From Nonomuraea basaltis (GTDB taxonomy: Bacteria > Actinomycetota > Actinomycetes > Streptosporangiales > Streptosporangiaceae), in contig NZ_VCJS01000016.1 in the NCBI RefSeq assembly GCF_005893125.1, forward strand, positions 1 to 64,000: a stretch of 64,000 bases of DNA. Reading direction: 5' to 3'. This document shows, piece by piece, positions 1-64,000 of the stretch. Each line of letters begins with the position of its first letter. Positions within the stretch are counted from its first letter, which is position 1. The position numbers and the translations under genes are program-made. Below the pieces are notes generated by a model. That model was not told the DNA's origin, did not search any database, and worked only from the letters and a program-made list of their open reading frames with translations.

Positions 1-144
1 CCCTGAAGCAGCTCCCAGCGATCAAACTAATCAACGGCCTCACCCGCGCCATAGAAGAACCGACGTCGGCGGGCAACCCGCACCCATTTTCCCGCCTGAG
101 CGGCGTCCCGGCAGGGACAGGGGAACTAATCAGTGGCATAACGA
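1..144. other. Left edge, no gene recognised
   Basis: One plus-strand frame stays open from the edge but has no recognisable domain and runs on into the tRNA-like segment further right, so I do not call it a gene. It could be the tail of a gene that begins outside the window. Confidence 0.3.
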
Positions 145-177
145 AAGGCCCGGCTCCATGTTCTGGAACCGGGCCTT
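145..177 (-). terminator. Hairpin, probable terminator
   Basis: The inverted repeat AAGGCCCGG / CCGGGCCTT (9 bp, 15-nt loop) is seen directly. Read on the minus strand it lies about 10 bases after the tRNA-like segment ending at 187 and is followed by TCGTT, a weak T-tract. It fits the terminator of a former minus-strand RNA gene. Confidence 0.5.
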
Positions 178-186
178 CCCACCTAC

Positions 187-250
187 TGGAGATGAGGGGA
201 TTCGGACCCCTGACCCCTTCGATGCGAAGCCATCTACGCGCATGCCTCCC
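187..250 (-). other. tRNA-like 3' end, probable attachment-site relic
   Basis: On the minus strand this segment has a T-arm (AGGGG-TCCGAAT-CCCCT), a 3' acceptor-like strand CATCTCC and discriminator A, but no matching 5' half. The T-loop has C where T55 should be. The anticodon region forms CTTCG/CGAAG around only three bases. I read it as the 3' end of a tRNA (or tmRNA) left by an integrated element, not a working RNA gene. The parent RNA is unknown. Confidence 0.35.
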
Positions 251-354
251 TCGACGAGAAGCGCAGAGCCCTCGGCAAGCTCGGTGATGCCCTGTCCTGA
301 GGACTCCAGCAGCACCCTGCGTGCTGCTCGGCGTAAGCCTGTGGAGGCGGATGC

Positions 355-723
355 CTATTGCGACCGGGCCTCTAGGCGTTCTCGCTCAGCGAGGAACTCG
401 TCGAGCAGTTCAAAGAGAACCTCGATGACCCGAGACTCCTCTTCCGGGGTTAGCTCCCACTTCTTCCAGCCATCGGGAAGGGCGATATGGCGCACCTGCC
501 CATGCCAGCCATGGTTGCAGTCCTGGCCCCGCCGAGCCACCAGCCATTCTCGCCACCCCTGCAGTCCTGGGCCTCCATGGCGCCGCGCGTGCTGGTCGTA
601 GCCATCGAGGAACCCTTCGAGCCCGGCAAGCCTCGAGCCTCCTACGAACATGCCCAGCCGCTTGGCCACGTGAGTGAAGTACTCACGCTCACTCATCCCT
701 GCCAGATCCACGGTCACCCACAT
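355..723 (-). CDS. Hypothetical protein, 122 aa
   Basis: I do not recognise a family. The predicted protein is soluble, with an aromatic- and His-rich middle (residues 45-90, including GWREWLVARR and NHGWHGQVRH) and an acidic, amphipathic C-terminal helix (LFELLDEFLAERERLEARSQ). Composition and codon use look genuine, while the frames on the opposite strand look like shadows. It lies between a tRNA-like relic and the tRNA-Phe terminator, which suggests accessory DNA. The start at 723 is the furthest upstream ATG; an internal ATG ten codons in is possible. Confidence 0.55.
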   Translation of the reverse strand: MWVTVDLAGMSEREYFTHVAKRLGMFVGGSRLAGLEGFLDGYDQHARRHGGPGLQGWREWLVARRGQDCNHGWHGQVRHIALPDGWKKWELTPEEESRVIEVLFELLDEFLAERERLEARSQ

Positions 724-769
724 GCTGGATACGGGTGGCTCTATTGTCGTCAGCGCTGTCGTCAGAACA

Positions 770-804
770 ACAAAAACGCCCCGGAGCGATCTTCGCTTCG
801 GGGC
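770..804 (-). terminator. Intrinsic terminator of the tRNA operon
   Basis: On the minus strand GCCCCGAAGCGA / TCGCTCCGGGGC forms a long stem with a tight loop, followed at once by GTTTTTGTTG. It lies 22 bases after the 3' end of tRNA-Phe, the last gene of the Glu-Asp-Phe operon. Confidence 0.8.
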
Positions 805-825
805 ATCTTGGCTGGTCAGTTGCTG

Positions 826-899
826 TGGTCAGGGGCGGGGTCGAACCGCCGACCTTCCGCTTTTCAGGCGGACGCTCGTACCAACTGAGCTACCTGACC
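826..899 (-). tRNA. tRNA-Phe (GAA)
   Basis: Acceptor GGTCAGG pairs with CCTGACC, discriminator A. The anticodon stem TCCGC/GCGGA closes the loop CTGAAAA, giving anticodon GAA. The T-arm carries GGTTCGACCCC. CCA is not encoded. It is the third gene of a minus-strand Glu-Asp-Phe operon. Confidence 0.95.
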
Positions 900-904
900 C
901 AGAG

Positions 905-979
905 CGGTCCTGACGGGACTTGAACCCGCGACCTCCACCTTGACAGGGTGGCGAGCACTCCAAACTGCTCTACAGGACC
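905..979 (-). tRNA. tRNA-Asp (GTC)
   Basis: Acceptor GGTCCTG/CAGGACC with discriminator G. Anticodon stem CCACC/GGTGG closes the loop CTGTCAA, giving anticodon GTC. T-loop TTCAAGT. It lies 5 bases upstream of tRNA-Phe in the same operon. Confidence 0.95.
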
Positions 980-1069
980 TTGCGTTTCTTGCTGTTTGCG
1001 CTCGCTTAGCTTACCAGCTCTCCGGTGGTCTTCGACCAGCCGTTTTTCCAGTACGCCAGACGCTCGCAG

Positions 1070-1142
1070 TGCCCCCAACGGGATTCGAACCCGTGCCGCC
1101 GCCTTGAAAGGGCGGTGTCCTAGGCCGCTAGACGATGGGGGC
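1070..1142 (-). tRNA. tRNA-Glu (TTC)
   Basis: Acceptor GCCCCCA/TGGGGGC with discriminator A. Anticodon stem CCGCC/GGCGG closes the loop CTTTCAA, giving anticodon TTC. It is the first tRNA of the operon, and its first base directly abuts the stop codon of the metallophosphoesterase gene on the same strand, so the tRNAs may be partly transcribed by read-through. Confidence 0.95.
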
Positions 1143-2702
1143 TCAGGATTCCCTGTCGCCTTCCGTCGGAGACCTCTGAAGCATAGGGGACGATCGCCCT
1201 TGATGCCAAAGTGGCGGACCGGCGGCCGGCGACGCAGTGCCAGTGACCGATCCCGTTGGCGACGGGGCGCTCGTTGGCTCTGGGGAAATCATACGTTGTG
1301 GGTCGGGCTCCACGTGACGCTGGATGTACACCGACTGCTCCCCCAGGCCGCCCAGCGTGATGTCGTCCCAGGCCTGCAGGCGTTTGGTCTCCCGGTCGAA
1401 GTACAAGACCGAGGCCTGGACCGGGGTGGGCTGGGAATGTTCGAGGGCGCGCAGGCCGGCGCCGCCCGTGGACCCCTGGATGAGCATGCGGGTGCCCGTC
1501 GGGAACATGGTCGTCTTGCGGTCGTGGGTGTGGCCGGTGAGGATCATGGGCGTCGCGCCGGTGAAGCCCTTGGCGATGTCCGGATCGTGTACGGCGATCA
1601 GGTCCGGCTTGCCGACGCTGCCGAGATGGGACCGGGCGAATTGCGCGAGAACCGCCGGGTCCGAGTTGACCGGAACGGACAGGTCCGGGGTGAAGCGGGG
1701 GTCGCCCAGGCCGTAGATCGTCAGGCCGGCCACCTCCCGCGACTGGTTGTCGAGGACGACGGCGTTCTTCTGCTTCGCGACGGCCTTCTGGGTGGTCATG
1801 GAGTCGTGATTGCCGCGTACGTACACGTACGGAACCCCGAGGCGGCCGATCTCGTCGACGAACTTGTTCTCGGCCTTGGTGCCGTGGTCGGAAATGTCGC
1901 CCGTGTCGACGATCAGGTCCACGGCGAACTGGTCCTTGAGGGAGCTGATGACGTTCCAGGCGATCGGGTTGATGTGGATGTCGGAGACATGGAGGACCCG
2001 GATGGATTTGGGGTCGGCGTCGTACAGCGGCAGGGTGGAGACGGTGTCGTACAGCTTCGAGACGTTCGTGACGAGTTTGGTGAGCTGCGACCGGTACGAC
2101 TCGAACCTCGTCACGATCGACTCCGCGCTGCCCACCAGGGACGGCGCGGCGGCGACCAGGCCCGAGTAGCGCGGCTCGACGAGCGAGCTCGGGCGGAAGG
2201 TGAGCGCGGCGAGCACGCCGGTCCCGGCGAGGGCCACAGAGGCGGCCAGGAGGCCGAGCAGACCCACGCGAGGACGCCTGAAGACGAGCAGGCCCGCGAT
2301 GAGCGCCCCGGCGCCGGCACACAGGAGCGAGCGGAGCACGAGGGCCCGTACGCCGTCGAGGAGGTCGTTCTCGATGAGCCCGGGGAGCCGGTCGGCCAGG
2401 CGCGGGTCCTCGAGGAAGGCCCTGGCGCGATCCTGGTCGATGTTCTCGAGCGTGATGCGGAGCCTGAGCGGAGCGTCGTGCGTACGGAACGTGAGCGTGC
2501 CGAGCGGGCTGGCGTCCACGACCGTCTCGCCGTTCCAGGCAGGCCGGAGTGACATGCCGGTCTCGACCGGGCCGACCTGGGCTCGTACGGTGCCGCTGAA
2601 GAAGATGCCCAGCCAGGCGCCCGCGGCGGCGACGAGGAGAACCGCCACCGCCTTTGACGCCCGTGACCGGATGATTGCCTTTGACCTGTGGAGGAACTTC
2701 AT
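1143..2702 (-). CDS. Membrane-anchored metallophosphoesterase, 519 aa
   Basis: A calcineurin-like phosphoesterase with membrane helices at about residues 17-35, 125-142 and 148-166, so the C-terminal catalytic half is probably extracytoplasmic. The di-metal signature is complete: DIHIN (about 241), GDISDHG (about 268), GNHD (about 297) and GHTHDRKT (about 391). The tail after residue 465 is a Ser/Pro/Thr-rich linker. The substrate cannot be deduced. The start (ATG 2702) leaves only 33 bases to the divergent zincin gene, so the two promoters overlap. The stop abuts tRNA-Glu. This layout beside a tRNA operon looks like stable chromosomal backbone. Confidence 0.85.
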   Translation of the reverse strand: MKFLHRSKAIIRSRASKAVAVLLVAAAGAWLGIFFSGTVRAQVGPVETGMSLRPAWNGETVVDASPLGTLTFRTHDAPLRLRITLENIDQDRARAFLEDPRLADRLPGLIENDLLDGVRALVLRSLLCAGAGALIAGLLVFRRPRVGLLGLLAASVALAGTGVLAALTFRPSSLVEPRYSGLVAAAPSLVGSAESIVTRFESYRSQLTKLVTNVSKLYDTVSTLPLYDADPKSIRVLHVSDIHINPIAWNVISSLKDQFAVDLIVDTGDISDHGTKAENKFVDEIGRLGVPYVYVRGNHDSMTTQKAVAKQKNAVVLDNQSREVAGLTIYGLGDPRFTPDLSVPVNSDPAVLAQFARSHLGSVGKPDLIAVHDPDIAKGFTGATPMILTGHTHDRKTTMFPTGTRMLIQGSTGGAGLRALEHSQPTPVQASVLYFDRETKRLQAWDDITLGGLGEQSVYIQRHVEPDPQRMISPEPTSAPSPTGSVTGTASPAAGPPLWHQGRSSPMLQRSPTEGDRES

Positions 2703-2735
2703 ACAGTTTCTTGCTTACCCGACTGCGGGGGCAGA

Positions 2736-3086
2736 ATGGCAAGCGTGATCGAGGTATCGCGGGACAAGTTCGAGGAACTCGTGGCAGAGGCGTTGGACAC
2801 GATTCCCGCCGATCTCGCGCGCGCTATGAGCAATGTCGTCGTCGTTGTCGTCGATGATCCGCCAGAGCCCCACCTGCTCGGCTTGTACACCGGTGTCCCC
2901 CTCACGGAACGCGGCGACTGGTACTCAGGTGTCCTGCCCGACCGGATCGAGATCTACCGCAATCCGATCTGCCAGATTTGCGAGACGGAAGAGGACGTGA
3001 TCGACGAGGTGCGCATCACGGTTGTCCACGAAGTCGGGCACCACTTCGGCATCGACGACGCCAGGCTCCACGAGCTGGGATGGTAA
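2736..3086 (+). CDS. Metallopeptidase family protein (zincin, PF06262-like), 116 aa
   Basis: A small cytoplasmic protein of the minimal zincin family common in actinomycetes and proteobacteria. The motif HEVGHHFGIDD near residue 97 gives the HExxH zinc site plus a downstream acidic ligand. Upstream is the family's IEIYRNPI strand. The ATG at 2736 (MASVIEVS) is preferred over an in-frame ATG at 2688 because the latter lies inside the divergent gene's start region. Physiological substrates of the family are not known. Confidence 0.85.
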   Translation: MASVIEVSRDKFEELVAEALDTIPADLARAMSNVVVVVVDDPPEPHLLGLYTGVPLTERGDWYSGVLPDRIEIYRNPICQICETEEDVIDEVRITVVHEVGHHFGIDDARLHELGW

Positions 3087-3162
3087 CCCTTTGCTTTGGG
3101 TTCGCTTCTTTGGGTTGCGGCTTGCCAAGTGATCGGGCACCTTAGGTGACATAGCGAACACC

Positions 3163-4479
3163 GTGAGTCAGGCACAGCGGAGTCCAATGGGGGCCATGCG
3201 GGCGCGACGGCCGCCGGGACGGCATCGACGTGCGGAAACACAGCAAGCCACATATCGGGAAGTCATCGCCATCAGGGAGTTCCGGGCACTCTGGTACGGC
3301 CAGGGCCTGTCACTCCTCGGCGACCAGCTCGCGCAGGTCGCCCTCGCCGTGCTCGTCTACAACCGCACGCACTCGGCGCTGGCCACGGCGTCGGTGTACG
3401 CGCTGACGTATCTCCCGTCGATCGTCGGCGGGCCGCTGCTGGCGGGGCTGGCGGACCGGTTCGCGCGGCGGAGCGTCATGCTGACGTGCGACCTGATCAG
3501 GGCCGCGCTCGTGGCCGCCATGGCGCTGCCGGGCATGCCGTTCTGGGCGCTGTGCTCCCTCGTCTTCCTCGTGGTGCTGCTCAGCGCGCCGTTCTCGGCC
3601 GCACGGGCGGCGCTGTTGCCGGAGGTGCTCGCAGGCGACAAGTACGTCATCGGCTCGGCGCTGCAGAACATGACGAACCAGGCCGTGCAGATGCTCGGTT
3701 TCGCGGCGGGCGGAGCGATGATCGCCACGATGGGCCCGTACCGCGCTCTCGCCCTCGACGCGGCGACGTTCCTCGGCTCCGCGTTGATCCTGATCTCCGG
3801 CGTGCGCCGGCGTCCGGCCGCCAATGGCGACGCGACCAAGCCGTCCATGTGGACGATGACCCGGGCCGGGGCCCGGCTGGTGTTCGGCTCGAAGAAGCTG
3901 CGGACGCTCGTCCTGTTCGCCTGGTTGTGCGGCTTCTATGTGCTTCCCGAGGGCATCGCCGTGCCGTACGCGGCCAAGCTCTACACAGGTACGCTGCCGG
4001 TTCCCGTGATCACCGGGCTGCTGATGGCCGCGATGCCGACCGGGACGGTGGTGGGGGCGTTCCTGTTCAGCAGGTTCGTGTCACCGCCTCGGCGGCTGCG
4101 GCTCATGGGCTGGATGGCCATGCTGAGCTGCGCGCCCCTGGTCGTGACCGCGATGCGGCCGCCGCTCGCCGTGGTGCTGGCGGCGTGGGTCCTGTCGGGG
4201 ATCGGCGGGGCTTACCAGCTCGCGGCCAATGCCGCCTTCGTCCAGACCGTACCGGCCGAACGTCGCGCCCAGGCGTTCGGCCTCGTGCAGTCGGGGCTGA
4301 TGGCCGTCCAGGGGATCGGGATCCTGGCGGGCGGGTTCGCGGCGGAGAGACTCGGTCCTGAGCCGGTGGTCGCGCTGGCCGGGATCACCGGGGTCACCTG
4401 CGCGGCCGTGCTCGCCATGATCTGGACCGAGTCTCGGGGAGACAGGGCCGCCCGGGTACGGGCCCGGGCCGCCGCCTGA
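3163..4479 (+). CDS. MFS exporter, 438 aa
   Basis: A major facilitator protein of the macrolide-efflux (MefA-like) branch, with about 12 hydrophobic segments from residue 45 on. The loop LADRFARRSVML (about residues 97-108) is the MFS signature between helices 2 and 3. The first 35 residues are basic and cytoplasmic. The start is GTG at 3163; the ATG at 3187 is an alternative. Substrate unknown. It is transcribed away from the zincin gene with a 76-bp gap. Confidence 0.85.
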   Translation: MSQAQRSPMGAMRARRPPGRHRRAETQQATYREVIAIREFRALWYGQGLSLLGDQLAQVALAVLVYNRTHSALATASVYALTYLPSIVGGPLLAGLADRFARRSVMLTCDLIRAALVAAMALPGMPFWALCSLVFLVVLLSAPFSAARAALLPEVLAGDKYVIGSALQNMTNQAVQMLGFAAGGAMIATMGPYRALALDAATFLGSALILISGVRRRPAANGDATKPSMWTMTRAGARLVFGSKKLRTLVLFAWLCGFYVLPEGIAVPYAAKLYTGTLPVPVITGLLMAAMPTGTVVGAFLFSRFVSPPRRLRLMGWMAMLSCAPLVVTAMRPPLAVVLAAWVLSGIGGAYQLAANAAFVQTVPAERRAQAFGLVQSGLMAVQGIGILAGGFAAERLGPEPVVALAGITGVTCAAVLAMIWTESRGDRAARVRARAAA

Positions 4480-4776
4480 TCACGACTGGGGCTTGTGCTC
4501 GCCGCTCCAGTCGGTCGGCGTGCTGCGGTTCTGCTGCTTGCTGATCAGGTCCTGGACGATGGAGGTGTCGCTGTTCTCGTCCGGCATGAGCAGCCAGCCG
4601 ATCGCGTAGACGCCGACGCCCAGGCCGCCGAACAGCGTCGCGATCGCCATCGCGATCCGGATCATGTTGGCGTCGATGCCGACGTACTCGCCGATGCCGG
4701 AGCAGACACCCGCGACGATCCTGCCCTTGTGGGTCCGGCGCAGCTTCTTGACGTTGTACTCCTGGTATTCGCTCAT
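4480..4776 (-). CDS. PspC-domain envelope protein, 98 aa
   Basis: A PspC domain (residues 8-65) with the family's KGRIVAGVCSGIGEYVGID start and one hydrophobic helix (IAMAIATLFGGLGVGVYAIGWLLM). The polar C-terminal tail is short. PspC domains act in envelope-stress sensing. The gene is convergent with the MFS gene and their stop codons are adjacent. Confidence 0.88.
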   Translation of the reverse strand: MSEYQEYNVKKLRRTHKGRIVAGVCSGIGEYVGIDANMIRIAMAIATLFGGLGVGVYAIGWLLMPDENSDTSIVQDLISKQQNRSTPTDWSGEHKPQS

Positions 4777-4867
4777 GTCTCAAGACTGCCCCCGCACCCG
4801 GTGTTAGCACATCAGGATTCCCCCTGGTAGAACCCTGGTAACCCCCTATGCGACGAGAGGACCCACG

Positions 4868-6022
4868 ATGGACGACCTGCTTCGCCTGGACGAGCGGCTC
4901 AACGCCGACCAGCGCCTGATCCGCGACACGGTCAGCTCCTTCGTCTCCGACCGCGTCCTCCCGTACGTGGGGGACTGGTTCGAGGAGGGTGTCTTCCCGG
5001 CGCGGGAGCTCGCGCCCGCGCTCGGCTCGCTCGGGCTCCTCGGCATGCACCTGGAGGGGTACGGCTGCGCCGGGACGGACGCGACCTCGTACGGCGTCGC
5101 GTGCCGGGAGCTGGAGGCCGCCGATTCGGGGCTGCGGTCGTTCGTATCCGTCCAGGGTTCGCTGGCCATGTACCCCATCTGGCGATACGGCTCGGATGAG
5201 CAGAAGGAGGAGTGGCTGCCCCGGATGTCGGCCGGTGAGGCGATCGGCTGCTTCGGCCTGACGGAGCCGGATCATGGGTCCGATCCCGCGAACATGCGGA
5301 CATACGCCAAGAAGGATGGATCTGACTGGATCCTGAACGGCTCCAAGATGTGGATCACCAACGGCTCGATCGCCGACGTGGCCGTCGTCTGGGCCCAGAC
5401 CGACGAGGGCATCCGCGGCTTCGTCGTACCGACCTCCTCCCCCGGCTTCTCCGCCCCTGAGATCCACAAGAAGCTCTCCCTAAGGGCCTCCGTCACCTCT
5501 TCTCTCTACTTCGACGACCTCCGCCTGCCCGCGTCGGCCGTCCTCCCGGGCGTCGCCGGCCTGAAGGGGCCGCTGTCGTGCCTGTCGGAGGCCCGCTTCG
5601 GCATCGTCTGGGGCGTCGTGGGCGCCGCCCGCGCCTGCCTCGAGGCCGCCGTGGAGTACGCGAAGACGCGGGTCCAGTTCGACAAGCCGATCGGCGCGTT
5701 CCAGCTGACGCAGGAGAAGCTGGCCTGGATGTACGTCGGCGTCGCCCAGGCCGGCCTCACCGCGCTGCATCTCGGCGAACTGAAGGACGCGGGGCGGCTG
5801 GAGCCCCGGCAGATCAGCTTCGGCAAGCTGGCCAACGTACGGGCGGCGCTGGACATCGCCCGCCAGGCCCGCTCGATCCTGGGCGGCAACGGGATCACGC
5901 TGGAATACCCGGTGATCAGGCACATGAACAACCTGGAGAGTGTGCTGACCTACGAGGGCACGCAGGAAATCCACACGCTGGTGCTCGGCGAGGCGCTCAC
6001 CGGGATCGCCGCCTATCGTTGA
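4868..6022 (+). CDS. Acyl-CoA dehydrogenase, glutaryl-CoA dehydrogenase type, 384 aa
   Basis: A full-length FAD-dependent acyl-CoA dehydrogenase. Visible signatures are CFGLTEPDHGSDP (about 130-142, flavin/substrate region), WITNGSIADV and the C-terminal LTYEGTQEIHTLVLG (about 360), whose Glu in TYEGT is the catalytic base of the glutaryl-CoA dehydrogenase branch. That branch oxidises and decarboxylates glutaryl-CoA to crotonyl-CoA in lysine/tryptophan breakdown. No partner genes for that route are nearby, so the exact acyl-CoA is an inference. The 3' end overlaps a degraded antisense regulator remnant. Confidence 0.85.
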   Translation: MDDLLRLDERLNADQRLIRDTVSSFVSDRVLPYVGDWFEEGVFPARELAPALGSLGLLGMHLEGYGCAGTDATSYGVACRELEAADSGLRSFVSVQGSLAMYPIWRYGSDEQKEEWLPRMSAGEAIGCFGLTEPDHGSDPANMRTYAKKDGSDWILNGSKMWITNGSIADVAVVWAQTDEGIRGFVVPTSSPGFSAPEIHKKLSLRASVTSSLYFDDLRLPASAVLPGVAGLKGPLSCLSEARFGIVWGVVGAARACLEAAVEYAKTRVQFDKPIGAFQLTQEKLAWMYVGVAQAGLTALHLGELKDAGRLEPRQISFGKLANVRAALDIARQARSILGGNGITLEYPVIRHMNNLESVLTYEGTQEIHTLVLGEALTGIAAYR

Positions 6023-6105
6023 TCTGGTCGAGGTAGTTGTAGGCGGTCGCCCGGGAGACGCCGAGCCTCCGGCCGCGCGGTCGACCGCGCGCTTTGACGA
6101 AGTAC
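6003..6105 (-). pseudogene. C-terminal remnant of an HTH regulator
   Basis: The minus strand encodes GRRLGVSRATAYNYLDQIN, the Fis-like helix-turn-helix found at the C-terminus of YheO/PAS-type regulators. Nothing recognisable precedes it and it runs into the 3' end of the acyl-CoA dehydrogenase gene. It is a stump left by a deletion. Confidence 0.45.
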
Positions 6106-6119
6106 GGCACGCCGCCGGC

Positions 6120-6384
6120 CCGGTCCTCCTGGGCGTCCGCGCGGAAAGGGTCACCATCAGCGCCTCTCCCCGGAGGTCTACGCGGCCAGATCGTGGTCGT
6201 GGAGCATCTCGGCGCCGAAACCGTCGTGGCCTTCACCCTGGGCGGCTCCCCAGATCTCCGCTACGTGCGCATGCCTGGGGGCGTCGCCCTCACTCCAGGC
6301 GCCGCATACAGGGTCGACGTGGACCTGAGCGGCGCGTCCTGGTTCGACCCGGAAACGGGCGCCCTCCTGGATCCGTTAGTGTGA
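6120..6384 (+). pseudogene. Remnant of a sugar-ABC ATPase (MalK/UgpC C-terminus)
   Basis: Two reading frames together give LLGVRAERVTIS followed by RGQIVVVEHLGAETVVAFTLG, the TOBE/regulatory domain at the end of MalK/UgpC-type ATPases. A frameshift lies near 6165. The nucleotide-binding domain is absent. The fragment ends 57 bases before tRNA-Lys. Confidence 0.55.
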
Positions 6385-6440
6385 GGGGCGGGAAACGGCG
6401 TCGCGTACTGGACGGTAATCTCTGTACCCTTGCTGTACAT

Positions 6441-6516
6441 GGGGCGTTAGCTCAATTGGCAGAGCTGCGGACTTTTAATCCGTAGGTTCCGGGTTCGAGC
6501 CCCGGGCGCCCTACCA
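6441..6516 (+). tRNA. tRNA-Lys (TTT), integration target
   Basis: Full cloverleaf: GGGGCGT acceptor, D-arm GCTC...GAGC, anticodon stem GCGGA/TCCGT closing CTTTTAA (anticodon TTT), T-arm CCGGG-TTCGAGC-CCCGG. CCA is encoded (6514-6516). The acceptor ends with G1-T72 and T7-G66 wobbles. The second copy of the 3' end at 36134 has C72, a canonical pair with G1. This fits an integrated element having supplied the present 3' end. Confidence 0.93.
6471..6516 (+). repeat. attL: 3' half of tRNA-Lys
   Basis: This 46-bp stretch, from the anticodon loop to CCA, recurs in the same orientation at 36089-36134 with 43 of 46 bases identical. A stump of a tyrosine integrase lies 110 bp inside. Together these mark the left junction of an integrated island. 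Confidence 0.75.
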
Positions 6517-6563
6517 CTCCTACCTGCAGGTTCACCCACCCCCTTGATCAAAGAATCAAGAGA

Positions 6564-6581
6564 TGGGTCATAGCTGGGTCA
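6564..6581 (+). repeat. Paired TGGGTCA repeat, 11-bp period
   Basis: TGGGTCA occurs at 6564-6570 and 6575-6581, one helical turn apart, 48 bp inside attL and next to the integrase stump. Four other pairs in the window have the same period. They are best read as arm-type integrase sites; this is inference. Confidence 0.45.
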
Positions 6582-6625
6582 CGTCTGGGGCAAACCGACA
6601 CCACGAGACCTTTCCGGCGAAGCGC

Positions 6626-7021
6626 TCAGCGTGGCGGCCGGTTCGTGGGACGACGCCGGAGATGGATCGTCCGCTTCTGCTTCTGCTTCTGCAGCCTATG
6701 ACCTGTTCTTCGCGCTGTCGTGAGCACCAGGCGTGCCGTGGCCTCCGCCGCCGCGTGATGGAGCTCGGGCAGGACCGAGGTGTAGGTGTCGGAGGTCAGC
6801 ACGATACTGGCATGCCCGAGCTGACCCTGGACCGTACGCAGATCCACGCGCGCGGCCAACGCTGTGGAGGCCGCGCCGTGCCGCAGGTCGTGCAGCCGTA
6901 CTGGCGGCAGGCCGCTGGCGGCCACCAAGTACCGGAACCGGTAGGTCAGGTAGTCCGGTCGTACTGGTTGGCCGATCGATCTGGCAAACGGGAGAAGACG
7001 CAGTTCGCAGGCAGTGAGCAT
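6626..7021 (-). pseudogene. Tyrosine integrase, 5'-truncated
   Basis: The minus strand encodes the C-terminal catalytic part of a phage-type integrase: RPDYLTYRFRYLV, LHDLRHGAAS (the HxxR box), LGHASIVLTSDTYTSVLP (LGH and the catalytic Tyr). The catalytic Arg of box I, the core-binding domain and the arm-binding domain are missing, so it cannot work alone. Its position beside attL, with its 3' end towards the tRNA, is the usual layout for integrases that use tRNA genes. Confidence 0.75.
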
Positions 7022-7364
7022 GCAGGGTGAGGAGGATTCGGCGCCCTCAACTCAAGAACTGTTGCTTAGACAGGCCTTCTACGACGACACCCTCGAAGAG
7101 ACCGACGACGGCTATGAGGAAGTGGAGGGCGATCGAGTCTGTAAGTCACCCGATCCGGGCCATTGCTCAGAATCGAATCCGACACACCCGGAGAGCCGCG
7201 TCCACGAGCCAAGGACCAGGAGCGGCCGTGTCCGTAAGGGGTTCCTCCACCGGACACCCGCGGTGATCACTGATCGAGAGAGCCGACCTGGCGCAACCTT
7301 GTCTCATTAAGGCCGTACGGTGAACTGTCCGGTGATGGGGGGCTAAACGTTACACTCAGGGTCC
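7022..7364. other. Intergenic segment without a supported gene
   Basis: This stretch separates the integrase stump from the resolvase. Only short frames are present, with no family resemblance. The final 60 bp before the resolvase start must hold its promoter and possibly a res site, but I cannot define subsites by eye. Confidence 0.4.
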
Positions 7365-7949
7365 ATGAGCGACACCCTCACCGGCTACGCCAGATGCAGC
7401 CTCGACAAACAGGACCTCACCGCCCAACGCGAGATCCTCCAAGGCCTCGGCGTCCCCGACGGCCGCATCTACCTCGACCACGGACTCACCGGCACCAACC
7501 GGGACCGCCCCGGACTCGACCAGGCACTCGCCGCCGTCCGCTCCGGCGACACCCTCGTCGTCCCTAAACTCGACCGCCTCGCCCGCTCCGTCCCCGACGC
7601 CCGCGACATCGGCGACACCCTCGTCACCCGCGGCGTGAAGCTGTCGCTGGGCGGCAGCATCTACGACCCCAGCGACCCCATGTCCAAGATGTTCTTCAAC
7701 ATGCTCGCCGTGTTCGCCGAGTTCGAGGTCGACCTCCTGCGGATGAGAACCCGCGAGGGCATGGCCATCGCGAAGGCCAAGGGCAAGCTCCGCGGCAAAC
7801 AGCCCAAACTGTCGGCCCGCCAGCAGGCCGAACTCCGCCGCATGCACGACGGCGGCGAGTACACCATCGCCGACCTCGCCGAGGTGTTCTCCGTCTCCCG
7901 CCCCACCGTCTACCGCGTCCTCGAACGCACCCGAACACCCGAGGCGTGA
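7365..7949 (+). CDS. Serine recombinase, Tn3-type resolvase/invertase, 194 aa
   Basis: A small serine recombinase of normal length. Catalytic Ser12 lies in GYARCSLDKQD. LVVPKLDRLARSV (about 64-76) carries the conserved active-site arginine region, and MLAVFAEFEVDLLRMRTREGM begins the long E-helix. The C-terminal helix-turn-helix is DLAEVFSVSRPTVYRVL. It appears intact. A Tn3-like 38-bp terminal repeat starts about 100 bp downstream, so this is probably the tnpR of a transposon whose tnpA has been lost. Confidence 0.9.
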   Translation: MSDTLTGYARCSLDKQDLTAQREILQGLGVPDGRIYLDHGLTGTNRDRPGLDQALAAVRSGDTLVVPKLDRLARSVPDARDIGDTLVTRGVKLSLGGSIYDPSDPMSKMFFNMLAVFAEFEVDLLRMRTREGMAIAKAKGKLRGKQPKLSARQQAELRRMHDGGEYTIADLAEVFSVSRPTVYRVLERTRTPEA

Positions 7950-8052
7950 ACACCCGAGAAGCCGCGTCAGCGCTGTGCGATGGAACAGGAACGTACGCCA
8001 AGCGACCTCACCCACCCGCGTTCACGCACCACGGCTGACCTGCGCGAACGGG

Positions 8053-8090
8053 CTTAGCGTACGTTTTCGTACCGCCACACTCCGAACCCC
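8053..8090 (-). repeat. Tn3-family terminal inverted repeat (one end)
   Basis: Read on the minus strand the 38-bp segment begins GGGGTTCGGAGTGTGG and ends AAAACGTACGCTAAG. The length, the GGGG outer end and the ACGCTAAG inner end match Tn3-family terminal repeats. No opposite end or transposase gene was found, so the transposon is decayed. Confidence 0.6.
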
Positions 8091-8184
8091 GTTGCCGCGG
8101 AGCGGCTCTCAGCCAGGCTGTGGCTCGCGGATCACGTTCCGCAGCGGGCCGCCGAGGCCTTCTGGCGGGAGGCAAGGCGGTGTT

Positions 8185-8613
8185 TCAGATCGCGCAGCCG
8201 TCCTTGGCGAGGTTGTGGAGTCCCGCCGCGCTCTCCGCCATCCGCCGGTAGTCAGGACATTGGGTGAAGTCGTCTGCGGTGCACTGCATAAGGTGCTCGA
8301 TCAGCGCCTTGGAGGCCGATATCTCCTGTAGCCGGTGTTCCAGTTCCGCGTGGTGCCGCTGGAGGAGGGCCTGGCGCTCGACCTGGCCGGAGACGGTGAG
8401 GATCTCCCGGATTTGCTCCAGGCTCATGCCCGCTGCCTTGGCGCGAACGATTGTCAGGACGCGTACAACGTGGTCGCGGGTGTAGCGGCGGCGGCCGTTG
8501 ACTCTGGTGGCGGGGGCCAACAAACCCATGGCCTCCCAGTGGCGCAGGACATGCGGGGCAAGGTCGAACTGCTCCGCGAGTTCCCCGATCTGCATCCAGT
8601 CGCTTGACTTCAT
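8185..8613 (-). CDS. MerR-family regulator, 142 aa
   Basis: N-terminal winged helix typical of MerR (IGELAEQFDLAPHVLRHWEAMGLL, RRRYTRDHVVRVL), then a dimerisation helix (about 72-110) and a short C-terminal segment with Cys residues (LMQCTADDFTQCPDYRRM and the terminal DGCAI) that could sense oxidants, metal or thiol stress. The ATG at 8613 is chosen because a GTG at 8643 would place the start inside the operator-like palindrome. It is divergent from the thioredoxin-reductase-like gene, which it probably controls. Confidence 0.8.
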   Translation of the reverse strand: MKSSDWMQIGELAEQFDLAPHVLRHWEAMGLLAPATRVNGRRRYTRDHVVRVLTIVRAKAAGMSLEQIREILTVSGQVERQALLQRHHAELEHRLQEISASKALIEHLMQCTADDFTQCPDYRRMAESAAGLHNLAKDGCAI

Positions 8614-8614
8614 G

Positions 8615-8648
8615 TTGACATTAACTTGCAGACTTGCCTTCACGTCAA
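8615..8648. promoter_or_regulatory. Operator-like inverted repeat between MerR and its target
   Basis: TTGACATTAA (8615-8624) and TTCACGTCAA (8639-8648) form an imperfect inverted repeat (8 of 10 pairs), centred in the divergent promoter region. The spacing suits a MerR dimer that distorts a promoter. No footprint evidence is possible here. Confidence 0.5.
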
Positions 8649-8674
8649 GCGATCACGCTTTATGGAGGCAAGAG

Positions 8675-9619
8675 ATGTTCGACGTCATCATTGTCGGGGG
8701 AGGCCCGGCCGGCATGGCCGCCGCGCTGGCCCTGGGACGAGTTCACCGGACGGTGCTACTGGTCGACGCCGGAGAAGGCCGCAACATCGTCGCCGAGACC
8801 GTGCACAACTTCCTCACCCGGGACGGCACGCCACCCGCCGAGTTGCGCAAGCTCGGCCGTGAGGAACTGGCCGGGTACCCGGCGGTGCAGACAAGGACGG
8901 GGACGGTCACCGACGTCCGCGTGCTGGACGGGGACGGCTTCCAGCTGGATCTGTCCGGAGGTGGGACGGTGGAGGGGCGGCGGCTGCTGTTGGCCACCGG
9001 GCTGACCGATGAGCTTCCCGGCCCGCGCGGGGTGCAAGCGCTGTGGGGCCGTTCCGCCTTCCACTGCCCCTACTGCCACGGCTACGAATGCACCGGCAAG
9101 CAGGTCGCCGTGCTCGGCACGGATCCGGCCCGAGTACGGCTGGCGCTGCAGCTGAGCCAGTTCGCCGCCGACGTCGCGCTCTGCACCGGCGGCCAGCCGC
9201 TCGACCCCGCGGCGCAGGCGACGCTGGAAAGGCACGGTGTCGGCGTGCGTTGCGAGGCCGTCGCCCGCCTGGAGGGGACGGACGGACGGTTGGAACAGAT
9301 CGTGTTCGAGACCGGCCCATCTCTGGTCAGGGACGCGGTGTTCGTCGTCAATGTGCCGCGCCAGCGCTCCGACCTCGCCGCCCGCCTCGGCTGCGCGACC
9401 TTCGCCGACGGGTGCGTGGAGGTGAACGAGTTCGGCCAGACCAGCGTGCCCGGCGTGTGCGCCGCAGGTGACATGGCGCGCCGGGCCAGCGTGCCGGTGC
9501 CGATGGCCGCGGTCATCGCCGCGGCGGCCGGCGGCACCGTCGCCGCAGCGGTCATCGACCAGGACCTGCTGAGCGCCGATTTCGACCTGCCCAGCCCGTT
9601 CGCGCAGGCAAGGGGCTGA
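8675..9619 (+). CDS. Thioredoxin-reductase-like FAD/NAD(P) oxidoreductase, 314 aa
   Basis: FAD Rossmann motif VIIVGGGPAGMAAALALG at residues 4-21. The redox centre CPYC (about residues 133-136, in FHCPYCHGYE) sits where bacterial thioredoxin reductase has CATC. A second nucleotide-binding region (QVAVLGTDPARVRLALQL) has lost the usual GxGxxG glycines, so NADPH binding may be altered. The C-terminal FAD motif is VPGVCAAGDM. CPYC proteins of this shape often act on small-molecule dithiols or as ferredoxin/flavin-dependent relatives. A strong GGAGG ribosome site precedes the ATG at 8675. It is co-transcribed with the MFS gene 2 bp downstream. Confidence 0.85.
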   Translation: MFDVIIVGGGPAGMAAALALGRVHRTVLLVDAGEGRNIVAETVHNFLTRDGTPPAELRKLGREELAGYPAVQTRTGTVTDVRVLDGDGFQLDLSGGGTVEGRRLLLATGLTDELPGPRGVQALWGRSAFHCPYCHGYECTGKQVAVLGTDPARVRLALQLSQFAADVALCTGGQPLDPAAQATLERHGVGVRCEAVARLEGTDGRLEQIVFETGPSLVRDAVFVVNVPRQRSDLAARLGCATFADGCVEVNEFGQTSVPGVCAAGDMARRASVPVPMAAVIAAAAGGTVAAAVIDQDLLSADFDLPSPFAQARG

Positions 9620-9621
9620 TC

Positions 9622-11223
9622 ATGGTGTCCGCGGATCTCACGCAGACCGCCTCCGGCGTCCCGTCGAAGGGCGGCAGCAATGTGCCGCTCGCCACGGCCG
9701 GCCTGTTGATCGGCATGCTGCTGTCGGTGCTGGACCAGACGGTGGTGGCCATCGCCCTGCCCGACATCGCCGCCGACCTGGGCGGCATGGACGCGATCGG
9801 CTGGGTCGTCACCTCCTACGTGCTGGCCTCGACTGCGGCCGGAGCCCTGTACGGCCGCCTCAGCGACCGGTTCGGCCGGCGTACGGTGTTCCTCACCGCG
9901 GTCGCCGTCTTCGTCGCGGGCTCCGCACTGTGCGGCCTGGCCCAGACGATGCCCCAGCTGATCGCCGCCAGGACCTTCCAGGGCATCGGGGCCGGAGCGC
10001 TGTTCGTGCTGCCCACCATCGCGCTGTCCGAGCTGTACCCACCCCGTCTGCGCGGCCGGATCCAGGGTTTCACCGGTGGCGTCTTTGCGCTGGCCAGCGT
10101 GGGCGGCCCGCTCGCTGGCGGCGCGATCACCGACGCCTGGGGCTGGCGCTGGATCTTCTACATCAACCTGCCGCTCGGCCTGCTCGCCATGGCGCTGGTC
10201 GCGTTCGCGCTGCGGCTTCCCAAGACCGGCGGGGACGGCAGGATCGACCTCGCCGGGGGCGTGTTGATCGCGGGCGCGATGGTGAGCCTGCTGCTGGTGG
10301 CCGAATGGGGCGGCCGCACGTACGCGTGGAACTCCGGCGTGATCCTCACGCTGATCGCTGCCTTGGTAGTGCTGGGAGCGCTGTTCGTGTGGCGGGAACG
10401 ACGCGCGGCCAACCCGCTGCTGCCGCTGCGGCTGTTCGCCGACCCCACCCTGCGCGTCGCGCTGCCCGCCACTGCGCTGCTCGGCGCGCTGCTCGGCGGA
10501 TCGATCGTCTACCTGCCCACCTACCTGCAGGCCACCTACGGCATGGGAGCCACCCAGGCGGGGCTGGCGCTCAACCCGTACGTCCTGACGTTCATGGTGG
10601 TCTCCTCGCTGGCCGGCACCCGCATCGGCGCCAGCGGCCGGTTCAAGCCCTACCTGCTCGCCGGCTCACTGATCGCGGTCCTGGGATTCGCCCTGCTGAG
10701 CCTGCTTCAGCCCGACACCCCCTATGCCCTGCTCGCCGTAGAGATCGGCGTGCTCGGCGTCGGCTTCGGGCTGCTGATGCAGAACCTCGTGGTCGTCGCG
10801 CAGAACGCCGTCTCCCCTGCGGACCTGGCCGCCACCACCTCCGCCGCGGTGTCCGTCCGCGGCCTGGGCCTCTCGCTCGGCGTGGCCCTCTTCGGCAGCC
10901 TCCTCACCCGCGAACTCCAAGGGCAGGCCCCGGGCCCGCAGGCGACCGCCGCTGCCATCCCGGACGTGTTGTTCTGGGGCGCGCCGGCCGCCCTCGTCCT
11001 GGTGGCGTTGCTGGCGCTGCTGCCCCGCACCGTCAACAGGGGCCCCCGCTCGGGTCCGTGTCACCAGACGCAAAGTAACGTTGAGCGACTGTCATCACTC
11101 TGCGTGGTCGCGAGATCGGTCATCTCTAGCGGCCGTGCGGCCATCCGGTCAGGGGTAGGGGCACGGACAGAGCCGATTCCGGCGAAACGTACGGTCCCGC
11201 GCGGGCCAGTCTCCAAGTTCTGA
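9622..11223 (+). CDS. EmrB/QacA-type drug exporter with a non-native tail, 533 aa
   Basis: A 14-helix MFS drug:H+ antiporter. LLSVLDQTVVAIALPDI is the family motif D1 in helix 1, GRLSDRFGRRTVF the loop 2-3 motif and GPLAGGAITDAWGWRWIFYINLP motif C plus the loop to helix 6. The normal C-terminus is near residue 475 (LLPRTVNRGP). The following 58 residues are basic, low-complexity and unlike a transporter, and appear to come from foreign DNA at a recombination junction just before an IS4 remnant. The 2-bp gap from the oxidoreductase gene points to one MerR-controlled export/redox operon. Confidence 0.82.
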   Translation: MVSADLTQTASGVPSKGGSNVPLATAGLLIGMLLSVLDQTVVAIALPDIAADLGGMDAIGWVVTSYVLASTAAGALYGRLSDRFGRRTVFLTAVAVFVAGSALCGLAQTMPQLIAARTFQGIGAGALFVLPTIALSELYPPRLRGRIQGFTGGVFALASVGGPLAGGAITDAWGWRWIFYINLPLGLLAMALVAFALRLPKTGGDGRIDLAGGVLIAGAMVSLLLVAEWGGRTYAWNSGVILTLIAALVVLGALFVWRERRAANPLLPLRLFADPTLRVALPATALLGALLGGSIVYLPTYLQATYGMGATQAGLALNPYVLTFMVVSSLAGTRIGASGRFKPYLLAGSLIAVLGFALLSLLQPDTPYALLAVEIGVLGVGFGLLMQNLVVVAQNAVSPADLAATTSAAVSVRGLGLSLGVALFGSLLTRELQGQAPGPQATAAAIPDVLFWGAPAALVLVALLALLPRTVNRGPRSGPCHQTQSNVERLSSLCVVARSVISSGRAAIRSGVGARTEPIPAKRTVPRGPVSKF

Positions 11224-11377
11224 CAGTGCACGCCAAGGGGGAGCAGGCAGCGATGGCGCCAGGAATGTCCGTGGATCTACCTGACGGGAACGATGACGAG
11301 GAGATCGAGAATTCGGGCAGGGTGTAGGGCTGTTCCACCCACGCCAGGCGGCAGCGGCGGCAGATGCGGTAGTCGAG

Positions 11378-11732
11378 CATCGACCAGGAGAGGTACGCCC
11401 TGCTGTTCACCTACCAGCTCCTGCGCCTGGCGATGGCCGACGCCACCGGCACCCGACCCGAGATCGACCCTGACCGGGCCAGCTTTACCATCGCCCTGCA
11501 CAGCGCCCGCGACCTGGTCATCCAAGCCGCGGGCGTCATCGCCGACGCCGTCATCGACCTGGCCGGCACCATCGGCAGCCACGTCCTGACCGCCCTCATG
11601 CCGGCCAGGCGCATCCGGACCCGACCCCGCGTCATCAAACGCGCGATCTCCAAGTACAACGCCAAAGGCACCGTCGACCGGACCAGCTACAAAGCCACCA
11701 TCAGTATCGACATCCTCACCACGGACCCTTGA
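11378..11732 (+). pseudogene. IS4-family transposase, C-terminal fragment
   Basis: The frame reads IDQERYALLFTYQLLRLAMADATG and then RASFTIALHSARDLVIQAAG, RVIKRAISKYNAKGTVDR and SYKATISIDILT, which is the conserved end of actinomycete IS4-type transposases. The DDE catalytic core is absent. Stop at 11732. It separates the drug-export cassette from the peptide-modification locus. Confidence 0.65.
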
Positions 11733-11769
11733 CCCATGGCCCCAGCCCCTTAACTACACGGCATTGGAT

Positions 11770-12954
11770 CTAGGCCGGCCTGGCGTGCCGCTCCCGTACG
11801 GCCAGCCACGCGGCGACAGCCCACGGCGCCAGCACGATCGCGAGGCAGCCGAGCGCGTACCAGAAGCGCCCCGCACCCGGCCCGGCGGCCAGCCCCGCGG
11901 CGGCCCACTGCGTGAGGCCGGTGAGCACCGGCAGCACGAAGAGGCCGATCCAGGCGGTCACCACGAGCACACCGGCCAGCCAGAGCCAGCGGAACCAGCG
12001 CCCCGCTCGCAGGTCGCGCGGATCGGCGGCGGCCAGTTCGGCGGTCTGCGCGGGGCTGAGGCCGCTGAAGGGCCCGCCCAAGGGGAGGCCCAGCCGTCCC
12101 AAGGCCTGACGGCGCAGCAGTGTCTGGACCCGCCACAGGTCCTTGCAGCCCAGCCAGGTGATCAGCACCCCGTAGAGGTCGGTACGCAGGAAGATCATGC
12201 ACTGCCAGGCGATCTGGAAGATCAGCACGTAGGTCAGCGCCGCCAGGACGGGCGGCTCCGACGTCAGCCGCAACGCGAAGGTGATCGCCAGCAGCAGGGA
12301 GTCGACGGCGAGCCCGGCCAGGAGCGGTCCGTACCGCAGGCGCCGGGGCACGGACCACAACTGCGACAGGTCGGTCTCGAAGACCACGAACACCATCCGC
12401 CTGTCCACGCCGAACCGCGCCGGGATTCCCAGCGCGCGGGCCGCCAGCCAGTGCCAGCATTCGTGCAGCGCCGCCACGGCGAGGAACATCGGATAGAGCA
12501 GGACGGCGCTGAGGCCCACGTCGGCGAAGAAGACGTCACGCCCGGGGTCGGGCCGCAGCCCGGGGACGAGGATCAGGACGCCCACGTTGAAGACGGCGGC
12601 GAGCCCGTACACGGTCCAGGCGACCCGTCCGAACAGCGGCGCGACCTGTTCCCGCCGAACCCCGAACAGCCAGCGCCTGCCCTGGATGGGCGCGGTCGGG
12701 GCGGGAGCGCGTTCGCCGTCGTCGACGAATCCCAGCTCCCGCAGCGCCTCCACGAACGCGGGCACGTCGACGGGCTCTCCGGCGTACTCCTCGGCTTGCT
12801 TGGCCGCCTCCTCCACGCTCGTACCGGCCTGCAGGGCGGTGATCACCACGCCGCCGACGGGTGGGATGGCGATGAACGTGCCCGTCGCCGGATCGCCGAG
12901 GAGCACCTCGTCGCCCTCGTCCACCAGGCTCAGCGGGCGCAGCCGGACGGTCAT
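11770..12954 (-). CDS. Membrane M50 zinc protease with N-terminal PqqD-like domain, 394 aa
   Basis: Residues 1-78 resemble a PqqD/RRE fold (LVDEGDEVLLGDPATGTFIAIPPVGGVVITALQAGTSVEEAA), a domain that binds RiPP leader peptides. From residue 108 it is a multi-helix membrane protein with the site-2-protease motif HECWH (164-168) and a later Asp in FLRTDLYGVL (about 259) as probable third zinc ligand. Such YydH-like putative peptide zinc metalloproteases accompany several RiPP classes. It may trim, export or give immunity to the peptide encoded at 14134. The start ATG 12954 overlaps the E1 stop by ATGA, showing translational coupling. Family assignment is firm; the role is inferred from context. 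Confidence 0.82.
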   Translation of the reverse strand: MTVRLRPLSLVDEGDEVLLGDPATGTFIAIPPVGGVVITALQAGTSVEEAAKQAEEYAGEPVDVPAFVEALRELGFVDDGERAPAPTAPIQGRRWLFGVRREQVAPLFGRVAWTVYGLAAVFNVGVLILVPGLRPDPGRDVFFADVGLSAVLLYPMFLAVAALHECWHWLAARALGIPARFGVDRRMVFVVFETDLSQLWSVPRRLRYGPLLAGLAVDSLLLAITFALRLTSEPPVLAALTYVLIFQIAWQCMIFLRTDLYGVLITWLGCKDLWRVQTLLRRQALGRLGLPLGGPFSGLSPAQTAELAAADPRDLRAGRWFRWLWLAGVLVVTAWIGLFVLPVLTGLTQWAAAGLAAGPGAGRFWYALGCLAIVLAPWAVAAWLAVRERHARPA

Positions 12955-14015
12955 GGTCCGCACACGGGGCAGTCGGGCGTGGTGGCGAAGGGCTGGCGCT
13001 CCGGCTGGAGGCCGGTGCGCAGGTCGAGCTTGACGAAGCACCCGGCCGCGACCGGCGGCTCGAATCCCGTGAGGTAGCGCAGCGCCTCGTACGCCACCAG
13101 CGAGCCGATCTGCATGGCCAGCGGGCCGATCAGCGTGTTCGTGACCGTGATGGCGGCTCTGTTGCGCTCGAAGAAGCCTTCGGCGGACGCGTCCCCGAGG
13201 TCGGCGCGGTTCTCCCAGTCGCACCGCACGCAGGCGCTCTTGCCCGGGTCGACGGAGTAGTACATGACCTGGGAGCGCGTCATGCCGCCCACCACGATGG
13301 GCACGCCCGCGCGGACGGCCGCCTCGTTGACCCACAGGTGCGCCTCGGGGTGCCCGTCGAGCCCGCCCGCGATGAGATCGACGCCGTCGAGGAGGTCCTT
13401 GAGGTCGTCGGGGCCGGTGATCCAGCGGTCGACGGCGCGGACCTCGATGGACGGGTCGTACTCGCGTACCCATTCGGCCGCCCGGTCCACCTTGGACCGG
13501 CCGATGTCGGCGTGGCGGTAGAGGAACTGCCTGGCGAAGTTGCGTGGTTCGACCTCGTCGCGGTCGACCAGCGTGAGTCTGCCGACGCCGAGCCCCGCCA
13601 GGGACTGCACGAGCGACGAGCCGCCGCCGCCCACTCCGAGCACGAGCACGTGAGCCGCGCGCAGGCGGCGTAGGTACTCGGCTCTCGGCCGGTCGAGGCC
13701 GGAGAAGGTGCCGAAGAAGGCGAGGTTGGAGTGGTGGCGCCGGTCCAGTTCGGGGTCGCCCAGCCATCGGTGGTCCTCGTACTCGACCAGGCCCAGCGAG
13801 TCCAGTGCGTCCAGCGCGTCGGCGATGTCCGCTTCGGACACCGCGAGCGAGCGGGCCAGTTCCCCGGGGCTGCGCGGTTCCCGGCGCAGCTCGGCGAACA
13901 GGGCGGCCACCTGGCCGTCCGGGTCCCCCAGGGTGATCACTTCGCGCGGGTCGAAGAGGACGAGCAGTTCGTCGTCCCTCGACTCCCACAGGCAGTCCTT
14001 CAGCACAACCCGCAT
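12951..14015 (-). CDS. ThiF/MccB-like E1 adenylyltransferase, putative peptide-modifying enzyme, 354 aa
   Basis: Residues 1-90 form a small winged-helix-like region that may act as a peptide clamp. Residues 120-330 are an E1/ThiF Rossmann domain: GVGGGG (127-132) for ATP, DRDEVEPRNFARQ (151-163) with the conserved Asp and RN..RQ residues, K175, and a structural zinc site from CVRC (262-265) and CPVC (349-352). No E1 catalytic thioester Cys is obvious, as in MccB and PaaA, which adenylate peptides without ubiquitin-like transfer. It follows a 19-aa peptide gene and overlaps the M50 gene by 4 bp. The ribosome site GAGGAG precedes ATG 14015. Probable reaction: activation of a carboxylate of the 19-mer; the product is unknown. 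Confidence 0.82.
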   Translation of the reverse strand: MRVVLKDCLWESRDDELLVLFDPREVITLGDPDGQVAALFAELRREPRSPGELARSLAVSEADIADALDALDSLGLVEYEDHRWLGDPELDRRHHSNLAFFGTFSGLDRPRAEYLRRLRAAHVLVLGVGGGGSSLVQSLAGLGVGRLTLVDRDEVEPRNFARQFLYRHADIGRSKVDRAAEWVREYDPSIEVRAVDRWITGPDDLKDLLDGVDLIAGGLDGHPEAHLWVNEAAVRAGVPIVVGGMTRSQVMYYSVDPGKSACVRCDWENRADLGDASAEGFFERNRAAITVTNTLIGPLAMQIGSLVAYEALRYLTGFEPPVAAGCFVKLDLRTGLQPERQPFATTPDCPVCGP

Positions 14016-14031
14016 CGCATCTCCTCACTGT

Positions 14032-14063
14032 GGAGGCGGGGACGGATGCACGTCCCCGCCTCC
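14032..14063 (-). promoter_or_regulatory. Hairpin between peptide gene and E1 gene
   Basis: GGAGGCGGGGAC (14032-14043) and GTCCCCGCCTCC (14052-14063) form a perfect 12-bp stem with an 8-nt loop. It starts 11 bases after the peptide stop and ends 16 bases before the E1 start. There is no T-tract, so it is more likely a partial terminator or mRNA-stabilising element that makes peptide outnumber enzyme. Confidence 0.65.
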
Positions 14064-14074
14064 GGCGCGTGTGT

Positions 14075-14134
14075 CTAGTGGGGGCCGTTGACCGTGGCCT
14101 TGATCGCCTCGACCTTGCGGATCTCGATCTTCAT
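14075..14134 (-). CDS. Candidate RiPP precursor peptide, 19 aa
   Basis: The ORF encodes MKIEIRKVEAIKATVNGPH. An excellent ribosome site (GAGAGGAGAT) lies 6 bases before ATG 14134, stronger than expected for chance. It heads a minus-strand unit with the E1 and M50 genes and is followed by a hairpin. The first twelve residues form a basic/acidic amphipathic segment suited to leader recognition. The end TVNGPH has Asn16-Gly17, a carboxylate C-terminus and two glutamates (4 and 9), any of which an adenylating enzyme could activate. MccA of microcin C (7 aa) and pantocin PaaP (30 aa) are precedents for tiny substrates of ThiF enzymes. I know no family with this exact sequence. Confidence 0.68.
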   Translation of the reverse strand: MKIEIRKVEAIKATVNGPH

Positions 14135-14185
14135 GGCACATCTCCTCTCGTGGATTGCGCGATCTACGATGCAGCGGCAACGCCA

Positions 14186-14191
14186 TACAAT
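14186..14191 (+). promoter_or_regulatory. -10 box TACAAT of the AfsR-type gene
   Basis: TACAAT ends nine bases before the ATG at 14200. Transcription would then start at or within two bases of that ATG, so the regulator mRNA is probably leaderless; no ribosome site is visible. The -35 region is weak (TCTACG at 14163), suggesting an activator. Confidence 0.45.
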
Positions 14192-14199
14192 CGCCACAC

Positions 14200-17001
14200 A
14201 TGCACCACAGGTTTGGGTTACTCGGCCCGGTCCTCGTGCGGCTGGACGACGGGCGGTACGCGCGGCTCAGCGGCAGGCAGCGCGCCGTGCTGGCCACGCT
14301 GCTGCTCAACGCCAACACGGTCGTCTCCCGTGACCGGCTGGAGGCCGCGGTGTGGGACGACCCGCCCATCTCCGCGGTCGCCAACCTCCAGACCTACATC
14401 GCGCAGCTGCGCCGCATCGGGCCCGTCGCCCCTCGCCTGGTCACCATGGGCTCCGGCTACGTGCTGCAGGTGGCGCGCGACGAGGTCGACCTGTTCGCCT
14501 TCCGCGACGAGCTGGAGCTGGCCCGGCTGGAGGGCGATCCGGCGGCCCGCGCCGGGCGGCTGCGGCACGCGATCGGGCTGTGGCGCGGGCGCGCCGCCGA
14601 GGACGCGCCGCTGTCCGCCGTGATGGGCGCCCGGCTGGCGGAGCTGGACGAGCAGTTGGCCGAGGCCCGGTGCGATTGGGCCGCGGCCGAGCTGACGATG
14701 GGCCGGCACGCCGAGGTGATCGGCGAGCTGCGCGCGTTCGTCGCCGAGCATCCCTTGTGGGAACGAGCGTGGGAGCAGCTCATCCTGGCCCTCTCGCAGG
14801 CCGGGCGCCGGGCCGAAGCCCTGTCCGCCTATCGCCAGGCCCGCGCCGCCTTGGTCGCCGATCTCGGCATAGAGCCGGGGCCCGCACTGCGTGAGCTCCA
14901 GTACGACATCCTGTCGGGCGAGCTGCCCTCGCCTTGGCGGCCCGTCTGCCAGTTGCCGGCCGACATCGCCGACTTCGTGGGCAGGGAGGGTGAGCTCGCC
15001 CGGGTCTCCGCCCTGTGCTCGCCGGACGCGCACGCGCCGCCTGTCGTGGTCATCGCCGGCCCGCCCGGCGTGGGCAAGAGCACGCTGGCCGTGCACGCCG
15101 CGCACCTGGCGCGAGCGGCCTTCCCCGACGGGCAGCTCTACCTGCGGCTCGGCGGGCCCTCGCCCCGCGGCCCCGCCGCGCTGCTGGCCGAGCTGCTGCG
15201 GGCGCTGAACGCGCACGTCATCCCCGACTCGGCTGAGGAACGGGCCGCGCTCTACAGGTCGTTGGTGGCCGACCGGTCCATGCTGATCGTGCTGGAGGAC
15301 GCGGCCGGGGAGCATCAGGTGACTCCGCTGCTGCCGGGCACCTCGCGCTGCGCCGTACTCGTGACCAGCCGCGGGCCGCTGACCGCGCTGCCAGGCGCGT
15401 CCGTCGTCCAGCTCGCCGCTCCCCCGCTCGACGAGGCGCGCACGCTCCTCGAACGCGTTGCGGGCGCGGCCAGGGTGCGGGCCGACCCGGGCGCGGCGGC
15501 GTCGATCCTGCGCGCGTGTGGCCGGTTGCCGCTGGCCGTCAGGATCGCGGGAGCTCGTCTGGCCGCCAGGCCGGCATGGCCGCTGCGCGACCTCGCCGAC
15601 CGGCTGGCCTCGGTCGGCAAGCTGGACGAGCTCGCCCTTGGCGGCCACGACGTACGCGCCAACTTCGCGATCAGCTACGAGGCGCTGCCCGCCGCCGCCC
15701 GCCGCGCGTTCAGGCTCCTCGGCTTGGCGGGGTTGGGCAGCATCGCGGAGTGGGCCGTGGCCGCCCTCGTGGACGACCCGCGTCGCGAGGCCGAGCAGTC
15801 CATGGAGACGCTCACGCTCGCCGGGCTGGTCACGGCCGGCGAGGCCGATCAGAACGGCCAGTCGCGCTACCGCATGCACGACCTGCTCGCCGCCTACGCC
15901 CGCGAGCGGGCGCACGCCGAGGAGGATCCCGTACGGCAGGGCGAGGCCCTGGCCCGCTTCACCGCCGAATGCCTGCGCCGCCTGCGCGAGGCGGCCGAGG
16001 ACTACCCGCCACCGATGATCCCGTCCGCTCCTCGGCCTGCGGTGGAGAAGACCGCGGGCGACGGGCACGACTGGCTGCACGCGGAGCGGGAGACGCTGAT
16101 CACCGCGGTCACCCTGGCGGAGCCGCGGACGGCCGCCGAACTGGCGTACCTTCTCTCGCCGTTCCTGGTCGTCACCGGGTTCGCCGACGAGGCGACCGCG
16201 ATGCTCGAAGGTGTCGCCCGCCGGGCGCCGGATCGGCGCACCGCCATGGTGACCCGGCTCCTGCTGGCCGACATCGCCCTGGAGCACCGGCGGATGCGCG
16301 TCGCCCGCCCCTGGCTCGAGGAGTTGGCCGGCCACTTCGCCGCGGAAGGAGACCGGCACGCGAACCTCTACGTGTCGACGGGGCTCGGCATCTGTCACCT
16401 CCTGGAAGGGGAGCCGGAACGCGCCCGGCCCCTCCTTGACCGCGCCATCGCCGGGTTCGAGGCCCTCGGAGACAGGGGCGGCCTGGTCAACGCGCTGATC
16501 ACGGCCGTCCATGTGCGCATCGTGGCCGGGGAGCACGACGAGGCGATCGCGCTGTGCCACCGGGGGCTCAGACTCACCGACGAGCGGAGGTACGGCGACT
16601 ACGCGGTCCGGTTCCACCGCAGCCTGGGGATCTCCCTCTACGAGATGGGCCGGACCGAGGAGGCGATCGGGCACTACGAGGAAAGCATCGGGCTCAGCCG
16701 GGAGCTCGGCTGGGGCCCAGGCGAACCGATCACGCTGCGCAGGCTCGGAGAGGCGTACGGCAGGCTCGGCCGGTTCGAAGAGGCGGCGGCGGTGCTGGCC
16801 CGCTGCCTGGACCTGTTCGCGCGGGCGGGCGACGCCTACGGCGAGGCCCTGACCGCCTACACGCTCGGCGAGCTCAGCCTGGGCCAGAGCCGGCCGGACG
16901 AGGCGCTGTCGTTCTTCACGCGGTGCCGCGATCTGACCGACGAGCCCGGTCTGCGGGCCAGAGCGGGAGACCGGATCGACGAACTGTCAACCATGCGATA
17001 A
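14200..17001 (+). CDS. AfsR-type SARP regulator with NB-ARC and TPR domains, 933 aa
   Basis: Domains in order: OmpR-type winged helix (about 1-95), bacterial transcriptional activation domain (about 96-245, ending DLGIEPGPALRELQ), NB-ARC ATPase (P-loop GPPGVGKST at 287-295, LIVLEDA as Walker B, then GRLPLAVRIAGARL) and TPR repeats (about 640-930, e.g. EDEAIALCHRGLRLT-like units). This is the AfsR architecture that activates specialised-metabolite genes. The start at 14200 (MHHRFGLLGPV) is preferred to an in-frame ATG 15 codons upstream because the winged helix begins at once and a -10 box sits just before. It diverges from the peptide gene by 65 bp and is the likely activator of that locus. 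Confidence 0.88.
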   Translation: MHHRFGLLGPVLVRLDDGRYARLSGRQRAVLATLLLNANTVVSRDRLEAAVWDDPPISAVANLQTYIAQLRRIGPVAPRLVTMGSGYVLQVARDEVDLFAFRDELELARLEGDPAARAGRLRHAIGLWRGRAAEDAPLSAVMGARLAELDEQLAEARCDWAAAELTMGRHAEVIGELRAFVAEHPLWERAWEQLILALSQAGRRAEALSAYRQARAALVADLGIEPGPALRELQYDILSGELPSPWRPVCQLPADIADFVGREGELARVSALCSPDAHAPPVVVIAGPPGVGKSTLAVHAAHLARAAFPDGQLYLRLGGPSPRGPAALLAELLRALNAHVIPDSAEERAALYRSLVADRSMLIVLEDAAGEHQVTPLLPGTSRCAVLVTSRGPLTALPGASVVQLAAPPLDEARTLLERVAGAARVRADPGAAASILRACGRLPLAVRIAGARLAARPAWPLRDLADRLASVGKLDELALGGHDVRANFAISYEALPAAARRAFRLLGLAGLGSIAEWAVAALVDDPRREAEQSMETLTLAGLVTAGEADQNGQSRYRMHDLLAAYARERAHAEEDPVRQGEALARFTAECLRRLREAAEDYPPPMIPSAPRPAVEKTAGDGHDWLHAERETLITAVTLAEPRTAAELAYLLSPFLVVTGFADEATAMLEGVARRAPDRRTAMVTRLLLADIALEHRRMRVARPWLEELAGHFAAEGDRHANLYVSTGLGICHLLEGEPERARPLLDRAIAGFEALGDRGGLVNALITAVHVRIVAGEHDEAIALCHRGLRLTDERRYGDYAVRFHRSLGISLYEMGRTEEAIGHYEESIGLSRELGWGPGEPITLRRLGEAYGRLGRFEEAAAVLARCLDLFARAGDAYGEALTAYTLGELSLGQSRPDEALSFFTRCRDLTDEPGLRARAGDRIDELSTMR

Positions 17002-17003
17002 AT

Positions 17004-17038
17004 GCTTATGGATTGTTACCCATAACCGCTTATGGATT
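17004..17038 (+). repeat. Repeated GCTTATGGATT with internal inverted repeat
   Basis: GCTTATGGATT occurs at 17004-17014 and 17028-17038, and the first copy forms TTATGG...CCATAA with the bases between. The whole 17000-17080 stretch is AT-rich against a GC-rich background. It may be an operator for the small gene at 17086 or the 3' end of the AfsR-type transcript. Confidence 0.4.
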
Positions 17039-17085
17039 TTTCACTTTGTGTTTTAATGACAAAAAGAGGATGTAATTTCCTTGGC

Positions 17086-17202
17086 GTGAAAAATGATGGA
17101 ACGCCAAGCCGGACCGCGCTCAGCGCGGCGGCCGCCCGCGCAGCGCACCTCGTCGTCGACGACGGACCAGGCGGCCAGGGCGGCACTTCTTCCGGTGGAT
17201 AG
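17086..17202 (+). pseudogene. N-terminal stump of an S-adenosylmethionine methyltransferase (LCM/PPM type)
   Basis: GTG 17086 opens a 38-codon frame reading KNDGTPSRTALSAAAARAAHLVVDD, the characteristic start of actinomycete LCM-family O-methyltransferases. The sequence then departs into Gly-rich nonsense and stops, with no SAM-binding domain. A GAGG ribosome-site-like element lies upstream. I treat it as a truncated gene, although it has the size and start of a small-peptide gene. Confidence 0.4.
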
Positions 17203-17209
17203 CTCACCG

Positions 17210-17425
17210 AGGGGGACTTAGCTGACGTCGTTGGAGTCATTCTTCGCCCCGTGCTGATCCGCCGATGGGGGATGATCCCGTTGAACAGCGGCAGCGCGAC
17301 TCCGAAAGCGCCTCCACCGCCCAGCAAGGCGACCGGCCACGAGCTGGGGACGGCCAGCAGTAGCGCCACGGTGACGATGGCGGGAATGGAAGCGGCGATG
17401 AGTATCTCGAGTTTGGCCGTTATCC
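17210..17425 (-). pseudogene. Fragment of a small membrane protein
   Basis: The minus strand reads ITAKLEILIAASIPAIVTVA followed by more hydrophobic sequence (LLLAVPSSWPVALLGG, GAFGVALPLFNGI). These are probably two membrane helices. It has no start codon of its own: the 5' end is cut where the transposase remnant ends. Function unknown. Confidence 0.3.
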
Positions 17426-18110
17426 CATTGCGTAGGCCCAGGCCAACTCGTCGTCGCTGATTTTCGAGGGGTCGGGCTGCTGGGCGCGGAGAGCCAGAAA
17501 TCGTGAAGCGATGATCATGCGGCGGAGCAGGACGAGCATGTCGTCGAAGCTGGGCTGGGCCTTTGTGCGATACCACGGGGCGCGGCGGCGGTGCTCGGCC
17601 ACGACGTCGGCGGTGTGACCGTGGCGGGCGTACCAGACGATGACCAGACTGTAGATGATCAACCCTCGGGGCAGGGTGCGGGCCACCGCGGCAGGGGTGC
17701 GGTTGCGGGCCTGGCCATGCTCGATGCTCCACCTCCAGGAGTAGCGGACCACAAGATCTTCAGCGGGGGTGTCGGTGTCGGTGGTAACCAGTGCGAGGTC
17801 GAAGACCTTGTCGGAGTCGAGGTGGCGGACCCAGATGACGCGCACGGTCCGTGACCCGAACGAGCCGTACCACAGGCAGGTCAGCTCGCTGATGCGGACA
17901 ATCTGCTCGTTATCGTAAGGCGGAGCCGGTGGATCTTCCAGGAGCGGGAGGCGGCCTGCCCGAGCCGTTCGCCCTTGGTCCGGGGACGGCCTCGCCGCCC
18001 CGATCGGCGTTGACGAGCAGCAGCAACCTGGCGACCACCGCTGCGGGCAGGCAAGCACTGACGGCGACCAGGGCGATCGACCGGTAGCGCGGTCACCGTC
18101 GGCTCTGGAG
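17420..18110 (-). pseudogene. IS701-like transposase, frameshifted and deleted
   Basis: One frame holds GRPRTKGERLGQA (about 17950-18000); the next frame continues WYGSFGSRTVRVIWVRHLDS, VVRYSWRWSIEHGQARNR and GLIIYSLVIVWYARHG, all standard for actinomycete IS701-type DDE transposases. A frameshift lies near 17915, a short internal deletion is visible between WSIE and GQARNR, and the N-terminal half is missing. Confidence 0.6.
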
Positions 18111-18600
18111 TCACAAAGTGAGGCCAAGGTCGGCGATGAACCTGGCGAGGCCGATGCGCTTGCGGAAAAGCTCGTCCAGTTCGGGGGTGATCGGCTCGCC
18201 GAGGCGTTCGAGGGGGATGGCGGTGAAGGCGCTGCGCAGCACCAGGGTGGTGAGGTAGCCGGTCGTCGCCGCCTGGTCCGGCATGCCCTGGTCGGCGAGG
18301 CCGTGGGCGTAGGCGATCTGGATCGTGTGGTGGATGGCGGGCAGTTCGCCGGGTTCGACGGCGCCCTGCTGGGCCAGGCCGACGAGCAACTGGCCCAGGT
18401 CGAAGCCCACCGGCATCGGGTCCTGCCAGCCCCAGTCGATGGCCACAAACTGGTCCGGCGCGTCGGCGGGCACCAGCAGGTTCTGCGGGCTGGCGTCGCC
18501 GTGCGCCATCGTCTTGGGCAGGTGGTCGATCGCCTCCAGCAGCGCGGGGATCCTTCGGGCCAGGGCCGGCTCGCCGAAGCGATCCGGCTGTGCCGGCAGG
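18111..18600 (-). pseudogene. Phosphotransferase (APH/choline-kinase fold), 5'-truncated
   Basis: The minus strand encodes MAHGDASPQNLLVP (kinase loop HGDxxxxN) followed by FVAIDWGWQDPMPVGFDLGQL (metal-binding D), the C-terminal lobe of the APH superfamily. The N-terminal lobe is replaced by antisense of a LuxR-type gene from about 18560 on, so a rearrangement joined the two. The substrate could be an antibiotic or a metabolite. Confidence 0.6.
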
Positions 18601-19390
18601 CCGTGGTCCGGCTGCGCGGCCGGACGATTCATGGCGCCCTGTGCCTGGCCGAGCTGGCCCATGCCTATGCACTGACCGGTGACGCGGCCGCCGTCCGGGC
18701 GACCATGGATCTTGTCGGCGAACTCGCCCTGCACGTCGGTCACCGGGTGGAGTTCGCCTTCCGGCTCGCCCGGCCGTGGGCTCTGGCGGCCGAGGAGACC
18801 GTGGCCGGGGCGGTCGAGGCCGCGATGGAGACCGCGGACGCGGCACGCGGGCGCGGGCTGTGCGCCTATGAGCTGTTCGCGCTGCATGACGTGGTCAGGC
18901 TAGGCGCTAGCGCCCTGGTCGCCGACCGGCTGACCTGGCTGGAGGAGAAGATCGACGGGGCACTGGCGCCGCTGTTCGCCCGGCACGCGCGCGCCGCGGA
19001 CGACCCGAAGGAACTGAACGCGGTGTCGATGGCCTTCGAAGGGTTGGGCCTGCTGCTGCACGCGGCCGAGGCATCCGCCCAAGCCGCCGCGGGTTACCGG
19101 CGAATGGGACTGATCAGGGCCCAGCAGGCGGCCCAGACTCGGGCCTGGACGCTCGCCCGCCGCTGTGATGGCGCTCGTACCCCCGCGCTGACCGGCCTGA
19201 CCACCCCCGAACTGACCGTCAGGCAACGGGAGATCGCCCACCTGGCGGCGTCCGGCCTGAGCAACCGGCAGATCGCCGACCGGCTGGTGCTCTCCCCCGG
19301 ACCGTCGCCAACACCCTGGTCGCCGTCTACGAGAGAATCGGCGTCAACAACCGCGAAGATCTGGCCGCCATCCTCGGCGTCCTGGACTAG
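18555..19390 (+). pseudogene. LuxR-type regulator, 5'-truncated and frameshifted
   Basis: The frame carries helical-repeat sequence typical of the C-terminal half of large ATP-binding LuxR regulators (LAELAHAYALTGDAAAVRAT, ALVADRLTWLEEK), then ELTVRQREIAHLAASGLSNR. After VLSP the frame breaks: the next frame reads RTVANTLVAVYERIGV and NNREDLAAILGVLD, then stops. One C lost from a run near 19298 explains it. The ATPase half is missing. Confidence 0.65.
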
Positions 19391-19404
19391 GTCAAGCTCC
19401 GCGC

Positions 19405-19477
19405 CCCGGATGGACAGCCCCGCTCGAGAATCGCGGCGGATCGCCGCGTACAACTCGACCTTGGACTTGGGCTGCAC
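19405..19477 (-). pseudogene. IS21-type IstA N-terminal stub
   Basis: From a GTG at 19477 the minus strand reads VQPKSKVELYAAIRRDSRAG, then LSIRG, the first residues of Mu-type/IS21 transposases of actinomycetes, and then leaves the family. It is only a remnant beside the LuxR fragment. Confidence 0.4.
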
Positions 19478-19807
19478 CAGTGCCGCCTCATCCCGCGCAG
19501 CACGCCGACGCCCGTCGACCAAGGACCACGCGCAGCCCGATGTTGCGCAGGCAGAAGTGGGCCACTGCCCTGGGGGCTGGGCGAGTTTGCGGACTTGGTA
19601 CGCGAGCACCTTGGCCCTCTTCCCCGCGCCGCCTGGCACCGACGACGCCACAGAGACTCCTGCCTAACGGTAACGGCACAGTGGGGCGCTCTACCTTGTC
19701 CCCGTGGCGCTGGCCCGTTTCCCCTTCGGACGGGCCACGGCAGGCCGGATGATCAGGAGGCAGGGTGCGCGCGTCACGCGAGAAAACCCAGGTCGTTGGC
19801 TGATCGC

Positions 19808-19829
19808 CGTGCAATTAGCGTGCAATTAG
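19808..19829 (+). repeat. Tandem CGTGCAATTAG pair, 11-bp period
   Basis: Two perfect 11-bp copies (19808-19818, 19819-19829) lie about 75 bp upstream of a tRNA-like 3' fragment. This is the same arrangement as at tRNA-Lys, seen from the other side. Probable arm-type sites of a lost integrase. Confidence 0.5.
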
Positions 19830-19904
19830 GCAGGGTAACGGGGGTCAGTCACGGTCACTCACGACCGGGCTTCGGCCCAGCTCAGAGCCTTCACGTGCTG
19901 CGAT

Positions 19905-19952
19905 TCTTGTAGTTCACAAGCTGACAGTGCGGGTTCGATTCCCGTCACCCCC
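19905..19952 (+). other. tRNA-like 3' fragment, probable attachment relic
   Basis: A stem CTTGT/ACAAG is followed by a T-arm (GCGGG-TTCGATT-CCCGT) and an acceptor-like CACCCCC. The anticodon loop is only five bases and no 5' half exists. Taken with the tandem repeats upstream, it looks like a junction of an older element. Confidence 0.4.
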
Positions 19953-19997
19953 GAACGGCTCGACGGTGCGGCTGCGGCTGCCGAACTCCTGGGCGGG

Positions 19998-20582
19998 TCA
20001 GGGGTGCAACCCCCCGAGTGCGGCGGCCATGGTCGTGTTCCATACCACGTCGGCGGTGGTGTTGACGTCGAGTGAACCGTTGAGTTCGAGCGATGTCAGG
20101 CCGTGCATGACGGCCCACATCCCGACCGTGATGGTGTCCGCGTCGCCCCGGATGGCTCCGGCGTGGAGCGCGGCCGCGACGGCGTCCCGAAGCGTCATGA
20201 GGGTTGCCAGGCCGAGCGCCTCGTCCTCCTCGCTGGGGGTGAACTCCGGGACGGGGCAGGCGAACATGACCTGGTAGAGGTGGGGTCGTTCGCGTGCTGC
20301 GCGCCGGTAGGCGAATGCCAGCGCCCGGACTCGCTCGACGGGGTCGTCCTCTTCGACTTCTGCCAGCCGACGGGCCAGGCCGTCGAAGCCCTCCCGGTAC
20401 ATCGCCCGGAGCACCTCCTGTTTCGAGCCGAACAGCGCGTAGATCGCCCGTGTTGTCGCAGCCACCTCGGACGCAAGTCGGCGCATGGTCAGCGCGGCCG
20501 CGCCTTCCGTGGAGAGGATCCGCCCGGCGGCCAGCAGGAGGGCGTCACGGGTCGTCTTGTCGTAGGTCGCGGGCCGTGCCAC
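19998..20582 (-). CDS. TetR-family repressor, 194 aa
   Basis: The N-terminal TetR helix-turn-helix is complete (AALTMRRLASEVAATTRAIYALFGSKQEVLRAMY, about 29-62). The C-terminal ligand domain is of the TetR_C_33-like type (YRRAARERPHLYQVMFACPVPEF). It is divergent from the DUF4188 gene across a 62-bp region that contains a GTAAC/GTTAC palindrome. Autoregulation and control of the neighbour are likely. Confidence 0.88.
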   Translation of the reverse strand: MARPATYDKTTRDALLLAAGRILSTEGAAALTMRRLASEVAATTRAIYALFGSKQEVLRAMYREGFDGLARRLAEVEEDDPVERVRALAFAYRRAARERPHLYQVMFACPVPEFTPSEEDEALGLATLMTLRDAVAAALHAGAIRGDADTITVGMWAVMHGLTSLELNGSLDVNTTADVVWNTTMAAALGGLHP

Positions 20583-20591
20583 CTTGCCTCC

Positions 20592-20617
20592 GTAACGTTG
20601 TTATGTAACCATGTTAC
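20592..20617. promoter_or_regulatory. Operator-like palindrome between TetR and DUF4188 genes
   Basis: GTAACGTTGTTATGTAACCATGTTAC begins GTAAC and ends GTTAC, with additional GTAAC/GTTA units inside. It lies 10 bases before the TetR start and 28 before the DUF4188 start, a typical TetR operator position. Confidence 0.55.
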
Positions 20618-20644
20618 GCAATTCTATCGTAGGGAGGAGCACAG

Positions 20645-21211
20645 ATGGCCACAAGCCGGAGCAATGACCAGGGTGCCGCCCCAGACCGTGGGGCGCAGAC
20701 CTTCGGGCACAACGGGGTCCACCCGGGCCGCTGGACCGCGGAGGTGACTGAGCCAATGGTGGTGTTCCTGATCGGGATGCGCGTCAACAAGCTGCTGAAG
20801 ATCCGGCAGTGGTGGATCACCCGAGCGATGCCGCGGATGCTTCACAGGCTTGCCGAGGTGCCGGAGTTGGGGCTGCTGCACGTGGAGGGGTTCACCCGAG
20901 GCCGAACATCGTTGATGGTCCAGTACTGGCGCAGCTTCGATCACCTGGAGCGGTTTGCGCGTGATCCCGACGTGCCCCATCTGGACGCGTGGCGTCGGTG
21001 GAACCGGCAGATCCGCAACTCTGGTGACGTCGGCTTCTGGCACGAGACCTACGTTGTCGAGCCGGGCTCGATCGAGGCCGTCTACGGCAACATGCCGCCG
21101 TTCGGCTTGGCGGCGGCGACGGCGCTGGTCCCGGCCGGCAAGGTCGGGCAGAGCGCTGGCCACCGCCTGGATCCCAGCCGCCCGGACGCGGTCCCGGTCC
21201 AGCCCTACTGA
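20645..21211 (+). CDS. DUF4188 (monooxygenase-like) protein, 188 aa
   Basis: Residues 35-170 match the DUF4188 pattern: MVVFLIGMRVNKLLKIRQWW, a middle ELGLLHVEGFTRGRTSLMVQ, YWRSFDHLERFARD and the end SGDVGFWHETYVVEPGSIEA. The dimeric alpha/beta-barrel fold is predicted to bind small hydrophobic molecules; enzymatic activity is unproven. An AGGGAGGAGC ribosome site precedes ATG 20645. It is probably derepressed with the divergent TetR gene. Confidence 0.82.
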   Translation: MATSRSNDQGAAPDRGAQTFGHNGVHPGRWTAEVTEPMVVFLIGMRVNKLLKIRQWWITRAMPRMLHRLAEVPELGLLHVEGFTRGRTSLMVQYWRSFDHLERFARDPDVPHLDAWRRWNRQIRNSGDVGFWHETYVVEPGSIEAVYGNMPPFGLAAATALVPAGKVGQSAGHRLDPSRPDAVPVQPY

Positions 21212-21474
21212 AGCGGGCCCGCCTTTCCAACGCGGCGAGAGCGGTGGCAGTTGGTGTGGAGCGCAGCCGAGGTCCGCCGCGGGCGTTAATCGCCTTTCGC
21301 GCCGGGCCGCCGAGGGCTGGTGTTCGGGTGCAGCGAGTGACCCGCGAGGTCTGTGGCGGGACGGCGGTGCCGCCGTCAGTGTCAAGGCGTCGCTCATTAA
21401 GGGGTTCCCAGGTGGTGAGGGCGGGCGTCCCGTTCGAGGGGAAGGGGGACGCCCAGGGCGGTCGAGGACGGTCA

Positions 21475-21585
21475 GCGGAAATCTGCAACGTGATCGCGGG
21501 CCCATTCGGCGTAGCCGCGCGGGGGGCGTCCGGTGGTGCCGTCTGCCGTAGTGATGTGCACGTGCTTGTACGGGAAGGAAACGGC
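21475..21585 (-). pseudogene. C-terminal remnant of an NmrA-like NAD(P)-binding protein
   Basis: The minus strand reads TTGRPPRGYAEWARDHVADF and stops. This motif is the usual end of NmrA/SDR-type nucleotide-sugar-epimerase-like proteins. Everything upstream is lost. The rest of 21212-21474 shows no gene. Confidence 0.4.
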
Positions 21586-21634
21586 TCTTATCCTGGCTTC
21601 CGCACTACGACATCGAGATGATCGAAGGTGGGCC

Positions 21635-23251
21635 GTGAGCCCGCGTCCCCTATATCCGGAAGAGCCTGAGCGCATAGGCGACTATCGGCTGAGCGGCGTG
21701 CTGGGCGAGGGCGGGCAGGGCGTGGTGTATCTCGCAGAGGCGCCGTCGGGCGCCCGTGTCGCGATCAAGGTACTGCACCACAGGGAGGCGATGGACGCCG
21801 AAAGCCGTCGCCGGTTCCTGCGCGAGGCGGACACCGCCCGCCGGGTGGCACTCTTCTGCACCGCCCGCGTGCTCGATGTGGGCGCGCTCCATGACCGCCC
21901 CTATGTGGTCAGCGAGTACATTCCCGGCAGGTCTCTGGCCGAGGTGGTCGCCGCTGACGGCCCGCGTGCCGGCAGCGGACTGCACCGTCTGGTGGTCGCC
22001 ACGCTGACGGCCCTGGCCGCGATCCACCGGGCCGGGGTCGTGCACCGCGACTTCAAACCCGGCAACGTGATCTTGGGGCCCGAGGGTCCGGTGGTCATCG
22101 ACTTCGGCATCGCCCGCACCGTGGACCACACCACGACTGCGGCTGGACTCGTGGGCACCCCCGCCTACCTGGCCCCCGAGCAGTTCATCGGGCAGGCGCC
22201 CAGTGGGGCGTCGGATGTGTTCGGCTGGGCCTGCACGATGACGTTCGCCGCCACCGGACGCCCGGCCTTCAACGGCGCGACGATTCCCGCGCTCATGTTC
22301 GCCATCACGGCCCGCGACCCGGACCTGTCCGGCGTGCCGGACGAGCTCCGCCCGCTGCTGGCCGCCTGCCTGGACAAGAACCCCGGTGCCCGGCCCACCG
22401 CCGCCGACCTGCTGCGCAGCTTCACCGAAAGCGATCCACACGATGCCGGCCGCGCATCTTCGGCGGACACGCCAACCGTCACGGCCGTCTCGCCGCCCGG
22501 CCGAGAACCGTCCACCTCGATCCCCTCGAAGTCGCGGCGGTGGCTCCTGGGAGTCGCGGCCGGTCTTACGGCGCTGCTCGTCACGGGCGTGATCCTCGTG
22601 CTGCAGCGTGAGGCGCCGGCGAGCGGCACGCTTCTCTACAGCGACGACTTCGGCAATCGGGATAACTGGGACGGCTACACCTTCAGCCCGGACGCCGAGG
22701 GAGACAACCGCACCATGCGCGGGTACGAGATCGACCGGGGCGTCTACTCGCTCATGGCCGACAAGAGCTACCCCAGCAATGCGTCCCTGTCTCCCGTGCC
22801 GGCCAAGAATGCCTCCACCGTCGAACGCCAGGTGATGATCGGCGTGACGGCCGAGGTGCGGGAGGGCTCGACGGGCCGGGCGAGCTTCGGCCTCTTGTGC
22901 CAGTGGGACGAAGACGTGCCCAACGGGTACGCGTTCATGCTCGGCCTCGACGGCACCGCACGCGTCATCAGAACCGCCCGAGGGACCAATCTCGACGTGA
23001 CGCCTCCAGTACCGGCCGAGGCGCCACGGGCCGGGCAGAAGGTCCGCATCGAGGCCGCCTGCCGGCAGGCCGACGCGGGAACCCGCCTGACGCTGTGGAT
23101 CGACGGAACCCAGACGATCGACGTCGTCGACTCCGAGCAGCTTCCCGACGGCTCGGCCGGTCAGGTCGGCCTGGTCGCGCGGGCGCCGGAGGCCGGAGGT
23201 GGGGTCGTCACCGTGTCGTTCGACGACTTCAGCGTCCACCGGCCCCAGTGA
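21635..23251 (+). CDS. Receptor-like Ser/Thr protein kinase, 538 aa
   Basis: Hanks-type kinase in residues 12-270: GEGGQGVVY loop, AIKVL lysine, HRDFKPGNVIL catalytic loop, DFGIAR metal motif and GTPAYLAPEQF activation segment. RD-type, apparently active. A Pro/Ser/Thr juxtamembrane linker leads to one membrane helix (WLLGVAAGLTALLVTGVILVL, about 300-320). The outer 215 residues form a jelly-roll-like domain (DDFGNRDNWDGYTF...GYAFMLGLDG...VRIEAACRQADAGTRLTLWIDG) of the concanavalin-like kind. The start GTG 21635 is chosen because PLYPEEPERIGDYRL directly precedes the kinase. The ligand is unknown. Confidence 0.88.
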   Translation: MSPRPLYPEEPERIGDYRLSGVLGEGGQGVVYLAEAPSGARVAIKVLHHREAMDAESRRRFLREADTARRVALFCTARVLDVGALHDRPYVVSEYIPGRSLAEVVAADGPRAGSGLHRLVVATLTALAAIHRAGVVHRDFKPGNVILGPEGPVVIDFGIARTVDHTTTAAGLVGTPAYLAPEQFIGQAPSGASDVFGWACTMTFAATGRPAFNGATIPALMFAITARDPDLSGVPDELRPLLAACLDKNPGARPTAADLLRSFTESDPHDAGRASSADTPTVTAVSPPGREPSTSIPSKSRRWLLGVAAGLTALLVTGVILVLQREAPASGTLLYSDDFGNRDNWDGYTFSPDAEGDNRTMRGYEIDRGVYSLMADKSYPSNASLSPVPAKNASTVERQVMIGVTAEVREGSTGRASFGLLCQWDEDVPNGYAFMLGLDGTARVIRTARGTNLDVTPPVPAEAPRAGQKVRIEAACRQADAGTRLTLWIDGTQTIDVVDSEQLPDGSAGQVGLVARAPEAGGGVVTVSFDDFSVHRPQ

Positions 23252-23520
23252 TGCCGCTCAGGTGCATCAGGCATCTCCATAGGGGTGTACCAGGATGACC
23301 GAATCCGGTAGGTGACTTAGTGTCCCCGTGCCGCGCACGTCCGGGCGAGAAACGCCAAACGGCGCGGATTGGAGTACACCTCTCACGAGGGCCGAGCATG
23401 CACGGCCTCGTCGGCCCTTTGCAGCTCCAGCATTCCGTTCGCGATCAGGGATGTTCACATGACCGCGACGCCGTCTGACCCGTGCATGCGGACACCAACG
23501 GAAGCGCACGGACACCGCCA
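23252..23520. other. Intergenic segment without a supported gene
   Basis: Only short conflicting frames occur between the kinase gene and the tRNA-like relic. I see no repeats or family motifs in it. Confidence 0.4.
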
Positions 23521-23582
23521 ATTAGCTGGTCTGAGGGCTCGTAATGCCCAGTGCAAGGGTTCGATTCCTCTGGGTGGCTCCA
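23521..23582 (+). other. tRNA-like segment (Thr-like), probable attachment relic
   Basis: D-arm-like TTAGCTGGTCTGAGG, an anticodon region GGG-CTCGTAA-TGCCC whose loop matches tRNA-Thr(CGT), a T-loop TTCGATT and a 3' end GGCTCCA. The anticodon and T stems contain mismatches and no 5' acceptor strand matches GGGTGGC. It is degenerate and probably a leftover of integration into a tRNA gene. Confidence 0.4.
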
Positions 23583-23623
23583 GCTCCGAGGCCCTGCGCG
23601 CTGGGTACTCAGGGCAGGGGAGG

Positions 23624-24043
23624 TCAACAGGCCACCTCCGCCCACCCTGCGGCGCGGATTCGGTTGTCCGGCGGCTGGAGCGCCGCCCGTATCCACTCCT
23701 CGGCCGGAGCCGCTGCAGTCGGGTCAACCTCCGCGGCAAGAAGCCACCGCCATCGGTTGGCGACGTCCGGCCGAGCCAGCCGGTGCCGGGCGATCCGCCG
23801 AGCCAGCGGCTGGACCGTACGCCCGACATACCTGAAGCCGCCCAAGCCATCAAGCGTCAGGTATATCAGCGGCCCATGCGGCATGTCCGTAGGAAGGATG
23901 ACGGGCAGCGGCCATGCCAAGGGCCAGCTTCGCGCTTCGGTCGGGTTGGTCAGCGATCGCGCGACCGGGGTTGAGGCGAGCAGCTGCTGCCACATGATTG
24001 CGGTGGGATGGCCCGCCGCCAACAGACGCGGCCGAACTTTCAC
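23624..24043 (-). CDS. GIY-YIG-nuclease-like protein, 139 aa
   Basis: Residues 58-110 read PLIYLTLDGLGGFRYVGRTV followed by QPLARRIARHR, close to the GIY...YVGRT...R core of GIY-YIG endonucleases; the first tyrosine motif is YLT and a later Glu occurs in APAEEWIRAAL. The start GTG 24043 overlaps the upstream frame's stop (GTGA), which supports it. Homing or mobile-element nucleases and SLX1-like proteins share this fold. The assignment is moderate because the N-terminal 55 residues are not recognisable. Confidence 0.5.
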   Translation of the reverse strand: MKVRPRLLAAGHPTAIMWQQLLASTPVARSLTNPTEARSWPLAWPLPVILPTDMPHGPLIYLTLDGLGGFRYVGRTVQPLARRIARHRLARPDVANRWRWLLAAEVDPTAAAPAEEWIRAALQPPDNRIRAAGWAEVAC

Positions 24044-24280
24044 GCCTCCTCCGAGTCGTCGAACAGAGGCGGCTCGGGGTCGGCTGGTGGTACGAGCGTG
24101 ATCAAGGACTCGTCCAGATCATGGATCCTCTTCCGCATCAGCTTCCAGTCCGCGCGCTTCCCGAAAGGGTGCTCAGACAGCTTGCCCGGGTAGTCGGCAA
24201 CCTCGGCCTCCAGTTGCTGGACGGCGGTCGCCGCGCGGCCGACGTAGTCGATGATCGTAAAGCGCCGCTGCTCGGCGATT
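24040..24280 (-). pseudogene. 5'-truncated gene upstream of the GIY-YIG gene
   Basis: The minus strand encodes about 80 protein-like residues ([52 protein letters not shown]) ending at 24040 with a GTGA overlap to the next gene. A stop lies immediately upstream and there is no start codon. It was cut at about 24280, where the helicase fragment of the other strand begins. Family not recognised. Confidence 0.4.
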
Positions 24281-24962
24281 GATCGTTCACGTGACCGACT
24301 TCAGCACCGAGGAGATCGGAAACGACGGCGCCTCCTTCCAAGCGATCTACGGCGAACTGGCCGCAGACGAGACCCGGACCGCCCAGATCGCCGCCGACGT
24401 CGCGGACGCGGCGAGCCGGGGCAGGAACAGCCCGCTCTTGACCAATCGCATGGAACACCTCCAATGCCTGGCCGCTGCCCTGGAAGACCGGGGCGTGGCC
24501 GCGACGCTCCTGCACGGGCAGCTCAGCGCCGCCGAACGCGACCACGTCCGCACCCGCCTGACCGATACCGAGGCAGGACCACTGGTGCTACTGGCCATCG
24601 ACAAGGTCGCAGGTGAGGGGTTCGACCTGCCCCGGCTGGACGCCCTGTTCCTCGCGATGCCGATCTCGTTCAAAGGCAAGGTGATCCAGCACGTTGGCCG
24701 GATCATGCGAGAAGCCGCCGCCAAGCACGACGTCGAGGTGCATGACTATCTGGACGCACAAGTCCCACAGTTGGAACGCATGTACGGCAAGCGGCGCCGC
24801 ACCCTCACCCGCCTCGGCTTCACCACCACAGCATCCGGCTCAGATGGGCGCACCGACCACCGACGCTCCCCCGCGCCCTTCCCCACCAAGGACGCCAGCA
24901 GAGATCGCACGGCCAAGCGACCAGCAGCCGACCGTATCGCGGGTGCGCGCGTGGGCTCGTGA
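24279..24962 (+). pseudogene. C-terminal half of a DEAD/DEAH helicase (TOTE-like)
   Basis: The frame contains helicase motifs [75 protein letters not shown] and [20 protein letters not shown]. The spacing resembles the helicase of TOTE-type conflict systems and type III restriction-like helicases. Motifs I-III (Walker A/B) are missing, so it is a truncated remnant. Beyond about 24840 the frame becomes low complexity and overlaps the Lsr2-like gene. Confidence 0.6.
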
Positions 24963-25104
24963 ACAAGGATTCCCGGTCGCCGACCGCGGCAGGCTCCGTC
25001 CCGAGATCTGGGAAGCCTGTATGCCGCCGTCGGCATCATGTCTGAGAAGAACCCGTGACCCGGTTCGACAAAACGTCGTGACGCGGACGGATGCCACTCG
25101 TTGA
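24844..25104 (+). CDS. Lsr2-like C-terminal-domain protein, 86 aa
   Basis: From ATG 24844 a Pro-rich linker (about 25 residues) leads to [20 protein letters not shown] followed by RPEIWEA, the AT-hook-like DNA-binding domain of Lsr2 nucleoid proteins (RGR motif present). The N-terminal oligomerisation domain is absent and the tail after residue 60 is unrelated. Such stand-alone domains occur on actinomycete mobile elements. It overlaps the end of the helicase remnant in another frame, so it might also be a fragment. Confidence 0.45.
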
Positions 25105-25177
25105 AGCGAGTCAGGCTTGGCTACCGGCTACGCTGAAAGGGCAACTCAGGTGACGCGACCGAAGGAGTCGAGCGACG

Positions 25178-25423
25178 GTGAGCGTGGACCTCGAACACGA
25201 ACCCATTCATGACCTCGCGCGCCGGGTCATCCGGTTGGCCGAAGAAACTCAGCACGCCGCTCAAGTGCTCGAACGCCGTCTGGAAGCGCTGGAACGCCGA
25301 TCCGAGGCCGCTGGCAGAGCCGAACGCATCCTGAGCATCGCCGCCGGCATGCGAACCCACCTGGGTCAGGACCGGCTCTCCATTGAAGACCTGTACGACC
25401 CAGACACCGGCCTTCCCGCGTGA
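25178..25423 (+). CDS. VapB-type antitoxin, 81 aa
   Basis: The N-terminus (DLEHEPIHDLARRVIRLAEETQ) follows the VapB/Rv0623 pattern of a short strand and helix. It is followed by a long charged helix (AAQVLERRLEALERRSEAAGRAERIL) and a toxin-binding tail rich in acidic residues (LSIEDLYDPDTGLPA). Its stop overlaps the PIN-domain toxin start by GTGA, the classic translationally coupled arrangement. The start is GTG 25178. Confidence 0.75.
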   Translation: MSVDLEHEPIHDLARRVIRLAEETQHAAQVLERRLEALERRSEAAGRAERILSIAAGMRTHLGQDRLSIEDLYDPDTGLPA

Positions 25424-25809
25424 TCATCGATTCCAGCGCCATCATCGCTGTCATCAACGGTGAGCCCGAGGCCACCCAATTCGCCCACGCCATCGCCGCA
25501 GCCGTGTGTCGTATCTCGGCTGTCAACTACGTCGAAGCGGCCATCGTGGCGGACAACCGCGGTGAGGCCATGCGCAACGCCTTCGACACACTCGTCAACG
25601 AGATGGGCCTCATCATCGAGCCTGTAACACCCAATCAGGCCAGGATCGCGCGCCGGGCGTACCAGATCTACGGCAAGGGCAACAATTCCAAGGCCAAGCT
25701 CAACATGGGCGACTGCTTCGCCTACGCTCTCGCCAAAGACCTCGACCAGCCCCTGCTCTTCAAAGGCGAAGATTTCCCGCACACCGACATCGCCCCCGCA
25801 CAGCCCTGA
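25420..25809 (+). CDS. VapC-type PIN-domain ribonuclease toxin, 129 aa
   Basis: PIN-domain acidic residues are in place: D4 (MIIDSSAIIAVINGE), E40 in SAVNYVEAAIV, and D102 in LNMGDCFAYALAK with a further acidic residue in the last strand (FKGEDFPHTDI). Length is normal for VapC. The family cleaves tRNA or rRNA and is neutralised by the cognate VapB encoded just upstream. It is probably functional and may stabilise the island. Confidence 0.85.
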   Translation: MIIDSSAIIAVINGEPEATQFAHAIAAAVCRISAVNYVEAAIVADNRGEAMRNAFDTLVNEMGLIIEPVTPNQARIARRAYQIYGKGNNSKAKLNMGDCFAYALAKDLDQPLLFKGEDFPHTDIAPAQP

Positions 25810-25896
25810 CGGTCAAGCAATCCCTTGCCCGAGGGTGATCACAGAGGTTCCCTACGGGAGTATCGTGTGCTGCTGTGACTCGCCGCCCTCCTGACG

Positions 25897-26091
25897 ATGC
25901 CGTTCGAGACGACCGTGCTCGGCCTGCAGGTCACTGTCACCGCGATCGACTTCCTGGTGGGTAGTGGCATCGTGGCGATCTGCCGCCATGGCAAGCACAA
26001 GCAAGCGATCGGCATCCTCGACCTGCCACTGCCCGACCCGCCACCGGCCGGAGCCGAATGGATCCACGCGTTCCGCCGCTGGGCCGGGTGA
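25897..26091 (+). CDS. Hypothetical protein, 64 aa
   Basis: MPFETTVLGLQVTVTAIDFLV...GIVAICRHGKHKQAIGILDL is followed by LPLPDPPPAGAEWIHAFRRW. It looks like a small all-beta protein with a conserved Pro-rich end. It stands immediately upstream of a nonsense-mutated gene, and the pair probably moved together. Function unknown. Confidence 0.5.
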   Translation: MPFETTVLGLQVTVTAIDFLVGSGIVAICRHGKHKQAIGILDLPLPDPPPAGAEWIHAFRRWAG

Positions 26092-26095
26092 GAGC

Positions 26096-26420
26096 GTGAG
26101 CGAGTACTAGTACTACGAGTTCCTGGCCCTCGACCGGCCGCTCACAACGGCGAAGGACCCCGAGATGTCCCGGGGACGAACAACGCGTCATCGACGAAGG
26201 CCAAGCAGCCCTCAACGCCCTGTCCCACGAGACCGACCACAAGAAGATCGCCGCCGCCCAGCTCCGCATCGGCGACCTGAACCAAGGCATCGCCAAGCGG
26301 ACGCCTGGCCCTGGAAACCGCCCAACGCACCGAATCCCGCTAGGCCTTCCAGCAACTCGCCGGAGTGAAGAACGCGCTCACCGGCAAGCGAGACCCCTCA
26401 GCCCGGGAACTCCTGGCCGG
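26096..26420 (+). pseudogene. Degraded hypothetical gene with early stop
   Basis: From GTG 26096 the frame reads VSEY, then TAG at 26108, then YYEFLALDRPLTTAKDPE, a conserved-looking start interrupted by one nonsense codon (Q to stop would explain it). Later frames give ALNALSHETDHKKIAAAQLR and other charged helical pieces. No full-length product is possible. Confidence 0.45.
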
Positions 26421-26423
26421 CCA

Positions 26424-26761
26424 TCAACTCGGCACATCGAAGCCTGGGCCAGTCACCCGCGTAACCCACGCCAGATAGTCGGCGCTTCCCGCTCGTACCG
26501 GAACAGCGATGATCTCCGGCACATCGTACGAGTGCGCCTCCCGCACACTCGCGGCCAGATCCTCGAAGACATCAGCGGTGGTCTTGAGCAACACCAACCA
26601 CTCCTCAGCCTCTTCGACCTTGCCCTCCCACCAGTAGGTCGATGTGATCGGCCCGACCACCTGAGCACAAGCAGCCAAGCGCCGCTCCACCACAACCCGG
26701 CAGATCCTCGCCGCCTCGCCCGATCACCAGCGGTTACATGAACCTCGATGTAGTCGGCCAC
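26424..26761 (-). pseudogene. CutA-like protein with one frameshift
   Basis: Two frames together encode a full CutA: ADYIEVHVTAGDRA, then (after loss of one base near 26712) RICRVVVERRLAACAQVVGP, STYWWEGKVEEAEEWLVLLK, and SYDVPEIIAVPVRAGSADYL. CutA is a trimeric ferredoxin-like protein linked to divalent cation tolerance. A sequencing error could produce the same picture; otherwise the gene died recently. Confidence 0.7.
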
Positions 26762-26868
26762 GCCTCTTGGGCGGCGACGCGGCGCGCCGCCGCAACCCGG
26801 CCCTCCGCCCGCCCGCCCGCGGTCCGGGCATGCGGCCTGGGGGCCGGCCCCGGACGGCGGCGGGACGA

Positions 26869-27378
26869 TCAGGCAAGTGGAGGCATGTGCGTGCTGCGCA
26901 TCTCCGCAACTTCCGCGATCTTTCCAGCGTGAGCACGGAGCTCGTCATCGGTTGGGGGCGTGATTTGTATGGCTTCCCAGTCATCGATGAGGATCATGAG
27001 CTGGGTAATCTCTGGCGGATAACCGCACTTCGCCGCGAGCTGAGCGATCAGGAAGTCGGCACCGGGGGAGATGGGTAGCGTGCCGTCCCTCATGGCCAGC
27101 GAGATATCACGAGCGACGGCCCAGGGCTCTTGTTGAGTATCTATGGGGGGCATGCCGCACTCGGACAGTACCTGACGGATCAGGGGCTCGATCTCCGACA
27201 TGGAGCCGATGGAAAGAGCGTGTCCAGCCAGCTCAAGCGTGGTCGGCGTGTCAACTCCGGTTCCGATCAGGTCACAGGCAACCCATCCGGCATCTGCGGC
27301 AGAGCCGACAAGCCGCCCACGCAGCAGGTCCCCACGAAGCGTGGCCAGGTAGTCACGCAGTTCCGCCGGGAGCCTCAT
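26869..27378 (-). CDS. Hypothetical protein, 169 aa
   Basis: A soluble, mostly helical protein with no family I can name. The N-terminus (MRLPAELRDYLATLRGDLLRG) starts at an ATG preceded by a purine-rich stretch. DLIGTGVDTPTTLELAGHAL and DGTLPISPGADFLIAQLAAKCGYPPEITQL look like repeated helical units. It is the only gene in this part of the island without damage. Confidence 0.5.
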   Translation of the reverse strand: MRLPAELRDYLATLRGDLLRGRLVGSAADAGWVACDLIGTGVDTPTTLELAGHALSIGSMSEIEPLIRQVLSECGMPPIDTQQEPWAVARDISLAMRDGTLPISPGADFLIAQLAAKCGYPPEITQLMILIDDWEAIQITPPTDDELRAHAGKIAEVAEMRSTHMPPLA

Positions 27379-27546
27379 GTCCCTATTATCGGGCGCCGCA
27401 CTGGCGCCTCACAGCGTGATCGACTCGCCGGGCAATATCCGTGAAATGATCAGCGCTACAGCGAACGCAGAGGAGTCACGCCGCAGGCCGACGCGCGAGT
27501 GCGGGCATGAGCGCGACGCCCTCTAAATCCGTCGCCAGTGGGGGCG

Positions 27547-27566
27547 CGTGCCCGTTGCGTGCCCGT
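27547..27566 (+). repeat. Paired CGTGCCCGT repeat, 11-bp period
   Basis: CGTGCCCGT occurs at 27547-27555 and 27558-27566. Same 11-bp period as the pairs at 6564, 19808, 34660 and 36948. No tRNA-like fragment is visible alongside. The surrounding 27379-27671 holds no supported gene. Confidence 0.45.
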
Positions 27567-27671
27567 CAGGGCAGTGAATGAGGGGGAGTCACGGGGAAGC
27601 ACAGTCAGGATGACTGCCGCGTTGACCTGTACCGCAGCAAGTCCAGAGATCGTGTGCCGAAATCTTCACGG

Positions 27672-27845
27672 TTAGCTGGGCAGGAATACCGGCCCTTCAC
27701 CAAACACCGCATCCCATAGCATCGCCAGTCCCAACCAGGCAACCGCGCCCAATGCGATGCCCAGCAAGAGAATGACAACGACCGCTCTCACCAGGGCACG
27801 TCGGGAGGTCCAGATCGGGCGCTGGGAGGTCATCACGATCGCCAT
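27672..27845 (-). CDS. Small membrane protein, 57 aa
   Basis: A clean ORF from ATG 27845: MAIVMTSQRPIWTSRRALVR, a hydrophobic helix AVVVILLLGIALGAVAWLGL, then AMLWDAVFGEGPVFLPS. A positively charged N-terminus followed by one membrane helix gives a plausible N-in topology. No family recognised and the ribosome site is poor, so transcription may be leaderless. Confidence 0.4.
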   Translation of the reverse strand: MAIVMTSQRPIWTSRRALVRAVVVILLLGIALGAVAWLGLAMLWDAVFGEGPVFLPS

Positions 27846-27949
27846 TCTTTGACCGCCGTGGCTAATAGGTCAAGGATGCTGCAGCACTCCGGCTCCACCC
27901 TCACCCGACGATCGGCTGCCGGCCAGTTCCCGACGCGATGCCCTCCCTG

Positions 27950-27982
27950 CCTCCGGCGGGGGCCTCAGGCTCCGAGATGATC
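27950..27982 (+). repeat. Dispersed GC-rich repeat, copy 1
   Basis: CCTCCGGCGGGGGCCTCAGG continues into CTCCGAGATGATC. It is a diverged copy of the element at 33228-33262 and 33747-33783 (core CTCCGGC...GGGATGATCAG). Confidence 0.4.
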
Positions 27983-28019
27983 GCGGCCAACGCGCGGTCG
28001 TCACAGGTTGACGTGGAAG

Positions 28020-28171
28020 CCTGATCGTCCCGTCGCCATCGCCCCAGGACAGGCCCATGCAGACCAAGGGCCAGGGGCGAAGGTCGTTCTTCCAGCGGGG
28101 AGCTCCACCTTCACCCCTGGCCCTTGGCCCGCTTCCCTGCCGGGTGGGACGATGGCGACGGGACGATCAGG
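28020..28171. repeat. Compound 152-bp inverted repeat
   Basis: The outer arms CCTGATCGTCCCGTCGCCAT.. (28020-28041) and its exact 22-bp complement (28150-28171) enclose inner arms CCAAGGGCCAGGGGCGAAGG (28064-28083) and CCTTCACCCCTGGCCCTTGG (28108-28127, one G-T pair). The single strand could fold into two stacked hairpins. It has no gene in it. It could be a bidirectional terminator, a MITE-like element or a structured RNA. Confidence 0.65.
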
Positions 28172-28516
28172 TGGGGAGGGTACCGCGATGGGCATCACGG
28201 GGCGCAGGTGCGCACCAAGACGTCGCCAGCGTTCCCCAGGAGGTCACTGCGGCCAAGGCCAAGGCTCCCCGCAGGAGCCGGGCCAAGGGCACCCCTGAGG
28301 CGCTCTTCCAGGCTCCTGAGGTAGCGGCCTAGCGTCCGGCAGGACAAGGCCCCCAGCTAGCGAGTCGGGGGCCCTGTCTCATCTGCACGTTACCCTCGCA
28401 GGTAGGTACGTGAAATTGGAGACGTACGCGGGCACCGGCCCGCGTAGTCACGCTCACGCCTCCACACGGGCACCTTCCAGGAGGATCGGCCCTACGCAGG
28501 CGTCTGGATCCCCATT

Positions 28517-28708
28517 ATGATCGCGCCTGTGCCCCTCTTATTCTATGTCTCCCTCCTATCGCCATTTCTTGGTGTATCCATTGCAGCCCTCGCCACCGCC
28601 AAAACTACTCATCAACAAACACAGCGCCTGAAAGGTCTTGCCCTTGGCGCTGTCTTCCTGATCGTTATCATCGTCATCGCCAACTCGCCCTTGATCTCGT
28701 CAAGTTAA
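28517..28708 (+). CDS. Small two-helix membrane protein, 63 aa
   Basis: Two hydrophobic stretches (VPLLFYVSLLSPFLGVSIAAL and LALGAVFLIVIIVIANSPLI) flank a polar turn TAKTTHQQTQRLKG, a helical hairpin with the loop in the cytoplasm. Codon use is less GC-rich than in the neighbours, suggesting recent arrival. No ribosome site is evident before ATG 28517. Confidence 0.45.
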   Translation: MIAPVPLLFYVSLLSPFLGVSIAALATAKTTHQQTQRLKGLALGAVFLIVIIVIANSPLISSS

Positions 28709-28919
28709 AGCAACCGCGCTGCGACGCACTCGCATTGAGGAGCAGTGGGCCGTCATTCGGAACGGCGTTGACCAAGGGCCCCCGACCAGAGGCGGGGATG
28801 CGTGGTGGGGGCCACGGATCCGTCAGGCAGGAAACCGATTGTGCGGGGATTCGTCTGCTGTCTGGTCGGGAGCGTTGGCACCCCGGCTGAGCGGCGGCAA
28901 GCTCACTAGCCGGGGGCGT
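28709..28919. other. Intergenic segment without a gene
   Basis: No supported frame. GGGCCCCCGACCAGAGG and GTGGTGGGGGCCAC can pair imperfectly and may end the converging transcripts. Confidence 0.35.
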
Positions 28920-29213
28920 CTATGACACCTGCTTGAACTGCCCTTCGTAGGGTGTAGCGAGATCCTTCCGCCATTCCTCCCGTATCGCCTCCGCTCGCTC
29001 CCGCGCCTTCTCAGGCGACTTGAACTCTTCGGAAGCGATGGCCACGCCCGTACGGTCGGGTAGACGGGGGTTCAAGCGATAGCTGTTCCCCGAAAGCCAA
29101 ATTGAGAACGCTTTAATGTTCCCCATCATGCCGTATTCGGTATCGCGGGAGCGGCGGACCCATACGATCTCGGGCAGGATCACGGGCCGCTTGCGACCCG
29201 TGTCGGTGCTCAT
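28920..29213 (-). CDS. Hypothetical protein, 97 aa (end of the Scr1-type operon)
   Basis: A basic, soluble protein: RPVILPEIVWVRRSRDTEYG, then SIWLSGNSYRLNPRLPDRTG and a charged C-terminal helix SPEKARERAEAIREEWRKDL. Its start overlaps the preceding gene's stop (ATGA, 29210-29213), so it is translationally coupled to it. Family not recognised. Confidence 0.6.
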   Translation of the reverse strand: MSTDTGRKRPVILPEIVWVRRSRDTEYGMMGNIKAFSIWLSGNSYRLNPRLPDRTGVAIASEEFKSPEKARERAEAIREEWRKDLATPYEGQFKQVS

Positions 29214-29443
29214 TGCGCTGCCTCCTGGTCGGCAAGTCTCTTGGCCAGTTCGTCAAGGTCGCCCGCGCACATCACGTTGAGCTTGTGGCGGCCAAGCTGG
29301 GCGGGCGTGAGGTACGTGTGCCGCCATGCGGCTACGCCGATCGCCATGTCCGTGCAGATTTCCCAAGTCCGGCAGTACGTCTCCCGCAGCTCGTCTGCCT
29401 TCTGCCGCTCGTCAGCCGTACGCCGCTCGGCGGCGGTGCTCAT
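29210..29443 (-). CDS. Hypothetical protein, 77 aa
   Basis: Mostly helical: RRTADERQKADELRETYCRT, then WEICTDMAIGVAAWRHTYLT and CAGDLDELAKRLADQEAAQ, with three Cys residues. It overlaps both neighbours by 4 bp. Small Cys-containing proteins of this kind commonly accompany Scr1/DUF397 regulators in actinomycetes; no function can be assigned from sequence. Confidence 0.55.
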   Translation of the reverse strand: MSTAAERRTADERQKADELRETYCRTWEICTDMAIGVAAWRHTYLTPAQLGRHKLNVMCAGDLDELAKRLADQEAAQ

Positions 29444-29844
29444 GCTGCTGCTCCCGCGTTCTGCGCAACCAGGCGGGCAACACGGCTAGGCATAGTCGGC
29501 GGTACGACCTCGATCCGGTCCCTTCGCAGTTCGTCGTCCGTGCCGACGCGCGCCAGCTCGACCATGTAGCTACCTGAGCAGGCTCCAATGGTCACGGTGG
29601 CGATCCGCCAACCGGCGTTCGCGTAGATGATGAGTTCCGGAGGATGCCAAAGGGGCTCACGGGTTACGGCGATCGTGATTGCGCACCGGTCGGCACGCCG
29701 CTGGATCAGTTGGGCGTTGATGCCTGCCGCTTTCAGATGCCCAAGAACCTGATCAAGGGCCGCGTGGTGCGTGGCGGCTTCCTCCCCGGTAATTGGCTGG
29801 CGGAGCAGGATGCCACCCGATCCTGTGGTGTGTGTGGGCGCCAT
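29440..29844 (-). CDS. Hypothetical protein, 134 aa
   Basis: An alpha/beta protein with QPITGEEAATHHAALDQVLG and strands LIIYANAGWRIATVTIGACS and GSYMVELARVGTDDELRRD. It is the first gene after the XRE gene and has its own upstream motif (GTTGCCC pair at 29885-29901), so it probably starts a separate transcript controlled by that regulator. Its stop overlaps the next gene by ATGA. Confidence 0.6.
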   Translation of the reverse strand: MAPTHTTGSGGILLRQPITGEEAATHHAALDQVLGHLKAAGINAQLIQRRADRCAITIAVTREPLWHPPELIIYANAGWRIATVTIGACSGSYMVELARVGTDDELRRDRIEVVPPTMPSRVARLVAQNAGAAA

Positions 29845-29874
29845 GGTTCGACGCTAGAAGTGGACGTTTTCCAG

Positions 29875-29901
29875 GGGCAATGATGTTGCCCATTGTTGCC
29901 C
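29875..29901. promoter_or_regulatory. GTTGCCC operator pair upstream of 29844
   Basis: GTTGCCCATTGTTGCCC (29885-29901) recurs with one change as GTTGCCCAATGTTGCCC at 31642-31658, in each case just upstream of a gene start in this operon. Here GGGCAA at 29875 adds an inverted arm. The XRE/Scr1 protein between the two sites is the obvious binder. Confidence 0.55.
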
Positions 29902-29905
29902 CTAA

Positions 29906-30772
29906 TCAGTCAGCCCCCTTGGCGGCGGCGATCAGTCGCCGTGCCTGGGCACCGTAGACCGCGATATTCGCCAGGGCCGCGAAGCGTTCCACATAGAGGG
30001 CGATCTCCCACTTTTGCGTTAGCTGAAGATGGCCGGACACCAGTTCAACGCTGACCATCTCGTCATCGAACATGGTGAACCCTTCAACGGGTGCAGCATG
30101 TGGCGAATGGGCTCTTGGCGCACCCAAGGGGACGATCCCGAGCGATACAGACGGCAGGCGTGTGACGTCTTCAAGGTGGGCTAGCTGCGCCTGGAGAATT
30201 TCCCGGCCATACAGCTGATACCTGAGAGCTGCCTCCTCAAGCAGGAACGCGAAGGTGCGTCCCGGCTGCCGGAGAATCGCTTGCCTCGCTAGGCGCTCTT
30301 GGACGGCCGCCGCCACGTCGTCGGCCTGGACATTGTGACGCTGCTGTACGGCCGTGAGAACTGCCGTCGCATAGTCCGCTGTCTGGAGTAACCCGGGGAT
30401 CATTCTCGGCTGATACGTGCGTACGGATGTAGCTCGATCGAAGATCGGGCGCACGCCCTTTTGGGCGGCGCGCAGCCCGGCGCGGTTGATCCGGCGGGAA
30501 TCGGTCCACATCCCGGCTGCCTCGCGACGCGCGGCAAGCAGCTCGTTCGTACGCTCTGGCGACACTCCGCAGGCACGGCACCAAGCCCGCAGGTCTTCAG
30601 CCGAGATCGGGCGTGCTCCACTCTCGATCTTGGACACCTTGGATCGCCCGTGCCATCCGGCAGCCTCGGCCAGCTCATCACCAGTCAGCCCCGCATCCTC
30701 ACGGATCTCGCGGAGCTGACCGGCAAGCGCCTGTCTGGCCTGCTGGGCGCTGGAAGAGGACGACGACGGCAC
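29906..30772 (-). CDS. XRE-family regulator with Scr1 (DUF5753) domain, 288 aa
   Basis: The N-terminal XRE helix-turn-helix (LREIREDAGLTGDELAEAAG, SKVSKIESGARPISAEDLRA) is followed by the DUF5753/Scr1 domain (IFDRATSVRTYQPRMIPGLL, QTADYATAVL, FLLEEAALRYQLYGREILQA, SLGIVPLGAPR, FTMFDDEMVSVELVSG). WhiJ-like proteins of this type, with small partner proteins, regulate development or antibiotic production in Streptomyces. Here it lies in a six-gene minus-strand cluster with short overlaps. Start GTG 30772. Confidence 0.88.
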   Translation of the reverse strand: MPSSSSSSAQQARQALAGQLREIREDAGLTGDELAEAAGWHGRSKVSKIESGARPISAEDLRAWCRACGVSPERTNELLAARREAAGMWTDSRRINRAGLRAAQKGVRPIFDRATSVRTYQPRMIPGLLQTADYATAVLTAVQQRHNVQADDVAAAVQERLARQAILRQPGRTFAFLLEEAALRYQLYGREILQAQLAHLEDVTRLPSVSLGIVPLGAPRAHSPHAAPVEGFTMFDDEMVSVELVSGHLQLTQKWEIALYVERFAALANIAVYGAQARRLIAAAKGAD

Positions 30773-30818
30773 GGCTACCAGTGTGCAGAGTCGGCGCGGT
30801 TACTCGACACGGGGCAGC

Positions 30819-31403
30819 TCACAGCCGGTATTCGTCGTGCGGGATGGCGAGATTCCATACCGCCTCGAACGCTGTCGCACACAGCTCGACCACGCGGGGA
30901 TCGTCGCTGAACTGGTGCCCCACCACTTCCCCGGCACCGTCGAACACCGAGAACCTGACCAGGCGGTTATCGAACACCCAGTAGGGGTTGCCCGGCAGGG
31001 CAAGCGCTGACGACAGATGCCGGGGCAGCCAGCGCAGTTGTTCTCCGGCTGCCAGTTGGAACGCGGGCGCAACCGCGTGCATGTACCTGGTGTAGTCGCT
31101 CACAGGCTCCGAGACGATGCGAGCCCGCCGGACGGCTACGCCTCGCGCGACAGCGGGCGCTACGACATCGACCCATGCATGCGCCTGGGCGTGGTTGATG
31201 AAGTCTCGCCCGGCCTTGAACGCGATGAACCCTGGATCTGACGTCATGTGAGCGTCGTGGATCTCCAGGTGTACGGCTGACGTGGTGCAGTCTGCGAGCA
31301 GCTCAGCGAACGTCGGCTTTTTCTCGATGGGTCCGAATATCTTCATCGGGCCGGGGGTGCTGCCCTTCGGCGAACCGGCGCTTTCCGCGTTCGTAGCTCC
31401 CAC
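30819..31403 (-). CDS. DUF6879-family protein, 194 aa
   Basis: The body matches the DUF6879 pattern: FAELLADCTTSAVHLEIHDA, VRRARIVSEPVSDYTRYMHA, VAPAFQLAAGEQLRWLPRHL, WVFDNRLVRFSVFDGAGEVV and FEAVWNLAIPHDEY. These proteins are typically encoded next to Scr1-type XRE regulators. GTG 31403 with GGAGG six bases ahead is chosen although it overlaps the previous gene by 101 bp; ATG 31346 is the alternative. Function unproven. Confidence 0.8.
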   Translation of the reverse strand: MGATNAESAGSPKGSTPGPMKIFGPIEKKPTFAELLADCTTSAVHLEIHDAHMTSDPGFIAFKAGRDFINHAQAHAWVDVVAPAVARGVAVRRARIVSEPVSDYTRYMHAVAPAFQLAAGEQLRWLPRHLSSALALPGNPYWVFDNRLVRFSVFDGAGEVVGHQFSDDPRVVELCATAFEAVWNLAIPHDEYRL

Positions 31404-31620
31404 TGACCGCCTCCATGATGATTTCCGCCATGGCGGCCGGAAGCATCACAACCGCCTCGGTGTCCTTGATCCTGCTGTCGGAGTTGATCCACGCGAGGAT
31501 GTCAGGATCTGTCACCAGGTCGCCCTGGAAATAGAAGTTGCCCGTCTCCGGATCTACGAACACTGCCGGACAGTCGTCGGTGGCGTTGTTCGGGTCTACG
31601 CCCACGAACTCTAGCCGCAT
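31303..31620 (-). CDS. Hypothetical protein, 105 aa, first gene of the Scr1-type cluster
   Basis: MRLEFVGVDPNNATDDCPAV, FVDPETGNFYFQGDLVTDP and AVVMLPAAMAEIIMEAVSGS suggest a small beta-rich protein of the kind found upstream of DUF6879 genes. ATG 31620 has a GGGAGAGG ribosome site 3 bases ahead, better than the longer in-frame start at 31698. The GTTGCCC operator pair at 31642-31658 lies just upstream. Confidence 0.65.
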   Translation of the reverse strand: MRLEFVGVDPNNATDDCPAVFVDPETGNFYFQGDLVTDPDILAWINSDSRIKDTEAVVMLPAAMAEIIMEAVSGSYERGKRRFAEGQHPRPDEDIRTHREKADVR

Positions 31621-31641
31621 GTGCCTCTCCCTACTGGTGGA

Positions 31642-31658
31642 GTTGCCCAATGTTGCCC
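31642..31658. promoter_or_regulatory. GTTGCCC operator pair upstream of 31620
   Basis: GTTGCCCAATGTTGCCC: two GTTGCCC units 10 bp apart, 22 bases before the ATG at 31620. It matches the site at 29885-29901 in 16 of 17 bases. Confidence 0.55.
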
Positions 31659-31892
31659 TGTCACGGTGAGCCTGTGCCCGGTGGGACTGGAGCGTCAAGG
31701 GAAGAGTTCGGTATCGCCTTCGGGCGGCGTTACAACGCGACCGCTCGGCCCTTCCGATGGAAGTTCACCCGGCCGACCTCGAGGACCTGCTGGCCCGGAT
31801 CGAGCGACACGAAACAGAAAGAGCACAACTCCCATCAGCCTGCCGCACTCGCCCCAGCCGCGTAACCCCGAAGGACTTCCAGCGAAGACCAC

Positions 31893-32372
31893 TTAGCTCG
31901 GCGCAGGAGGGCAACGGCCAAGCAGTTCCGCGAGCGGCCCGCGCACATCAACGGGATACAGGTTCAGCTGCTCGAACTCGGCGGCCGTCACCCATTTGAG
32001 CTCGAAGCTGTTGTCCGGCCCGTGCTCCACAGCCTCCTCGCCGGAGAGCGACGGGACGCCGATGACATCACGCATGAGGAAGTAGAAGGCAGGCCGGCCA
32101 TTGTGTGAGCTGGCGAAGAGCAACCGATCGATCTTCCCGGTGAGAGTCGTCTCCTCACGGAGTTCACGAACTGCCGCACTCTCTGACGACTCGCCATTCT
32201 CCACATGGCCCCCAGGAAGAACCGCGTAGTGGTGCCCGGGACACGCCGACCCCCGCCAGCCTCCGGCGTCGCACATGACGCAGGTCACGCCGGGGCTGCG
32301 CCGGAGGAACCGTTTGATGACCAGGACTCGGATACCGTCGACGACCACGGCAACCGCTCGGGGGATCGGCAT
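31893..32372 (-). CDS. NUDIX hydrolase, 159 aa
   Basis: The Nudix box GGHVENGESSESAAVRELRE followed by ET (about 53-75) is complete, including the RExxE metal site. A CMCDAGGWRGSACPGHHYAV segment before the box has two or three Cys and a His that may bind zinc. The family hydrolyses nucleoside diphosphate derivatives; the substrate cannot be read off. ATG 32372. It is convergent with a short stretch (31659-31892) in which I see no gene. Confidence 0.85.
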   Translation of the reverse strand: MPIPRAVAVVVDGIRVLVIKRFLRRSPGVTCVMCDAGGWRGSACPGHHYAVLPGGHVENGESSESAAVRELREETTLTGKIDRLLFASSHNGRPAFYFLMRDVIGVPSLSGEEAVEHGPDNSFELKWVTAAEFEQLNLYPVDVRGPLAELLGRCPPAPS

Positions 32373-32450
32373 GAAATGGATCCTACGATTCGGCCCAGCA
32401 GAGCCGGATGAGTTCCGCAGGCCCGTCGATCAAAAACTGTACGCCGAGCT

Positions 32451-33129
32451 CTAACGAATGGGGTAAGCGTCCTCAAGCTCGTGACGGTCCCCGGGAAGCA
32501 CGGATTCGACCACGACCCAGGGCTTGCCCGTCGCGTCGCAGCCGACGGCGTAGACGGTCAACAGCGCAGCCGAGCTCTTGACGTCGAGCAGGGGCGCACT
32601 CCTCCTTGGTGGGATTGCGCGCGGTGATGTGCTCAACGATGTGATCGAGCGCGGTGCGAGTCGCAGCCTCGACGTACCGGCGAACGCCCTGCTTCAACTC
32701 TTCCGATCCAGCAAGCGCCGTACCTTGGGCCGTGGAAACCGGCAGCCAGGTTGAGGAGATCTCGGTCGGCTCGTTGTCATGCTCGACCAGGAAACGCCGC
32801 AGTACAACCGGCGCCTTGGGCTTGATCCCCAGATAGGAGGCGATCCTGTTCGGGGCCGGCACCTCCTCAGCCGAGAGCAGCCGACTGGAAACCTGGACCT
32901 CTTTCCGATCAAGGAGTTCCCGCCCAGCCCTCACCTGCTGCCCCGTGGGGATCGCGGGGCGACCGCGCACGAACCGCCCCTTGCCCTGATGGGTCACGAT
33001 CCAGCCCTGATCGCGCAGGACACTGAGCGCCTTGACGACAGTCGGGCGCGCCATCGCGAATTCGGCCATGAGCTGGTGTTCGCTGGGCAGCAGGGCTTCA
33101 GCCAGGGCAAAGTCAGCGAGTACTGACAA
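32451..33129 (-). pseudogene. GntR/UTRA regulator, frameshifted
   Basis: GntR winged helix LLPSEHQLMAEFAMARPTVV, KALSVLRDQGWIVTHQGKGR, then a UTRA effector domain (VVLRRFLVEHDNEPTEISST, WLPVSTAQGTALAG). Near 32605 the frame breaks and SAALLTVYAVGCDATGKPWV, VVESVLPGDRHELEDAYPIR continues in another frame to a stop at 32451. The extreme N-terminus of the winged helix is also atypical (TTG start). Probably inactive. Confidence 0.65.
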
Positions 33130-33227
33130 GCCCGGCTTGGTGGCTCAGCAGCCGTCGTATGGCATGAACGCTGGACCACCAAGTCCTACAGACGCCTTTC
33201 CCTCGCGCGAAGGCTCTGGTTAAAGCA

Positions 33228-33262
33228 GCCTTCGGCGGGGGCGCTCCGGCTCCGGGATAACT
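33228..33262 (+). repeat. Dispersed GC-rich repeat, copy 2
   Basis: GCCTTCGGCGGGGGCGCTCC followed by GGCTCCGGGATAAC. Near-identical to the copy at 33747-33783. Confidence 0.45.
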
Positions 33263-33293
33263 GCGCCCGCTACTCGGGCCACGTCAGTAACGG

Positions 33294-33698
33294 TCACTCG
33301 GACAACGGCCAATAGAGCTCATAGGCCAGCGCCGCTCCTACCGCGATCGACAGCGGCCAGAGCGGTACGAGCCAAAGCGCTACCAAGCGAGCGCCCCGCC
33401 GCCGTCGCGGAATGAACGAGATCATCGCACCCAGCAGGACGCATGCGATCGGCGCCAAGATCCATGCATAGAAGAGGACGCTGCCCAATGCGCTGACAGG
33501 AGCACATTCCCTGGTCTCGTACTCCGTCAGTGGGTCGAGACCGCATGCTTTGTTCTCCAGGACGGACACTGCCATCCATGCGAAGACGTCCATCGCCCAG
33601 AGGACACCAGAGACTACGGCCACGCCCACAATCGCTGGAACCAGAGATCGAGATCCGGAAGCGCTCGGCGGAACCGTTGCGGTGCGCGGATTGACCAT
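33294..33698 (-). CDS. Small membrane protein, 134 aa
   Basis: Three probable membrane helices (LVPAIVGVAVVSGVLWAMDV; SALGSVLFYAWILAPIACVL; LVALWLVPLWPLSIAVGAAL). A basic RRRRGAR loop lies before the last helix. An extracytoplasmic loop ENKACGLDPLTEYETRECAP contains two Cys that could form a disulphide. No family recognised. ATG 33698. Confidence 0.6.
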   Translation of the reverse strand: MVNPRTATVPPSASGSRSLVPAIVGVAVVSGVLWAMDVFAWMAVSVLENKACGLDPLTEYETRECAPVSALGSVLFYAWILAPIACVLLGAMISFIPRRRRGARLVALWLVPLWPLSIAVGAALAYELYWPLSE

Positions 33699-33746
33699 GA
33701 GTGGACTCTAGGGCGCGGATCTTCAGACGATCAATGCCCAGTCTGA

Positions 33747-33783
33747 GGCCTCCGGCGGGGCGCTCCGGCTCCGGGATGATCAG
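33747..33783 (+). repeat. Dispersed GC-rich repeat, copy 3
   Basis: GGCCTCCGGCGGGGCGCTCC followed by GGCTCCGGGATGATCAG, the longest copy, lying just upstream of the gene at 33822. A third, diverged copy is at 27950. Confidence 0.45.
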
Positions 33784-33821
33784 TCCGACGGGGTCGGCGC
33801 GTCGCGCGACAGAATGAACCC

Positions 33822-34199
33822 ATGGCGCAGCCCAGTGAGGACGAGGTGATGCTCAGGGGAGCATGGAGGCTCCTGCGTGACGCTCTTGAGCATCTGGCCT
33901 GGCCTGCCGCCGATCAGATCGCCTGGCGCGGATCTGTCATGCACCCTGACGAACTGGCCCTTGATTTCGATCATGCGTACGGGGTGTCGTGGATGTCCCG
34001 GGAGTCCGGGTGGATCAGCGACGATTTGTCGAGACATCTCGACGGGATCGACCGGCTCACCGGTGAACTGACAGACGAAGGCCCGGGGCGGTTCATGGAG
34101 CGCCGAGGGGTTGCAGAGGCATCCCACATGGCGGCGCTTGAGAGTGCTGGCCTGTCACGCTTTGGCACTCATGCCGACGGTCCCATGGGAGACGACTGA
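33822..34199 (+). CDS. Hypothetical protein, 125 aa
   Basis: A soluble acidic protein: EDEVMLRGAWRLLRDALEHL, MHPDELALDFDHAYGVSWMS, WISDDLSRHLDGIDRLTGEL. The size and acidity resemble immunity proteins of polymorphic-toxin islands, but no toxin gene is nearby, so this stays a guess. ATG 33822. Confidence 0.5.
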   Translation: MAQPSEDEVMLRGAWRLLRDALEHLAWPAADQIAWRGSVMHPDELALDFDHAYGVSWMSRESGWISDDLSRHLDGIDRLTGELTDEGPGRFMERRGVAEASHMAALESAGLSRFGTHADGPMGDD

Positions 34200-34274
34200 G
34201 CACAGCCGTCCGCTGCAACGCCAGTCGCTTCGGGATGCCGATATGCGCAGCGATCAAGAATGTGATGATGGTCC

Positions 34275-34634
34275 ATGAGCTACGACCTCGCCGTCCTCGG
34301 CATGAGCGGTCCTGTCGATGCCGAGACGGCTCGTCAGATGTTCGATCGTTGTAATTCTGCACGACGCCATCTGGAAGGGGAACTCGATGAGCGAATCGTC
34401 GCCTTCTACGAAGAGTTGCGCGCGCATTTCCCCGACGACCCGCCTTACGGACCCGAGAGTCCGTGGATGTCGATGCCCTTATCCGTTGGCATCGACCATG
34501 TCATCATGCACCTGAGTCACTCGGACCGGAGCACTCCCGTGCTTGAAAAGATCATGGAGTTGGCGACGCTTCATGGCCTGGTTGTCTATGATCCGCAATT
34601 CGAAGAGGTGTTCGTCTGCGGTGAAGGCGGCTAG
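34275..34634 (+). CDS. Hypothetical protein, 119 aa
   Basis: MSYDLAVLGMSGPVDAETAR, FYEELRAHFPDDPPYGPESP, VGIDHVIMHLSHSDRSTPVL, LATLHGLVVYDPQFEEVFV. An alpha/beta pattern seen in small immunity-like or regulatory proteins of actinomycetes; family not certain. It is an undamaged gene amid relics. ATG 34275. Confidence 0.55.
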   Translation: MSYDLAVLGMSGPVDAETARQMFDRCNSARRHLEGELDERIVAFYEELRAHFPDDPPYGPESPWMSMPLSVGIDHVIMHLSHSDRSTPVLEKIMELATLHGLVVYDPQFEEVFVCGEGG

Positions 34635-34657
34635 ACGACGGGATGTGGGCTTGAGAT

Positions 34658-34686
34658 GCCGTGCAATATGCGTGCAATGATCATGG
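34658..34686 (+). repeat. Degenerate attachment module, copy A
   Basis: GCCGTGCAATATGCGTGCAA continues TGATCATGG. It contains CGTGCAAT twice with an 11-bp period. A 29-bp near-copy (3 mismatches) lies at 36946-36974, beyond attR. About 70 bp further on, CTGTAAA-type anticodon-like sequence (GCTGTAAAACCGTC) also recurs after copy B, so the whole module seems duplicated. Confidence 0.5.
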
Positions 34687-34945
34687 TGTCGGGAACGGTG
34701 TGACACCCCAACACCGCAGCTCAGACCCTATGCCGTAGCGGAAATGGTCACGCGCTGTAAAACCGTCAGCAGTCCAGCTCATGCCCGTGGCCTGGCCGTA
34801 AAGACAGTGGACCGCAGGGAGTAGTAGTCCCTTACGGACGGACCACTACATGCTTTGACCTGCGGCGCAGCGCGCAAGGCAGATGTCGCCGAAATCCTCC
34901 AAGCTGGTGATGCCCTGGCGATCAACTGCTAAGTACCCTCGACGG

Positions 34946-35392
34946 GTGATCGATCACGGCATCGAGTTTCCTCAGTACCGCCTGCATGTTGTTCCCGCGG
35001 TCGTCGCCCTTGCGAGCCCGTCTTGGCAACGTGAGGTGTGGCTGAACCCCGATCAGTTCGAAGATCTCGACTATGTGGTGCACGTCCTCTTCGACGATTT
35101 CTGCGATGCACGTGCTCCACAGTTCTGGTTGGGAACGAGCCTGCGCACAGATGAGGAGGTCTCGTTGATGGCCGACCTCGGCGCTGCCTACTCCGAAGTA
35201 CAGGAGTCGGTGGGCGCCACCGCCAGGGACGAGGCGTATTTGGAATCGCCCGGTTGGCCGGCTGTGGTAGCGGCAGCAGCGCGACTGGCGCAGGTGCTGG
35301 TCACGAACGACCTCACCGCTTTGAGCGAGCTGCATGACGCCGGGCATCGCTGGCCGCCACCAACCAACTTGGCCATGCCCGAGCCGTCGTGA
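34946..35392 (+). CDS. SCO4402-like hypothetical protein, 148 aa
   Basis: IEFPQYRLHVVPAVVALASP, QREVWLNPDQFEDLDYVVHV, LFDDFC and SLMADLGAAYSEVQESVGAT follow the pattern of a widespread actinomycete family (SCO4402 type) of unknown function. The start GTG 34946 (VIDHGIEFP) is chosen since upstream residues are not family-like. Confidence 0.6.
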   Translation: MIDHGIEFPQYRLHVVPAVVALASPSWQREVWLNPDQFEDLDYVVHVLFDDFCDARAPQFWLGTSLRTDEEVSLMADLGAAYSEVQESVGATARDEAYLESPGWPAVVAAAARLAQVLVTNDLTALSELHDAGHRWPPPTNLAMPEPS

Positions 35393-35507
35393 CAGCACTG
35401 TGCGGCATCAGCCCGGGACCAGACCAATGACGAGGTCAGAGGCCTGATGCGGTAAGGAACGTCAGCCCGCTGTAAAGCCGTACCCTACGGCCATACACTC
35501 GTGTGCC

Positions 35508-35945
35508 ATGGCGATCGACACGTCGGGCGATCTCTGGCGGGGTGAGGACTTCGAGGATCTCGCCGACCTTCTCCGCGAGTACCAGCCGGGTGGCTACGCC
35601 GTCCAGCAAGTGAGTGAGGCAGTGTGCGCCCGATGCGCTGGCAAGCACTTCAACGTCATGGCCGATGACGGTGAAGGTTGCGTACAACGTATCTGTGTCG
35701 CCTGCGGGGACGCCTCTTATATTGCCGACAGTGCCGACTACGTGGATGAGGCTGACCTCGGCGAATGTGCTTGCCCATGTGGAGGCGAGAAGTTCGCTGT
35801 AGCAGTCGGGTTCGCCTTCCGCGGTGACGGTGAAGTGCGTTGGGTCAGCATTGGCTTGCGCTGCCTGAGGGACGGAAGCCTAGGCGTATACGCGGACTGG
35901 AAGATCGACTACAGTCCCACCACTCACCTGCTGGAACTGACCTGA
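35508..35945 (+). CDS. Cys-rich hypothetical protein, 145 aa
   Basis: Three CxxC-type pairs (AVCARCAGKHF, RICVACGDASY, GECACPCGGEKF) suggest a zinc-ribbon fold, followed by a beta-rich C-terminus (AVAVGFAFRGDGEVRWVSIG). Similar small proteins occur widely in Streptomyces without known function. ATG 35508. Confidence 0.6.
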   Translation: MAIDTSGDLWRGEDFEDLADLLREYQPGGYAVQQVSEAVCARCAGKHFNVMADDGEGCVQRICVACGDASYIADSADYVDEADLGECACPCGGEKFAVAVGFAFRGDGEVRWVSIGLRCLRDGSLGVYADWKIDYSPTTHLLELT

Positions 35946-36088
35946 TCGCACCGCTCTACTGCGACACCTAACCGCACCATGCTCCTCCCACAAGATCCGG
36001 AACATACGCGGAACGGGAGGGGGAGCGCTTGATCACGCCGGTGCTCCCCCGCAGGTCACGACGCATGCCGCAGACGAAGGCAACATCC

Positions 36089-36134
36089 ACTTTTAATCCG
36101 TAGGTTCCGGGTTCGAATCCCGGGCGCCCCACCA
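36089..36134 (+). repeat. attR: second copy of the tRNA-Lys 3' half
   Basis: ACTTTTAATCCGTAGGTTCC and the T-arm and acceptor 3' strand through CCA repeat 6471-6516 with 3 changes in 46. The last acceptor base is C, pairing with G1 of the intact tRNA, so this copy probably is the original chromosomal 3' end. No 5' half of a tRNA precedes it. Confidence 0.75.
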
Positions 36135-36202
36135 GCCCAAACACCTCTCCACCGTGCACGACCCCGCTTGCAGTGTCAGTGCCGTGCGGTACACATCTCC
36201 GC

Positions 36203-36859
36203 ATGAAGAATGTGCACGAGGTGGCCGCCGCCCTCCCTCCCGTCGAGGTCCTGCGCGACCACTGCCGCGCTCTTGCCATGGTGGATGCCATACGTATCCC
36301 GGAGTGGGAGTACCGCGAGTACTCTTTCGACTCCCGCTGGGCGCCGGGGGAGGAGATGGCCTCGTGGCGCAGCGGTGCGGGCGACGACTATTCCATCGTG
36401 TTCTGCCCTGCTGGCGTTTACATCCGCGGTTTTGACCACGAGTCGCCCGTTTCGCCGTTCGCCAGCGATGACCTTCGCCCCTGGCCGGGCGTGGTCGACG
36501 ACGTTCCCGAGGTGTTCAGACCGCAGCTCGACGAGGTGGCGTTCACACTCGAGGACGTCCCGCTCATCACCTGCTGCCTGTGGCGCACCACATCGGACGA
36601 CCGCTGGCGCACTGGGCGCGCCACCTACGAGAGGGACGGCTCGGACCAGATGTTCGACCTGCTCATCGATCGTTCACCGGCAGCTTACGTGGCATGGGCG
36701 GCCACTGACGAGGAGGAGCCGCCCGTGCCGGTGGAGCCGGTCGCCCACATCTTCGCGCTCCGGCCGCTAACAGAAGAGGTCGTCAGAGCGCTTAACCCGG
36801 AGATCGGCCTGCGCAACGTCCATGCCGACCTCCAAGAGATCGGCTACCCGCTCGAGTAA
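36203..36859 (+). CDS. Hypothetical protein, 218 aa
   Basis: A soluble protein with Trp/Asp-rich strands: WEYREYSFDSRWAPGEEMAS, YSIVFCPAGVYIRGFDHESP, VFRPQLDEVAFTLEDVPLIT and VEPVAHIFALRPLTEEVVRA. It begins 69 bp right of attR and may be chromosomal. The start ATG 36203 is preferred over 36173, which would lack a ribosome site. Family not recognised. Confidence 0.6.
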   Translation: MKNVHEVAAALPPVEVLRDHCRALAMVDAIRIPEWEYREYSFDSRWAPGEEMASWRSGAGDDYSIVFCPAGVYIRGFDHESPVSPFASDDLRPWPGVVDDVPEVFRPQLDEVAFTLEDVPLITCCLWRTTSDDRWRTGRATYERDGSDQMFDLLIDRSPAAYVAWAATDEEEPPVPVEPVAHIFALRPLTEEVVRALNPEIGLRNVHADLQEIGYPLE

Positions 36860-36945
36860 CACGAGTGCGGTTTGCTCCGTGACGCGGGGCACACCACACA
36901 TGGGATAGACGCAGCCAAAATCACTGTGGATCATTTCCGCCAGTC

Positions 36946-36974
36946 GCCGTGCCATATACGTTCAATGATCATGG
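36946..36974 (+). repeat. Degenerate attachment module, copy B
   Basis: GCCGTGCCATATACGTTCAA continues TGATCATGG, matching 34658-34686 in 26 of 29 positions and keeping the 11-bp period. GCTGTAAACCATC follows about 65 bp later. The remaining 36975-37365 has no gene that I can support. Confidence 0.45.
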
Positions 36975-37365
36975 ACTACATGGTGGCGAGACGCGCTTGC
37001 GCCGCTGGTAGGAAGCCATTTCTCGGTCCGATCGGTCACGAGCTGTAAACCATCGGCTGCCTGCCCAGGTGTAACGCTGGCGCTCTGGGGGCCGCGACGG
37101 GTGGAAGCTGGGTCAGCGCCTAATCCAGGAGCGCAGCGCCATCGCTGATCTTCCGGAGCCGTCGAGGATCGCAACTGCATGATCCGCGTGACGGTGCGTT
37201 GGCCTGGGACTTCGCAGCAGAACTGGGATCATGAACGTATGCCCGATGAATCGAACCCGCTGTCAGGCGTGTGGTCGCTCGCGCCGTCCGGTACGGCCGG
37301 GGGTGCCTCAAGGGTTTCGGACAGACAGCCTGTTAGGGGCCGAAACTGTCTGGAAGGGTTAGAGA

Positions 37366-37499
37366 GTGCCGAAGCGTAGCCAGAGAAGGTTCAGTCAGGA
37401 GTTCAAGGACGAGGCCGTCCGCATGGTGTTGGAGGGCGATCGCATCGTGGTCGAGGTGGCCCGGGAGTTTGGGATCCACGACACCACGCTGGCATCAAA
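37366..37499 (+). pseudogene. IS3-type OrfA N-terminal fragment
   Basis: GTG 37366 opens PKRSQRRFSQEFKDEAVRMV, then LEGDRIVVEVAREFGIHDTTL, the helix-turn-helix of IS3 OrfA. It is cut at about 37499 where a dehydrogenase fragment begins in another frame. Confidence 0.6.
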
Positions 37500-37896
37500 G
37501 TCAATGCCATCGCCCCACTCGCGCTGACCCGGATGCTCACCCACGCCAGGGCCGAAGGCGACGAGTCCGGCGGCACACTCGACCTCGCCGCCCCGACCAT
37601 GATGAACGCCCTCGCAGGCAAGCTCGACCCCGCGCTGGCCTCTCCCGTCGTGGCGTTCCTGGCCCACGAGGACTGCCCCGTCACCGGCGAGATCTACACG
37701 GCGGGCGCCGGGCACGTCGCGCGGTACTTCATCGGCAGAACCAAGGGCTTCTATCAGCCGGACCTGTCCATAGAGAGCGTACGGGACCATCTCTCCGAAA
37801 TCCGCGACGAAACCGGCTACACCACCCCCCGAGGACGCTGTCGGGGAAATCGCCCAGCTCCTCCAAACGATCGCGGCCGGCACGCAACCCGCCTGA
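37494..37896 (+). pseudogene. Short-chain dehydrogenase, C-terminal fragment
   Basis: IKVNAIAPLALTRMLTHARA, LASPVVAFLAHEDCPVTGEI, YTAGAGHVARYFIGRTKGFY and VRDHLSEIRDETGYTTP are the end of an SDR of the MDR/multifunctional type. The Rossmann GxxxGxG and catalytic YxxxK are missing. A frameshift in a C-run near 37831 moves the final AVGEIAQLLQTIAAGTQPA to another frame. The IS3 fragment replaces its 5' half. Confidence 0.6.
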
Positions 37897-38280
37897 CGAC
37901 ACAGCGTGGTCACCACCGACGGTTACAGAACCGGGTGTGAGTAGTTGGCGTACAGGAAATCCGGATAGGTCGGGAGCTGGCGCGGTGGTGATCACGGTTG
38001 ACGGTAGGGCCCAGGGCCTGTCTTCCGCCGGTTTCCGGTCGGCTGTGCTCTCCCTGATGTCCGTGATCAGGTCACTCCGTTTCCGCTCCCGCCGCATCGA
38101 ACTGGGCGTGCGGTTCTCCCGCACCCAGCACACCGACGCCGTTCACCGCCGGTATTCAGCTTCTCTCGCCAGGGCTTGCCGGCTCTGGGCGGGACGACGA
38201 TTCCAGACAGCTTGATCAGGCCGCACTGGTCAGGCGAACGGTAGGCGACCACGTCGATGCCGAAGCGGCTACGCCGAGCG
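37897..38280. other. Non-coding segment, nothing recognised
   Basis: Several short frames on both strands conflict. I see no motif, repeat or RNA. Confidence 0.35.
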
Positions 38281-38751
38281 TCAGATCAGGCCGCCGGGGT
38301 GCCGGTCGGCGAGGTAGACACGTCCGGCCTCGGCGTCGCGAGGGGAGAACAGGTAGCGGATCCAGGCCTGCTGCTCGTGCAGGATGGCGCCCATCTCCCA
38401 CACGCAATAGGTCCCCTTGGCTGTTTCTCCGAACGGGATGAGCTCGAACCCCGCCGCATCCTTGAGATAGGCCGTCTCCCACAACTCGTTGTCGTTCAGC
38501 CACGTGCATACGAGCAGGAGATACGCGCCGCCGACGCGGTGCAGGATGACGAAGCCGAAGTCGCCCGTGGGAGTGATCCCGCTGATCTCTGCCCGGAGGA
38601 ACTCGCGTGCCTCCTTATGTACTTCCTCGCCGATCTCGCGGTCCTCCCGGTGGAGGTCGTACCACTTGAAGCGAACGCCGGGCAGCTCGAGGCCTTCGCC
38701 CGCCGAGAGCCGCTTGCGCACGTGCGTGTAGTCAGAGGAAACACTCGTCAT
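38281..38751 (-). CDS. Hypothetical protein, 156 aa
   Basis: MTSVSSDYTHVRKRLSAGEG, FKWYDLHREDREIGEEVHKE, AREFLRAEISGITPTGDFGF, VILHRVGGAYLLLVCTWLND, NELWETAYLKDAAGFELIPF. The protein is single-domain and mixed alpha/beta; related genes are common in actinomycetes but unnamed. ATG 38751. Confidence 0.6.
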   Translation of the reverse strand: MTSVSSDYTHVRKRLSAGEGLELPGVRFKWYDLHREDREIGEEVHKEAREFLRAEISGITPTGDFGFVILHRVGGAYLLLVCTWLNDNELWETAYLKDAAGFELIPFGETAKGTYCVWEMGAILHEQQAWIRYLFSPRDAEAGRVYLADRHPGGLI

Positions 38752-39042
38752 GGCTCGACACTAGGCGCGCAGCGGGGCCCGGTGTCGACAGCCACTTCCG
38801 ATCATTAACGGGTGACCATTTCGCCGCTTTCCAGCCGAGCGGCTTGAGGCCACACAACCGATGATCAGCAAAGCGTAAAGCCTCTGGTAGAAGCGGTCTT
38901 GCCTAGAGATCACCTTCAGAGCCAGAGGCTTCATGTATCCACCGGCGTCTATGGGGCGTCCGTCCGGATGGCACAAGAATCCAGTAATCCGGCTCCACCC
39001 AACCCGGGGCAGAGCATGCCGGAATTGTTCTTGTAGGTTTCC
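38752..39042. other. Non-coding segment with a hairpin
   Basis: AGCCTCTGG (38880) and CCAGAGGCT (38923) pair across 35 bases. No supported gene; it precedes the methyltransferase gene and could be a regulatory leader or terminator. Confidence 0.3.
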
Positions 39043-39702
39043 ATGGGTCACACTTGGGTCGTGTCGGATCGGGCCCCCGCGTTCGCTCGCGATGTTGCGA
39101 CCGCCGCCTATTACGAGCAACGCGCCAAGGAGTACGACGAGTGGTACCTGGCGCAAGGTCGCTTCGCGTCGCTCAACCCACCCGCATGGCACCTGGAGGT
39201 TTCGCGCCTGGTGGACCTGGTAGGCGGGCTACCAACGGCGCGAACTCTCGACGTCGCCTGTGGCACCGGTTTTTTGACGCGTCACCTTCATGGGGTCACC
39301 GTCGGGCTGGACCGGAGCCCTGCGATGGTTGCTGTAGCCCAATCACGACTGCCCGCAGGCGTGGCCATCGTTGGTGACGCACTGAAGCTCCCGTTTGCCG
39401 ACGGAGCATTCGACCGCGTGCTGACGGGCCACTTCTACGGCCACCTGCCACTCGACGAGCGGACGGTCTTTCTCTCCGAGGCGCGGCGCGTGGCCGGTGA
39501 ACTGGTTGTCATCGATACTGCCCTCCGTCCCGGAGTCGAGCCAGAGCAATGGGTGGAGCGGATGCTGAACAACGGCTCTCGACACCGCATCTACAAGCGC
39601 TATCTGACCAGCGCACAGCTCGCCGAAGAACTGGGCGGCGAGGTGCTCTTCGACGGGCGAAGCTTCGTCGCGGCTCGCGTGACGTGGTCAAGCCCGTCGT
39701 GA
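39043..39702 (+). CDS. Class I SAM-dependent methyltransferase, 219 aa
   Basis: Motif I LDVACGTGFLTRHLHG (about 66-82), then VGLDRSPAMVAVAQSRLPAG and VGDALKLPFADGAFDRVLTG (post-motif and motif IV) of the Methyltransf_11/25 fold. The N-terminus YYEQRAKEYDEWYLAQGRF is typical of small-molecule methyltransferases. ATG 39043; target unknown. It sits upstream of, and may serve, the SARP-controlled region. Confidence 0.85.
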   Translation: MGHTWVVSDRAPAFARDVATAAYYEQRAKEYDEWYLAQGRFASLNPPAWHLEVSRLVDLVGGLPTARTLDVACGTGFLTRHLHGVTVGLDRSPAMVAVAQSRLPAGVAIVGDALKLPFADGAFDRVLTGHFYGHLPLDERTVFLSEARRVAGELVVIDTALRPGVEPEQWVERMLNNGSRHRIYKRYLTSAQLAEELGGEVLFDGRSFVAARVTWSSPS

Positions 39703-40002
39703 CGCCAAACCGCTCGACTCACTGATCGGCCGCGATTGACGGTTCTGCTGTCGCGGATCAGTCACGTAGGACAATCAGCTCGCCGCATCCAGACAGGGAA
39801 AGGACGAGAGAGTGGCAGCGACCGTGTCCACGTCCTCCCGCCGAGCCACTAAGAGCTGACTGCCACCCCCTCTGATTCGCGCACCACGACGATGACCGTC
39901 AAGCGGACTCTCACGGGAAGGACGTGCCAGCACTCTAGGATCAATGCCACAGAACCAGATGACCCTGTACGTGTCGACGGACGGAGGGGAAGCGCTCCGC
40001 TC
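39703..40002. other. Leader region of the second AfsR-type gene
   Basis: No gene supported. An in-frame ATG at 39892 extends the regulator, but its product is not domain-like, so I leave it as upstream region. Confidence 0.35.
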
Positions 40003-42813
40003 ATGGGACTGGACATCAGGATCTTGGGCCCGTGGGAGGCCTCCGCGGACGGCGCGCCGCTGCCGCTGGCCGGCAGCCGGCGGATCAGCCTGCTGGCCCG
40101 GCTGGCGCTGAGCGCCGGCCAGCCGGTCACGGCCGAGCAGCTGCTGGCCGACGTGTGGGGCGAGAGCCGGGTGGCGACGGCGGCCAAACAACTGCACATC
40201 GTGGTGTCGAAGCTCCGCGAGGCCCTCGCGACGCACCTGGCCGGCGAGATCATCGTGACCGTGCCCGGCGGCTATCGCCTGGACCTGCCGGTTGAGCACG
40301 TCGACGCGCACCGGTTCGCCCGCCTGGTACGCGACGCCCGCGCGGCACGGGCACGTGGTGACACCGCCGCCGCGCACGCGCTGTTCCGCCGGTCCCTGGG
40401 TCTGTGGCGGGGCGACGCCCTGGCCGAAATGCAAGGGGATTGGGCGCGGATCGAGGCGGCGCGCCTGGAGGAGGAGCGGCTGTCCGCCTTCGAGGACGAC
40501 ACCGACCTGCGGCTGGCTCTGGGCGACCACCACGCCGTGGTTCCCGAGCTGACCGCACACGTCGAGGTGCACCCTCTGCGGGAGCGTCCATGGGCGCAGC
40601 TGATGCTGGCGCTGTATCGGGCATCGCGGCCGTCTGAAGCCTTGGCGGCCTACCAGGACGCCCGCCGCGTCATGGTCGAGGAGCTCGGCATCGAGCCGGG
40701 CGCCACGCTGCGGCGCCTGCAGCAGGCGGTGCTGGCCGCAGACCCGGTCCTCGACCTCCCCTCCCCGCTCCAGCAGGCTGCGCCGGGCGTGGTTCCCGCT
40801 CCGGCCGAGCTGCCCGCCTTGGGGGTTTTCACCGCACGCCACCTCGAGCTGACCTGGCTCGGCAAGGCACTCACCGAGACCTCGCCGGGCGCGCCGACGA
40901 TCGTGGCGATCGACGGGCCGGGCGGGATCGGCAAGTCGGCGCTGGCCGTGCATGCCGCCCACTCCGTGGCCCACCGCTTCACCGACGGGGTCCTCTACGT
41001 CGACCTGCGCGGTGCCACAGCCGGTCTGGAGCCGCTGGAGCCGCTGGACGCGCTGGGCCGGTTGCTGCGCTCGCTGGGACTGGACGGCTCCGCCGTACCC
41101 ACCGTGAGGGACGAGGCCGCGGCGCGCTACCGCTCGCTCACCGCCGGGCGCAGCCTGCTGATCATCCTCGACAACGCGCTGGACGCCCGCCAGGTCCGCC
41201 CGCTCCTGCCCGCCGGGGCGGACTGCGTGGTGATCATCACCAGCCGGCAGGCGCTCACCTCGCTCGACGGCGTGAACCACCTGCACCTGGCCGAGCTCGA
41301 CCCCGCCGACTCCACCACGCTGCTGGCGCGGATGGCCGGTCCCGCCCAGGTGCACGCCGAGCCCGAAGCCGCCGCGCGGATCGTCCGGCTGTGCGGTGGC
41401 CTGCCGCTGGCCCTGCACATCGCGGCGGCGCGCCTGGCCGCCCGCCCTCACTGGACGCTGTCCTACCTCGCCGACCGACTCGCCGACGCCACGCGCCGCC
41501 TCGACACGCTCGAGCACGCCGACCTGGCCGTGCGCGTCAGCCTGGCCGCCAGCCTGCACCACCTGCGCGAGGAACCGACGGGCCAGGAGGCGACCGAGAT
41601 GTTCGCACTCCTCGGCCTGCTGGACACGCCCGAGCACACGCCGGCGGCGGCCGCCGCCCTGGCCGACCGGCCGGCGTACGCCGTGGAGGCGGTGCTCGAC
41701 CACTTGCTGGCGGCCCGCCTGCTGGAGCCGGCCGGTCCAGACCGCTATCGGATGCATGACCTGGTCCGCCTGTACGCACGAGAGCAGGCCGCCCGCGACA
41801 TTCCCGAACCTGAGCGCCGCGCCGCCACGCACCGGGCGCTGCACCACTATCTCGCCACGGCCAGGACGGCCAGCCTCCTGCTCAATCCCTCCCAGGCCAT
41901 CGTGGCCGACCTCCACGCTGACCTGCCTGGCCTGCGCCTGAACACCCCTCAGGAGGCCATCGCCTGGACCGAAGCCGAGCGCGACAACCTCATCGTCGCG
42001 GTGCGGCAGGCCGACGATCTCGAGACCGTCACCGGCTTGGCCGCCTGTGTCAACGTGCCGTTCAGCCATCGAGGCTGGCTCGGCGATCTGATCGAGATCC
42101 AGCGTCGTGCGCTGGACATCGCCACCCGTGCGGGCGACTGGGCGGGGCAGGCTCGCGGGCACAACTACCTGGGCTGCATCCACAAGAACAGGGGCAGCCT
42201 GGAGTCTGCAGTCGCCCACCTCGAGCAGGCCGTCCTGTGCTGGGAACGGGCGGGCACGCCCTCCCGGGCCGCGGGGCCGCTGCACAACCTCGGCACGACG
42301 TACGGCAGGCTGGGGCGCTTCGACGAAGCGCTGGCCACCCAGGTCAAGGCGATCGCGGCGACCCAGGAGAGCGGCCTGCGCGACTACGAGGCGATCATGC
42401 TCAACGGCCGGGCGTCGGTGCTGATCAGGATGGGCCGCTTGGACGAGGCGATCGACGCCGGCCGCAAGAGCCTGGAGATCTGGTCGGACTTCGACAATCC
42501 CCAGGGCGAGGGCGCGACGTGCGACACGCTGGCCGACGCCTACCGGCGCGCGGGCAGGTACGCCGAAGCCGAGACCCTCTACCGGAGGGCCGTCGAACTC
42601 CAGCGCGCAGCCGGCCACCGCGCGGTGGAAGCCATCTCCCTGTGGGGGCTCGGCGATACCCTGAACGACCTGGGACGGCTCGCCGAAGCCCGGGCATGCT
42701 GGCACCGGTCGGCACGGACCCTGCGCGACGTCCACCTCCTCACCGAGGAGGAGCTGGAGCGGATCCTGGCCCAGGACGTCCCGCCGCCCCCGGGACCGAT
42801 CAAGCACTTCTAG
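40003..42813 (+). CDS. AfsR-type SARP regulator with NB-ARC and TPR domains, 936 aa
   Basis: Winged helix (about 1-95: LDIRILGPWEASADGAPLPL...QLHIVVSKLREAL), BTAD (about 96-250, ending ELGIEPGATLRRLQ), NB-ARC with P-loop GPGGIGKSALAVHAAH near 305 and LLIILDNALDARQVRPLLPA as Walker B, then TPRs (about 690-920). The start at 40003 is chosen because the DNA-binding domain begins there. The following SARP-ABC chimera is 44 bp downstream on the same strand, and its N-terminal part is clearly paralogous. It probably activates a specialised-metabolite pathway not present in the window. Confidence 0.87.
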   Translation: MGLDIRILGPWEASADGAPLPLAGSRRISLLARLALSAGQPVTAEQLLADVWGESRVATAAKQLHIVVSKLREALATHLAGEIIVTVPGGYRLDLPVEHVDAHRFARLVRDARAARARGDTAAAHALFRRSLGLWRGDALAEMQGDWARIEAARLEEERLSAFEDDTDLRLALGDHHAVVPELTAHVEVHPLRERPWAQLMLALYRASRPSEALAAYQDARRVMVEELGIEPGATLRRLQQAVLAADPVLDLPSPLQQAAPGVVPAPAELPALGVFTARHLELTWLGKALTETSPGAPTIVAIDGPGGIGKSALAVHAAHSVAHRFTDGVLYVDLRGATAGLEPLEPLDALGRLLRSLGLDGSAVPTVRDEAAARYRSLTAGRSLLIILDNALDARQVRPLLPAGADCVVIITSRQALTSLDGVNHLHLAELDPADSTTLLARMAGPAQVHAEPEAAARIVRLCGGLPLALHIAAARLAARPHWTLSYLADRLADATRRLDTLEHADLAVRVSLAASLHHLREEPTGQEATEMFALLGLLDTPEHTPAAAAALADRPAYAVEAVLDHLLAARLLEPAGPDRYRMHDLVRLYAREQAARDIPEPERRAATHRALHHYLATARTASLLLNPSQAIVADLHADLPGLRLNTPQEAIAWTEAERDNLIVAVRQADDLETVTGLAACVNVPFSHRGWLGDLIEIQRRALDIATRAGDWAGQARGHNYLGCIHKNRGSLESAVAHLEQAVLCWERAGTPSRAAGPLHNLGTTYGRLGRFDEALATQVKAIAATQESGLRDYEAIMLNGRASVLIRMGRLDEAIDAGRKSLEIWSDFDNPQGEGATCDTLADAYRRAGRYAEAETLYRRAVELQRAAGHRAVEAISLWGLGDTLNDLGRLAEARACWHRSARTLRDVHLLTEEELERILAQDVPPPPGPIKHF

Positions 42814-42816
42814 GAC

Positions 42817-42835
42817 ATACCGGCGATATACCGGC
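42817..42835 (+). promoter_or_regulatory. Candidate SARP box (11-bp-period direct repeat)
   Basis: ATACCGGC occurs at 42817-42824 and 42828-42835, exactly 11 bp apart, 22 bp upstream of the chimera's ATG. SARP proteins bind heptamer direct repeats with this period, usually overlapping the -35 region. Confidence 0.5.
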
Positions 42836-42857
42836 TCCTTCGTACACTTCTTCCCTG

Positions 42858-44324
42858 ATGTCACTGGAGATCGGGTTCCTCGGGCCCTGGGAGATCAAGG
42901 CGGGCGGGCAACCGGTACGGCTGGCGGGCCGTCGCCGCGTCGCCGTACTGACACGGCTGGCGCTGGACGCCGGCCAGCCCGTCACCGCGCGTCATCTCGT
43001 CACCGACGTCTGGGGGCAGACCTCGACCGCCACGGCCGGCAAGCAACTCCACATCGTGGTGTCGAAGCTGCGTGACGTGCTCACACCCGAGTCCATCGCG
43101 ACCGTGCCCGGCGGTTACGTGCTGGACGTGCCCCGCGATCAGGTCGACGCGCACAACTTCACGCTGCTGGCCCGCCAGGCGCGAATGGCCCGCGAGCGGG
43201 GCGGGCCGGGCACCGCCGACGCGCTGTTCCGGCGGGCGCTGGCCCTGTGGCGGGGGCCGGCCCTGGCTGAGCTGATCGACCCGTGGGCGCAGATCGAGTC
43301 CAGACGCCTGGAGGAGGAGCGCCTGGCCGTCTTCGAGGACCACATCGACCTGCGGCTGGCCGCGGGGGACCACCACGCGGCGGTGACAGACCTCGCCCCG
43401 CACGTCCAGGCCCATCCGCTGAGGGAGAGATCGCGCGCGCAGCTGATGCTGGCGCTCTACCGGGCGGCCCGGTCGTCCGAAGCGCTCGCGGTCTATCAGA
43501 AGGGCCGAACCGTCCTGGTGGAGGAGCTCGGCGTCGAGCCGGGCGCGCGGCTGCGCCGGCTGCAGCACGCCATCCTCACGAGGGATCCCGTGCTCGAGCT
43601 CACCACTCCGGCGCAGTCCGCCACGATCGTCCCCGCCGAGCTGCCTACCGACACCCGGTCGTTCACCGCCCGGCACGAGGAGGTGGGCTGGCTGCGGGAG
43701 GCGGTGCTGAACGCGGGCGTGGCCGTGGTCGACGGGCCAGGCGGCCTCGGCAAGTCGGCGCTGGCCGTCCACGTCGCGCACGCGATGGCCGGACGGTTCC
43801 GCGACGGCGATCTCGCGCTGCTCGATGAGCTCACCGTGACAGAGAACCTGTTTCTCAGCCGCGAACCGCAACGCGGGCTGCCGGGCTTGAAGCTGCTCGA
43901 CCGGCGGGCGATGAAGCGGCAGGCGCGCGAGATGCTCGCGCAGATCGGCGCCGCCGACCGGATCGAGGTCGACGGGCTGATCCGATGGATGTCCGGTGGC
44001 CAGCGCCAGGCGGTCGCCATCTGCCGGGCGGTGGCCTGGGGCGCCAAAGTGATCATCCTCGACGAGCCGACGGCGGCCCTCGGCGTCAACGAGAGCGCCG
44101 AGGTCCATCAGCTCATCCGCCGGCTCAAGGCCCAGAGCATCACCGTGATCTTCGTTAGCCATAATTTCGAAGAGATCATGGCGCTGGCTGACCACATTTG
44201 GGTGATGAGGCAGGGCACGGCGATCGCCGGCCGGCGTGCCGCGGAGACCAGCGGGACAGAGCTGGTGGGCCTGCTGACCGGCGCCACGTCGGAGGCGGCC
44301 GAGGGCACATCAGCGACGACCTGA
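42858..44324 (+). CDS. Chimeric protein: SARP + P-loop fused to sugar-ABC ATPase rear half, 488 aa
   Basis: Residues 1-250 are a complete SARP DNA-binding domain plus BTAD (ELGVEPGARLRRLQHAILTR). Residues 285-315 begin an NB-ARC (GPGGLGKSALAVHVAHAMAG). At about residue 317 (DGDLALLDELTVTENLFLSR) the sequence switches, in frame, to an RbsA/XylG-type ABC ATPase just after its Q-loop: signature MSGGQRQAVAICRAVA, Walker B VIILDEPTAAL, H-loop VSHNFEEI. The ABC Walker A and the Q-loop glutamine are absent, but the NB-ARC P-loop is present upstream. It probably arose by deletion between two genes; the frame has stayed open for 488 codons. Whether it folds is unknown. Confidence 0.7.
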   Translation: MSLEIGFLGPWEIKAGGQPVRLAGRRRVAVLTRLALDAGQPVTARHLVTDVWGQTSTATAGKQLHIVVSKLRDVLTPESIATVPGGYVLDVPRDQVDAHNFTLLARQARMARERGGPGTADALFRRALALWRGPALAELIDPWAQIESRRLEEERLAVFEDHIDLRLAAGDHHAAVTDLAPHVQAHPLRERSRAQLMLALYRAARSSEALAVYQKGRTVLVEELGVEPGARLRRLQHAILTRDPVLELTTPAQSATIVPAELPTDTRSFTARHEEVGWLREAVLNAGVAVVDGPGGLGKSALAVHVAHAMAGRFRDGDLALLDELTVTENLFLSREPQRGLPGLKLLDRRAMKRQAREMLAQIGAADRIEVDGLIRWMSGGQRQAVAICRAVAWGAKVIILDEPTAALGVNESAEVHQLIRRLKAQSITVIFVSHNFEEIMALADHIWVMRQGTAIAGRRAAETSGTELVGLLTGATSEAAEGTSATT

Positions 44325-44360
44325 TCGTGCCGAGCCGGGCCGAGAGGCAGGCGACCGGGC

Positions 44361-45548
44361 TTACCCGGCCATCACCTTGGCGAGCGCCTCGGCTATCTGG
44401 GCGGCGTTGGCCGGGTCGTCCATGAGCATCGACTGGCGTACCCAGACCACGTCTCGCGCGGCCTCCGCCGCGGCCGGGCAGGGCTCGGCGCGCGCGCCCG
44501 CGCCGGTCAGCGCGGTCATCGTGCCGAGCGGCGGGTACCCGGCATCCAGCGGCACCCCTTCCGCGGCCATGGCGGCGATCAGGAAGTCCCGGTCGAAGGG
44601 CACGTGAACGCGGAGCATGAGGAGGTGGCGCGAGTCGCGGGTGGTGCCATCCGGCCGCGGGACCACGGAGACCGGCCGCGTCGCGCCGTCCTGGCCGTCG
44701 GGCGTCGAGATCGCGGCCAGCTCGCGCTCGACGGCGGCGCAGAAGGAATTCCTGCGGTCGAGCTCCTCGTCGAGGCGGTCCAGCCAGGGCAGCAGCAGCG
44801 CGGCCTGGATCTCCGTCAGGCGCAGGTTCCAGCCGACGTTCGGGTGGCCGTACCACTGGCCGCCGAGCTCGCGGCCCACGTTGCAGACCGACCAGATTGC
44901 CTCGTAGGCGGCCCGGTCGCGGCAGACGATCATGCCGCCTTCCCCCGCCGTCATCGCCTTGCCGGCCTGGAAGCTGTACACACCGACGTCGCCGAGACCG
45001 CCGATCGGGCGGCCGCGGTAGGTGGCGCCGTGCGCCTGCGCGGCGTCCTCGACCACCACCAGACCATGCTTCACGGCCACGGCGTTCAGCGCGTCCATGT
45101 CCGCGGGGCTGCCCGCGAGGTGCACCGGCATGATCGCTGCCGTGCGCCCGGTGACCGCGGCCTCGACGGCCGGCGCGGACAGGTGCAGGTCGGCCGGGTC
45201 CACGTCGACGATGACCGGAACGGCTCCGGCCAGCAGGACGGCGGTGGCGGATGCGACGAAGGTGTAGGCGGGCACGATCACTTCGTCTCCCGGCCTGACG
45301 CCCAGGCCGCGGAGCGCGGCGAACAGGCCGAGCGTGGCGTTGCCGGCGGCCACGCCGTACTCGACCCCGGACAGGCTCGCGAACGCGGCGGTCAGGTCCG
45401 CGACGACGGGCCCGCCCTGGGTGGCCCCCCACAGGCCGCTGTCCAGGACTTCGGTGACGAGCTTGCGCTGCGCTGGGTCGATCGGCGGCGGCCAGGGGGG
45501 CCAGGGCGTCGAGCGGACCGGCGGGCCGCCGTGGATGGCCAGCGTCAT
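44361..45548 (-). CDS. DegT/DnrJ/EryC1-type aminotransferase, 395 aa
   Basis: PLP fold-I sugar aminotransferase family. VAAGNATLGLFAALRGLGVR (cofactor phosphate), VVVEDAAQAHGATYRGRPIG (Asp and Gln), YSFQAGKAMTAGEGGMIVCR with the Schiff-base Lys in QAGK, and VGWNLRLTEIQAALLL. The Lys and surrounding GEGG are intact, so it should be an active transaminase or dehydratase. It is the last gene of a three-gene unit headed by two amidohydrolases (ATGA overlap at 45545-45548) and under the 18-bp palindrome at 46978. Confidence 0.85.
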   Translation of the reverse strand: MTLAIHGGPPVRSTPWPPWPPPIDPAQRKLVTEVLDSGLWGATQGGPVVADLTAAFASLSGVEYGVAAGNATLGLFAALRGLGVRPGDEVIVPAYTFVASATAVLLAGAVPVIVDVDPADLHLSAPAVEAAVTGRTAAIMPVHLAGSPADMDALNAVAVKHGLVVVEDAAQAHGATYRGRPIGGLGDVGVYSFQAGKAMTAGEGGMIVCRDRAAYEAIWSVCNVGRELGGQWYGHPNVGWNLRLTEIQAALLLPWLDRLDEELDRRNSFCAAVERELAAISTPDGQDGATRPVSVVPRPDGTTRDSRHLLMLRVHVPFDRDFLIAAMAAEGVPLDAGYPPLGTMTALTGAGARAEPCPAAAEAARDVVWVRQSMLMDDPANAAQIAEALAKVMAG

Positions 45549-46291
45549 GGGGGTCCCTTCGGTGGATCGTTCGGACGGAGGCGGGCGCCCAGCAGCCGGG
45601 CCAGGTTCCCGCCCTGGATGAGGGCGCGGTCGGCGGCGCCGAGCGGCGCGAGCGCGACCCGGCCCCAGCCGACACGCAGGTCGAGGAAGCAGGAGTCGGA
45701 GCCATAGACCACCCGATCGGCGCCGACCATGGCGGCCAGCCGGGCGATCCAGCGGCCGGTCATCCGGGAGCCGCAGATCTCCAGGTAGAGGCTCGGGTGC
45801 TCGCCGATGAGGCCGGCGGCGCGGGCGAAGCCGTACGGCCAGAGCCCGGTGTGTCCGAGAAGCAGCGGCACGCGGGGGTACCGCTCGGCCACGGTGACGA
45901 ACTGGGCGGGGTCGCTCCACGGCGAGTCGGTCTGGCCATGGGCCAGCACGGGCAGGCCGAGCTCCCATACGGGGTCGTAGCGGCGGTCGTCGAGGCGGCA
46001 CCGGTGCACATCCGGGTGGATCTTGACGCCCCAGACCTCCTGGCCGGTGAGCGGGTTGCGCTGGTGGGGGTTGTAGACCTGCCAGACGCCGAACCGTCCC
46101 GGATGCCGCTCAGCTGCGGCGAACGCCTGCCGGTTGCCTTCCTCGGCGGCCGGGCCGACGCCGAGGAGATGACTGATACCCATCGCGTCGATGCCGAGGC
46201 GGTCCATCAGCTCGATCATGCCCTCGGCCGACTTGTCGGGAATGAGGAAGTCCGGCCATGGGCCGAGATGGCCGTGCGCGTCGAGGATCAC
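45545..46291 (-). CDS. Amidohydrolase-2-type metal hydrolase, 248 aa
   Basis: ILDAHGHLGPWPDFLIPDKS opens with the HxH metal site. Later features are VWGVKIHPDVHRC (KIHP), LLLGHTGLWPYGFARA (HTG), YLEICGS and VVYGSDSCFLDLRVGWGRV (catalytic Asp). This is the PF04909 fold that hydrolyses C-N, C-O or C-C bonds, including lactones and decarboxylations. It overlaps the genes on both sides by ATGA. Its paralogue is encoded directly upstream; the two may act on successive intermediates. Confidence 0.82.
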   Translation of the reverse strand: MILDAHGHLGPWPDFLIPDKSAEGMIELMDRLGIDAMGISHLLGVGPAAEEGNRQAFAAAERHPGRFGVWQVYNPHQRNPLTGQEVWGVKIHPDVHRCRLDDRRYDPVWELGLPVLAHGQTDSPWSDPAQFVTVAERYPRVPLLLGHTGLWPYGFARAAGLIGEHPSLYLEICGSRMTGRWIARLAAMVGADRVVYGSDSCFLDLRVGWGRVALAPLGAADRALIQGGNLARLLGARLRPNDPPKGPP

Positions 46292-46974
46292 AGCAACTTC
46301 TCCAAGGCTCCGGCGGCGATCAGGTCGATCTCCTCCCGCGTCAGGTCGAGGTGGTCGAGCAGGAACCGGGGACCGCAGTCGTCAGCCACCGGGGCGCCCG
46401 TGCCGAAGACGAGCCGGTCCGCGCCGAACTGCTCGGCCAGCCGCTCGACACCGCGCTGGGTGTTGACGGTGCCGATCTCCACGTGGACGTTCGGCGCCTC
46501 GGCCATCAGCTCGGCCAGTGTCCGCAGCCTGCGGTAGCCGGGGTTGAGCAGCAGGATCCGCTGCTCCGGCAGCCGCTCGGCCAGCGTGCGGAGCTGAGCG
46601 GGTGAGGTCTCCTCCCAGTCGATCGCGACGGGGAGGCCGAGCGCGGCCAGCCAGCGCATTGCGATCGGCCCGGTCAGCTCGAAGCGATGCCTCTCCGGGC
46701 AGAGCCTGACCATGCGGACGCGCCACCCATGTACCTCCTCCGGACCGGAGGGCACGGATGCCCCTGGCACTCCCGGCACCACCACGGGCACCGGGATCAG
46801 CCGTGGATCGTCCAGCTTCAGCAGGGCCTCGTTGCCCGTCCCCGGGTCGGAGTAGAGGCTGAGCGTGTGAGTCACGCAGGCCCGCTCGATGCCCAGCCGG
46901 TCCATCTCCCCCCGCGGGTCGTCCGGCAGGTCGTCGAACGGCACGGGACCGATCAGCCGATGAGCATCGATCAC
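46288..46974 (-). CDS. Amidohydrolase-fold protein, 228 aa, divergent active site
   Basis: VIDAHRLIGPVPFDDLPDDP keeps only the first His of the HxH pair (HRL rather than HxH). WRVRMVRLCPERHRFELTG replaces the KxxP region and FGTGAPVADDCGPRFLLDHL holds the final Asp-equivalent region. Loss of ligands suggests altered chemistry or a structural partner of the paralogue. The start GTG 46974 (VIDAHR) is aligned with the paralogue's ILDAHG; a GTG at 46986 would lie inside the operator. It heads the unit. Confidence 0.7.
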   Translation of the reverse strand: MIDAHRLIGPVPFDDLPDDPRGEMDRLGIERACVTHTLSLYSDPGTGNEALLKLDDPRLIPVPVVVPGVPGASVPSGPEEVHGWRVRMVRLCPERHRFELTGPIAMRWLAALGLPVAIDWEETSPAQLRTLAERLPEQRILLLNPGYRRLRTLAELMAEAPNVHVEIGTVNTQRGVERLAEQFGADRLVFGTGAPVADDCGPRFLLDHLDLTREEIDLIAAGALEKLL

Positions 46975-46977
46975 TAA

Positions 46978-46995
46978 TTTCGGCACAGACCGAAA
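46978..46995. promoter_or_regulatory. Regulon operator, site 1
   Basis: TTTCGGCACAGACCGAAA lies 3 bases upstream of the GTG at 46974. It matches the consensus TTTCGGTC-NN-GACCGAAA in 14 of 16 defined positions. It overlaps the probable promoter of the amidohydrolase/aminotransferase unit. Confidence 0.7.
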
Positions 46996-47093
46996 TCTAA
47001 TGAGGGAACGGAGTCGCAGTCAAGGCCGCCGCCGCCCACGCCGGCCGGCACCGGTCCCGGAGGGGCTTGTGCCGACCCATCCGCCCAAGAGCC

Positions 47094-47954
47094 CTATTTG
47101 AGTCCGGTCATCGCGATGCTGTTGACCAGGTAACGCTGCAGCAGGAAGAAGACCAGCAGGCACGGCACCGCCGAGATGGCGGCGGACGACATCAGCATCG
47201 ACCACTGCAGTTCCTCGGTCTTCAGGACGGTCAGGCCCACGGTGAGCGTCCGTGTGGCATCGCTCTGCGCGATCACCAGCGGCCACAGGAAGTCGTTCCA
47301 GTGCCACAGGAACACGAACACGCCGAGCGTGGCTAGGATGGGCTTGGTCAGCGGCACCACGATCGTCCAGTAGACGCGCAGCTCGGAGGCGCCGTCGACC
47401 TTGGCCGCGTCGAACAGCTCATCGGGCAGTCCCATGATGAACTGGCGCATCAGGAAGACGGCCTGCGAGTTCGCCAGGGTGGGCACGATCAGGCCCCAGA
47501 ACGTGTCGACGCCACCGAGGTCGGAGATGAGCACGAACACCGGGATCAGCGTCGCCTGGAACGGCACCATCATCGTGGCCAGGAACGTCCACAACATGAC
47601 GTCACGGCCTGGAAAACGCTTCTTGGCGAAGGCGTATCCGGCCATCGAGGCGGTGAGCAGGATGACCACCACGGAGACCACCGAGTAGATCACCGAGTTG
47701 AGCGTCCACTGCGCGAACCCGGACGTCGACAGCACCTGGGTGATGTTGTCGAACGTCAGCGTGCCGGGCCACTGCACCGGCACGGTGGGTTTGCCCTTGG
47801 GGGTGAGCGCCACGATGATCATCACCACGAACGGGGCGACAGTCAGCAGCGACATCACCGCCAGCAGCGCGACGAGTGCCCATCTGGCGCGCGGCCGCCT
47901 GGGCTTGGCAGAGGCGGCGGCACGGGTGACCGGGCGGGTGGCCGTGAGCGTCAT
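47094..47954 (-). CDS. ABC sugar permease, MalG type, 286 aa
   Basis: Six predicted membrane helices. The EAA loop is ELFDAAKVDGASELRVYWTI followed by VVPLTKPILATLGVF, and the C-terminus is the family's RYLVNSIAMTGLK. It pairs with the MalF-type permease encoded just upstream (ATGA overlap at 47951-47954). No ATPase gene is in the cluster, so a shared MsiK/MalK-type ATPase from elsewhere is expected, as is common in actinomycetes. Confidence 0.88.
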   Translation of the reverse strand: MTLTATRPVTRAAASAKPRRPRARWALVALLAVMSLLTVAPFVVMIIVALTPKGKPTVPVQWPGTLTFDNITQVLSTSGFAQWTLNSVIYSVVSVVVILLTASMAGYAFAKKRFPGRDVMLWTFLATMMVPFQATLIPVFVLISDLGGVDTFWGLIVPTLANSQAVFLMRQFIMGLPDELFDAAKVDGASELRVYWTIVVPLTKPILATLGVFVFLWHWNDFLWPLVIAQSDATRTLTVGLTVLKTEELQWSMLMSSAAISAVPCLLVFFLLQRYLVNSIAMTGLK

Positions 47955-48829
47955 GTGTTCCCCCTGCCGAGCAGACGGCGCTGGATCAGCGAGATGGCCA
48001 GCACGATGGCGAACAGCACCATGCCCCACGTGGCCGCGTAACCGAACTCGAAGAACCGGAAGCCGCGCTCGAAGATGCCGTAGATGAGCGTGTAGCTGGC
48101 CTTGGCGGGCCCGCCGCCGGTCATCACGTAGACGATGTCGAAGACCTGGAACGAGCTGATCGTCTCGATGACCAGCACGAAGAAGAGCGCGGGCTTGAGC
48201 AGCGGCAGCGTGATGCTGCGGAAACGCTGCCAGGGGCCCGCGCCATCGACGCGTGCCGCCTCCATGTAGGAGCCGGGGATCGCCTTCAGCCCGGCCAGCA
48301 GGATCAGCATGGAGTAGCCGAACCCCTTCCAGCAGGAGACCACGGCAAGCGCGGGCAGCACCAGCGCCGACTGCTCCATGAACGCGATCGGCCCGACGTC
48401 CACCTTGGCCAGCAGGCCGTTGAGCAACCCGTCGAACTCGTAGATCCAGCGCCAGATGAGACCGGCGAACACGAAGCTGGTCACGTACGGCAGGAACAGC
48501 ATGCCCCGGAACAGCCCGCGCATGAAGACCACGGCGTTGAGCAGCAGCGCCGTGCCGAGGGAGACGAGGACCGTCATCGGGACGAAGATCGCCGCGTAGA
48601 CCAGGGTGACGCGCAGGCTGGACCAGAAGTTGGCGTCGTTCCACAGCCTGCCGTAGTTGTCCGCGCCGACGAAGTCCCACTCTCCGCTGATGTTCCAGTT
48701 GGTCAGGCTCATGCCCGCCGCACCCAGCGTGGGGAAGATCCGGAAGATCAGGAAGAGCACGAGCACCGGGAGAACGAACAGCAGCCCTGTGATCGGGTCA
48801 CGCAAGCGATGACGCACCGGGGGTTTCAC
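47951..48829 (-). CDS. ABC sugar permease, MalF type, 292 aa
   Basis: Six helices from VLVLFLIFRIFPTLGAAGMS on, and the EAA loop IPGSYMEAARVDGAGPWQRF followed by RSITLPLLKPALFFVLV. Start GTG 48829 with GGAAAGG ahead. It is second in the importer operon, after a hairpin that separates it from the binding-protein gene. Confidence 0.88.
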   Translation of the reverse strand: MKPPVRHRLRDPITGLLFVLPVLVLFLIFRIFPTLGAAGMSLTNWNISGEWDFVGADNYGRLWNDANFWSSLRVTLVYAAIFVPMTVLVSLGTALLLNAVVFMRGLFRGMLFLPYVTSFVFAGLIWRWIYEFDGLLNGLLAKVDVGPIAFMEQSALVLPALAVVSCWKGFGYSMLILLAGLKAIPGSYMEAARVDGAGPWQRFRSITLPLLKPALFFVLVIETISSFQVFDIVYVMTGGGPAKASYTLIYGIFERGFRFFEFGYAATWGMVLFAIVLAISLIQRRLLGRGNT

Positions 48830-48844
48830 ACCTTTCCAGAAGCA

Positions 48845-48866
48845 GGGCCTTCCCGTGGGAAGGCCC
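48845..48866 (-). promoter_or_regulatory. Intra-operon hairpin after the binding-protein gene
   Basis: GGGCCTTCCC-GT-GGGAAGGCCC: a 10-bp stem with a 2-base centre. It sits between the stop of the solute-binding gene and the MalF start. Such elements let binding protein be made in excess by stabilising or terminating the upstream message. Confidence 0.65.
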
Positions 48867-48875
48867 TCAATCGTG

Positions 48876-50123
48876 TCAGCCGCCGCTGCCCAGCAGCTCG
48901 TTGGCTTCCTTCGCCGCGGCGTCGAGGGCGGTCTTGGCGTCCTCCTTGCCGAGCAGCGCCGCCTGGATGTGCGAGGCGACCATGGACATCACCTGGCGGG
49001 CCTTCGGGTGGGTGTCACCGGGGAAGGCGTACTCGAGCGACTTGGCGAACTCCTTGGAGGCCGCCGACTGATCGGGGATCGTCACGTCGGTGCGTGCCGA
49101 GAAGAAGCCGGACTCCTTGGCCAGCCCCGCCGCCACCTCGGGCGAGGCGAGGTGGCTCGCGAGCTTTTTGGCCGCGTCCTTGTTCTCGGCGTGCTTGGCC
49201 AGGACCAGCCCGCCGGGGATGCCGAACGCGATGCGCTTCTTGCCTTCCAGCGGCAGCCCGATGCCCACGTTCTCCTCGCCGATGGCGGCGCCGAGCTGGG
49301 TGGCCTGGAGCGCCGTGGCGGCGTGGTACATCGCGGTCTTGCCGCCGGCCAGCGGCCCGCCCTCGACGTCGTTGCCCTTGCTCGCGGTGTTCTCCGGAAG
49401 GCCGCCGACCTTCTTCAGGTCGAGGAGGAGCTGCAGGCTCTCGACGCCTTCCGGGCCGTTGAAGGCGACGCTCTTGCCGTCGGGGGCGAAGACGGAGCCG
49501 CCGTTGGCCCAGAAGATCGGGTAGAAGGCCTGGTTGAGCGAGACCTCGGGCTTGCCCGGGTAGTCGAGGATGGCCACCTTCTTGGCGGCCAGCTTGGGCG
49601 CGGCCTCCTTCAGCTCGGCCAGCGTCTCGGGCACCTTGGTGACACCGGCCTGGGCGAAGAGCTTCTTGTTGTAGATGGGCGCGGTGATCGTCTGGTAGAT
49701 CGGCACGCCGTAGAGCTTGCCGTCCACCGTCAGCGCGGTGAGCGCGTTCGGCAGGTAGGCCGCCTTGTCCGCGGCGATCACGTCGTCGACGGGCTCGAGC
49801 CCGCCCTGCTGGGCGTACTGGGGGATCTGGTCGGGGCCGAGCACCACCAGGTCGAACCCCTTCTTGGAGGCCAGCGCGGTGGTGATCTTCTCTTGGCGGC
49901 CGTCCCACGGCTGCTGGTCGATCTTGACGTCGATCGCAGGGTTCTTGGCTTCGAAATCCTTCTCGACCTTGCTCCAGAACGCCTGGTTCTTGGCTTGGTC
50001 CCCGATGACGGGATACATCCAGAGTGTCACCGTGCTTTTGTCCGAGCCCGAGTCCCCGGATCCGCATCCGGCCATCACGACGCTCAAGGCGGCCGCGACT
50101 CCGGCTGCCGTTAGCTTCCTCAT
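48876..50123 (-). CDS. Extracellular solute-binding lipoprotein, 415 aa
   Basis: Type-II signal with lipobox VMAGC (Cys20). The body is the family-1 sugar-binding fold: VTLWMYPVIGDQAKNQAFWS, VEKDFEAKNPAIDVKIDQQP, LPNALTALTVDGKLYGVPIY, YQTITAPIYNKKLFAQAGVT and LASHLASPEVAAGLAKESGF. It delivers substrate to the MalF/MalG pair. AAAGGAAG precedes ATG 50123, and a regulon operator lies at 50144-50161. Confidence 0.9.
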   Translation of the reverse strand: MRKLTAAGVAAALSVVMAGCGSGDSGSDKSTVTLWMYPVIGDQAKNQAFWSKVEKDFEAKNPAIDVKIDQQPWDGRQEKITTALASKKGFDLVVLGPDQIPQYAQQGGLEPVDDVIAADKAAYLPNALTALTVDGKLYGVPIYQTITAPIYNKKLFAQAGVTKVPETLAELKEAAPKLAAKKVAILDYPGKPEVSLNQAFYPIFWANGGSVFAPDGKSVAFNGPEGVESLQLLLDLKKVGGLPENTASKGNDVEGGPLAGGKTAMYHAATALQATQLGAAIGEENVGIGLPLEGKKRIAFGIPGGLVLAKHAENKDAAKKLASHLASPEVAAGLAKESGFFSARTDVTIPDQSAASKEFAKSLEYAFPGDTHPKARQVMSMVASHIQAALLGKEDAKTALDAAAKEANELLGSGG

Positions 50124-50143
50124 CGGCGGCTTCCTTTCACGAA

Positions 50144-50161
50144 TACCGGTCCTGACCGAAA
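50144..50161. promoter_or_regulatory. Regulon operator, site 2
   Basis: TACCGGTCCTGACCGAAA, 20 bases upstream of the solute-binding gene's ATG. It matches TTTCGGTC-NN-GACCGAAA in 14 of 16 defined positions. Confidence 0.75.
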
Positions 50162-50164
50162 CCT

Positions 50165-50520
50165 AGTAAGCTGGGGGGAGCCGGTCAATGTCTGATACAT
50201 GAACGTAACGAGCCTCTCGCAATATTTGATGATTTCGCGGGCGATGGCATGGATCCGGCCCATGCCGGAATCCCGGCCGCCTGCAACGGCGACGCGAGCT
50301 CGGGAGCGTCTCCACCCGGCCGCCCGCGCCGGATCCGCCGGGTTGCTCCGCGCGGGCCCCCACGGCGTCCGGATCGAGATTGCCGTCCCATGGGTCCACG
50401 TCGGCGAAAATGGGAACGGCGTTCTGCGCCAAGATGGGGGGCCACGGTCCCGAAGTCCGTGATCGGCGTCGTGATGATCTCGCCACGGGGGTCCGGCGCG
50501 GCCGCCACGACGGACAGATG
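50165..50520 (-). pseudogene. Remnant of a DegT-family aminotransferase
   Basis: On the minus strand one frame reads RGEIITTPITDFGTVAP and the next continues ILAQNAVPIFADVDPWDGNL, DPDAVGAR, the DegT segment around the cofactor region, with a frameshift near 50430. No intact gene. It sits in the importer/regulator intergenic space, implying the cluster once had a second aminotransferase. Confidence 0.55.
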
Positions 50521-50524
50521 GGCC

Positions 50525-50542
50525 TTTCGGTCTTGACCGAAA
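50525..50542. promoter_or_regulatory. Regulon operator, site 3 (perfect palindrome)
   Basis: TTTCGGTCTTGACCGAAA, 20 bases upstream of the regulator's GTG (50563). Perfect 8-bp arms around TT. It suggests autoregulation. Confidence 0.8.
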
Positions 50543-50562
50543 TATGAGTGAAGGAGGCGCGG

Positions 50563-51768
50563 GTGGGAATCGTCATCGGGGTCGTCGGTCCGCACGACCT
50601 GGTCGACGACGTCGCGGCCACGTGCGAGGAGCAGCCCGGCGTGGGCGCCCTGCGACTCGACTACGACCACGAGTCGCAGGCGCCCGAGATCGTGGAGGCC
50701 CACGCCGCGGCCGTCGAAGGCTGGCTGTTCACGGGCATCGTCCCGTACATGCTGTCCCGTGACGCCGAGACGCTGACCCGTCCGGCAGCGTTCGTCGACT
50801 ACACGGGCGCGACCCTCCTCAGCGCCCTGGTACGGCTCCAGCACGACGGCCAGGACGTCACCCGGCTCTCGATCGACACTCTCGCCCCCGCCGACGTCAC
50901 CGCCACGTTCACCGAGGCCGGGTTGCCCACCGCCGACCTGCGCACACTCCCCTACCGCCCGGAGATGACCTCCAAGAAGGCCATCGCCTTCCACCGGCGC
51001 GGCCCCGGGCATCCGGTGATCACCTGCCTCAGCTCGGTGCACGAGGCGCTGCGTGAGGACATGCACGTGCTGCGCCTGGCGCCGTCCGTGCACTCGGTCC
51101 GGGTGGCGCTGCGTCAGCTGCTGCTGACCGCCGAGGGGCAGGCTCAGGAGGACGCGCAGATCGCGCTCGGCCTCATCGAGGTGGAAAACTCCGAAGGGCT
51201 GCTGCGCGAGGCCACCGCGCTGGGCGGCACGGTGGCGGCCTTCCGAGGCAGCACCCACCTGCTCGTGACGACGCGCGGCCCGCTCAACGACGCCACGGGC
51301 GGATTCACCTGCCTGCCCATGCTGGCGCGGCTGGCAAGCCAGAACGCGGTGGTCCGCGTCGGTTTCGGCGTCGGCCGCAGCGCCGCGGAGGCGGAGAGCC
51401 TGGCCCGCCGCGCCCTGAGCAGGGCTCGCCGCATCGGTGAGGTGGCAGCGGTCCTCTCGCTGCGCGCCGACACCGACATCGTCCTGGAGTCGGCGCCCGC
51501 CGGCCCGGCGAGCAGCCCGAATCTCTCGGTCATCGCCCGCCGCGTCGGCCTGTCGGTCCCCACGCTGGAGAAGCTGCTCCAGGCCAGGGCCGCTGCCGGA
51601 GGCGAACCCCTGACCACCCGGGAGATCGCCGACCGGCTCGCCGTACAGCAACGCACGGCCCGGCGCATGCTCCACCGGCTGGAGCTCGCCGGTCTGGCCG
51701 AACGCACCGGCAATCTCACCAGCGGGTCCAGCGGCCGCCCTCTCACCCTCTACCGGCTCACCCTCTGA
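50563..51768 (+). CDS. Transcriptional regulator of the catabolic regulon, 401 aa
   Basis: A C-terminal winged helix-turn-helix (GGEPLTTREIADRLAVQQRT, ARRMLHRLELAGLAERTG; about 350-385) follows a long N-terminal domain beginning GIVIGVVGPHDLVDDVAATC. The middle part (LARLASQNAVVRVGFGVGRS, AAEAESLARRALSRARRIGE) resembles the GGDEF/GTP-cyclohydrolase-III-like domain of a family of actinobacterial regulators. GTG 50563 with AAGGAGG six bases ahead is the best start. It is flanked by the regulon palindromes and is the natural candidate to bind them. Confidence 0.75.
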   Translation: MGIVIGVVGPHDLVDDVAATCEEQPGVGALRLDYDHESQAPEIVEAHAAAVEGWLFTGIVPYMLSRDAETLTRPAAFVDYTGATLLSALVRLQHDGQDVTRLSIDTLAPADVTATFTEAGLPTADLRTLPYRPEMTSKKAIAFHRRGPGHPVITCLSSVHEALREDMHVLRLAPSVHSVRVALRQLLLTAEGQAQEDAQIALGLIEVENSEGLLREATALGGTVAAFRGSTHLLVTTRGPLNDATGGFTCLPMLARLASQNAVVRVGFGVGRSAAEAESLARRALSRARRIGEVAAVLSLRADTDIVLESAPAGPASSPNLSVIARRVGLSVPTLEKLLQARAAAGGEPLTTREIADRLAVQQRTARRMLHRLELAGLAERTGNLTSGSSGRPLTLYRLTL

Positions 51769-51843
51769 CCGCCGGGTCCGAGCAGGGACGATCGCAACCG
51801 GATCCGGCAGGGCGCGGGCCGGCGGGCGACGGGTGCGCATCTG

Positions 51844-52926
51844 TCAGGAGAGCCAGCGGCTCAGGCCGTCCGAGACGAAGTCGTCGTCTCGGAGCCATGG
51901 GTAGGCGGTCCAGACGCGGTCGATCTCGGCGAGTTGCCCCGGCGACAGCTCCTCGGTCCGATCGAGGCACCAGCGTCCCTCCAGCAGGCCCTGGCGCCGG
52001 AGCACCTCATGGATGCCGGGGATGCAGCCGTGGAAGCCGTTCGCCGAGTCGAAGATGGCCGCGTTGGCGTCCGTGAGGTGGCCGTCCAGGGTGAGCAGGC
52101 GGCGCACCGCCGCGTCGTCGCCCGAGCGGGCCCGCGTGGCCTCCTCCAGGAGCTCGACCGCCCGCCGTACCCAGACCGCCCACTGTCCGAGCAGGCCGCC
52201 GACGAACTCGACCTTCACCTGGCGCCCGTCCACCACGACGCAGTGGGTGGTGATGAGGTCGGCCAGGATGTGGTCGTCGTTGCCCGTGTAGAGGGCCACC
52301 TCGCCGGCGCGGCCCGCCCTGACGACGCCGTGCAGGACGTCGACGGTGCGATACCGGTCGAAAGGGGCGACCTTGATCCCCACTACGGAGTCGATGGCAG
52401 CCAGCCTTGTCCAGAAATTTCGTGACAAGGGGCGCCCGCCCACTGCGGGCTGCAGGTAGAAGCCGATCACCGGCAGCACCTCGCCCACCGCGCGTGCCCG
52501 ATCGATCAGCCCGTCCTCGTCCAGGTCCCGGTACGGGCTGAGCAGCACCATGTGATAGCCGAGCGACCTGGCCAGCTCCGCCTCCGCCACCGCCTGCGCC
52601 GTGGGCCCGGTCGCACCGGCCACCAGCACCACCTCGCGCTCGACCTCGCGAGCGGTGCGGGCGGCCAGTTCGAGCACGGGCGGCAGCAGGTCGGTGCCGT
52701 GAATGGCGAACTGCGTGGTGTGCACGCCCACCGCCAGCCCGCCCGCGCCCGCCTCGACGTAGTAGCGGGTCAGCGCGCGCTGGCGGCGTTCGTCCAGCTT
52801 CCTGTCCTCGGTCAGGGCCAGCGGGTGCGCCGGGATCACCAGGCCCCGCCTGAACAGGTCGCGCACGGACGTCTGCGCCTCTGGAGCCGTGCTGAGCACG
52901 TGAGGTCCCCCTTTTTCTTGAGCCAT
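51844..52926 (-). CDS. Dihydrodipicolinate-synthase-family aldolase, 360 aa
   Basis: A class I aldolase/lyase TIM barrel. RRGLVIPAHPLALTEDRKLD (start of barrel), RYYVEAGAGGLAVGVHTTQF, GHMVLL-like SLGYHMVLLSPYRDLDEDGL, VIGFYLQPAVGGRPLSRNFW and the Schiff-base Lys in VVGIKVAPFDRY. It is longer than DapA (about 295 aa), and its C-terminal extension (LEGRWCLDRTEELSPGQLAE) is typical of uncharacterised sugar-acid lyase relatives. It is 16 bp downstream of a 44-codon ORF and under operator 4. Probable role: cleavage of the imported sugar-derived 2-keto acid. Confidence 0.83.
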   Translation of the reverse strand: MAQEKGGPHVLSTAPEAQTSVRDLFRRGLVIPAHPLALTEDRKLDERRQRALTRYYVEAGAGGLAVGVHTTQFAIHGTDLLPPVLELAARTAREVEREVVLVAGATGPTAQAVAEAELARSLGYHMVLLSPYRDLDEDGLIDRARAVGEVLPVIGFYLQPAVGGRPLSRNFWTRLAAIDSVVGIKVAPFDRYRTVDVLHGVVRAGRAGEVALYTGNDDHILADLITTHCVVVDGRQVKVEFVGGLLGQWAVWVRRAVELLEEATRARSGDDAAVRRLLTLDGHLTDANAAIFDSANGFHGCIPGIHEVLRRQGLLEGRWCLDRTEELSPGQLAEIDRVWTAYPWLRDDDFVSDGLSRWLS

Positions 52927-52942
52927 TGGTGCGGCACGCGGA

Positions 52943-53077
52943 TCAGAAGCGCCCGTCGCGGCGTTCGAACTTGGTCGGCTTGCCGAGCACGTTCACCTGG
53001 CCTGTGGCCAGATCGACGGGCTCCCCCGCCAGGACCTTCCGCGCCAGCCGCTCCTCGAGTTCCGCCGTCGTGCGCAC
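52943..53077 (-). CDS. Small ORF, 44 aa, heading the aldolase unit
   Basis: GTG 53077 opens MRTTAELEERLARKVLAGEP, VDLATGQVNVLGKPTKFERR, DGRF. A GGAGGGGAG ribosome site lies ahead and operator 4 begins 20 bases upstream. The sequence looks protein-like (helix then strand with a charged end) but I know no family. It could be a small subunit, a regulator or the relic of a larger gene. Confidence 0.45.
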   Translation of the reverse strand: MRTTAELEERLARKVLAGEPVDLATGQVNVLGKPTKFERRDGRF

Positions 53078-53096
53078 GCACTCTCCCCTCCGTCAT

Positions 53097-53114
53097 TTAC
53101 GGTCCAGACCGTAA
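53097..53114. promoter_or_regulatory. Regulon operator, site 4
   Basis: TTACGGTCCAGACCGTAA, a perfect 8-bp-arm palindrome. It matches the consensus in 14 of 16 defined positions and precedes the aldolase unit by 20 bases. Confidence 0.75.
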
Positions 53115-53159
53115 CTTGACGAGACTTCGGCTGTCAACGGCTACGGCATCGCTCAGGTG

Positions 53160-53475
53160 CTCTCGCGTGCGGAGATGAGGACGTCGAGGATGGCCCAGGT
53201 CGCGGCTGGCACCGGAGGCGGGGTCGTACTCCACGACCCGCCCGCGCTCCGACATGCCCATGTAGATCTTGCCGTCAGGCGAGGCGGCCATGGTCCAGAT
53301 GAAGTGGTCCGGGTACTCGGCGAGCTTGGTGGTCGATCCTGCGAGCGTGTCGATCTTGTAGAGGTCGGACTTGGAGTGGGTGCCGACTTAGACGTCGGTG
53401 CCCAGGGGGCTGGCGACGCCGGCCGGGCCGAGGTCGGTGATCGTGCCCTCCTCCTGCGCCGTCGTCCTCTACAGC
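53160..53475 (-). pseudogene. Remnant of a beta-propeller (SMP-30-like) gene
   Basis: The minus strand reads VGTHSKSDLYKIDTLAGSTT, KLAEYPDHFIWTMAASPDGK, IYMGMSERGRVVEYDPASGA, propeller-type blades. A TAA interrupts the frame just before VGTH (about 53388), and both ends are lost or shifted. Confidence 0.5.
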
Positions 53476-53513
53476 CTGTAGAGTGTGCGCGGTATTCGGG
53501 TGAAGGGTGGAGC

Positions 53514-53810
53514 ATGCTGCGCTGGTTCCGAGTCGTGGCGATGGCCGAGGCGTGCTCGTGGGCGGGCCTGCTGGTCGGGATGTTCTTCAAGTACGTGACC
53601 GCGACCGGTGAGCTCGGGGTGAAGGTGTTCGGGCCGATCCACGGGGCGCTGTTCGTGCTGTTCGCGGTCGGAGTGATGCTCTCGGCGCGGGAGGCGGGCT
53701 GGAGCCGAGGCGCAGTGGTGCTGGGCCTGGCGTGCGCGGTACCGCCGTTCGCCTCGCTGTGGTTCGAACGGCGGATGGCGGCGCGTACGGCGGCCGGTCA
53801 ACTGGCCTGA
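53514..53810 (+). CDS. DUF3817 membrane protein, 98 aa
   Basis: Three helices with the DUF3817 pattern: LRWFRVVAMAEACSWAGLLV, GMFFKYV, GVKVFGPIHGALFVLFAVGV, and a last helix VVLGLACAVPPFASLWFERR. ATG 53514 preceded by GGTGGAG. Family function unknown; common next to MFS genes in actinomycetes. Confidence 0.85.
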   Translation: MLRWFRVVAMAEACSWAGLLVGMFFKYVTATGELGVKVFGPIHGALFVLFAVGVMLSAREAGWSRGAVVLGLACAVPPFASLWFERRMAARTAAGQLA

Positions 53811-53941
53811 CCCGGCGCTCCGCTGCGGCCACCACCGGGCGAGCAGCGAGGGAAGTCAGCTCGCGGAGCCTGCCCGAGTACGGTCATGTGCCCCACGCGC
53901 CCTGCGCGGCGGCGGTCTGGGCGTAGTCGGAGAAGTGCACG

Positions 53942-54529
53942 GTGCTGCTGAACGGCTTGTACACCGTGGACGGCGGCGTGCCCGGCCGGCTGCTGGCGGC
54001 ACTGCCGCCGCTGGCCGTCGTCGAGGCGGGGCACGGGTCCTGCCCCATCAGCCCGGCGGCTTTCGAGGAGGTCGCCCGGGCGGAGCCAGGGCAGCAGGTT
54101 CTGCTGGACCGGATGCTGGACCTGATGCTCATCACCGCTCTGCGCGCCTGGTTCACCCGCCCCGGCGCAGAGCTCCCCGCCTGGTACCGGGCGCACAGCG
54201 ACCCCGTGGTGGGACGGGCCCTACGACTGCTGCACGCCGACCCCGCCCATCCGTGGACGCTGGGAGCGCTGGCGGCCAAGACGGGCGCGTCCCGGGCGGC
54301 GTTGGTCCGGCGTTTCACCGCCCTGGTCGGACAGCCCCCGATGACCTACCTGCGCGAGCAGCGGCTCACTCTCGCCGTCGACCTGCTGCGCGAACCCGGC
54401 ACCACGATCGCCACGGTGGCAAGCCGGGTCGGCTTCTCCAGCCCCTTCGCCCTGAGCACCGCGTTCAAAAGGGAACGCGGCATCAGCCCGAGCGAATACC
54501 GGACGGGCACAGCCCTGACCGAAGGGTGA
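53942..54529 (+). CDS. AraC-family regulator lacking its N-terminal domain, 195 aa
   Basis: The C-terminal double helix-turn-helix is complete: HPWTLGALAAKTGASRAALV, RRFTALVGQPPMTYLREQRL, IATVASRVGFSSPFALSTAF, KRERGISPSEYR. Relatives with a cupin_6 domain are about 300 aa; here only its end (MLLNGLYTVDGGVPGRLLAA) remains. The upstream DNA shows no cupin in any frame, so the gene is probably 5'-truncated. It might still bind DNA. Confidence 0.6.
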   Translation: MLLNGLYTVDGGVPGRLLAALPPLAVVEAGHGSCPISPAAFEEVARAEPGQQVLLDRMLDLMLITALRAWFTRPGAELPAWYRAHSDPVVGRALRLLHADPAHPWTLGALAAKTGASRAALVRRFTALVGQPPMTYLREQRLTLAVDLLREPGTTIATVASRVGFSSPFALSTAFKRERGISPSEYRTGTALTEG

Positions 54530-54680
54530 CGGTCCCAGCGACATGCGGCGCCGACCAGCGGCGCGGAACGAGCCGGTGGGCCCCAAACTTCAGTATTCGG
54601 ACAACCGATAATCACCGTTTCGCCATCTGCCGGGCATAGCGTTCCGCCGACAAGTCGGCACGACGTAGGCGGACAGGCAC

Positions 54681-56384
54681 ATGACCGGAGACCGAGATGT
54701 GACGCGGGCGGATGCGGAGCGGCAGCACCTGTTGCCGGTCTGGGCCGATCCCGAGGTTCCAGAGGAACGGCTCGACGCCCAGGGCCTCTCGCGGCGGCGC
54801 CTGCTGCGCAGAACCGGCCTGTTCGGCGCCGGTTTCGCAGCCGCCTCGCTGGTGGGCCCCCAACCGGCCGCTGCTCAGCGGACGCCTGCTGGTGACGATC
54901 CGGATCTGGTGTACCTGGTCGGCGACCACCACGTGCACACCGTCTACAGCCACGACGCGAAGTACACCTTCTCCCAGCAGGCGTTGCGGGCGGCGCAGTT
55001 CGGCTTGGACTGGATGGTGTTCACCGAGCACAGCAACATCGGCCACGCCGATGCCGGTGGCGCGCTGGCCGAGCGTGCGGAGGTGCTCAAGGCTCGGGCG
55101 GAGAATCCTCGCCTGCTCATCTTCCAGGGTCTGGAGTGGTACATCCCGGCGGCCGAGCATGGCACCGTCTTCGCCGCTCCCGGCGAGAACGAGGCGGAGA
55201 TCCTTCGCCAGTTCGAGCTCGCCTATGACGGCAAGCTGCTGAAGCGGGCCGAGGGCGGGCCCGCGCACCCGGACACGCCGGGCAACGAGGCGCTCGCGGT
55301 GGAGGCGATCAAGTGGCTGGCCGAGCGCAAGCGCACGGGATTCGTGGACGACGTCCTCGTGCTGGCGAACCACCCGTCCCGGCTGGGCATCGACTCCCCG
55401 CACGAGCTGCGCGCCTGGCGCGACGCCGATCCAGACATCATGATCGGCATGGAGGGCGCGCCTGGCGCGCAGGGTGCCGCGCTGCCCGGGCGAGGGGCGG
55501 CGAGCGTGCGCGGCGAGTACGAGAACAAACCGTCGGCGCAGTCCTGGCCCGGCTACCCGGCAGAGGCGTATGTGACCTATGGCGGTTTCGACTGGATGAC
55601 GGCCACCGTCGGCGGGCTGTGGGACGCGCTGCTGTCGGAGGGCAAGCTTTTCTCGATCACCTCCAACTCGGACAACCACCGGACGGTCTACGACACCTGG
55701 CGCAACGGTGACTGGCCGGCGGGGAAGAACTTCGACAACACCGGCAAGCTGCCCGATCCCGTGGACACGGGCACGCCGCAGCCGGGGAGCGACCTCTGGC
55801 CGGGCCAGTTCAGCCGCACTCATGTGGGGGTGACGAAGTACGGCTACCGCGAGGTGATGGCCGGTCTGCGGGCGGGCCGGGTGTGGGTGGACCATGGCCA
55901 GCTCATCGACGGGATCGACGTGCGGCTGGTGGGCGCCTCCCCTCGAGGCGCGGGCACCACGCTCGGCGGCCGGCTCCGGGTCGGCCGCGGCCAGCAGGTG
56001 TTCCTGCTGGTCACGATCACGACAGCGTCCCGCCCGAACTACCACGGGGAGCTGCCGAAGCTGGCGCACGTCGACGTCATCAAGGGCAGCGTCCGGGCTC
56101 CCGCCCAGGATCGTGACGCCTGGCGGGCGCCGGACACCCGCATGGTCCACAGCATCGACGTCGGGGGACGGACGGGAACGTACACGCTGCGGATCCCGGT
56201 CGGCCGTGTCACAGAGCCGTGCTACCTGCGGCTGCGCGGCAGCGACGGGCGCCGCAACGGCCCTGGCCTGCTCGGCCGCGCCATCGACCCGCACGGGCCG
56301 ATCGCGCACCCTCCGGGTGACGGAGATCCGTGGCTGGACACCTGGTTCTACACCAATCCCATCTTCGTCGACGTCGAGCCCTGA
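54681..56384 (+). CDS. Tat-exported PHP-domain phosphoesterase, 567 aa
   Basis: A twin-arginine signal (SRRRLLRRTGLFGAGFAAAS, about 37-56) precedes a PHP domain: GDHHVHTVYSHD (HxH metals), FTEHSNIGHADAGG (EH), VLVLANHPSRLGIDSPHELR and SITSNSDNHR. The C-terminal 150 residues are beta-rich. PHP proteins of this size act on phosphoesters outside the cell. ATG 54681. It is 54 bp upstream of a phosphodiester glycosidase gene, suggesting a joint role in using extracellular phosphodiesters. Confidence 0.82.
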   Translation: MTGDRDVTRADAERQHLLPVWADPEVPEERLDAQGLSRRRLLRRTGLFGAGFAAASLVGPQPAAAQRTPAGDDPDLVYLVGDHHVHTVYSHDAKYTFSQQALRAAQFGLDWMVFTEHSNIGHADAGGALAERAEVLKARAENPRLLIFQGLEWYIPAAEHGTVFAAPGENEAEILRQFELAYDGKLLKRAEGGPAHPDTPGNEALAVEAIKWLAERKRTGFVDDVLVLANHPSRLGIDSPHELRAWRDADPDIMIGMEGAPGAQGAALPGRGAASVRGEYENKPSAQSWPGYPAEAYVTYGGFDWMTATVGGLWDALLSEGKLFSITSNSDNHRTVYDTWRNGDWPAGKNFDNTGKLPDPVDTGTPQPGSDLWPGQFSRTHVGVTKYGYREVMAGLRAGRVWVDHGQLIDGIDVRLVGASPRGAGTTLGGRLRVGRGQQVFLLVTITTASRPNYHGELPKLAHVDVIKGSVRAPAQDRDAWRAPDTRMVHSIDVGGRTGTYTLRIPVGRVTEPCYLRLRGSDGRRNGPGLLGRAIDPHGPIAHPPGDGDPWLDTWFYTNPIFVDVEP

Positions 56385-56438
56385 CTCCTGCCTCCCAAGA
56401 CTGTCTCCCAAGACCTGCCTTCCCAAGAGAGGACCGCC

Positions 56439-58076
56439 ATGCGACGCGGAGCCGTACGCCATGGACTGATCGGCGGGCTGGCCCTGGCCTGTCTCGCCGC
56501 CGGGCAGGCCGCCTCGGCCGCGCCGAGCCGGCTGGACGCCGGAACGGCGCAGGCCGCAGACCGCCTTCCCCTCGGACCCGCGTCCCTGATGGAGACGCGC
56601 ACTCCACGCCAGGTGGCCACGGGCGTCACGCACATCGCGATCGAGCGCGGACAGTCCTCCCCTGACGACTTCTGGACGGTCACGGTCGGGGTGGCGTCCA
56701 CGGAGGCGGAGGCAGCAGAGCTCGAGCGGCAGATCCGCGCGGCCGGGTACGAGCCGCGCCGGGACGCCACCGCGGGCACGTCTCCGCTGAGCCCCGGCGA
56801 CCAGCCGCTCGGCTGGATGGTCCGGGTGGGGCGCTTCGCCGGCCAGCAGGCGGCGCAGGCGGCCGCGGCCGAGCTCGCGGCCAAGGGCGTGCGCGGCAGT
56901 GTCCAGTTCACCGGCGAGGACGGCCGGGCGACGACCGGCCCGTGGTCGCTCGACGTGCTGATTGTCGATCCGCGCCGGTTCAGCGGGCGGCTCGGCTCCG
57001 AGCTGGCCACGGGGATCGTGCCGGGACGTGAGACGACCAGCTCGATCGCGCAGCGTACCGGGGCGCTCGCCGCGGTCAACGGCGGCTACTTCGTGATATC
57101 TCCGAACGAAGGCGGCAAGCCCGGCCCCGGTCTGGCCGGCACAGACGGCGACCTCGCCGGCATCTCGGTGGTCCGCGGAGACCTCGTCTCCGAAGCCGTC
57201 AACGGCCGCCCGGCCCTGGTGATCCCCACCGACTCGGGAACCGGCACCGCCGTGCGGCGCCTGAAGACGCTACTGTCCGTGCGGACGGGCGGCGAACGGC
57301 GAGAGGTCACCGGCCTCAACAGGCAGCCTGGCCTCGTCGTCAACTGCGGCGGCGTCGGCGACGCCTACCCGCTCGCCCAGCCGGCCCACGACTACACCTG
57401 CGGCAACGACAACGAGGTGATCGTGTTCACGCCGCGGTTCGGTACGGCCGCGCCTCAGGGCCAGGGCTACCAGGTGACGCTCGACGGCAACGGCACCGTC
57501 GTGTCCGCGCAGGAGGGGCGGGGCGGTGCGGTGCCCGCGCAGGGCAGCCTGCTCCAGGGCACCGGCACGGGCGCCGGGTGGCTGCGGCAGCACGCAAGGC
57601 CAGGCGTCCGGCTCAAGCTGAGCCGTTCCGTGGTCGATGCGGAACGCGGTATGCCGCTGCCGATCCAGCCGCAAACCTCGATCGTGAACGGCGGGCCGCT
57701 GCTGGTGCGTGACGGCGAGGTCGCGCTGGATCCGGTGCGCGACGGGTGGAGCCCGCAGGACATCGACGGGGCCGATCGCGGCGCCTTCTACAACGGCTGG
57801 TACTTGCGCAGGAACCCGCGGACGGCCGCAGGTGTCACCCGCGACGGGCGGATCATCCTGCTCACGGCCGACGGCCGCCGTCCCGCGCATAGCGTGGGCC
57901 TGAGCATTGCCGAGGTGGCGCAGGTCATGCGCGGCCTGGGGGCGGTCGATGCGATCAATCTGGACGGCGGCGGGTCGACCGCCATGATCGTCGATAGTGC
58001 GCTGCAGGGCGTGCCGAGCGACAGCAGTGGCGAGCGGCCCGACGGTGACGCCATCGTCGTGCTCCCGGAACGCTGA
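56439..58076 (+). CDS. Secreted phosphodiester glycosidase (NAGPA) with SPOR-like domain, 545 aa
   Basis: A Sec signal (residues 1-31, ending AGQAASAA). Residues 75-150 hold a SPOR-like repeat (FWTVTVGVASTEAEAAELER, QIRAAGYEPRR, WMVRVGRFAGQQAAQAAAAE). The catalytic domain has IAQRTGALAAVNGGYFVISP and NLDGGGSTAMIVDS, the NAGPA/PF09992 signature. Such enzymes release sugar from phosphodiester-linked glycans, as in wall teichoic acid. SPOR would tether it to peptidoglycan. It follows the PHP gene. Confidence 0.85.
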   Translation: MRRGAVRHGLIGGLALACLAAGQAASAAPSRLDAGTAQAADRLPLGPASLMETRTPRQVATGVTHIAIERGQSSPDDFWTVTVGVASTEAEAAELERQIRAAGYEPRRDATAGTSPLSPGDQPLGWMVRVGRFAGQQAAQAAAAELAAKGVRGSVQFTGEDGRATTGPWSLDVLIVDPRRFSGRLGSELATGIVPGRETTSSIAQRTGALAAVNGGYFVISPNEGGKPGPGLAGTDGDLAGISVVRGDLVSEAVNGRPALVIPTDSGTGTAVRRLKTLLSVRTGGERREVTGLNRQPGLVVNCGGVGDAYPLAQPAHDYTCGNDNEVIVFTPRFGTAAPQGQGYQVTLDGNGTVVSAQEGRGGAVPAQGSLLQGTGTGAGWLRQHARPGVRLKLSRSVVDAERGMPLPIQPQTSIVNGGPLLVRDGEVALDPVRDGWSPQDIDGADRGAFYNGWYLRRNPRTAAGVTRDGRIILLTADGRRPAHSVGLSIAEVAQVMRGLGAVDAINLDGGGSTAMIVDSALQGVPSDSSGERPDGDAIVVLPER

Positions 58077-58268
58077 GATCGATCCATCCAGTGGTCATCT
58101 GATGCGTGCGCTTGACCGCAGACCGATCCCAGCACCGGTGGCGAGCTCCTTGCTTTCCTGATCGCTGGGTTTACCTATTCTGTCAAGACATCGGATGAAA
58201 ATTCTGGCCATACGTTCCAAGGTCCAAAAAAATGAGGAAAATCAGTGCTATAGCTCCGACCTAAAGCA
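58077..58268. other. AT-rich spacer before the pqq operon
   Basis: This 190-bp stretch is clearly more AT-rich than the window average (e.g. TCCAAAAAAATGAGG). No gene. It ends in the promoter-like sequence at 58269. Confidence 0.5.
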
Positions 58269-58297
58269 TTGACGCCAGCTTCATCAGAAGGTCATAT
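58269..58297 (+). promoter_or_regulatory. Promoter of pqqA
   Basis: TTGACG (58269-58274) and TCATAT (58292-58297) are separated by 17 bp, a good sigma-70/HrdB-type promoter. It is 33 bases upstream of the pqqA ATG. An AGGAAAGG ribosome site lies at 58313-58320. Confidence 0.6.
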
Positions 58298-58330
58298 CGG
58301 TTGTAACACCCTAGGAAAGGCAGGTACGCA

Positions 58331-58486
58331 ATGTCCCAGCCGAAGGATCAGGGCAAGAAGCAACCCCGCAGGAACCACGAGAAGAAGGTCAGGGGCCGCG
58401 GCGAGGAGACGACCTGGCACAAGCCCGACTACCAGGTCGTCGAGGCATCGATGGAGATGACCGCGTACTTCCTGGCCACCAGGTAA
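58331..58486 (+). CDS. pqqA: PQQ precursor peptide PqqA, 51 aa
   Basis: The substrate of PQQ biosynthesis. The C-terminal core ASMEMTAYFLATR has the Glu-X3-Tyr pair (Glu41, Tyr45) whose side chains are joined by PqqE to form the cofactor. Thirty-odd basic residues precede it (KKQPRRNHEKKVRGRGEE), longer than the usual 22-30-aa PqqA; an internal start is possible but none has a ribosome site. AGGAAAGG lies ten bases before ATG 58331. It is too short for ordinary gene callers. Confidence 0.9.
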   Translation: MSQPKDQGKKQPRRNHEKKVRGRGEETTWHKPDYQVVEASMEMTAYFLATR

Positions 58487-58498
58487 CCGGGTGCCGCC

Positions 58499-59308
58499 AT
58501 GCGACTGCAGGTGCTCGGCACCGCGGCAGGCGGCGGCGTGCCCCAGTGGAACTGCGCGTGCCCCGGCTGCTCCGGGGCACGCGCCCATCCGGGACACCGC
58601 CGACGTCACGCCAGCTTGGCCGTCCAGATCGACGACGGCGCCTACGTCATCAACGCCACGCCCGACATCGCCGACCAGATCGAGTCGTGCGCGTGGCTGC
58701 GCCCAGGGCCGGGCCCCCGGGAGTCGCCGCTCAAGGGCGTGATCCTCACCGACGCCGAGCTCGACCACACGATCGGCCTGCTCAGGCTCAGGGAAGCCGA
58801 CGCGCTGGAGGTGCGCTCCACCCCGGTCGTACGGCACGCGCTGCGGCCCTTCGCCGACCTCCTGCGTCCCTACCTCCAGCTGACCTGGACCGACGCCGAC
58901 ACGATCCCGGTGTCCGGCAAGCGGCCCCGGTACGCCGCCGGCTCCCCCGAGGCCACGGGCTGGGTGTCCGCGTTGCGTCTCGGGCCGCTGGTGTACGTCC
59001 CCGCCATGGGGGTATGGCCGGACGAACTGGACGAGGCGTTCGAACAAGCCGCATGCGTGATCGTCGACGGCACGTTCTGGGACGACGAGGAGCCGCGCCG
59101 CACAGGGATCTCCGCCAAGACCGCCACCCAGATGGGCCACCTGCCGATCGAGGCGACCATGGAACGGCTCTCCCGGCTGCCCGGCCGCCGCCTGTACACC
59201 CACCTCAACAACACCAACCCTCTCGTGGACCCGGCGGCCGAGCAGCACAAGGCGCTCGCCGAGCTGGGGATCGAGGTGGCCGCCGACGGGATGGTGATCG
59301 ACCTGTGA
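58499..59308 (+). CDS. pqqB: PqqB, metallo-beta-lactamase-fold hydroxylase, 269 aa
   Basis: N-terminus RLQVLGTAAGGGVPQWNCAC with the PqqB zinc cysteines in NCACPGCSGA. LKGVILTDAELDHTIGLLRL is the variant of the HxHxDH loop found in PqqB. GTFWDDEEPRRTGISAKTAT and LYTHLNNTNPLV complete it. PqqB hydroxylates the tyrosine ring of the crosslinked peptide. It begins 12 bp after pqqA; GTGA overlap with pqqC. Confidence 0.93.
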   Translation: MRLQVLGTAAGGGVPQWNCACPGCSGARAHPGHRRRHASLAVQIDDGAYVINATPDIADQIESCAWLRPGPGPRESPLKGVILTDAELDHTIGLLRLREADALEVRSTPVVRHALRPFADLLRPYLQLTWTDADTIPVSGKRPRYAAGSPEATGWVSALRLGPLVYVPAMGVWPDELDEAFEQAACVIVDGTFWDDEEPRRTGISAKTATQMGHLPIEATMERLSRLPGRRLYTHLNNTNPLVDPAAEQHKALAELGIEVAADGMVIDL

Positions 59309-59976
59309 ACGGCTTCGAGACCGAGCTGCGCGCCGTACCGGAGAAGCGCTACCACCACCTTCACCCCTTCAACCAGCGCATGCACGCGGGCCGGCTGACC
59401 CGTGACGAGCTGCGGCGCTGGATACTCAACCGCTTCCACTACCAGCGCCACATCCCGGTCAAGGACGCGTTCATCCTCGCCAAGCTGATCACGCCCGAGC
59501 TGCGCAGGATGTGGTTGAGGAGGATCCAGGACCACGACGGCGCCGCGGCCGGCGAGGGCGGCATCGAGCGGTGGCTGCGCTTGGGCGAGGCGGCCGGGCT
59601 GGAGCGGTCGCTGCTGCTGTCGGGCGAGGGCGTGCTGCCCGGCGTGCGGCTGGCCGTCGACGGCTACGTGAACCTGTGCCGCAACGGCTCCGCGCTGGAA
59701 GCCGTCGCCGCGTCGCTGACCGAGCTGTTCGCACCCGACCTCATGCGAACGAGGATCGCGGCCTTCGAACGCCATTACCCATGGATAGACCCGGAGGGAC
59801 TGCGATATTTCCAGGTACGCGTCTCCCAGGGCCGCCAGGACAGCGGCGAGGCCCTGGCCCTGGTGCTCGACTGGGCCAGGACCCGTGCCGAACAGGAGAG
59901 GGCCATCGCGGCGCTGGCCTACAAGTGCGACCTGCTGTGGGCCTTGCTCGACGCGGTGGACGGGACGTCCCGATGA
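59305..59976 (+). CDS. pqqC: PqqC, PQQ synthase, 223 aa
   Basis: ELRAVPEKRYHHLHPFNQRM, RRWILNRFHYQRHIPVKDAF, IERWLRLGEAAGLERSLLLS and HYPWIDPEGLRYFQVRVSQG are the heme-oxygenase-like PqqC fold. It performs the final ring closure and eight-electron oxidation with O2. Start GTG 59305 overlaps the pqqB stop; ATGA overlap with pqqD. Confidence 0.93.
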   Translation: MNGFETELRAVPEKRYHHLHPFNQRMHAGRLTRDELRRWILNRFHYQRHIPVKDAFILAKLITPELRRMWLRRIQDHDGAAAGEGGIERWLRLGEAAGLERSLLLSGEGVLPGVRLAVDGYVNLCRNGSALEAVAASLTELFAPDLMRTRIAAFERHYPWIDPEGLRYFQVRVSQGRQDSGEALALVLDWARTRAEQERAIAALAYKCDLLWALLDAVDGTSR

Positions 59977-60224
59977 GTGGGCCGATGACCTGGTGCCCGG
60001 CGCTGTCCCGCTCGGCCATGCTCCGCCACGACCCCGTACGGGGAGCGGACCTGCTGATCGTGCCCGAGCGGATCGTCGTGCTGAACGAGGAGGCGGCGGC
60101 CATCGTCGCCCTGTGCGACGGGGCGCGGACCGTGGCCGACATCGTCGCCGAGTTGCCCGAGGGCGTCGAGTCCGACGTGGTGGAGTTCCTCGAACGGGTG
60201 CGCGCGGAGGGATGGCTCCGATGA
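59973..60224 (+). CDS. pqqD: PqqD, peptide chaperone, 83 aa
   Basis: The RRE prototype: LSRSAMLRHDPVRGADLLIV, PERIVVLNEEAAAIVALCDG, ARTVADIVAELPEG. It presents PqqA to PqqE. It overlaps both neighbours by ATGA, so B, C, D and E are translated as a chain. Confidence 0.92.
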   Translation: MSGPMTWCPALSRSAMLRHDPVRGADLLIVPERIVVLNEEAAAIVALCDGARTVADIVAELPEGVESDVVEFLERVRAEGWLR

Positions 60225-61309
60225 ACGAGGTGAGCGCCCCCTGGGCCATGCTGGCCGAGCTCACGCACGCGTGTCCGCTGCGCTGCCCGTACTGCTCCAA
60301 CCCGGCCGAGCTGGCGGCCAGGTCGAGCGAGCTGAGCACCGAGGAGTGGCGGCGGATACTCGGTGAGGCCGCGGCACTGGGCATCGTGCACACGCATCTG
60401 TCCGGTGGCGAGCCGCTGCTGAGACGCGATCTGGCGGAGATCGTGGCGGCGGCCGACCGCGCAGGCGTCTACACGCAGCTGGTCACCAGCGGTGTCGGGC
60501 TGACCGAGCGCAGGATGAGCGAGCTCGCGGCGGCGGGGTTGCGCAGTGTGCAGCTGTCGGTCCAGTCGGCCACGGCAGGGGAATCGGACCGGATCGCCGG
60601 GGTCGCGTCGTTCGCGAGGAAGGAGCGAGCCGCCGCGGTGGTGGCCGCGAGCGGGCTGCCGTTCGGGCTCAACGTGGTGCTGCACCGGGCCAACCTCGAC
60701 GTCGTCGGCGAGATCATCGAGCTCGGGCTGGCGTGGGGCGTGGAGCGCATCGAGCTGGCCAACACCCAGTTCTACGGGTGGGGGCTGCTCAACAGGTCCG
60801 CGCTGCTGCCCACCAGGGAGCAGCTCGCGCGAGCCGAGGCCGTAGTCCGGAGGTATCGGGAAGAAACGGACGTCGAGCTGATCTGGGTGATCCCTGACTA
60901 CTTCGACGGCGTGCCCAAGCCCTGCATGGGCGGCTGGGGTGCGATCTCGATCACCGTCGCGCCCGACGGCCGCGTGCTGCCCTGCCCGGCGGCGTACGGC
61001 CTGCCCCTGGAGATGCCCAACGCGCGCGATCATCGGCTCGGCTGGATCTGGGAGCACTCGCCCGCCTTCAACGCCTACCGGGGCACCGGCTGGATGCGCG
61101 AGCCGTGCGCGAGCTGCCCCCGGAAGGAGCTCGACTTCGGCGGCTGCCGCTGCCAGGCGTACGCGCTGACCGGCGATGCGAGCCGCACCGATCCGGCCTG
61201 CGGGCTCTCACCTGATCATCACCTCATTACGGACTTGACAGCCGGCGGCACGTGGACGTTCAGGCGGGCAGCGCCTTCGGCCGGCGGCGCGGATCGGTCA
61301 GCCCCTTGA
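60221..61309 (+). CDS. pqqE: PqqE, radical SAM peptide crosslinking enzyme, 362 aa
   Basis: The radical SAM cluster CPLRCPYC (about 18-25) is followed by THLSGGEPLLRRDL. The SPASM region carries further cysteines (VPKPCMGGWGAISITVAPDG, LPCPAAYG, EPCASCPRKELDFGGCRCQA) for auxiliary Fe-S clusters. PqqE forms the Glu-Tyr C-C bond in PqqA. Start ATG 60221 overlaps pqqD. No PQQ-dependent dehydrogenase gene is in the window. Confidence 0.93.
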   Translation: MNEVSAPWAMLAELTHACPLRCPYCSNPAELAARSSELSTEEWRRILGEAAALGIVHTHLSGGEPLLRRDLAEIVAAADRAGVYTQLVTSGVGLTERRMSELAAAGLRSVQLSVQSATAGESDRIAGVASFARKERAAAVVAASGLPFGLNVVLHRANLDVVGEIIELGLAWGVERIELANTQFYGWGLLNRSALLPTREQLARAEAVVRRYREETDVELIWVIPDYFDGVPKPCMGGWGAISITVAPDGRVLPCPAAYGLPLEMPNARDHRLGWIWEHSPAFNAYRGTGWMREPCASCPRKELDFGGCRCQAYALTGDASRTDPACGLSPDHHLITDLTAGGTWTFRRAAPSAGGADRSAP

Positions 61310-61439
61310 GGCCCCCTGCCGGCGTCGTAACCGACCTCGCCACGGCGCAGTCCGTGCAACGCGATCAACCGCCGCAGGACGTCACACTCCCCGCACACCG
61401 AGGCGGTGTACGGGGAGTGGGCACGATCAAGACGCGCGA
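61310..61439. other. Convergent spacer after pqqE
   Basis: It contains CACTCCCCGCACACCG...CGGTGTACGGGGAGTG (about 61386-61418), an imperfect inverted repeat that could terminate both converging transcripts. Confidence 0.45.
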
Positions 61440-61826
61440 TTAGCTGTAGAAGCTCTTGGAGCCGCGGTTCACGATGGTGCCCCGCTCGCCCCAGTAGGTC
61501 CTGACCGTGGCGCGGTAGTAGGTGTCCTCGTAAGCGGTGGCCAGGCTCCGGCACGTGCTGCCCGAGTGGCCGTAGTAGTTGTTGTTGTCCCGCCAGGTGT
61601 ACGAGGGGCCTCCACCGTTGACCGGAGTCAGCACCACCTCGACCCAGCGCGGGCCCTCGCTGTTGTACGCCTGGGCGCAGATGGTGTCCGTACCGTCGTT
61701 GTAGCTGACGGTGCCGTCACCGACGTTCCAGGTGAACGAGGCGGCCGAGGCCGGCTGCGCGAGAGCAATGCTCGCCCCCGCAATGGCAACGCCCATCACG
61801 GCTGTCTTCATCAGTTTCTTCATCAT
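61440..61826 (-). CDS. Secreted small protein, 128 aa
   Basis: Sec signal MMKKLMKTAVMGVAIAGASI, cleaved after AQPASA. The mature part (SFTWNVGDGTVSYNDGTDTI, SYTWRDNNNYYGHSGSTCRS, TVRTYWGERGTIVNRGSKSF) is beta-rich, with two Cys for one disulphide. AAGGGGAA just before ATG 61826 decides the start. Family not recognised; such small exoproteins are common in Streptosporangiaceae-like genomes. Confidence 0.7.
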   Translation of the reverse strand: MMKKLMKTAVMGVAIAGASIALAQPASAASFTWNVGDGTVSYNDGTDTICAQAYNSEGPRWVEVVLTPVNGGGPSYTWRDNNNYYGHSGSTCRSLATAYEDTYYRATVRTYWGERGTIVNRGSKSFYS

Positions 61827-62090
61827 TTCCCCTTCTGGCCTGAGCGGATCATGATGCCGCCCGTTGCAGATCTTGAACCAGTGAGTCATGACGACAAAAG
61901 GCCTTGCGCGTACTATTCGCCGGTTAGTCACGTAAACGTAGACATTCGTCCGTTAAGCGGACACGCATCGCGGATGCGTGGAGGCGGGCGCCGCGCCTGT
62001 CCAGAAATGGGTGATCAACGCCGACCTGACCATGGATGACGCAGTCGAGCCACGACCGCGACCACGACCACGACCACGACGCGACGGTCC
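61827..62090. other. Spacer with a CGACCA hexamer repeat
   Basis: CGACCA units repeat at about 62051-62080. In one frame they encode Pro-Arg repeats (see findings). No recognised gene. Confidence 0.4.
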
Positions 62091-63296
62091 TCAGACACGC
62101 GATCCACTTTGACCAATCTCCCTGATGACGGCTCCTGCCGCCGGCGTCTCGTGCCACCTGGCGCCGGCCGCGACGGCCTGTCGCCAGGCGCGCATGGCCT
62201 TCGGCGGCATGCCGATCCCGAGGGCCCCGGCCAGCCGGTCGCCGGTGCGGTAGGCGGCCACGAACCGGCGCTCGCCGAGGTCGCCGTCCACGATCGCCAT
62301 GGCGTCGTGGCCGCGCAGGTAGCCGTAGGCCTGGATCTTCATGTCGTACTGGTCGGACCAGAAGTAGGGCACCGGGGCGAACGGTCTGCGTGCCTGGGGG
62401 TGGAGGAGGTTGCGGGCGGCGGCCATGCCCTGTTCGGCGGCGTTCGTGCGGTGCTCGATCCGCATCGACGTACCGAACAGCGGGTTGTGCCAGCGGGCGA
62501 CGTCTCCGGCTCCGTACACGTCCGGGGCGGCCGCGCTGTACTCGTCGCAGACCAGGCCGTCAGCCAGGGTCAGGCCGCTGCCTTGCAGCCATTCGGTGTT
62601 CGGCAGGGAACCGATGGCGAGGAGGACCTCGTCGGCCTCCACCAGTTCCCCGCCGGCCAGCCGTACCCCGCCGTCGGACACAGCGGCCACGCTGACCCCG
62701 GTGCGCAGATCGACGCCGTGCTCCAGGTGGGCCTGTGACAGCACCTGCCCCACCCCCTCGCCGAGCGCGTGGGCCAGCGGCACCGGCGCGGGTTCGAGGA
62801 GGGTGACCTCGCAGCCGAGGCCCCGGGCGACGGCCGCGGCCTCCGCCCCGAGAAAGCCGGCTCCGACCACGATCAGGCGCCGCCCCGGCCCCAGCCGCCC
62901 CCGCAGGGCCAGGACGTCGTCGAGCGTGCGCAGCACGTGCGCGCCCTGGCCGGGCAGGCGGCGCGGACGCACCCCGGTGGCCACGATCAGCCCGTCATAG
63001 GACACGTCCCCGCTGTCCGACAGCCGCACCGTACGAGCGTTCAGGTCGAGACCCGTCGCGCGGACACCGAGGCGAAGGTCGAGATCGAGCGCGCTGAGGG
63101 TGTCCGGCGAGCGCAGTGTCAGCCGGTCGGGCTCCCACTGCGAGGCCAGGAGCTGCTTGGACAGCGGCGGCCGGTCGTAGGGAGCGTGTGGTTCGTCGCC
63201 GACGAGGGTGACCGGCCCTTCGAAGCCCTCCCGGCGGAGCGTCTCGGCCGCCGCGAGTCCGGCGGCCGAGGCGCCGACCACAACGATCCGCTTCAT
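62091..63296 (-). CDS. Ferredoxin reductase (FAD/NADH), 401 aa
   Basis: FAD motif RIVVVGASAAGLAAAETLRR, PYDRPPLSKQLL, NAD motif RLIVVGAGFLGAEAAAVARG and DVYGAGDVARWHNP. The C-terminal reductase domain is MRIEHRTNAAEQGMAAARNL, PYFWSDQYDMKIQAYGYLRG. It transfers electrons from NAD(P)H to the 3Fe-4S ferredoxin encoded immediately upstream (ATGA overlap) and on to the P450. ATG 63296. Confidence 0.9.
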   Translation of the reverse strand: MKRIVVVGASAAGLAAAETLRREGFEGPVTLVGDEPHAPYDRPPLSKQLLASQWEPDRLTLRSPDTLSALDLDLRLGVRATGLDLNARTVRLSDSGDVSYDGLIVATGVRPRRLPGQGAHVLRTLDDVLALRGRLGPGRRLIVVGAGFLGAEAAAVARGLGCEVTLLEPAPVPLAHALGEGVGQVLSQAHLEHGVDLRTGVSVAAVSDGGVRLAGGELVEADEVLLAIGSLPNTEWLQGSGLTLADGLVCDEYSAAAPDVYGAGDVARWHNPLFGTSMRIEHRTNAAEQGMAAARNLLHPQARRPFAPVPYFWSDQYDMKIQAYGYLRGHDAMAIVDGDLGERRFVAAYRTGDRLAGALGIGMPPKAMRAWRQAVAAGARWHETPAAGAVIREIGQSGSRV

Positions 63297-63490
63297 TTCG
63301 CCACCAGGCGGATGGCCGCCGCTGGGCAGACCGCCGCGGCCTCCCGCACCCCGTCGTGGAGGTCGGCGGCGGGCGTCTCGTCCAGCAGGATCGCGACGCC
63401 GTCCTCGTCTCGCTGGTCGAAGACCTCGGGAGCGGCCAGGACGCACTGACCTGAGGCCACGCACTTGGGTTCGTCGAGTTCCACACGCAT
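63293..63490 (-). CDS. 3Fe-4S ferredoxin of P450 type, 65 aa
   Basis: RVELDEPKCVASGQCVLAAP...AAAVCPAAAIRLVAK. Cys10, Cys16 and Cys55 ligate a 3Fe-4S cluster; the residue between them that would complete a 4Fe-4S is Ala/Gly. This is the usual actinomycete P450 partner. Start ATG 63490 with GGAAGAAG ahead; the stop overlaps the reductase start. Confidence 0.92.
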   Translation of the reverse strand: MRVELDEPKCVASGQCVLAAPEVFDQRDEDGVAILLDETPAADLHDGVREAAAVCPAAAIRLVAK

Positions 63491-63528
63491 GGGACTTCTT
63501 CCTTCCTTGTTTCGCTGAGGGGAGCCGG

Positions 63529-64000
63529 TCACCAGGTGACGGGCAGAGAACGCAGGCTGTAGGCGATTCCTTCGAACGCGAACTCGATCTCGTCGAACGA
63601 GGTGGCCAGGCGGAGTGTCGGCACGCGGCGGTAGAGGGTGCTGTAGACGACCTGGAGTTCTACCCGGGCGAGATTCTGTCCCAGGCACTGGTGGGGGCCG
63701 TAGCCGAAGGCCTGGTGCTGGCGGGCGGCCCGGCTCAGATCGAGCCGTTCGGGCTCGGGGAACATGCTGGGGTCCCAGCTGGCGGCGGAAATGTCGAAGA
63801 TGATGCCGTCACCGGCCCGGATGACCTGACCGCCGATCTCGATGTCTTCCAGGGCGATCCGGCGAACACCGGTGTGCACGATCGTCAGGTAGCGCAGGAG
63901 CTCATCGACCGCCGCGGCGATGACCTTCGGGTCGTCGGTGTCGCGCAGGACGGCGAACTGGCCGGGGTTTTGCAGCAGGGCGAGGGTGCCGAGGGGGATC
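63529..64000 (-). CDS. Cytochrome P450, C-terminal part (5' end outside window)
   Basis: The frame is open to the right edge. I-helix end to C-terminus is seen: ALLQNPGQFAVLRDTDDPKV, AVDELLRYL (ExxR region is EL-LR), VRRIALEDIEIGGQVIRAGD, FPEPERLDLSRAARQHQAFG and the heme loop FGYGPHQCLGQNLARVELQV. It is a class I bacterial P450 served by the downstream ferredoxin and reductase (38 bp away). The substrate cannot be read off. Confidence 0.9.
   Translation of the reverse strand, partial: IPLGTLALLQNPGQFAVLRDTDDPKVIAAAVDELLRYLTIVHTGVRRIALEDIEIGGQVIRAGDGIIFDISAASWDPSMFPEPERLDLSRAARQHQAFGYGPHQCLGQNLARVELQVVYSTLYRRVPTLRLATSFDEIEFAFEGIAYSLRSLPVTW

Follow-up and report, generated by a model that had tools for sequence, protein, structure and literature searches.

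A probable small RiPP cassette of actinomycetes combining a short leader peptide, a ThiF-like E1 and a membrane M50-like protease

In the first 64,000 nucleotides of contig NZ_VCJS01000016.1 of Nonomuraea basaltis (the window), a 19-codon open reading frame (ORF) precedes genes for a ThiF-like E1 enzyme and a membrane M50-like protease, raising the question of whether these genes make a RiPP and, if so, by what chemistry. RiPPs made by RRE-ThiF enzymes are already known (microcin C, pantocin, GRC, enterofaecin and Ind), and the cassette is very probably a small RiPP system, whose products would be a family of small modified peptides. Article text of the CC-licensed PMC literature yielded no description of this leader, or of the pairing of the E1 with an RRE-M50 protein. 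The components named in a preliminary description are all present, namely the short ORF with its strong ribosome site, a hairpin downstream of it, an E1 with the motifs GVGGGG, DRD, RNFARQ, CVRC and CPVC, an M50-like HECWH protein coupled via ATGA so that its start overlaps the E1 stop, and an AfsR-type activator diverging from the cassette (Table 1). The RiPP reading proposed there is supported by the recurrence of the ORF, purifying selection on the leader, the MccB-like model of the E1 and the predicted RRE-like domain on the protease.

Table 1. Features of the cassette and its surroundings, in positions of the window
Feature	Position	Strand	Basis or content
Precursor peptide gene, 19 codons, MKIEIRKVEAIKATVNGPH	14075..14134	-	ORF and leader-matrix match
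Make-up of the precursor			MKIEIRKVEAIKAT (leader) and VNGPH (variable tail)
Ribosome-binding site of the precursor, GAGAGGAGAT	14140..14149	-	Sequence
Hairpin between precursor and E1 genes	14032..14063	-	RNA -33.4 kcal/mol, z -3.8 against 60 shuffles
E1/ThiF-like adenylyltransferase, 354 aa	12951..14015	-	Predicted RRE-like (~residues 1-84) and ThiF domains, two CxxC pairs
Membrane M50-like metalloprotease (HECWH), 394 aa	11770..12954	-	Predicted N-terminal PqqD/RRE-like domain (~residues 1-80)
Divergent AfsR-type regulator	14200..17001	+	BTAD/SARP DNA-binding part, NB-ARC and TPR; best start ATG 14200
Candidate SARP operator, TGTGGTG-catg-TGTGGCG-attg-TATGGCG	14181..14209	-	Three heptads, 4-bp spacers

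The proposed association of the short ORF with homologues of the E1 held throughout. A matching ORF lies near all 73 distinct E1s that aligned over at least 300 aa with at least 200 bits (seeds included), upstream within 600 bp in 63 cases and downstream within 400 bp in 10, and 25 loci with an E1 match below 300 aa or 200 bits are left out of this count. In one batch of loci, all 17 full-length family E1s have a precursor, including 9 from newly sampled places, and two Streptomyces plasmid loci outside the 73-E1 set (L135 and L136) carry the ORF downstream of the M50 gene. Below the cut-off, L066, L070 and L079 do carry the peptide, and the partial E1s of L023, L122 and L123 are without it. 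It was also not found at eight loci with distant E1s (L067, L068, L069, L077, L078, L081, L083 and L089) or at 11 weaker-matching ThiF loci (L124-L134). The distant E1 of L067 adjoins an S9 peptidase gene and an MFS gene. The leader matrix used, which was trained partly on peptides later counted and rewards Glu9 and Thr14, so that it may miss variants without them, gives 18.9-55.7 bits on the peptides of listed loci L052-L104; three codon-shuffled sets of the locus DNA (2.48 Mb) yielded four matches of at least 8 bits, the best at 16.0. The precursors match nothing in NCBIfam or Pfam and are absent from the incomplete gene tables of two public records checked, so that mining based on genes could well overlook the family.

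The cassette is present in dozens of actinomycete genomes. The first profile, searched across the class, matched 4 of 394 genomes, three in the window's family and one in another. A profile of the clade with the tail GNSNSC, held to the tight limit of 1e-62, matched none of 394, a result of little weight by itself. Outside the order, members occur in Streptomyces, Actinophytocola, Streptomyces plasmids and one genome of another family. Past the E1, regulator and M50 genes, no gene family is common to more than 4 of 23 loci, counted with neighbours that are not all named. An MFS family (F4) lies within ~7 kb at 4 of the 23, the window included, and no transporter family stands beside more than four.

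The 43 distinct peptides are 18-25 aa long and share just two invariant residues, Glu9 and Thr14; position 3 is Ile in 42 and Leu in one. Conservation of a KVE-x-IK...NGP pattern had been proposed, and its first part stands as the leader pattern KVE-x-[IV]-K/E-x-T, whereas NGP-type residues are confined to a single clade of the tree and a conserved NGP motif was dropped. VRKVEA or IRKVEA is common among the leaders, many of which hold [VI]-R-K. Past Thr14 follows a freely variable tail of 4-11 residues (32 tails), none of whose residues is family-wide; tails of four, the shortest, occur in 10 of the 43 peptides. The C-terminal residue is S, C, T, V, A, G, H, Q or L and never N, with Cys in 7 of 43. 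In the tree, tails are constant inside clades and unlike across clades. The tails GNSNSC and CGNSNS of two sister clades, each behind a 14-residue leader, are exact rotations of each other, and this pair would fit a head-to-tail ring better than a lactone on Thr14. Purifying selection on the 19-mer family, also anticipated, was detected in the leader: by pairwise counts, which are not independent, 1348 of 2806 single-base codon differences are non-synonymous (48% against 76% expected), and in the tail 186 of 241 are, with no synonymous excess.

The E1 scores 171.8 bits against Pfam ThiF, and its structure model (pLDDT 81.7), with strands and then three helices in residues 1-79, predicts an N-terminal RRE-like domain fused to the ThiF domain. 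The best 24 PDB chains for this model are all MccB (~360 columns, TM ~0.65-0.68, rmsd ~6, 18-20% identity), with PaaA next; by sequence profile, ubiquitin E1, MoeB and ThiF chains rank a little higher than MccB, with matches starting at residue 117. R162, K175 and D220 are invariant in 13 aligned E1 sequences, and their spacing equals that of R167, K180 and D225 reported for EnfB (PMC12250964). The M50-like protein matches Pfam M50 weakly (11.4 bits, cut-off 27.2), and a sequence search of the PDB with its alignment found no relative at E <= 1. All 11 aligned sequences keep the H, E and H of HExxH. Modelling predicts that it has an RRE-like domain of its own, the best fold matches of the N-terminal domain being the TbiB1 lasso RRE with leader peptide, McbB and lasso B1, at E-values that are weak (0.013 at best). 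Scored by tblastn, an M50 match is present in 54 of 61 peptide-bearing loci (same-place duplicates included), L100 and L104 being among the loci with M50 genes, and in none of the eight distant E1 loci without the peptide. It is missing at L018, L070 and L094 and at the CGNSNS loci L084, L085, L086 and L088; an M14-type peptidase family replaces it at L084, L086 and L088 (Pfam run on L088 only).

Fold matches and leader conservation suggest that residues 1-14 form a leader recognised both by the RRE-like domain of the E1 and by that of the membrane protease. The MccB-like fold and the intact adenylation residues point to ATP-dependent adenylation, by the E1, of a carboxylate on the peptide it binds; the C-terminal carboxylate is the likeliest target because the tail keeps no family-wide residue. 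Our preferred but tentative guess is that this carboxylate is activated and trapped by the hydroxyl of Thr14, which would give a macrolactone of 5-12 residues; the M50 protein would cut the leader at or in the membrane and free the product. With closure on Thr14, the shortest tail of four residues corresponds to a 5-residue ring. The case for the Thr14 lactone is made by two invariant residues and a minimum tail length, and Glu9 is as invariant as Thr14. Lys12 was rejected as a ring partner, the position being K, E, R or Q.

The same invariance would fit activation of the Glu9 side chain and attack by Thr14, forming an omega-ester ring (E-x-x-x-x-T) with the tail as decoration. PaaA activates Glu, and GrcB has been described as joining Glu35 to Cys39. 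This reading is unlikely, as the ring would be near-constant and the clade-specific tail left without a role, and as binding of the leader by two RREs would likewise be expected to keep Glu9 and Thr14 invariant; moreover, the review reporting GrcB in places names the C-terminal carboxylate as the activated group. Doubtful too is a C-terminal adenylate trapped without a side chain, giving a backbone imide or C-terminal amide as with EnfB, which acts on the 21-residue EnfA through its C-terminal carboxylate and one of its backbone amides (PMC12250964). The tails have no side chain in common, the [VI]-R-K of many leaders resembles the (V/I)RKA motif of EnfA, and the 20-mer of L070 ends in WWIVA, near the WWIVI of EnfA (PMC12250964). 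However, L070 is distant (139 bits) and without an M50 match, the likeness is short, and EnfB requires Trp17 and Trp18 (PMC12250964), whereas none of the 32 tails has two Trp.

A head-to-tail cyclic peptide of the tail alone, closed while the leader is cut off behind Thr14 or afterwards, would explain the exact rotations in sister clades, but this is a single pair among 32 tails, the shift of one Cys is small and, with GNSNS in common, not a rare chance event, and the tails of four residues would form strained rings, which makes it a slim prospect. A microcin C-like peptide nucleotide, in which a phosphoramidate would join AMP (or CMP) to the C-terminus, is very unlikely: MccB is the closest fold and its substrate is very short, but MccB works at a C-terminal Asn (PMC12150305), with which none of the 43 peptides ends, and no conserved microcin C-type partner was seen among the neighbours, not all of them named, of the 23 loci. 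Although most ThiF-family proteins are unconnected to RiPPs (PMC12150305), it is highly improbable that the short ORF is a uORF with a regulatory role, or a chance occurrence, and that the E1 works in sulfur-carrier or cofactor chemistry, since the ORF is conserved as protein, tracks the E1 through changes of order (upstream, downstream and behind M50) and is missing from the weaker ThiF and distant E1 loci.

Over 64 distinct gaps between precursor and E1 genes, hairpins have a median z of -2.7 (range -0.2 to -7.0, against dinucleotide-preserving shuffles, or single-base shuffling where that fails), so the hairpin is common and not universal; it may raise peptide over enzyme transcripts. The regulator scores 458.7 bits against the NCBIfam AfsR equivalog (cut-off 1430) and is thus AfsR-like, not AfsR. 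Such a divergent regulator usually accompanies the cassette in the window's clade and is absent from the GNSNSC/CGNSNS clade and several others. The candidate operator overlaps its start codon and lies upstream of the precursor. The heptad consensus TRTGGCG was picked from a few loci before being applied to the full set of 76 distinct upstream regions. Of these, 25 have a triple site scoring at least 16 of 21, with 20 in the window; a score of at least 17 was reached by 2 of 7600 single-base shuffles. In the window's clade, the SARP-NB-ARC-TPR protein would turn the operon on through this triple site, to judge from the site itself.

With closure of the tail by the E1, the preferred chemistry, a cyclic-peptide signal is conceivable: the RRE-M50 protein would release the ring, and the TPR part of the neighbouring regulator would be its receptor and fire the operon through the heptad operator. 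This remains speculative, and we consider it improbable as a whole. If true, AfsR-type regulators would gain a ribosomal peptide ligand, and the system would be an ATP-driven counterpart to the Agr-type pheromones, which are lactones. The inducer of AfsR-type regulators has been termed elusive (PMC10936776), and the cassette makes sensing by their TPR domain testable.

The family appears to add an actinomycete branch to the RRE-ThiF RiPPs. In the sources available, the hosts of experimentally described examples are E. coli, Bacillus, Streptococcus and Enterococcus, and microcin C-type clusters also occur in Yersinia and Hyalangium. These enzymes may be among the unlabelled groups of the RRE-ThiF network (27,400 candidates, PMC12150305). 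A 14-residue leader is seemingly read by two different proteins, the promoter design links the window's clade to a SARP regulator, and more than 30 tail sequences are ready to synthesise. As the substrate has 19 residues and the enzyme is a single soluble one, the key reaction is accessible with a synthetic peptide.

Among known systems, microcin C (MccA/MccB) offers the closest solved full-length fold and likewise a very short peptide substrate; here there is no C-terminal Asn and no conserved accessory family past the cassette, and a leader and a predicted RRE-M50 protein are present. Pantocin A (PaaP/PaaA) shares the RRE-E1 fold, but its core is Glu-Glu-Asn, which occurs in none of the 43 peptides. 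GRC (GrcA/GrcB) likewise has an RRE-ThiF macrocyclase, but is described with a 39-residue precursor, two radical SAM enzymes and a thiolactone from Glu to the C-terminal Cys, a terminus that only a minority of the peptides here have; no conserved radical SAM partner was seen among the neighbours, not all of them named, of the 23 loci. The minimal Ind cluster (IndA/IndF/IndP) has the same parts of precursor, RRE-ThiF enzyme and metalloprotease, and differs in its M16 protease, transporter, longer precursor and Trp-Ile indolylamide (PMC12150305), there being no conserved Trp here. Enterofaecin (EnfA/EnfB) likewise has a ~20-residue precursor, a short V/I-R-K leader, an RRE-ThiF enzyme and identical R/K/D spacing, but an Enterococcus host, a WWIVI core and four transporter proteins, and the available text mentions neither an RRE-M50 protein nor a SARP (PMC12250964). 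The leader motif VRKVEA/IRKVEA is similar to its (V/I)RKA without matching it exactly (PMC12250964), and a core of the Trp-Trp-Ile-Val-Ile type is found in none of the 32 tails, the WWIVA end being limited to the distant L070. The regulator has the BTAD, NB-ARC and TPR parts of AfsR and other SARPs (PMC10936776, PMC5930380), and differs in being cluster-situated next to a RiPP cassette; the candidate operator resembles the PimR site in its three directly repeated heptads spaced by 4 nt, the heptad of PimR being CGGCAAG and not TRTGGCG (PMC5930380, PMC10936776). Finally, TglG and TmoG (pearlins) and EpeP (epipeptide) are also membrane M50 proteins working on RiPP precursors (PMC10885120); the M50-like protein described here is predicted to be fused to a PqqD/RRE-like domain and is paired with an E1.

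The 19-codon ORF, a hairpin, an E1/ThiF-like gene and an M50-like gene follow one another on the minus strand, and together with a divergent AfsR-type (SARP) regulator they very probably form a small RiPP cassette. A 43-base pattern of the precursor occurs once in the source genome with up to 3 mismatches allowed, and the genome contains one E1 of this family at the profile limit used. The nearest named relative of the E1 is from Nonomuraea indica (88% identity).

Features of the predicted cassette and its flanks
Feature	Position	Strand	Remarks
MFS transporter gene	9622-11223		other flank of the cassette
Membrane M50-like gene	12954-11770	minus	ATGA joins its start to the end of the E1 gene
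E1/ThiF-like gene	14015-12951	minus	
Hairpin	14063-14032	minus	between precursor and E1
Precursor ORF	14134-14075	minus	19 codons; peptide MKIEIRKVEAIKATVNGPH
Candidate SARP operator	14181-14209		upstream of precursor; TGTGGTG-catg-TGTGGCG-attg-TATGGCG
AfsR-type regulator gene	about 14200 to 17001	plus	BTAD, NB-ARC and TPR

An E1 scan of genome contigs returned 22 loci. A short ORF upstream of E1 in 21 of these bears a shared leader, M-x-I-x-[VI]-[RK]-[KR]-V-E-x-[VI]-K-A-T, with M or V as the start, and in the 22nd locus (L023) the match is limited to the second half of E1. In overlapping genome sets, the E1 profile had matches at family level in 34 of 298 genomes, at order level in 52 of 345 and at class level in 4 of 394. 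A second profile, built on the most distant clade, had matches in 43 of the 345 order genomes, many of them weaker and to other ThiF proteins. A matrix made from 18 leaders gave 18.9-55.7 bits on the peptides of the listed loci L052-L104; codon-shuffled versions of the locus DNA (2.48 Mb) scored 16.0 at most. Rebuilt from 32 leaders and run on a further set of loci (L105-L134), it detected the peptide at all 17 full-length family E1 loci, nine of them from places not previously fetched, and found none at two partial E1s (L122, L123) or at 11 weaker ThiF loci.

Overall, the peptide is present at 73 of 73 distinct E1s with at least 300 aa aligned and at least 200 bits, a count that takes in the seed sequences. 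The preliminary description had asked whether a short ORF always precedes E1; the ORF is upstream in 63 cases and downstream in 10. A tblastn search of a plasmid collection with E1 retrieved 20 records (19 Streptomyces, 1 Nonomuraea), and the peptide in the two that were fetched (L135, L136) is MEIKVRKVEDVKATGLQV, located behind the M50 gene and absent from the gene tables, themselves incomplete. Both are large linear Streptomyces plasmids with a BTAD regulator on the strand of E1, and the Nonomuraea record is 11.85 Mb. Because the peptide sequence is kept while its position in the operon shifts, it is a gene product and not a by-product of the leader sequence of E1.

Glu9 and Thr14 are invariant in 43 of 43 distinct peptides. 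Position 3 is Ile, and position 8 Val or Ile, in 42 of the 43, and position 10 is the most variable of the leader, though variants without the favoured residues could be missed because the search matrix favours them. The tails extend 4 to 11 residues beyond Thr14 and are of 32 kinds, with no residue common to all and nine different C-terminal residues. Tail sequence tracks the E1 tree, in which VNGPH/ANGPH, GFAV and TNGTV/INGTV belong to neighbouring clades and QNPAT and QFMT/QFVT to separate ones. Single-base codon differences in the leader number 1458 synonymous and 1348 non-synonymous, where 76% non-synonymous would be expected, a sign of purifying selection on the leader; those in the tail number 55 and 186. 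From this contrast and the conservation, the peptide has the pattern of a leader plus a core.

The tails GNSNSC (L080, L082, L087, L112-L117, L119 and L121) and CGNSNS (L084-L086 and L088) follow leaders of equal length, and one tail is an exact rotation of the other. L070 (4381 region), a distant family member from a genome of the same genus, encodes the peptide MRIVIRRPEKIEATAWWIVA, with no M50 match adjoining it; the end of this peptide, WWIVA, resembles the WWIVI core of Enterococcus enterofaecin. Upstream of E1 in L052 / L094 there are two leader-like peptides in tandem, VTIGSRETEPFKATGYEWIML and RIGVREPEPVKATARMVIR, of which the latter lacks a clear start codon, and L094 has no M50 match.

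The 24 best PDB chains for the predicted E1 model (mean pLDDT 81.7) are all MccB, with alignments that span the whole protein (TM about 0.65-0.68, rmsd about 6); PaaA, ThiF and MoeB come next. With the sequence profile alone, chains of ubiquitin-type E1, MoeB and ThiF score slightly higher than MccB, their matches being confined to the ThiF part. Arg162, Lys175 and Asp220 are invariant in 13 aligned E1s and have spacing identical to Arg167, Lys180 and Asp225 of the enterofaecin enzyme EnfB, as quoted in PMC12250964. All 13 sequences have only five cysteines in common, the four in the CxxC pairs plus Cys8, which the second clade does not conserve, so nothing points to a catalytic cysteine like that of ubiquitin E1. 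As modelled, the E1 is MccB-like with intact adenylation residues. Distant RRE-ThiF-like genes in L067 (E1 at about 4009-5247), L068 and L069 are preceded by a conserved short ORF, MIKKSTKRYSVAGG[AT]QKG, and a prolyl-oligopeptidase-type S9 gene and an MFS transporter lie alongside (Pfam, L067 only); this group is possibly another RiPP type.

The N-terminal domain of the M50-like model (pLDDT 76.8) has its best structural matches in two lasso-peptide RREs, one of them TbiB1 in complex with leader, and in McbB (E-values 0.013-0.3, probability 0.99-1.00). The 14-residue leader is thus probably bound by both E1 and the M50-like protein, and this shared binding would account for how little the leader varies. 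Among 70 loci examined, some being one place fetched twice, an M50 match was found in 54 of 61 with the peptide and in none of 8 distant peptide-less E1 loci, nor in L023. The CGNSNS loci make up four of the seven exceptions, and three of them have one gene family in place of M50, its member in L088 being an M14 zinc carboxypeptidase; the GNSNSC loci L080, L082 and L087 do have M50.

A SARP-type regulator diverges within 404 bp of E1 in 16 of 22 loci (the window and L002-L022). It is downstream in L008 and L018, a related gene in L007 has the same direction as E1, and none was found at L005, L019 and L022. Given 59 BTAD-domain matches in the 14.3 Mb source genome, this adjacency is not expected by chance. 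Two more BTAD-domain regulators are in the window (40300-40734 and 43143-43577, plus strand). Apart from the E1, M50 and regulator genes, no gene family recurs in more than 4 of 23 loci; one family (F4), which includes the MFS gene of the window, is within about 7 kb of E1 in 4 of 23.

The candidate operator shares three heptads and four-base spacers with that of the SARP-LAL regulator PimR, but the heptad sequence differs (PMC5930380). A site scoring at least 16 of 21 is present in 25 of 76 distinct upstream regions, 72-83 bases before the precursor start codon in 24 and at 100 in L048; a score of 17 was reached in 2 of 7600 shuffles. The site mostly accompanies regulators at least 46% identical to that of the window. 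A 35% identical regulator goes with it in L048/L103, and it is missing from the QNPAT clade, whose regulators are about 32-36% identical. L005, L044 and L072 retain the site with no adjacent regulator found (checked in L005, L104 and L100), which suggests a regulator acting from elsewhere.

In the proposed pathway, E1 would adenylate the precursor and the M50-like protease would remove the leader. Since the tails have no residue in common, the C-terminal carboxylate is the more likely group to be activated. It may, tentatively, be closed onto the invariant Thr14, which has at least 4 residues behind it, forming a lactone ring of five or more residues. Agr-type lactones have the same ring size. 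PaaA provides a precedent for a Glu partner. Glu9, which is as invariant as Thr14, could instead be the partner activated by E1, as GrcB also exemplifies (PMC12250964), but this appears rather unlikely. Similarly doubtful is a backbone imide, which needs no side chain and is formed in enterofaecin (PMC12250964), the end of L070 being near that of its precursor, EnfA. A head-to-tail ring of the tail, to which the rotations point, is improbable, that evidence being one pair only.

The cassette would belong to a kind already known, the RiPPs built by RRE-ThiF enzymes that are reviewed in PMC12250964. A word search of the available text of that review returned none of M50, Nonomuraea, actinobacteria, SARP or metalloprotease, and PMC7470986, PMC12710340 and PMC8442711 contributed no match in the text covered. 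M50 proteases occur in pearlins and epipeptides (PMC10885120), and PMC12150305 gives 27,400 RRE-ThiF candidates, several unlabelled clusters fitting its criteria. The openly licensed literature searched yielded no prior description of the leader or of the pairing of E1 with an RRE-M50 partner.
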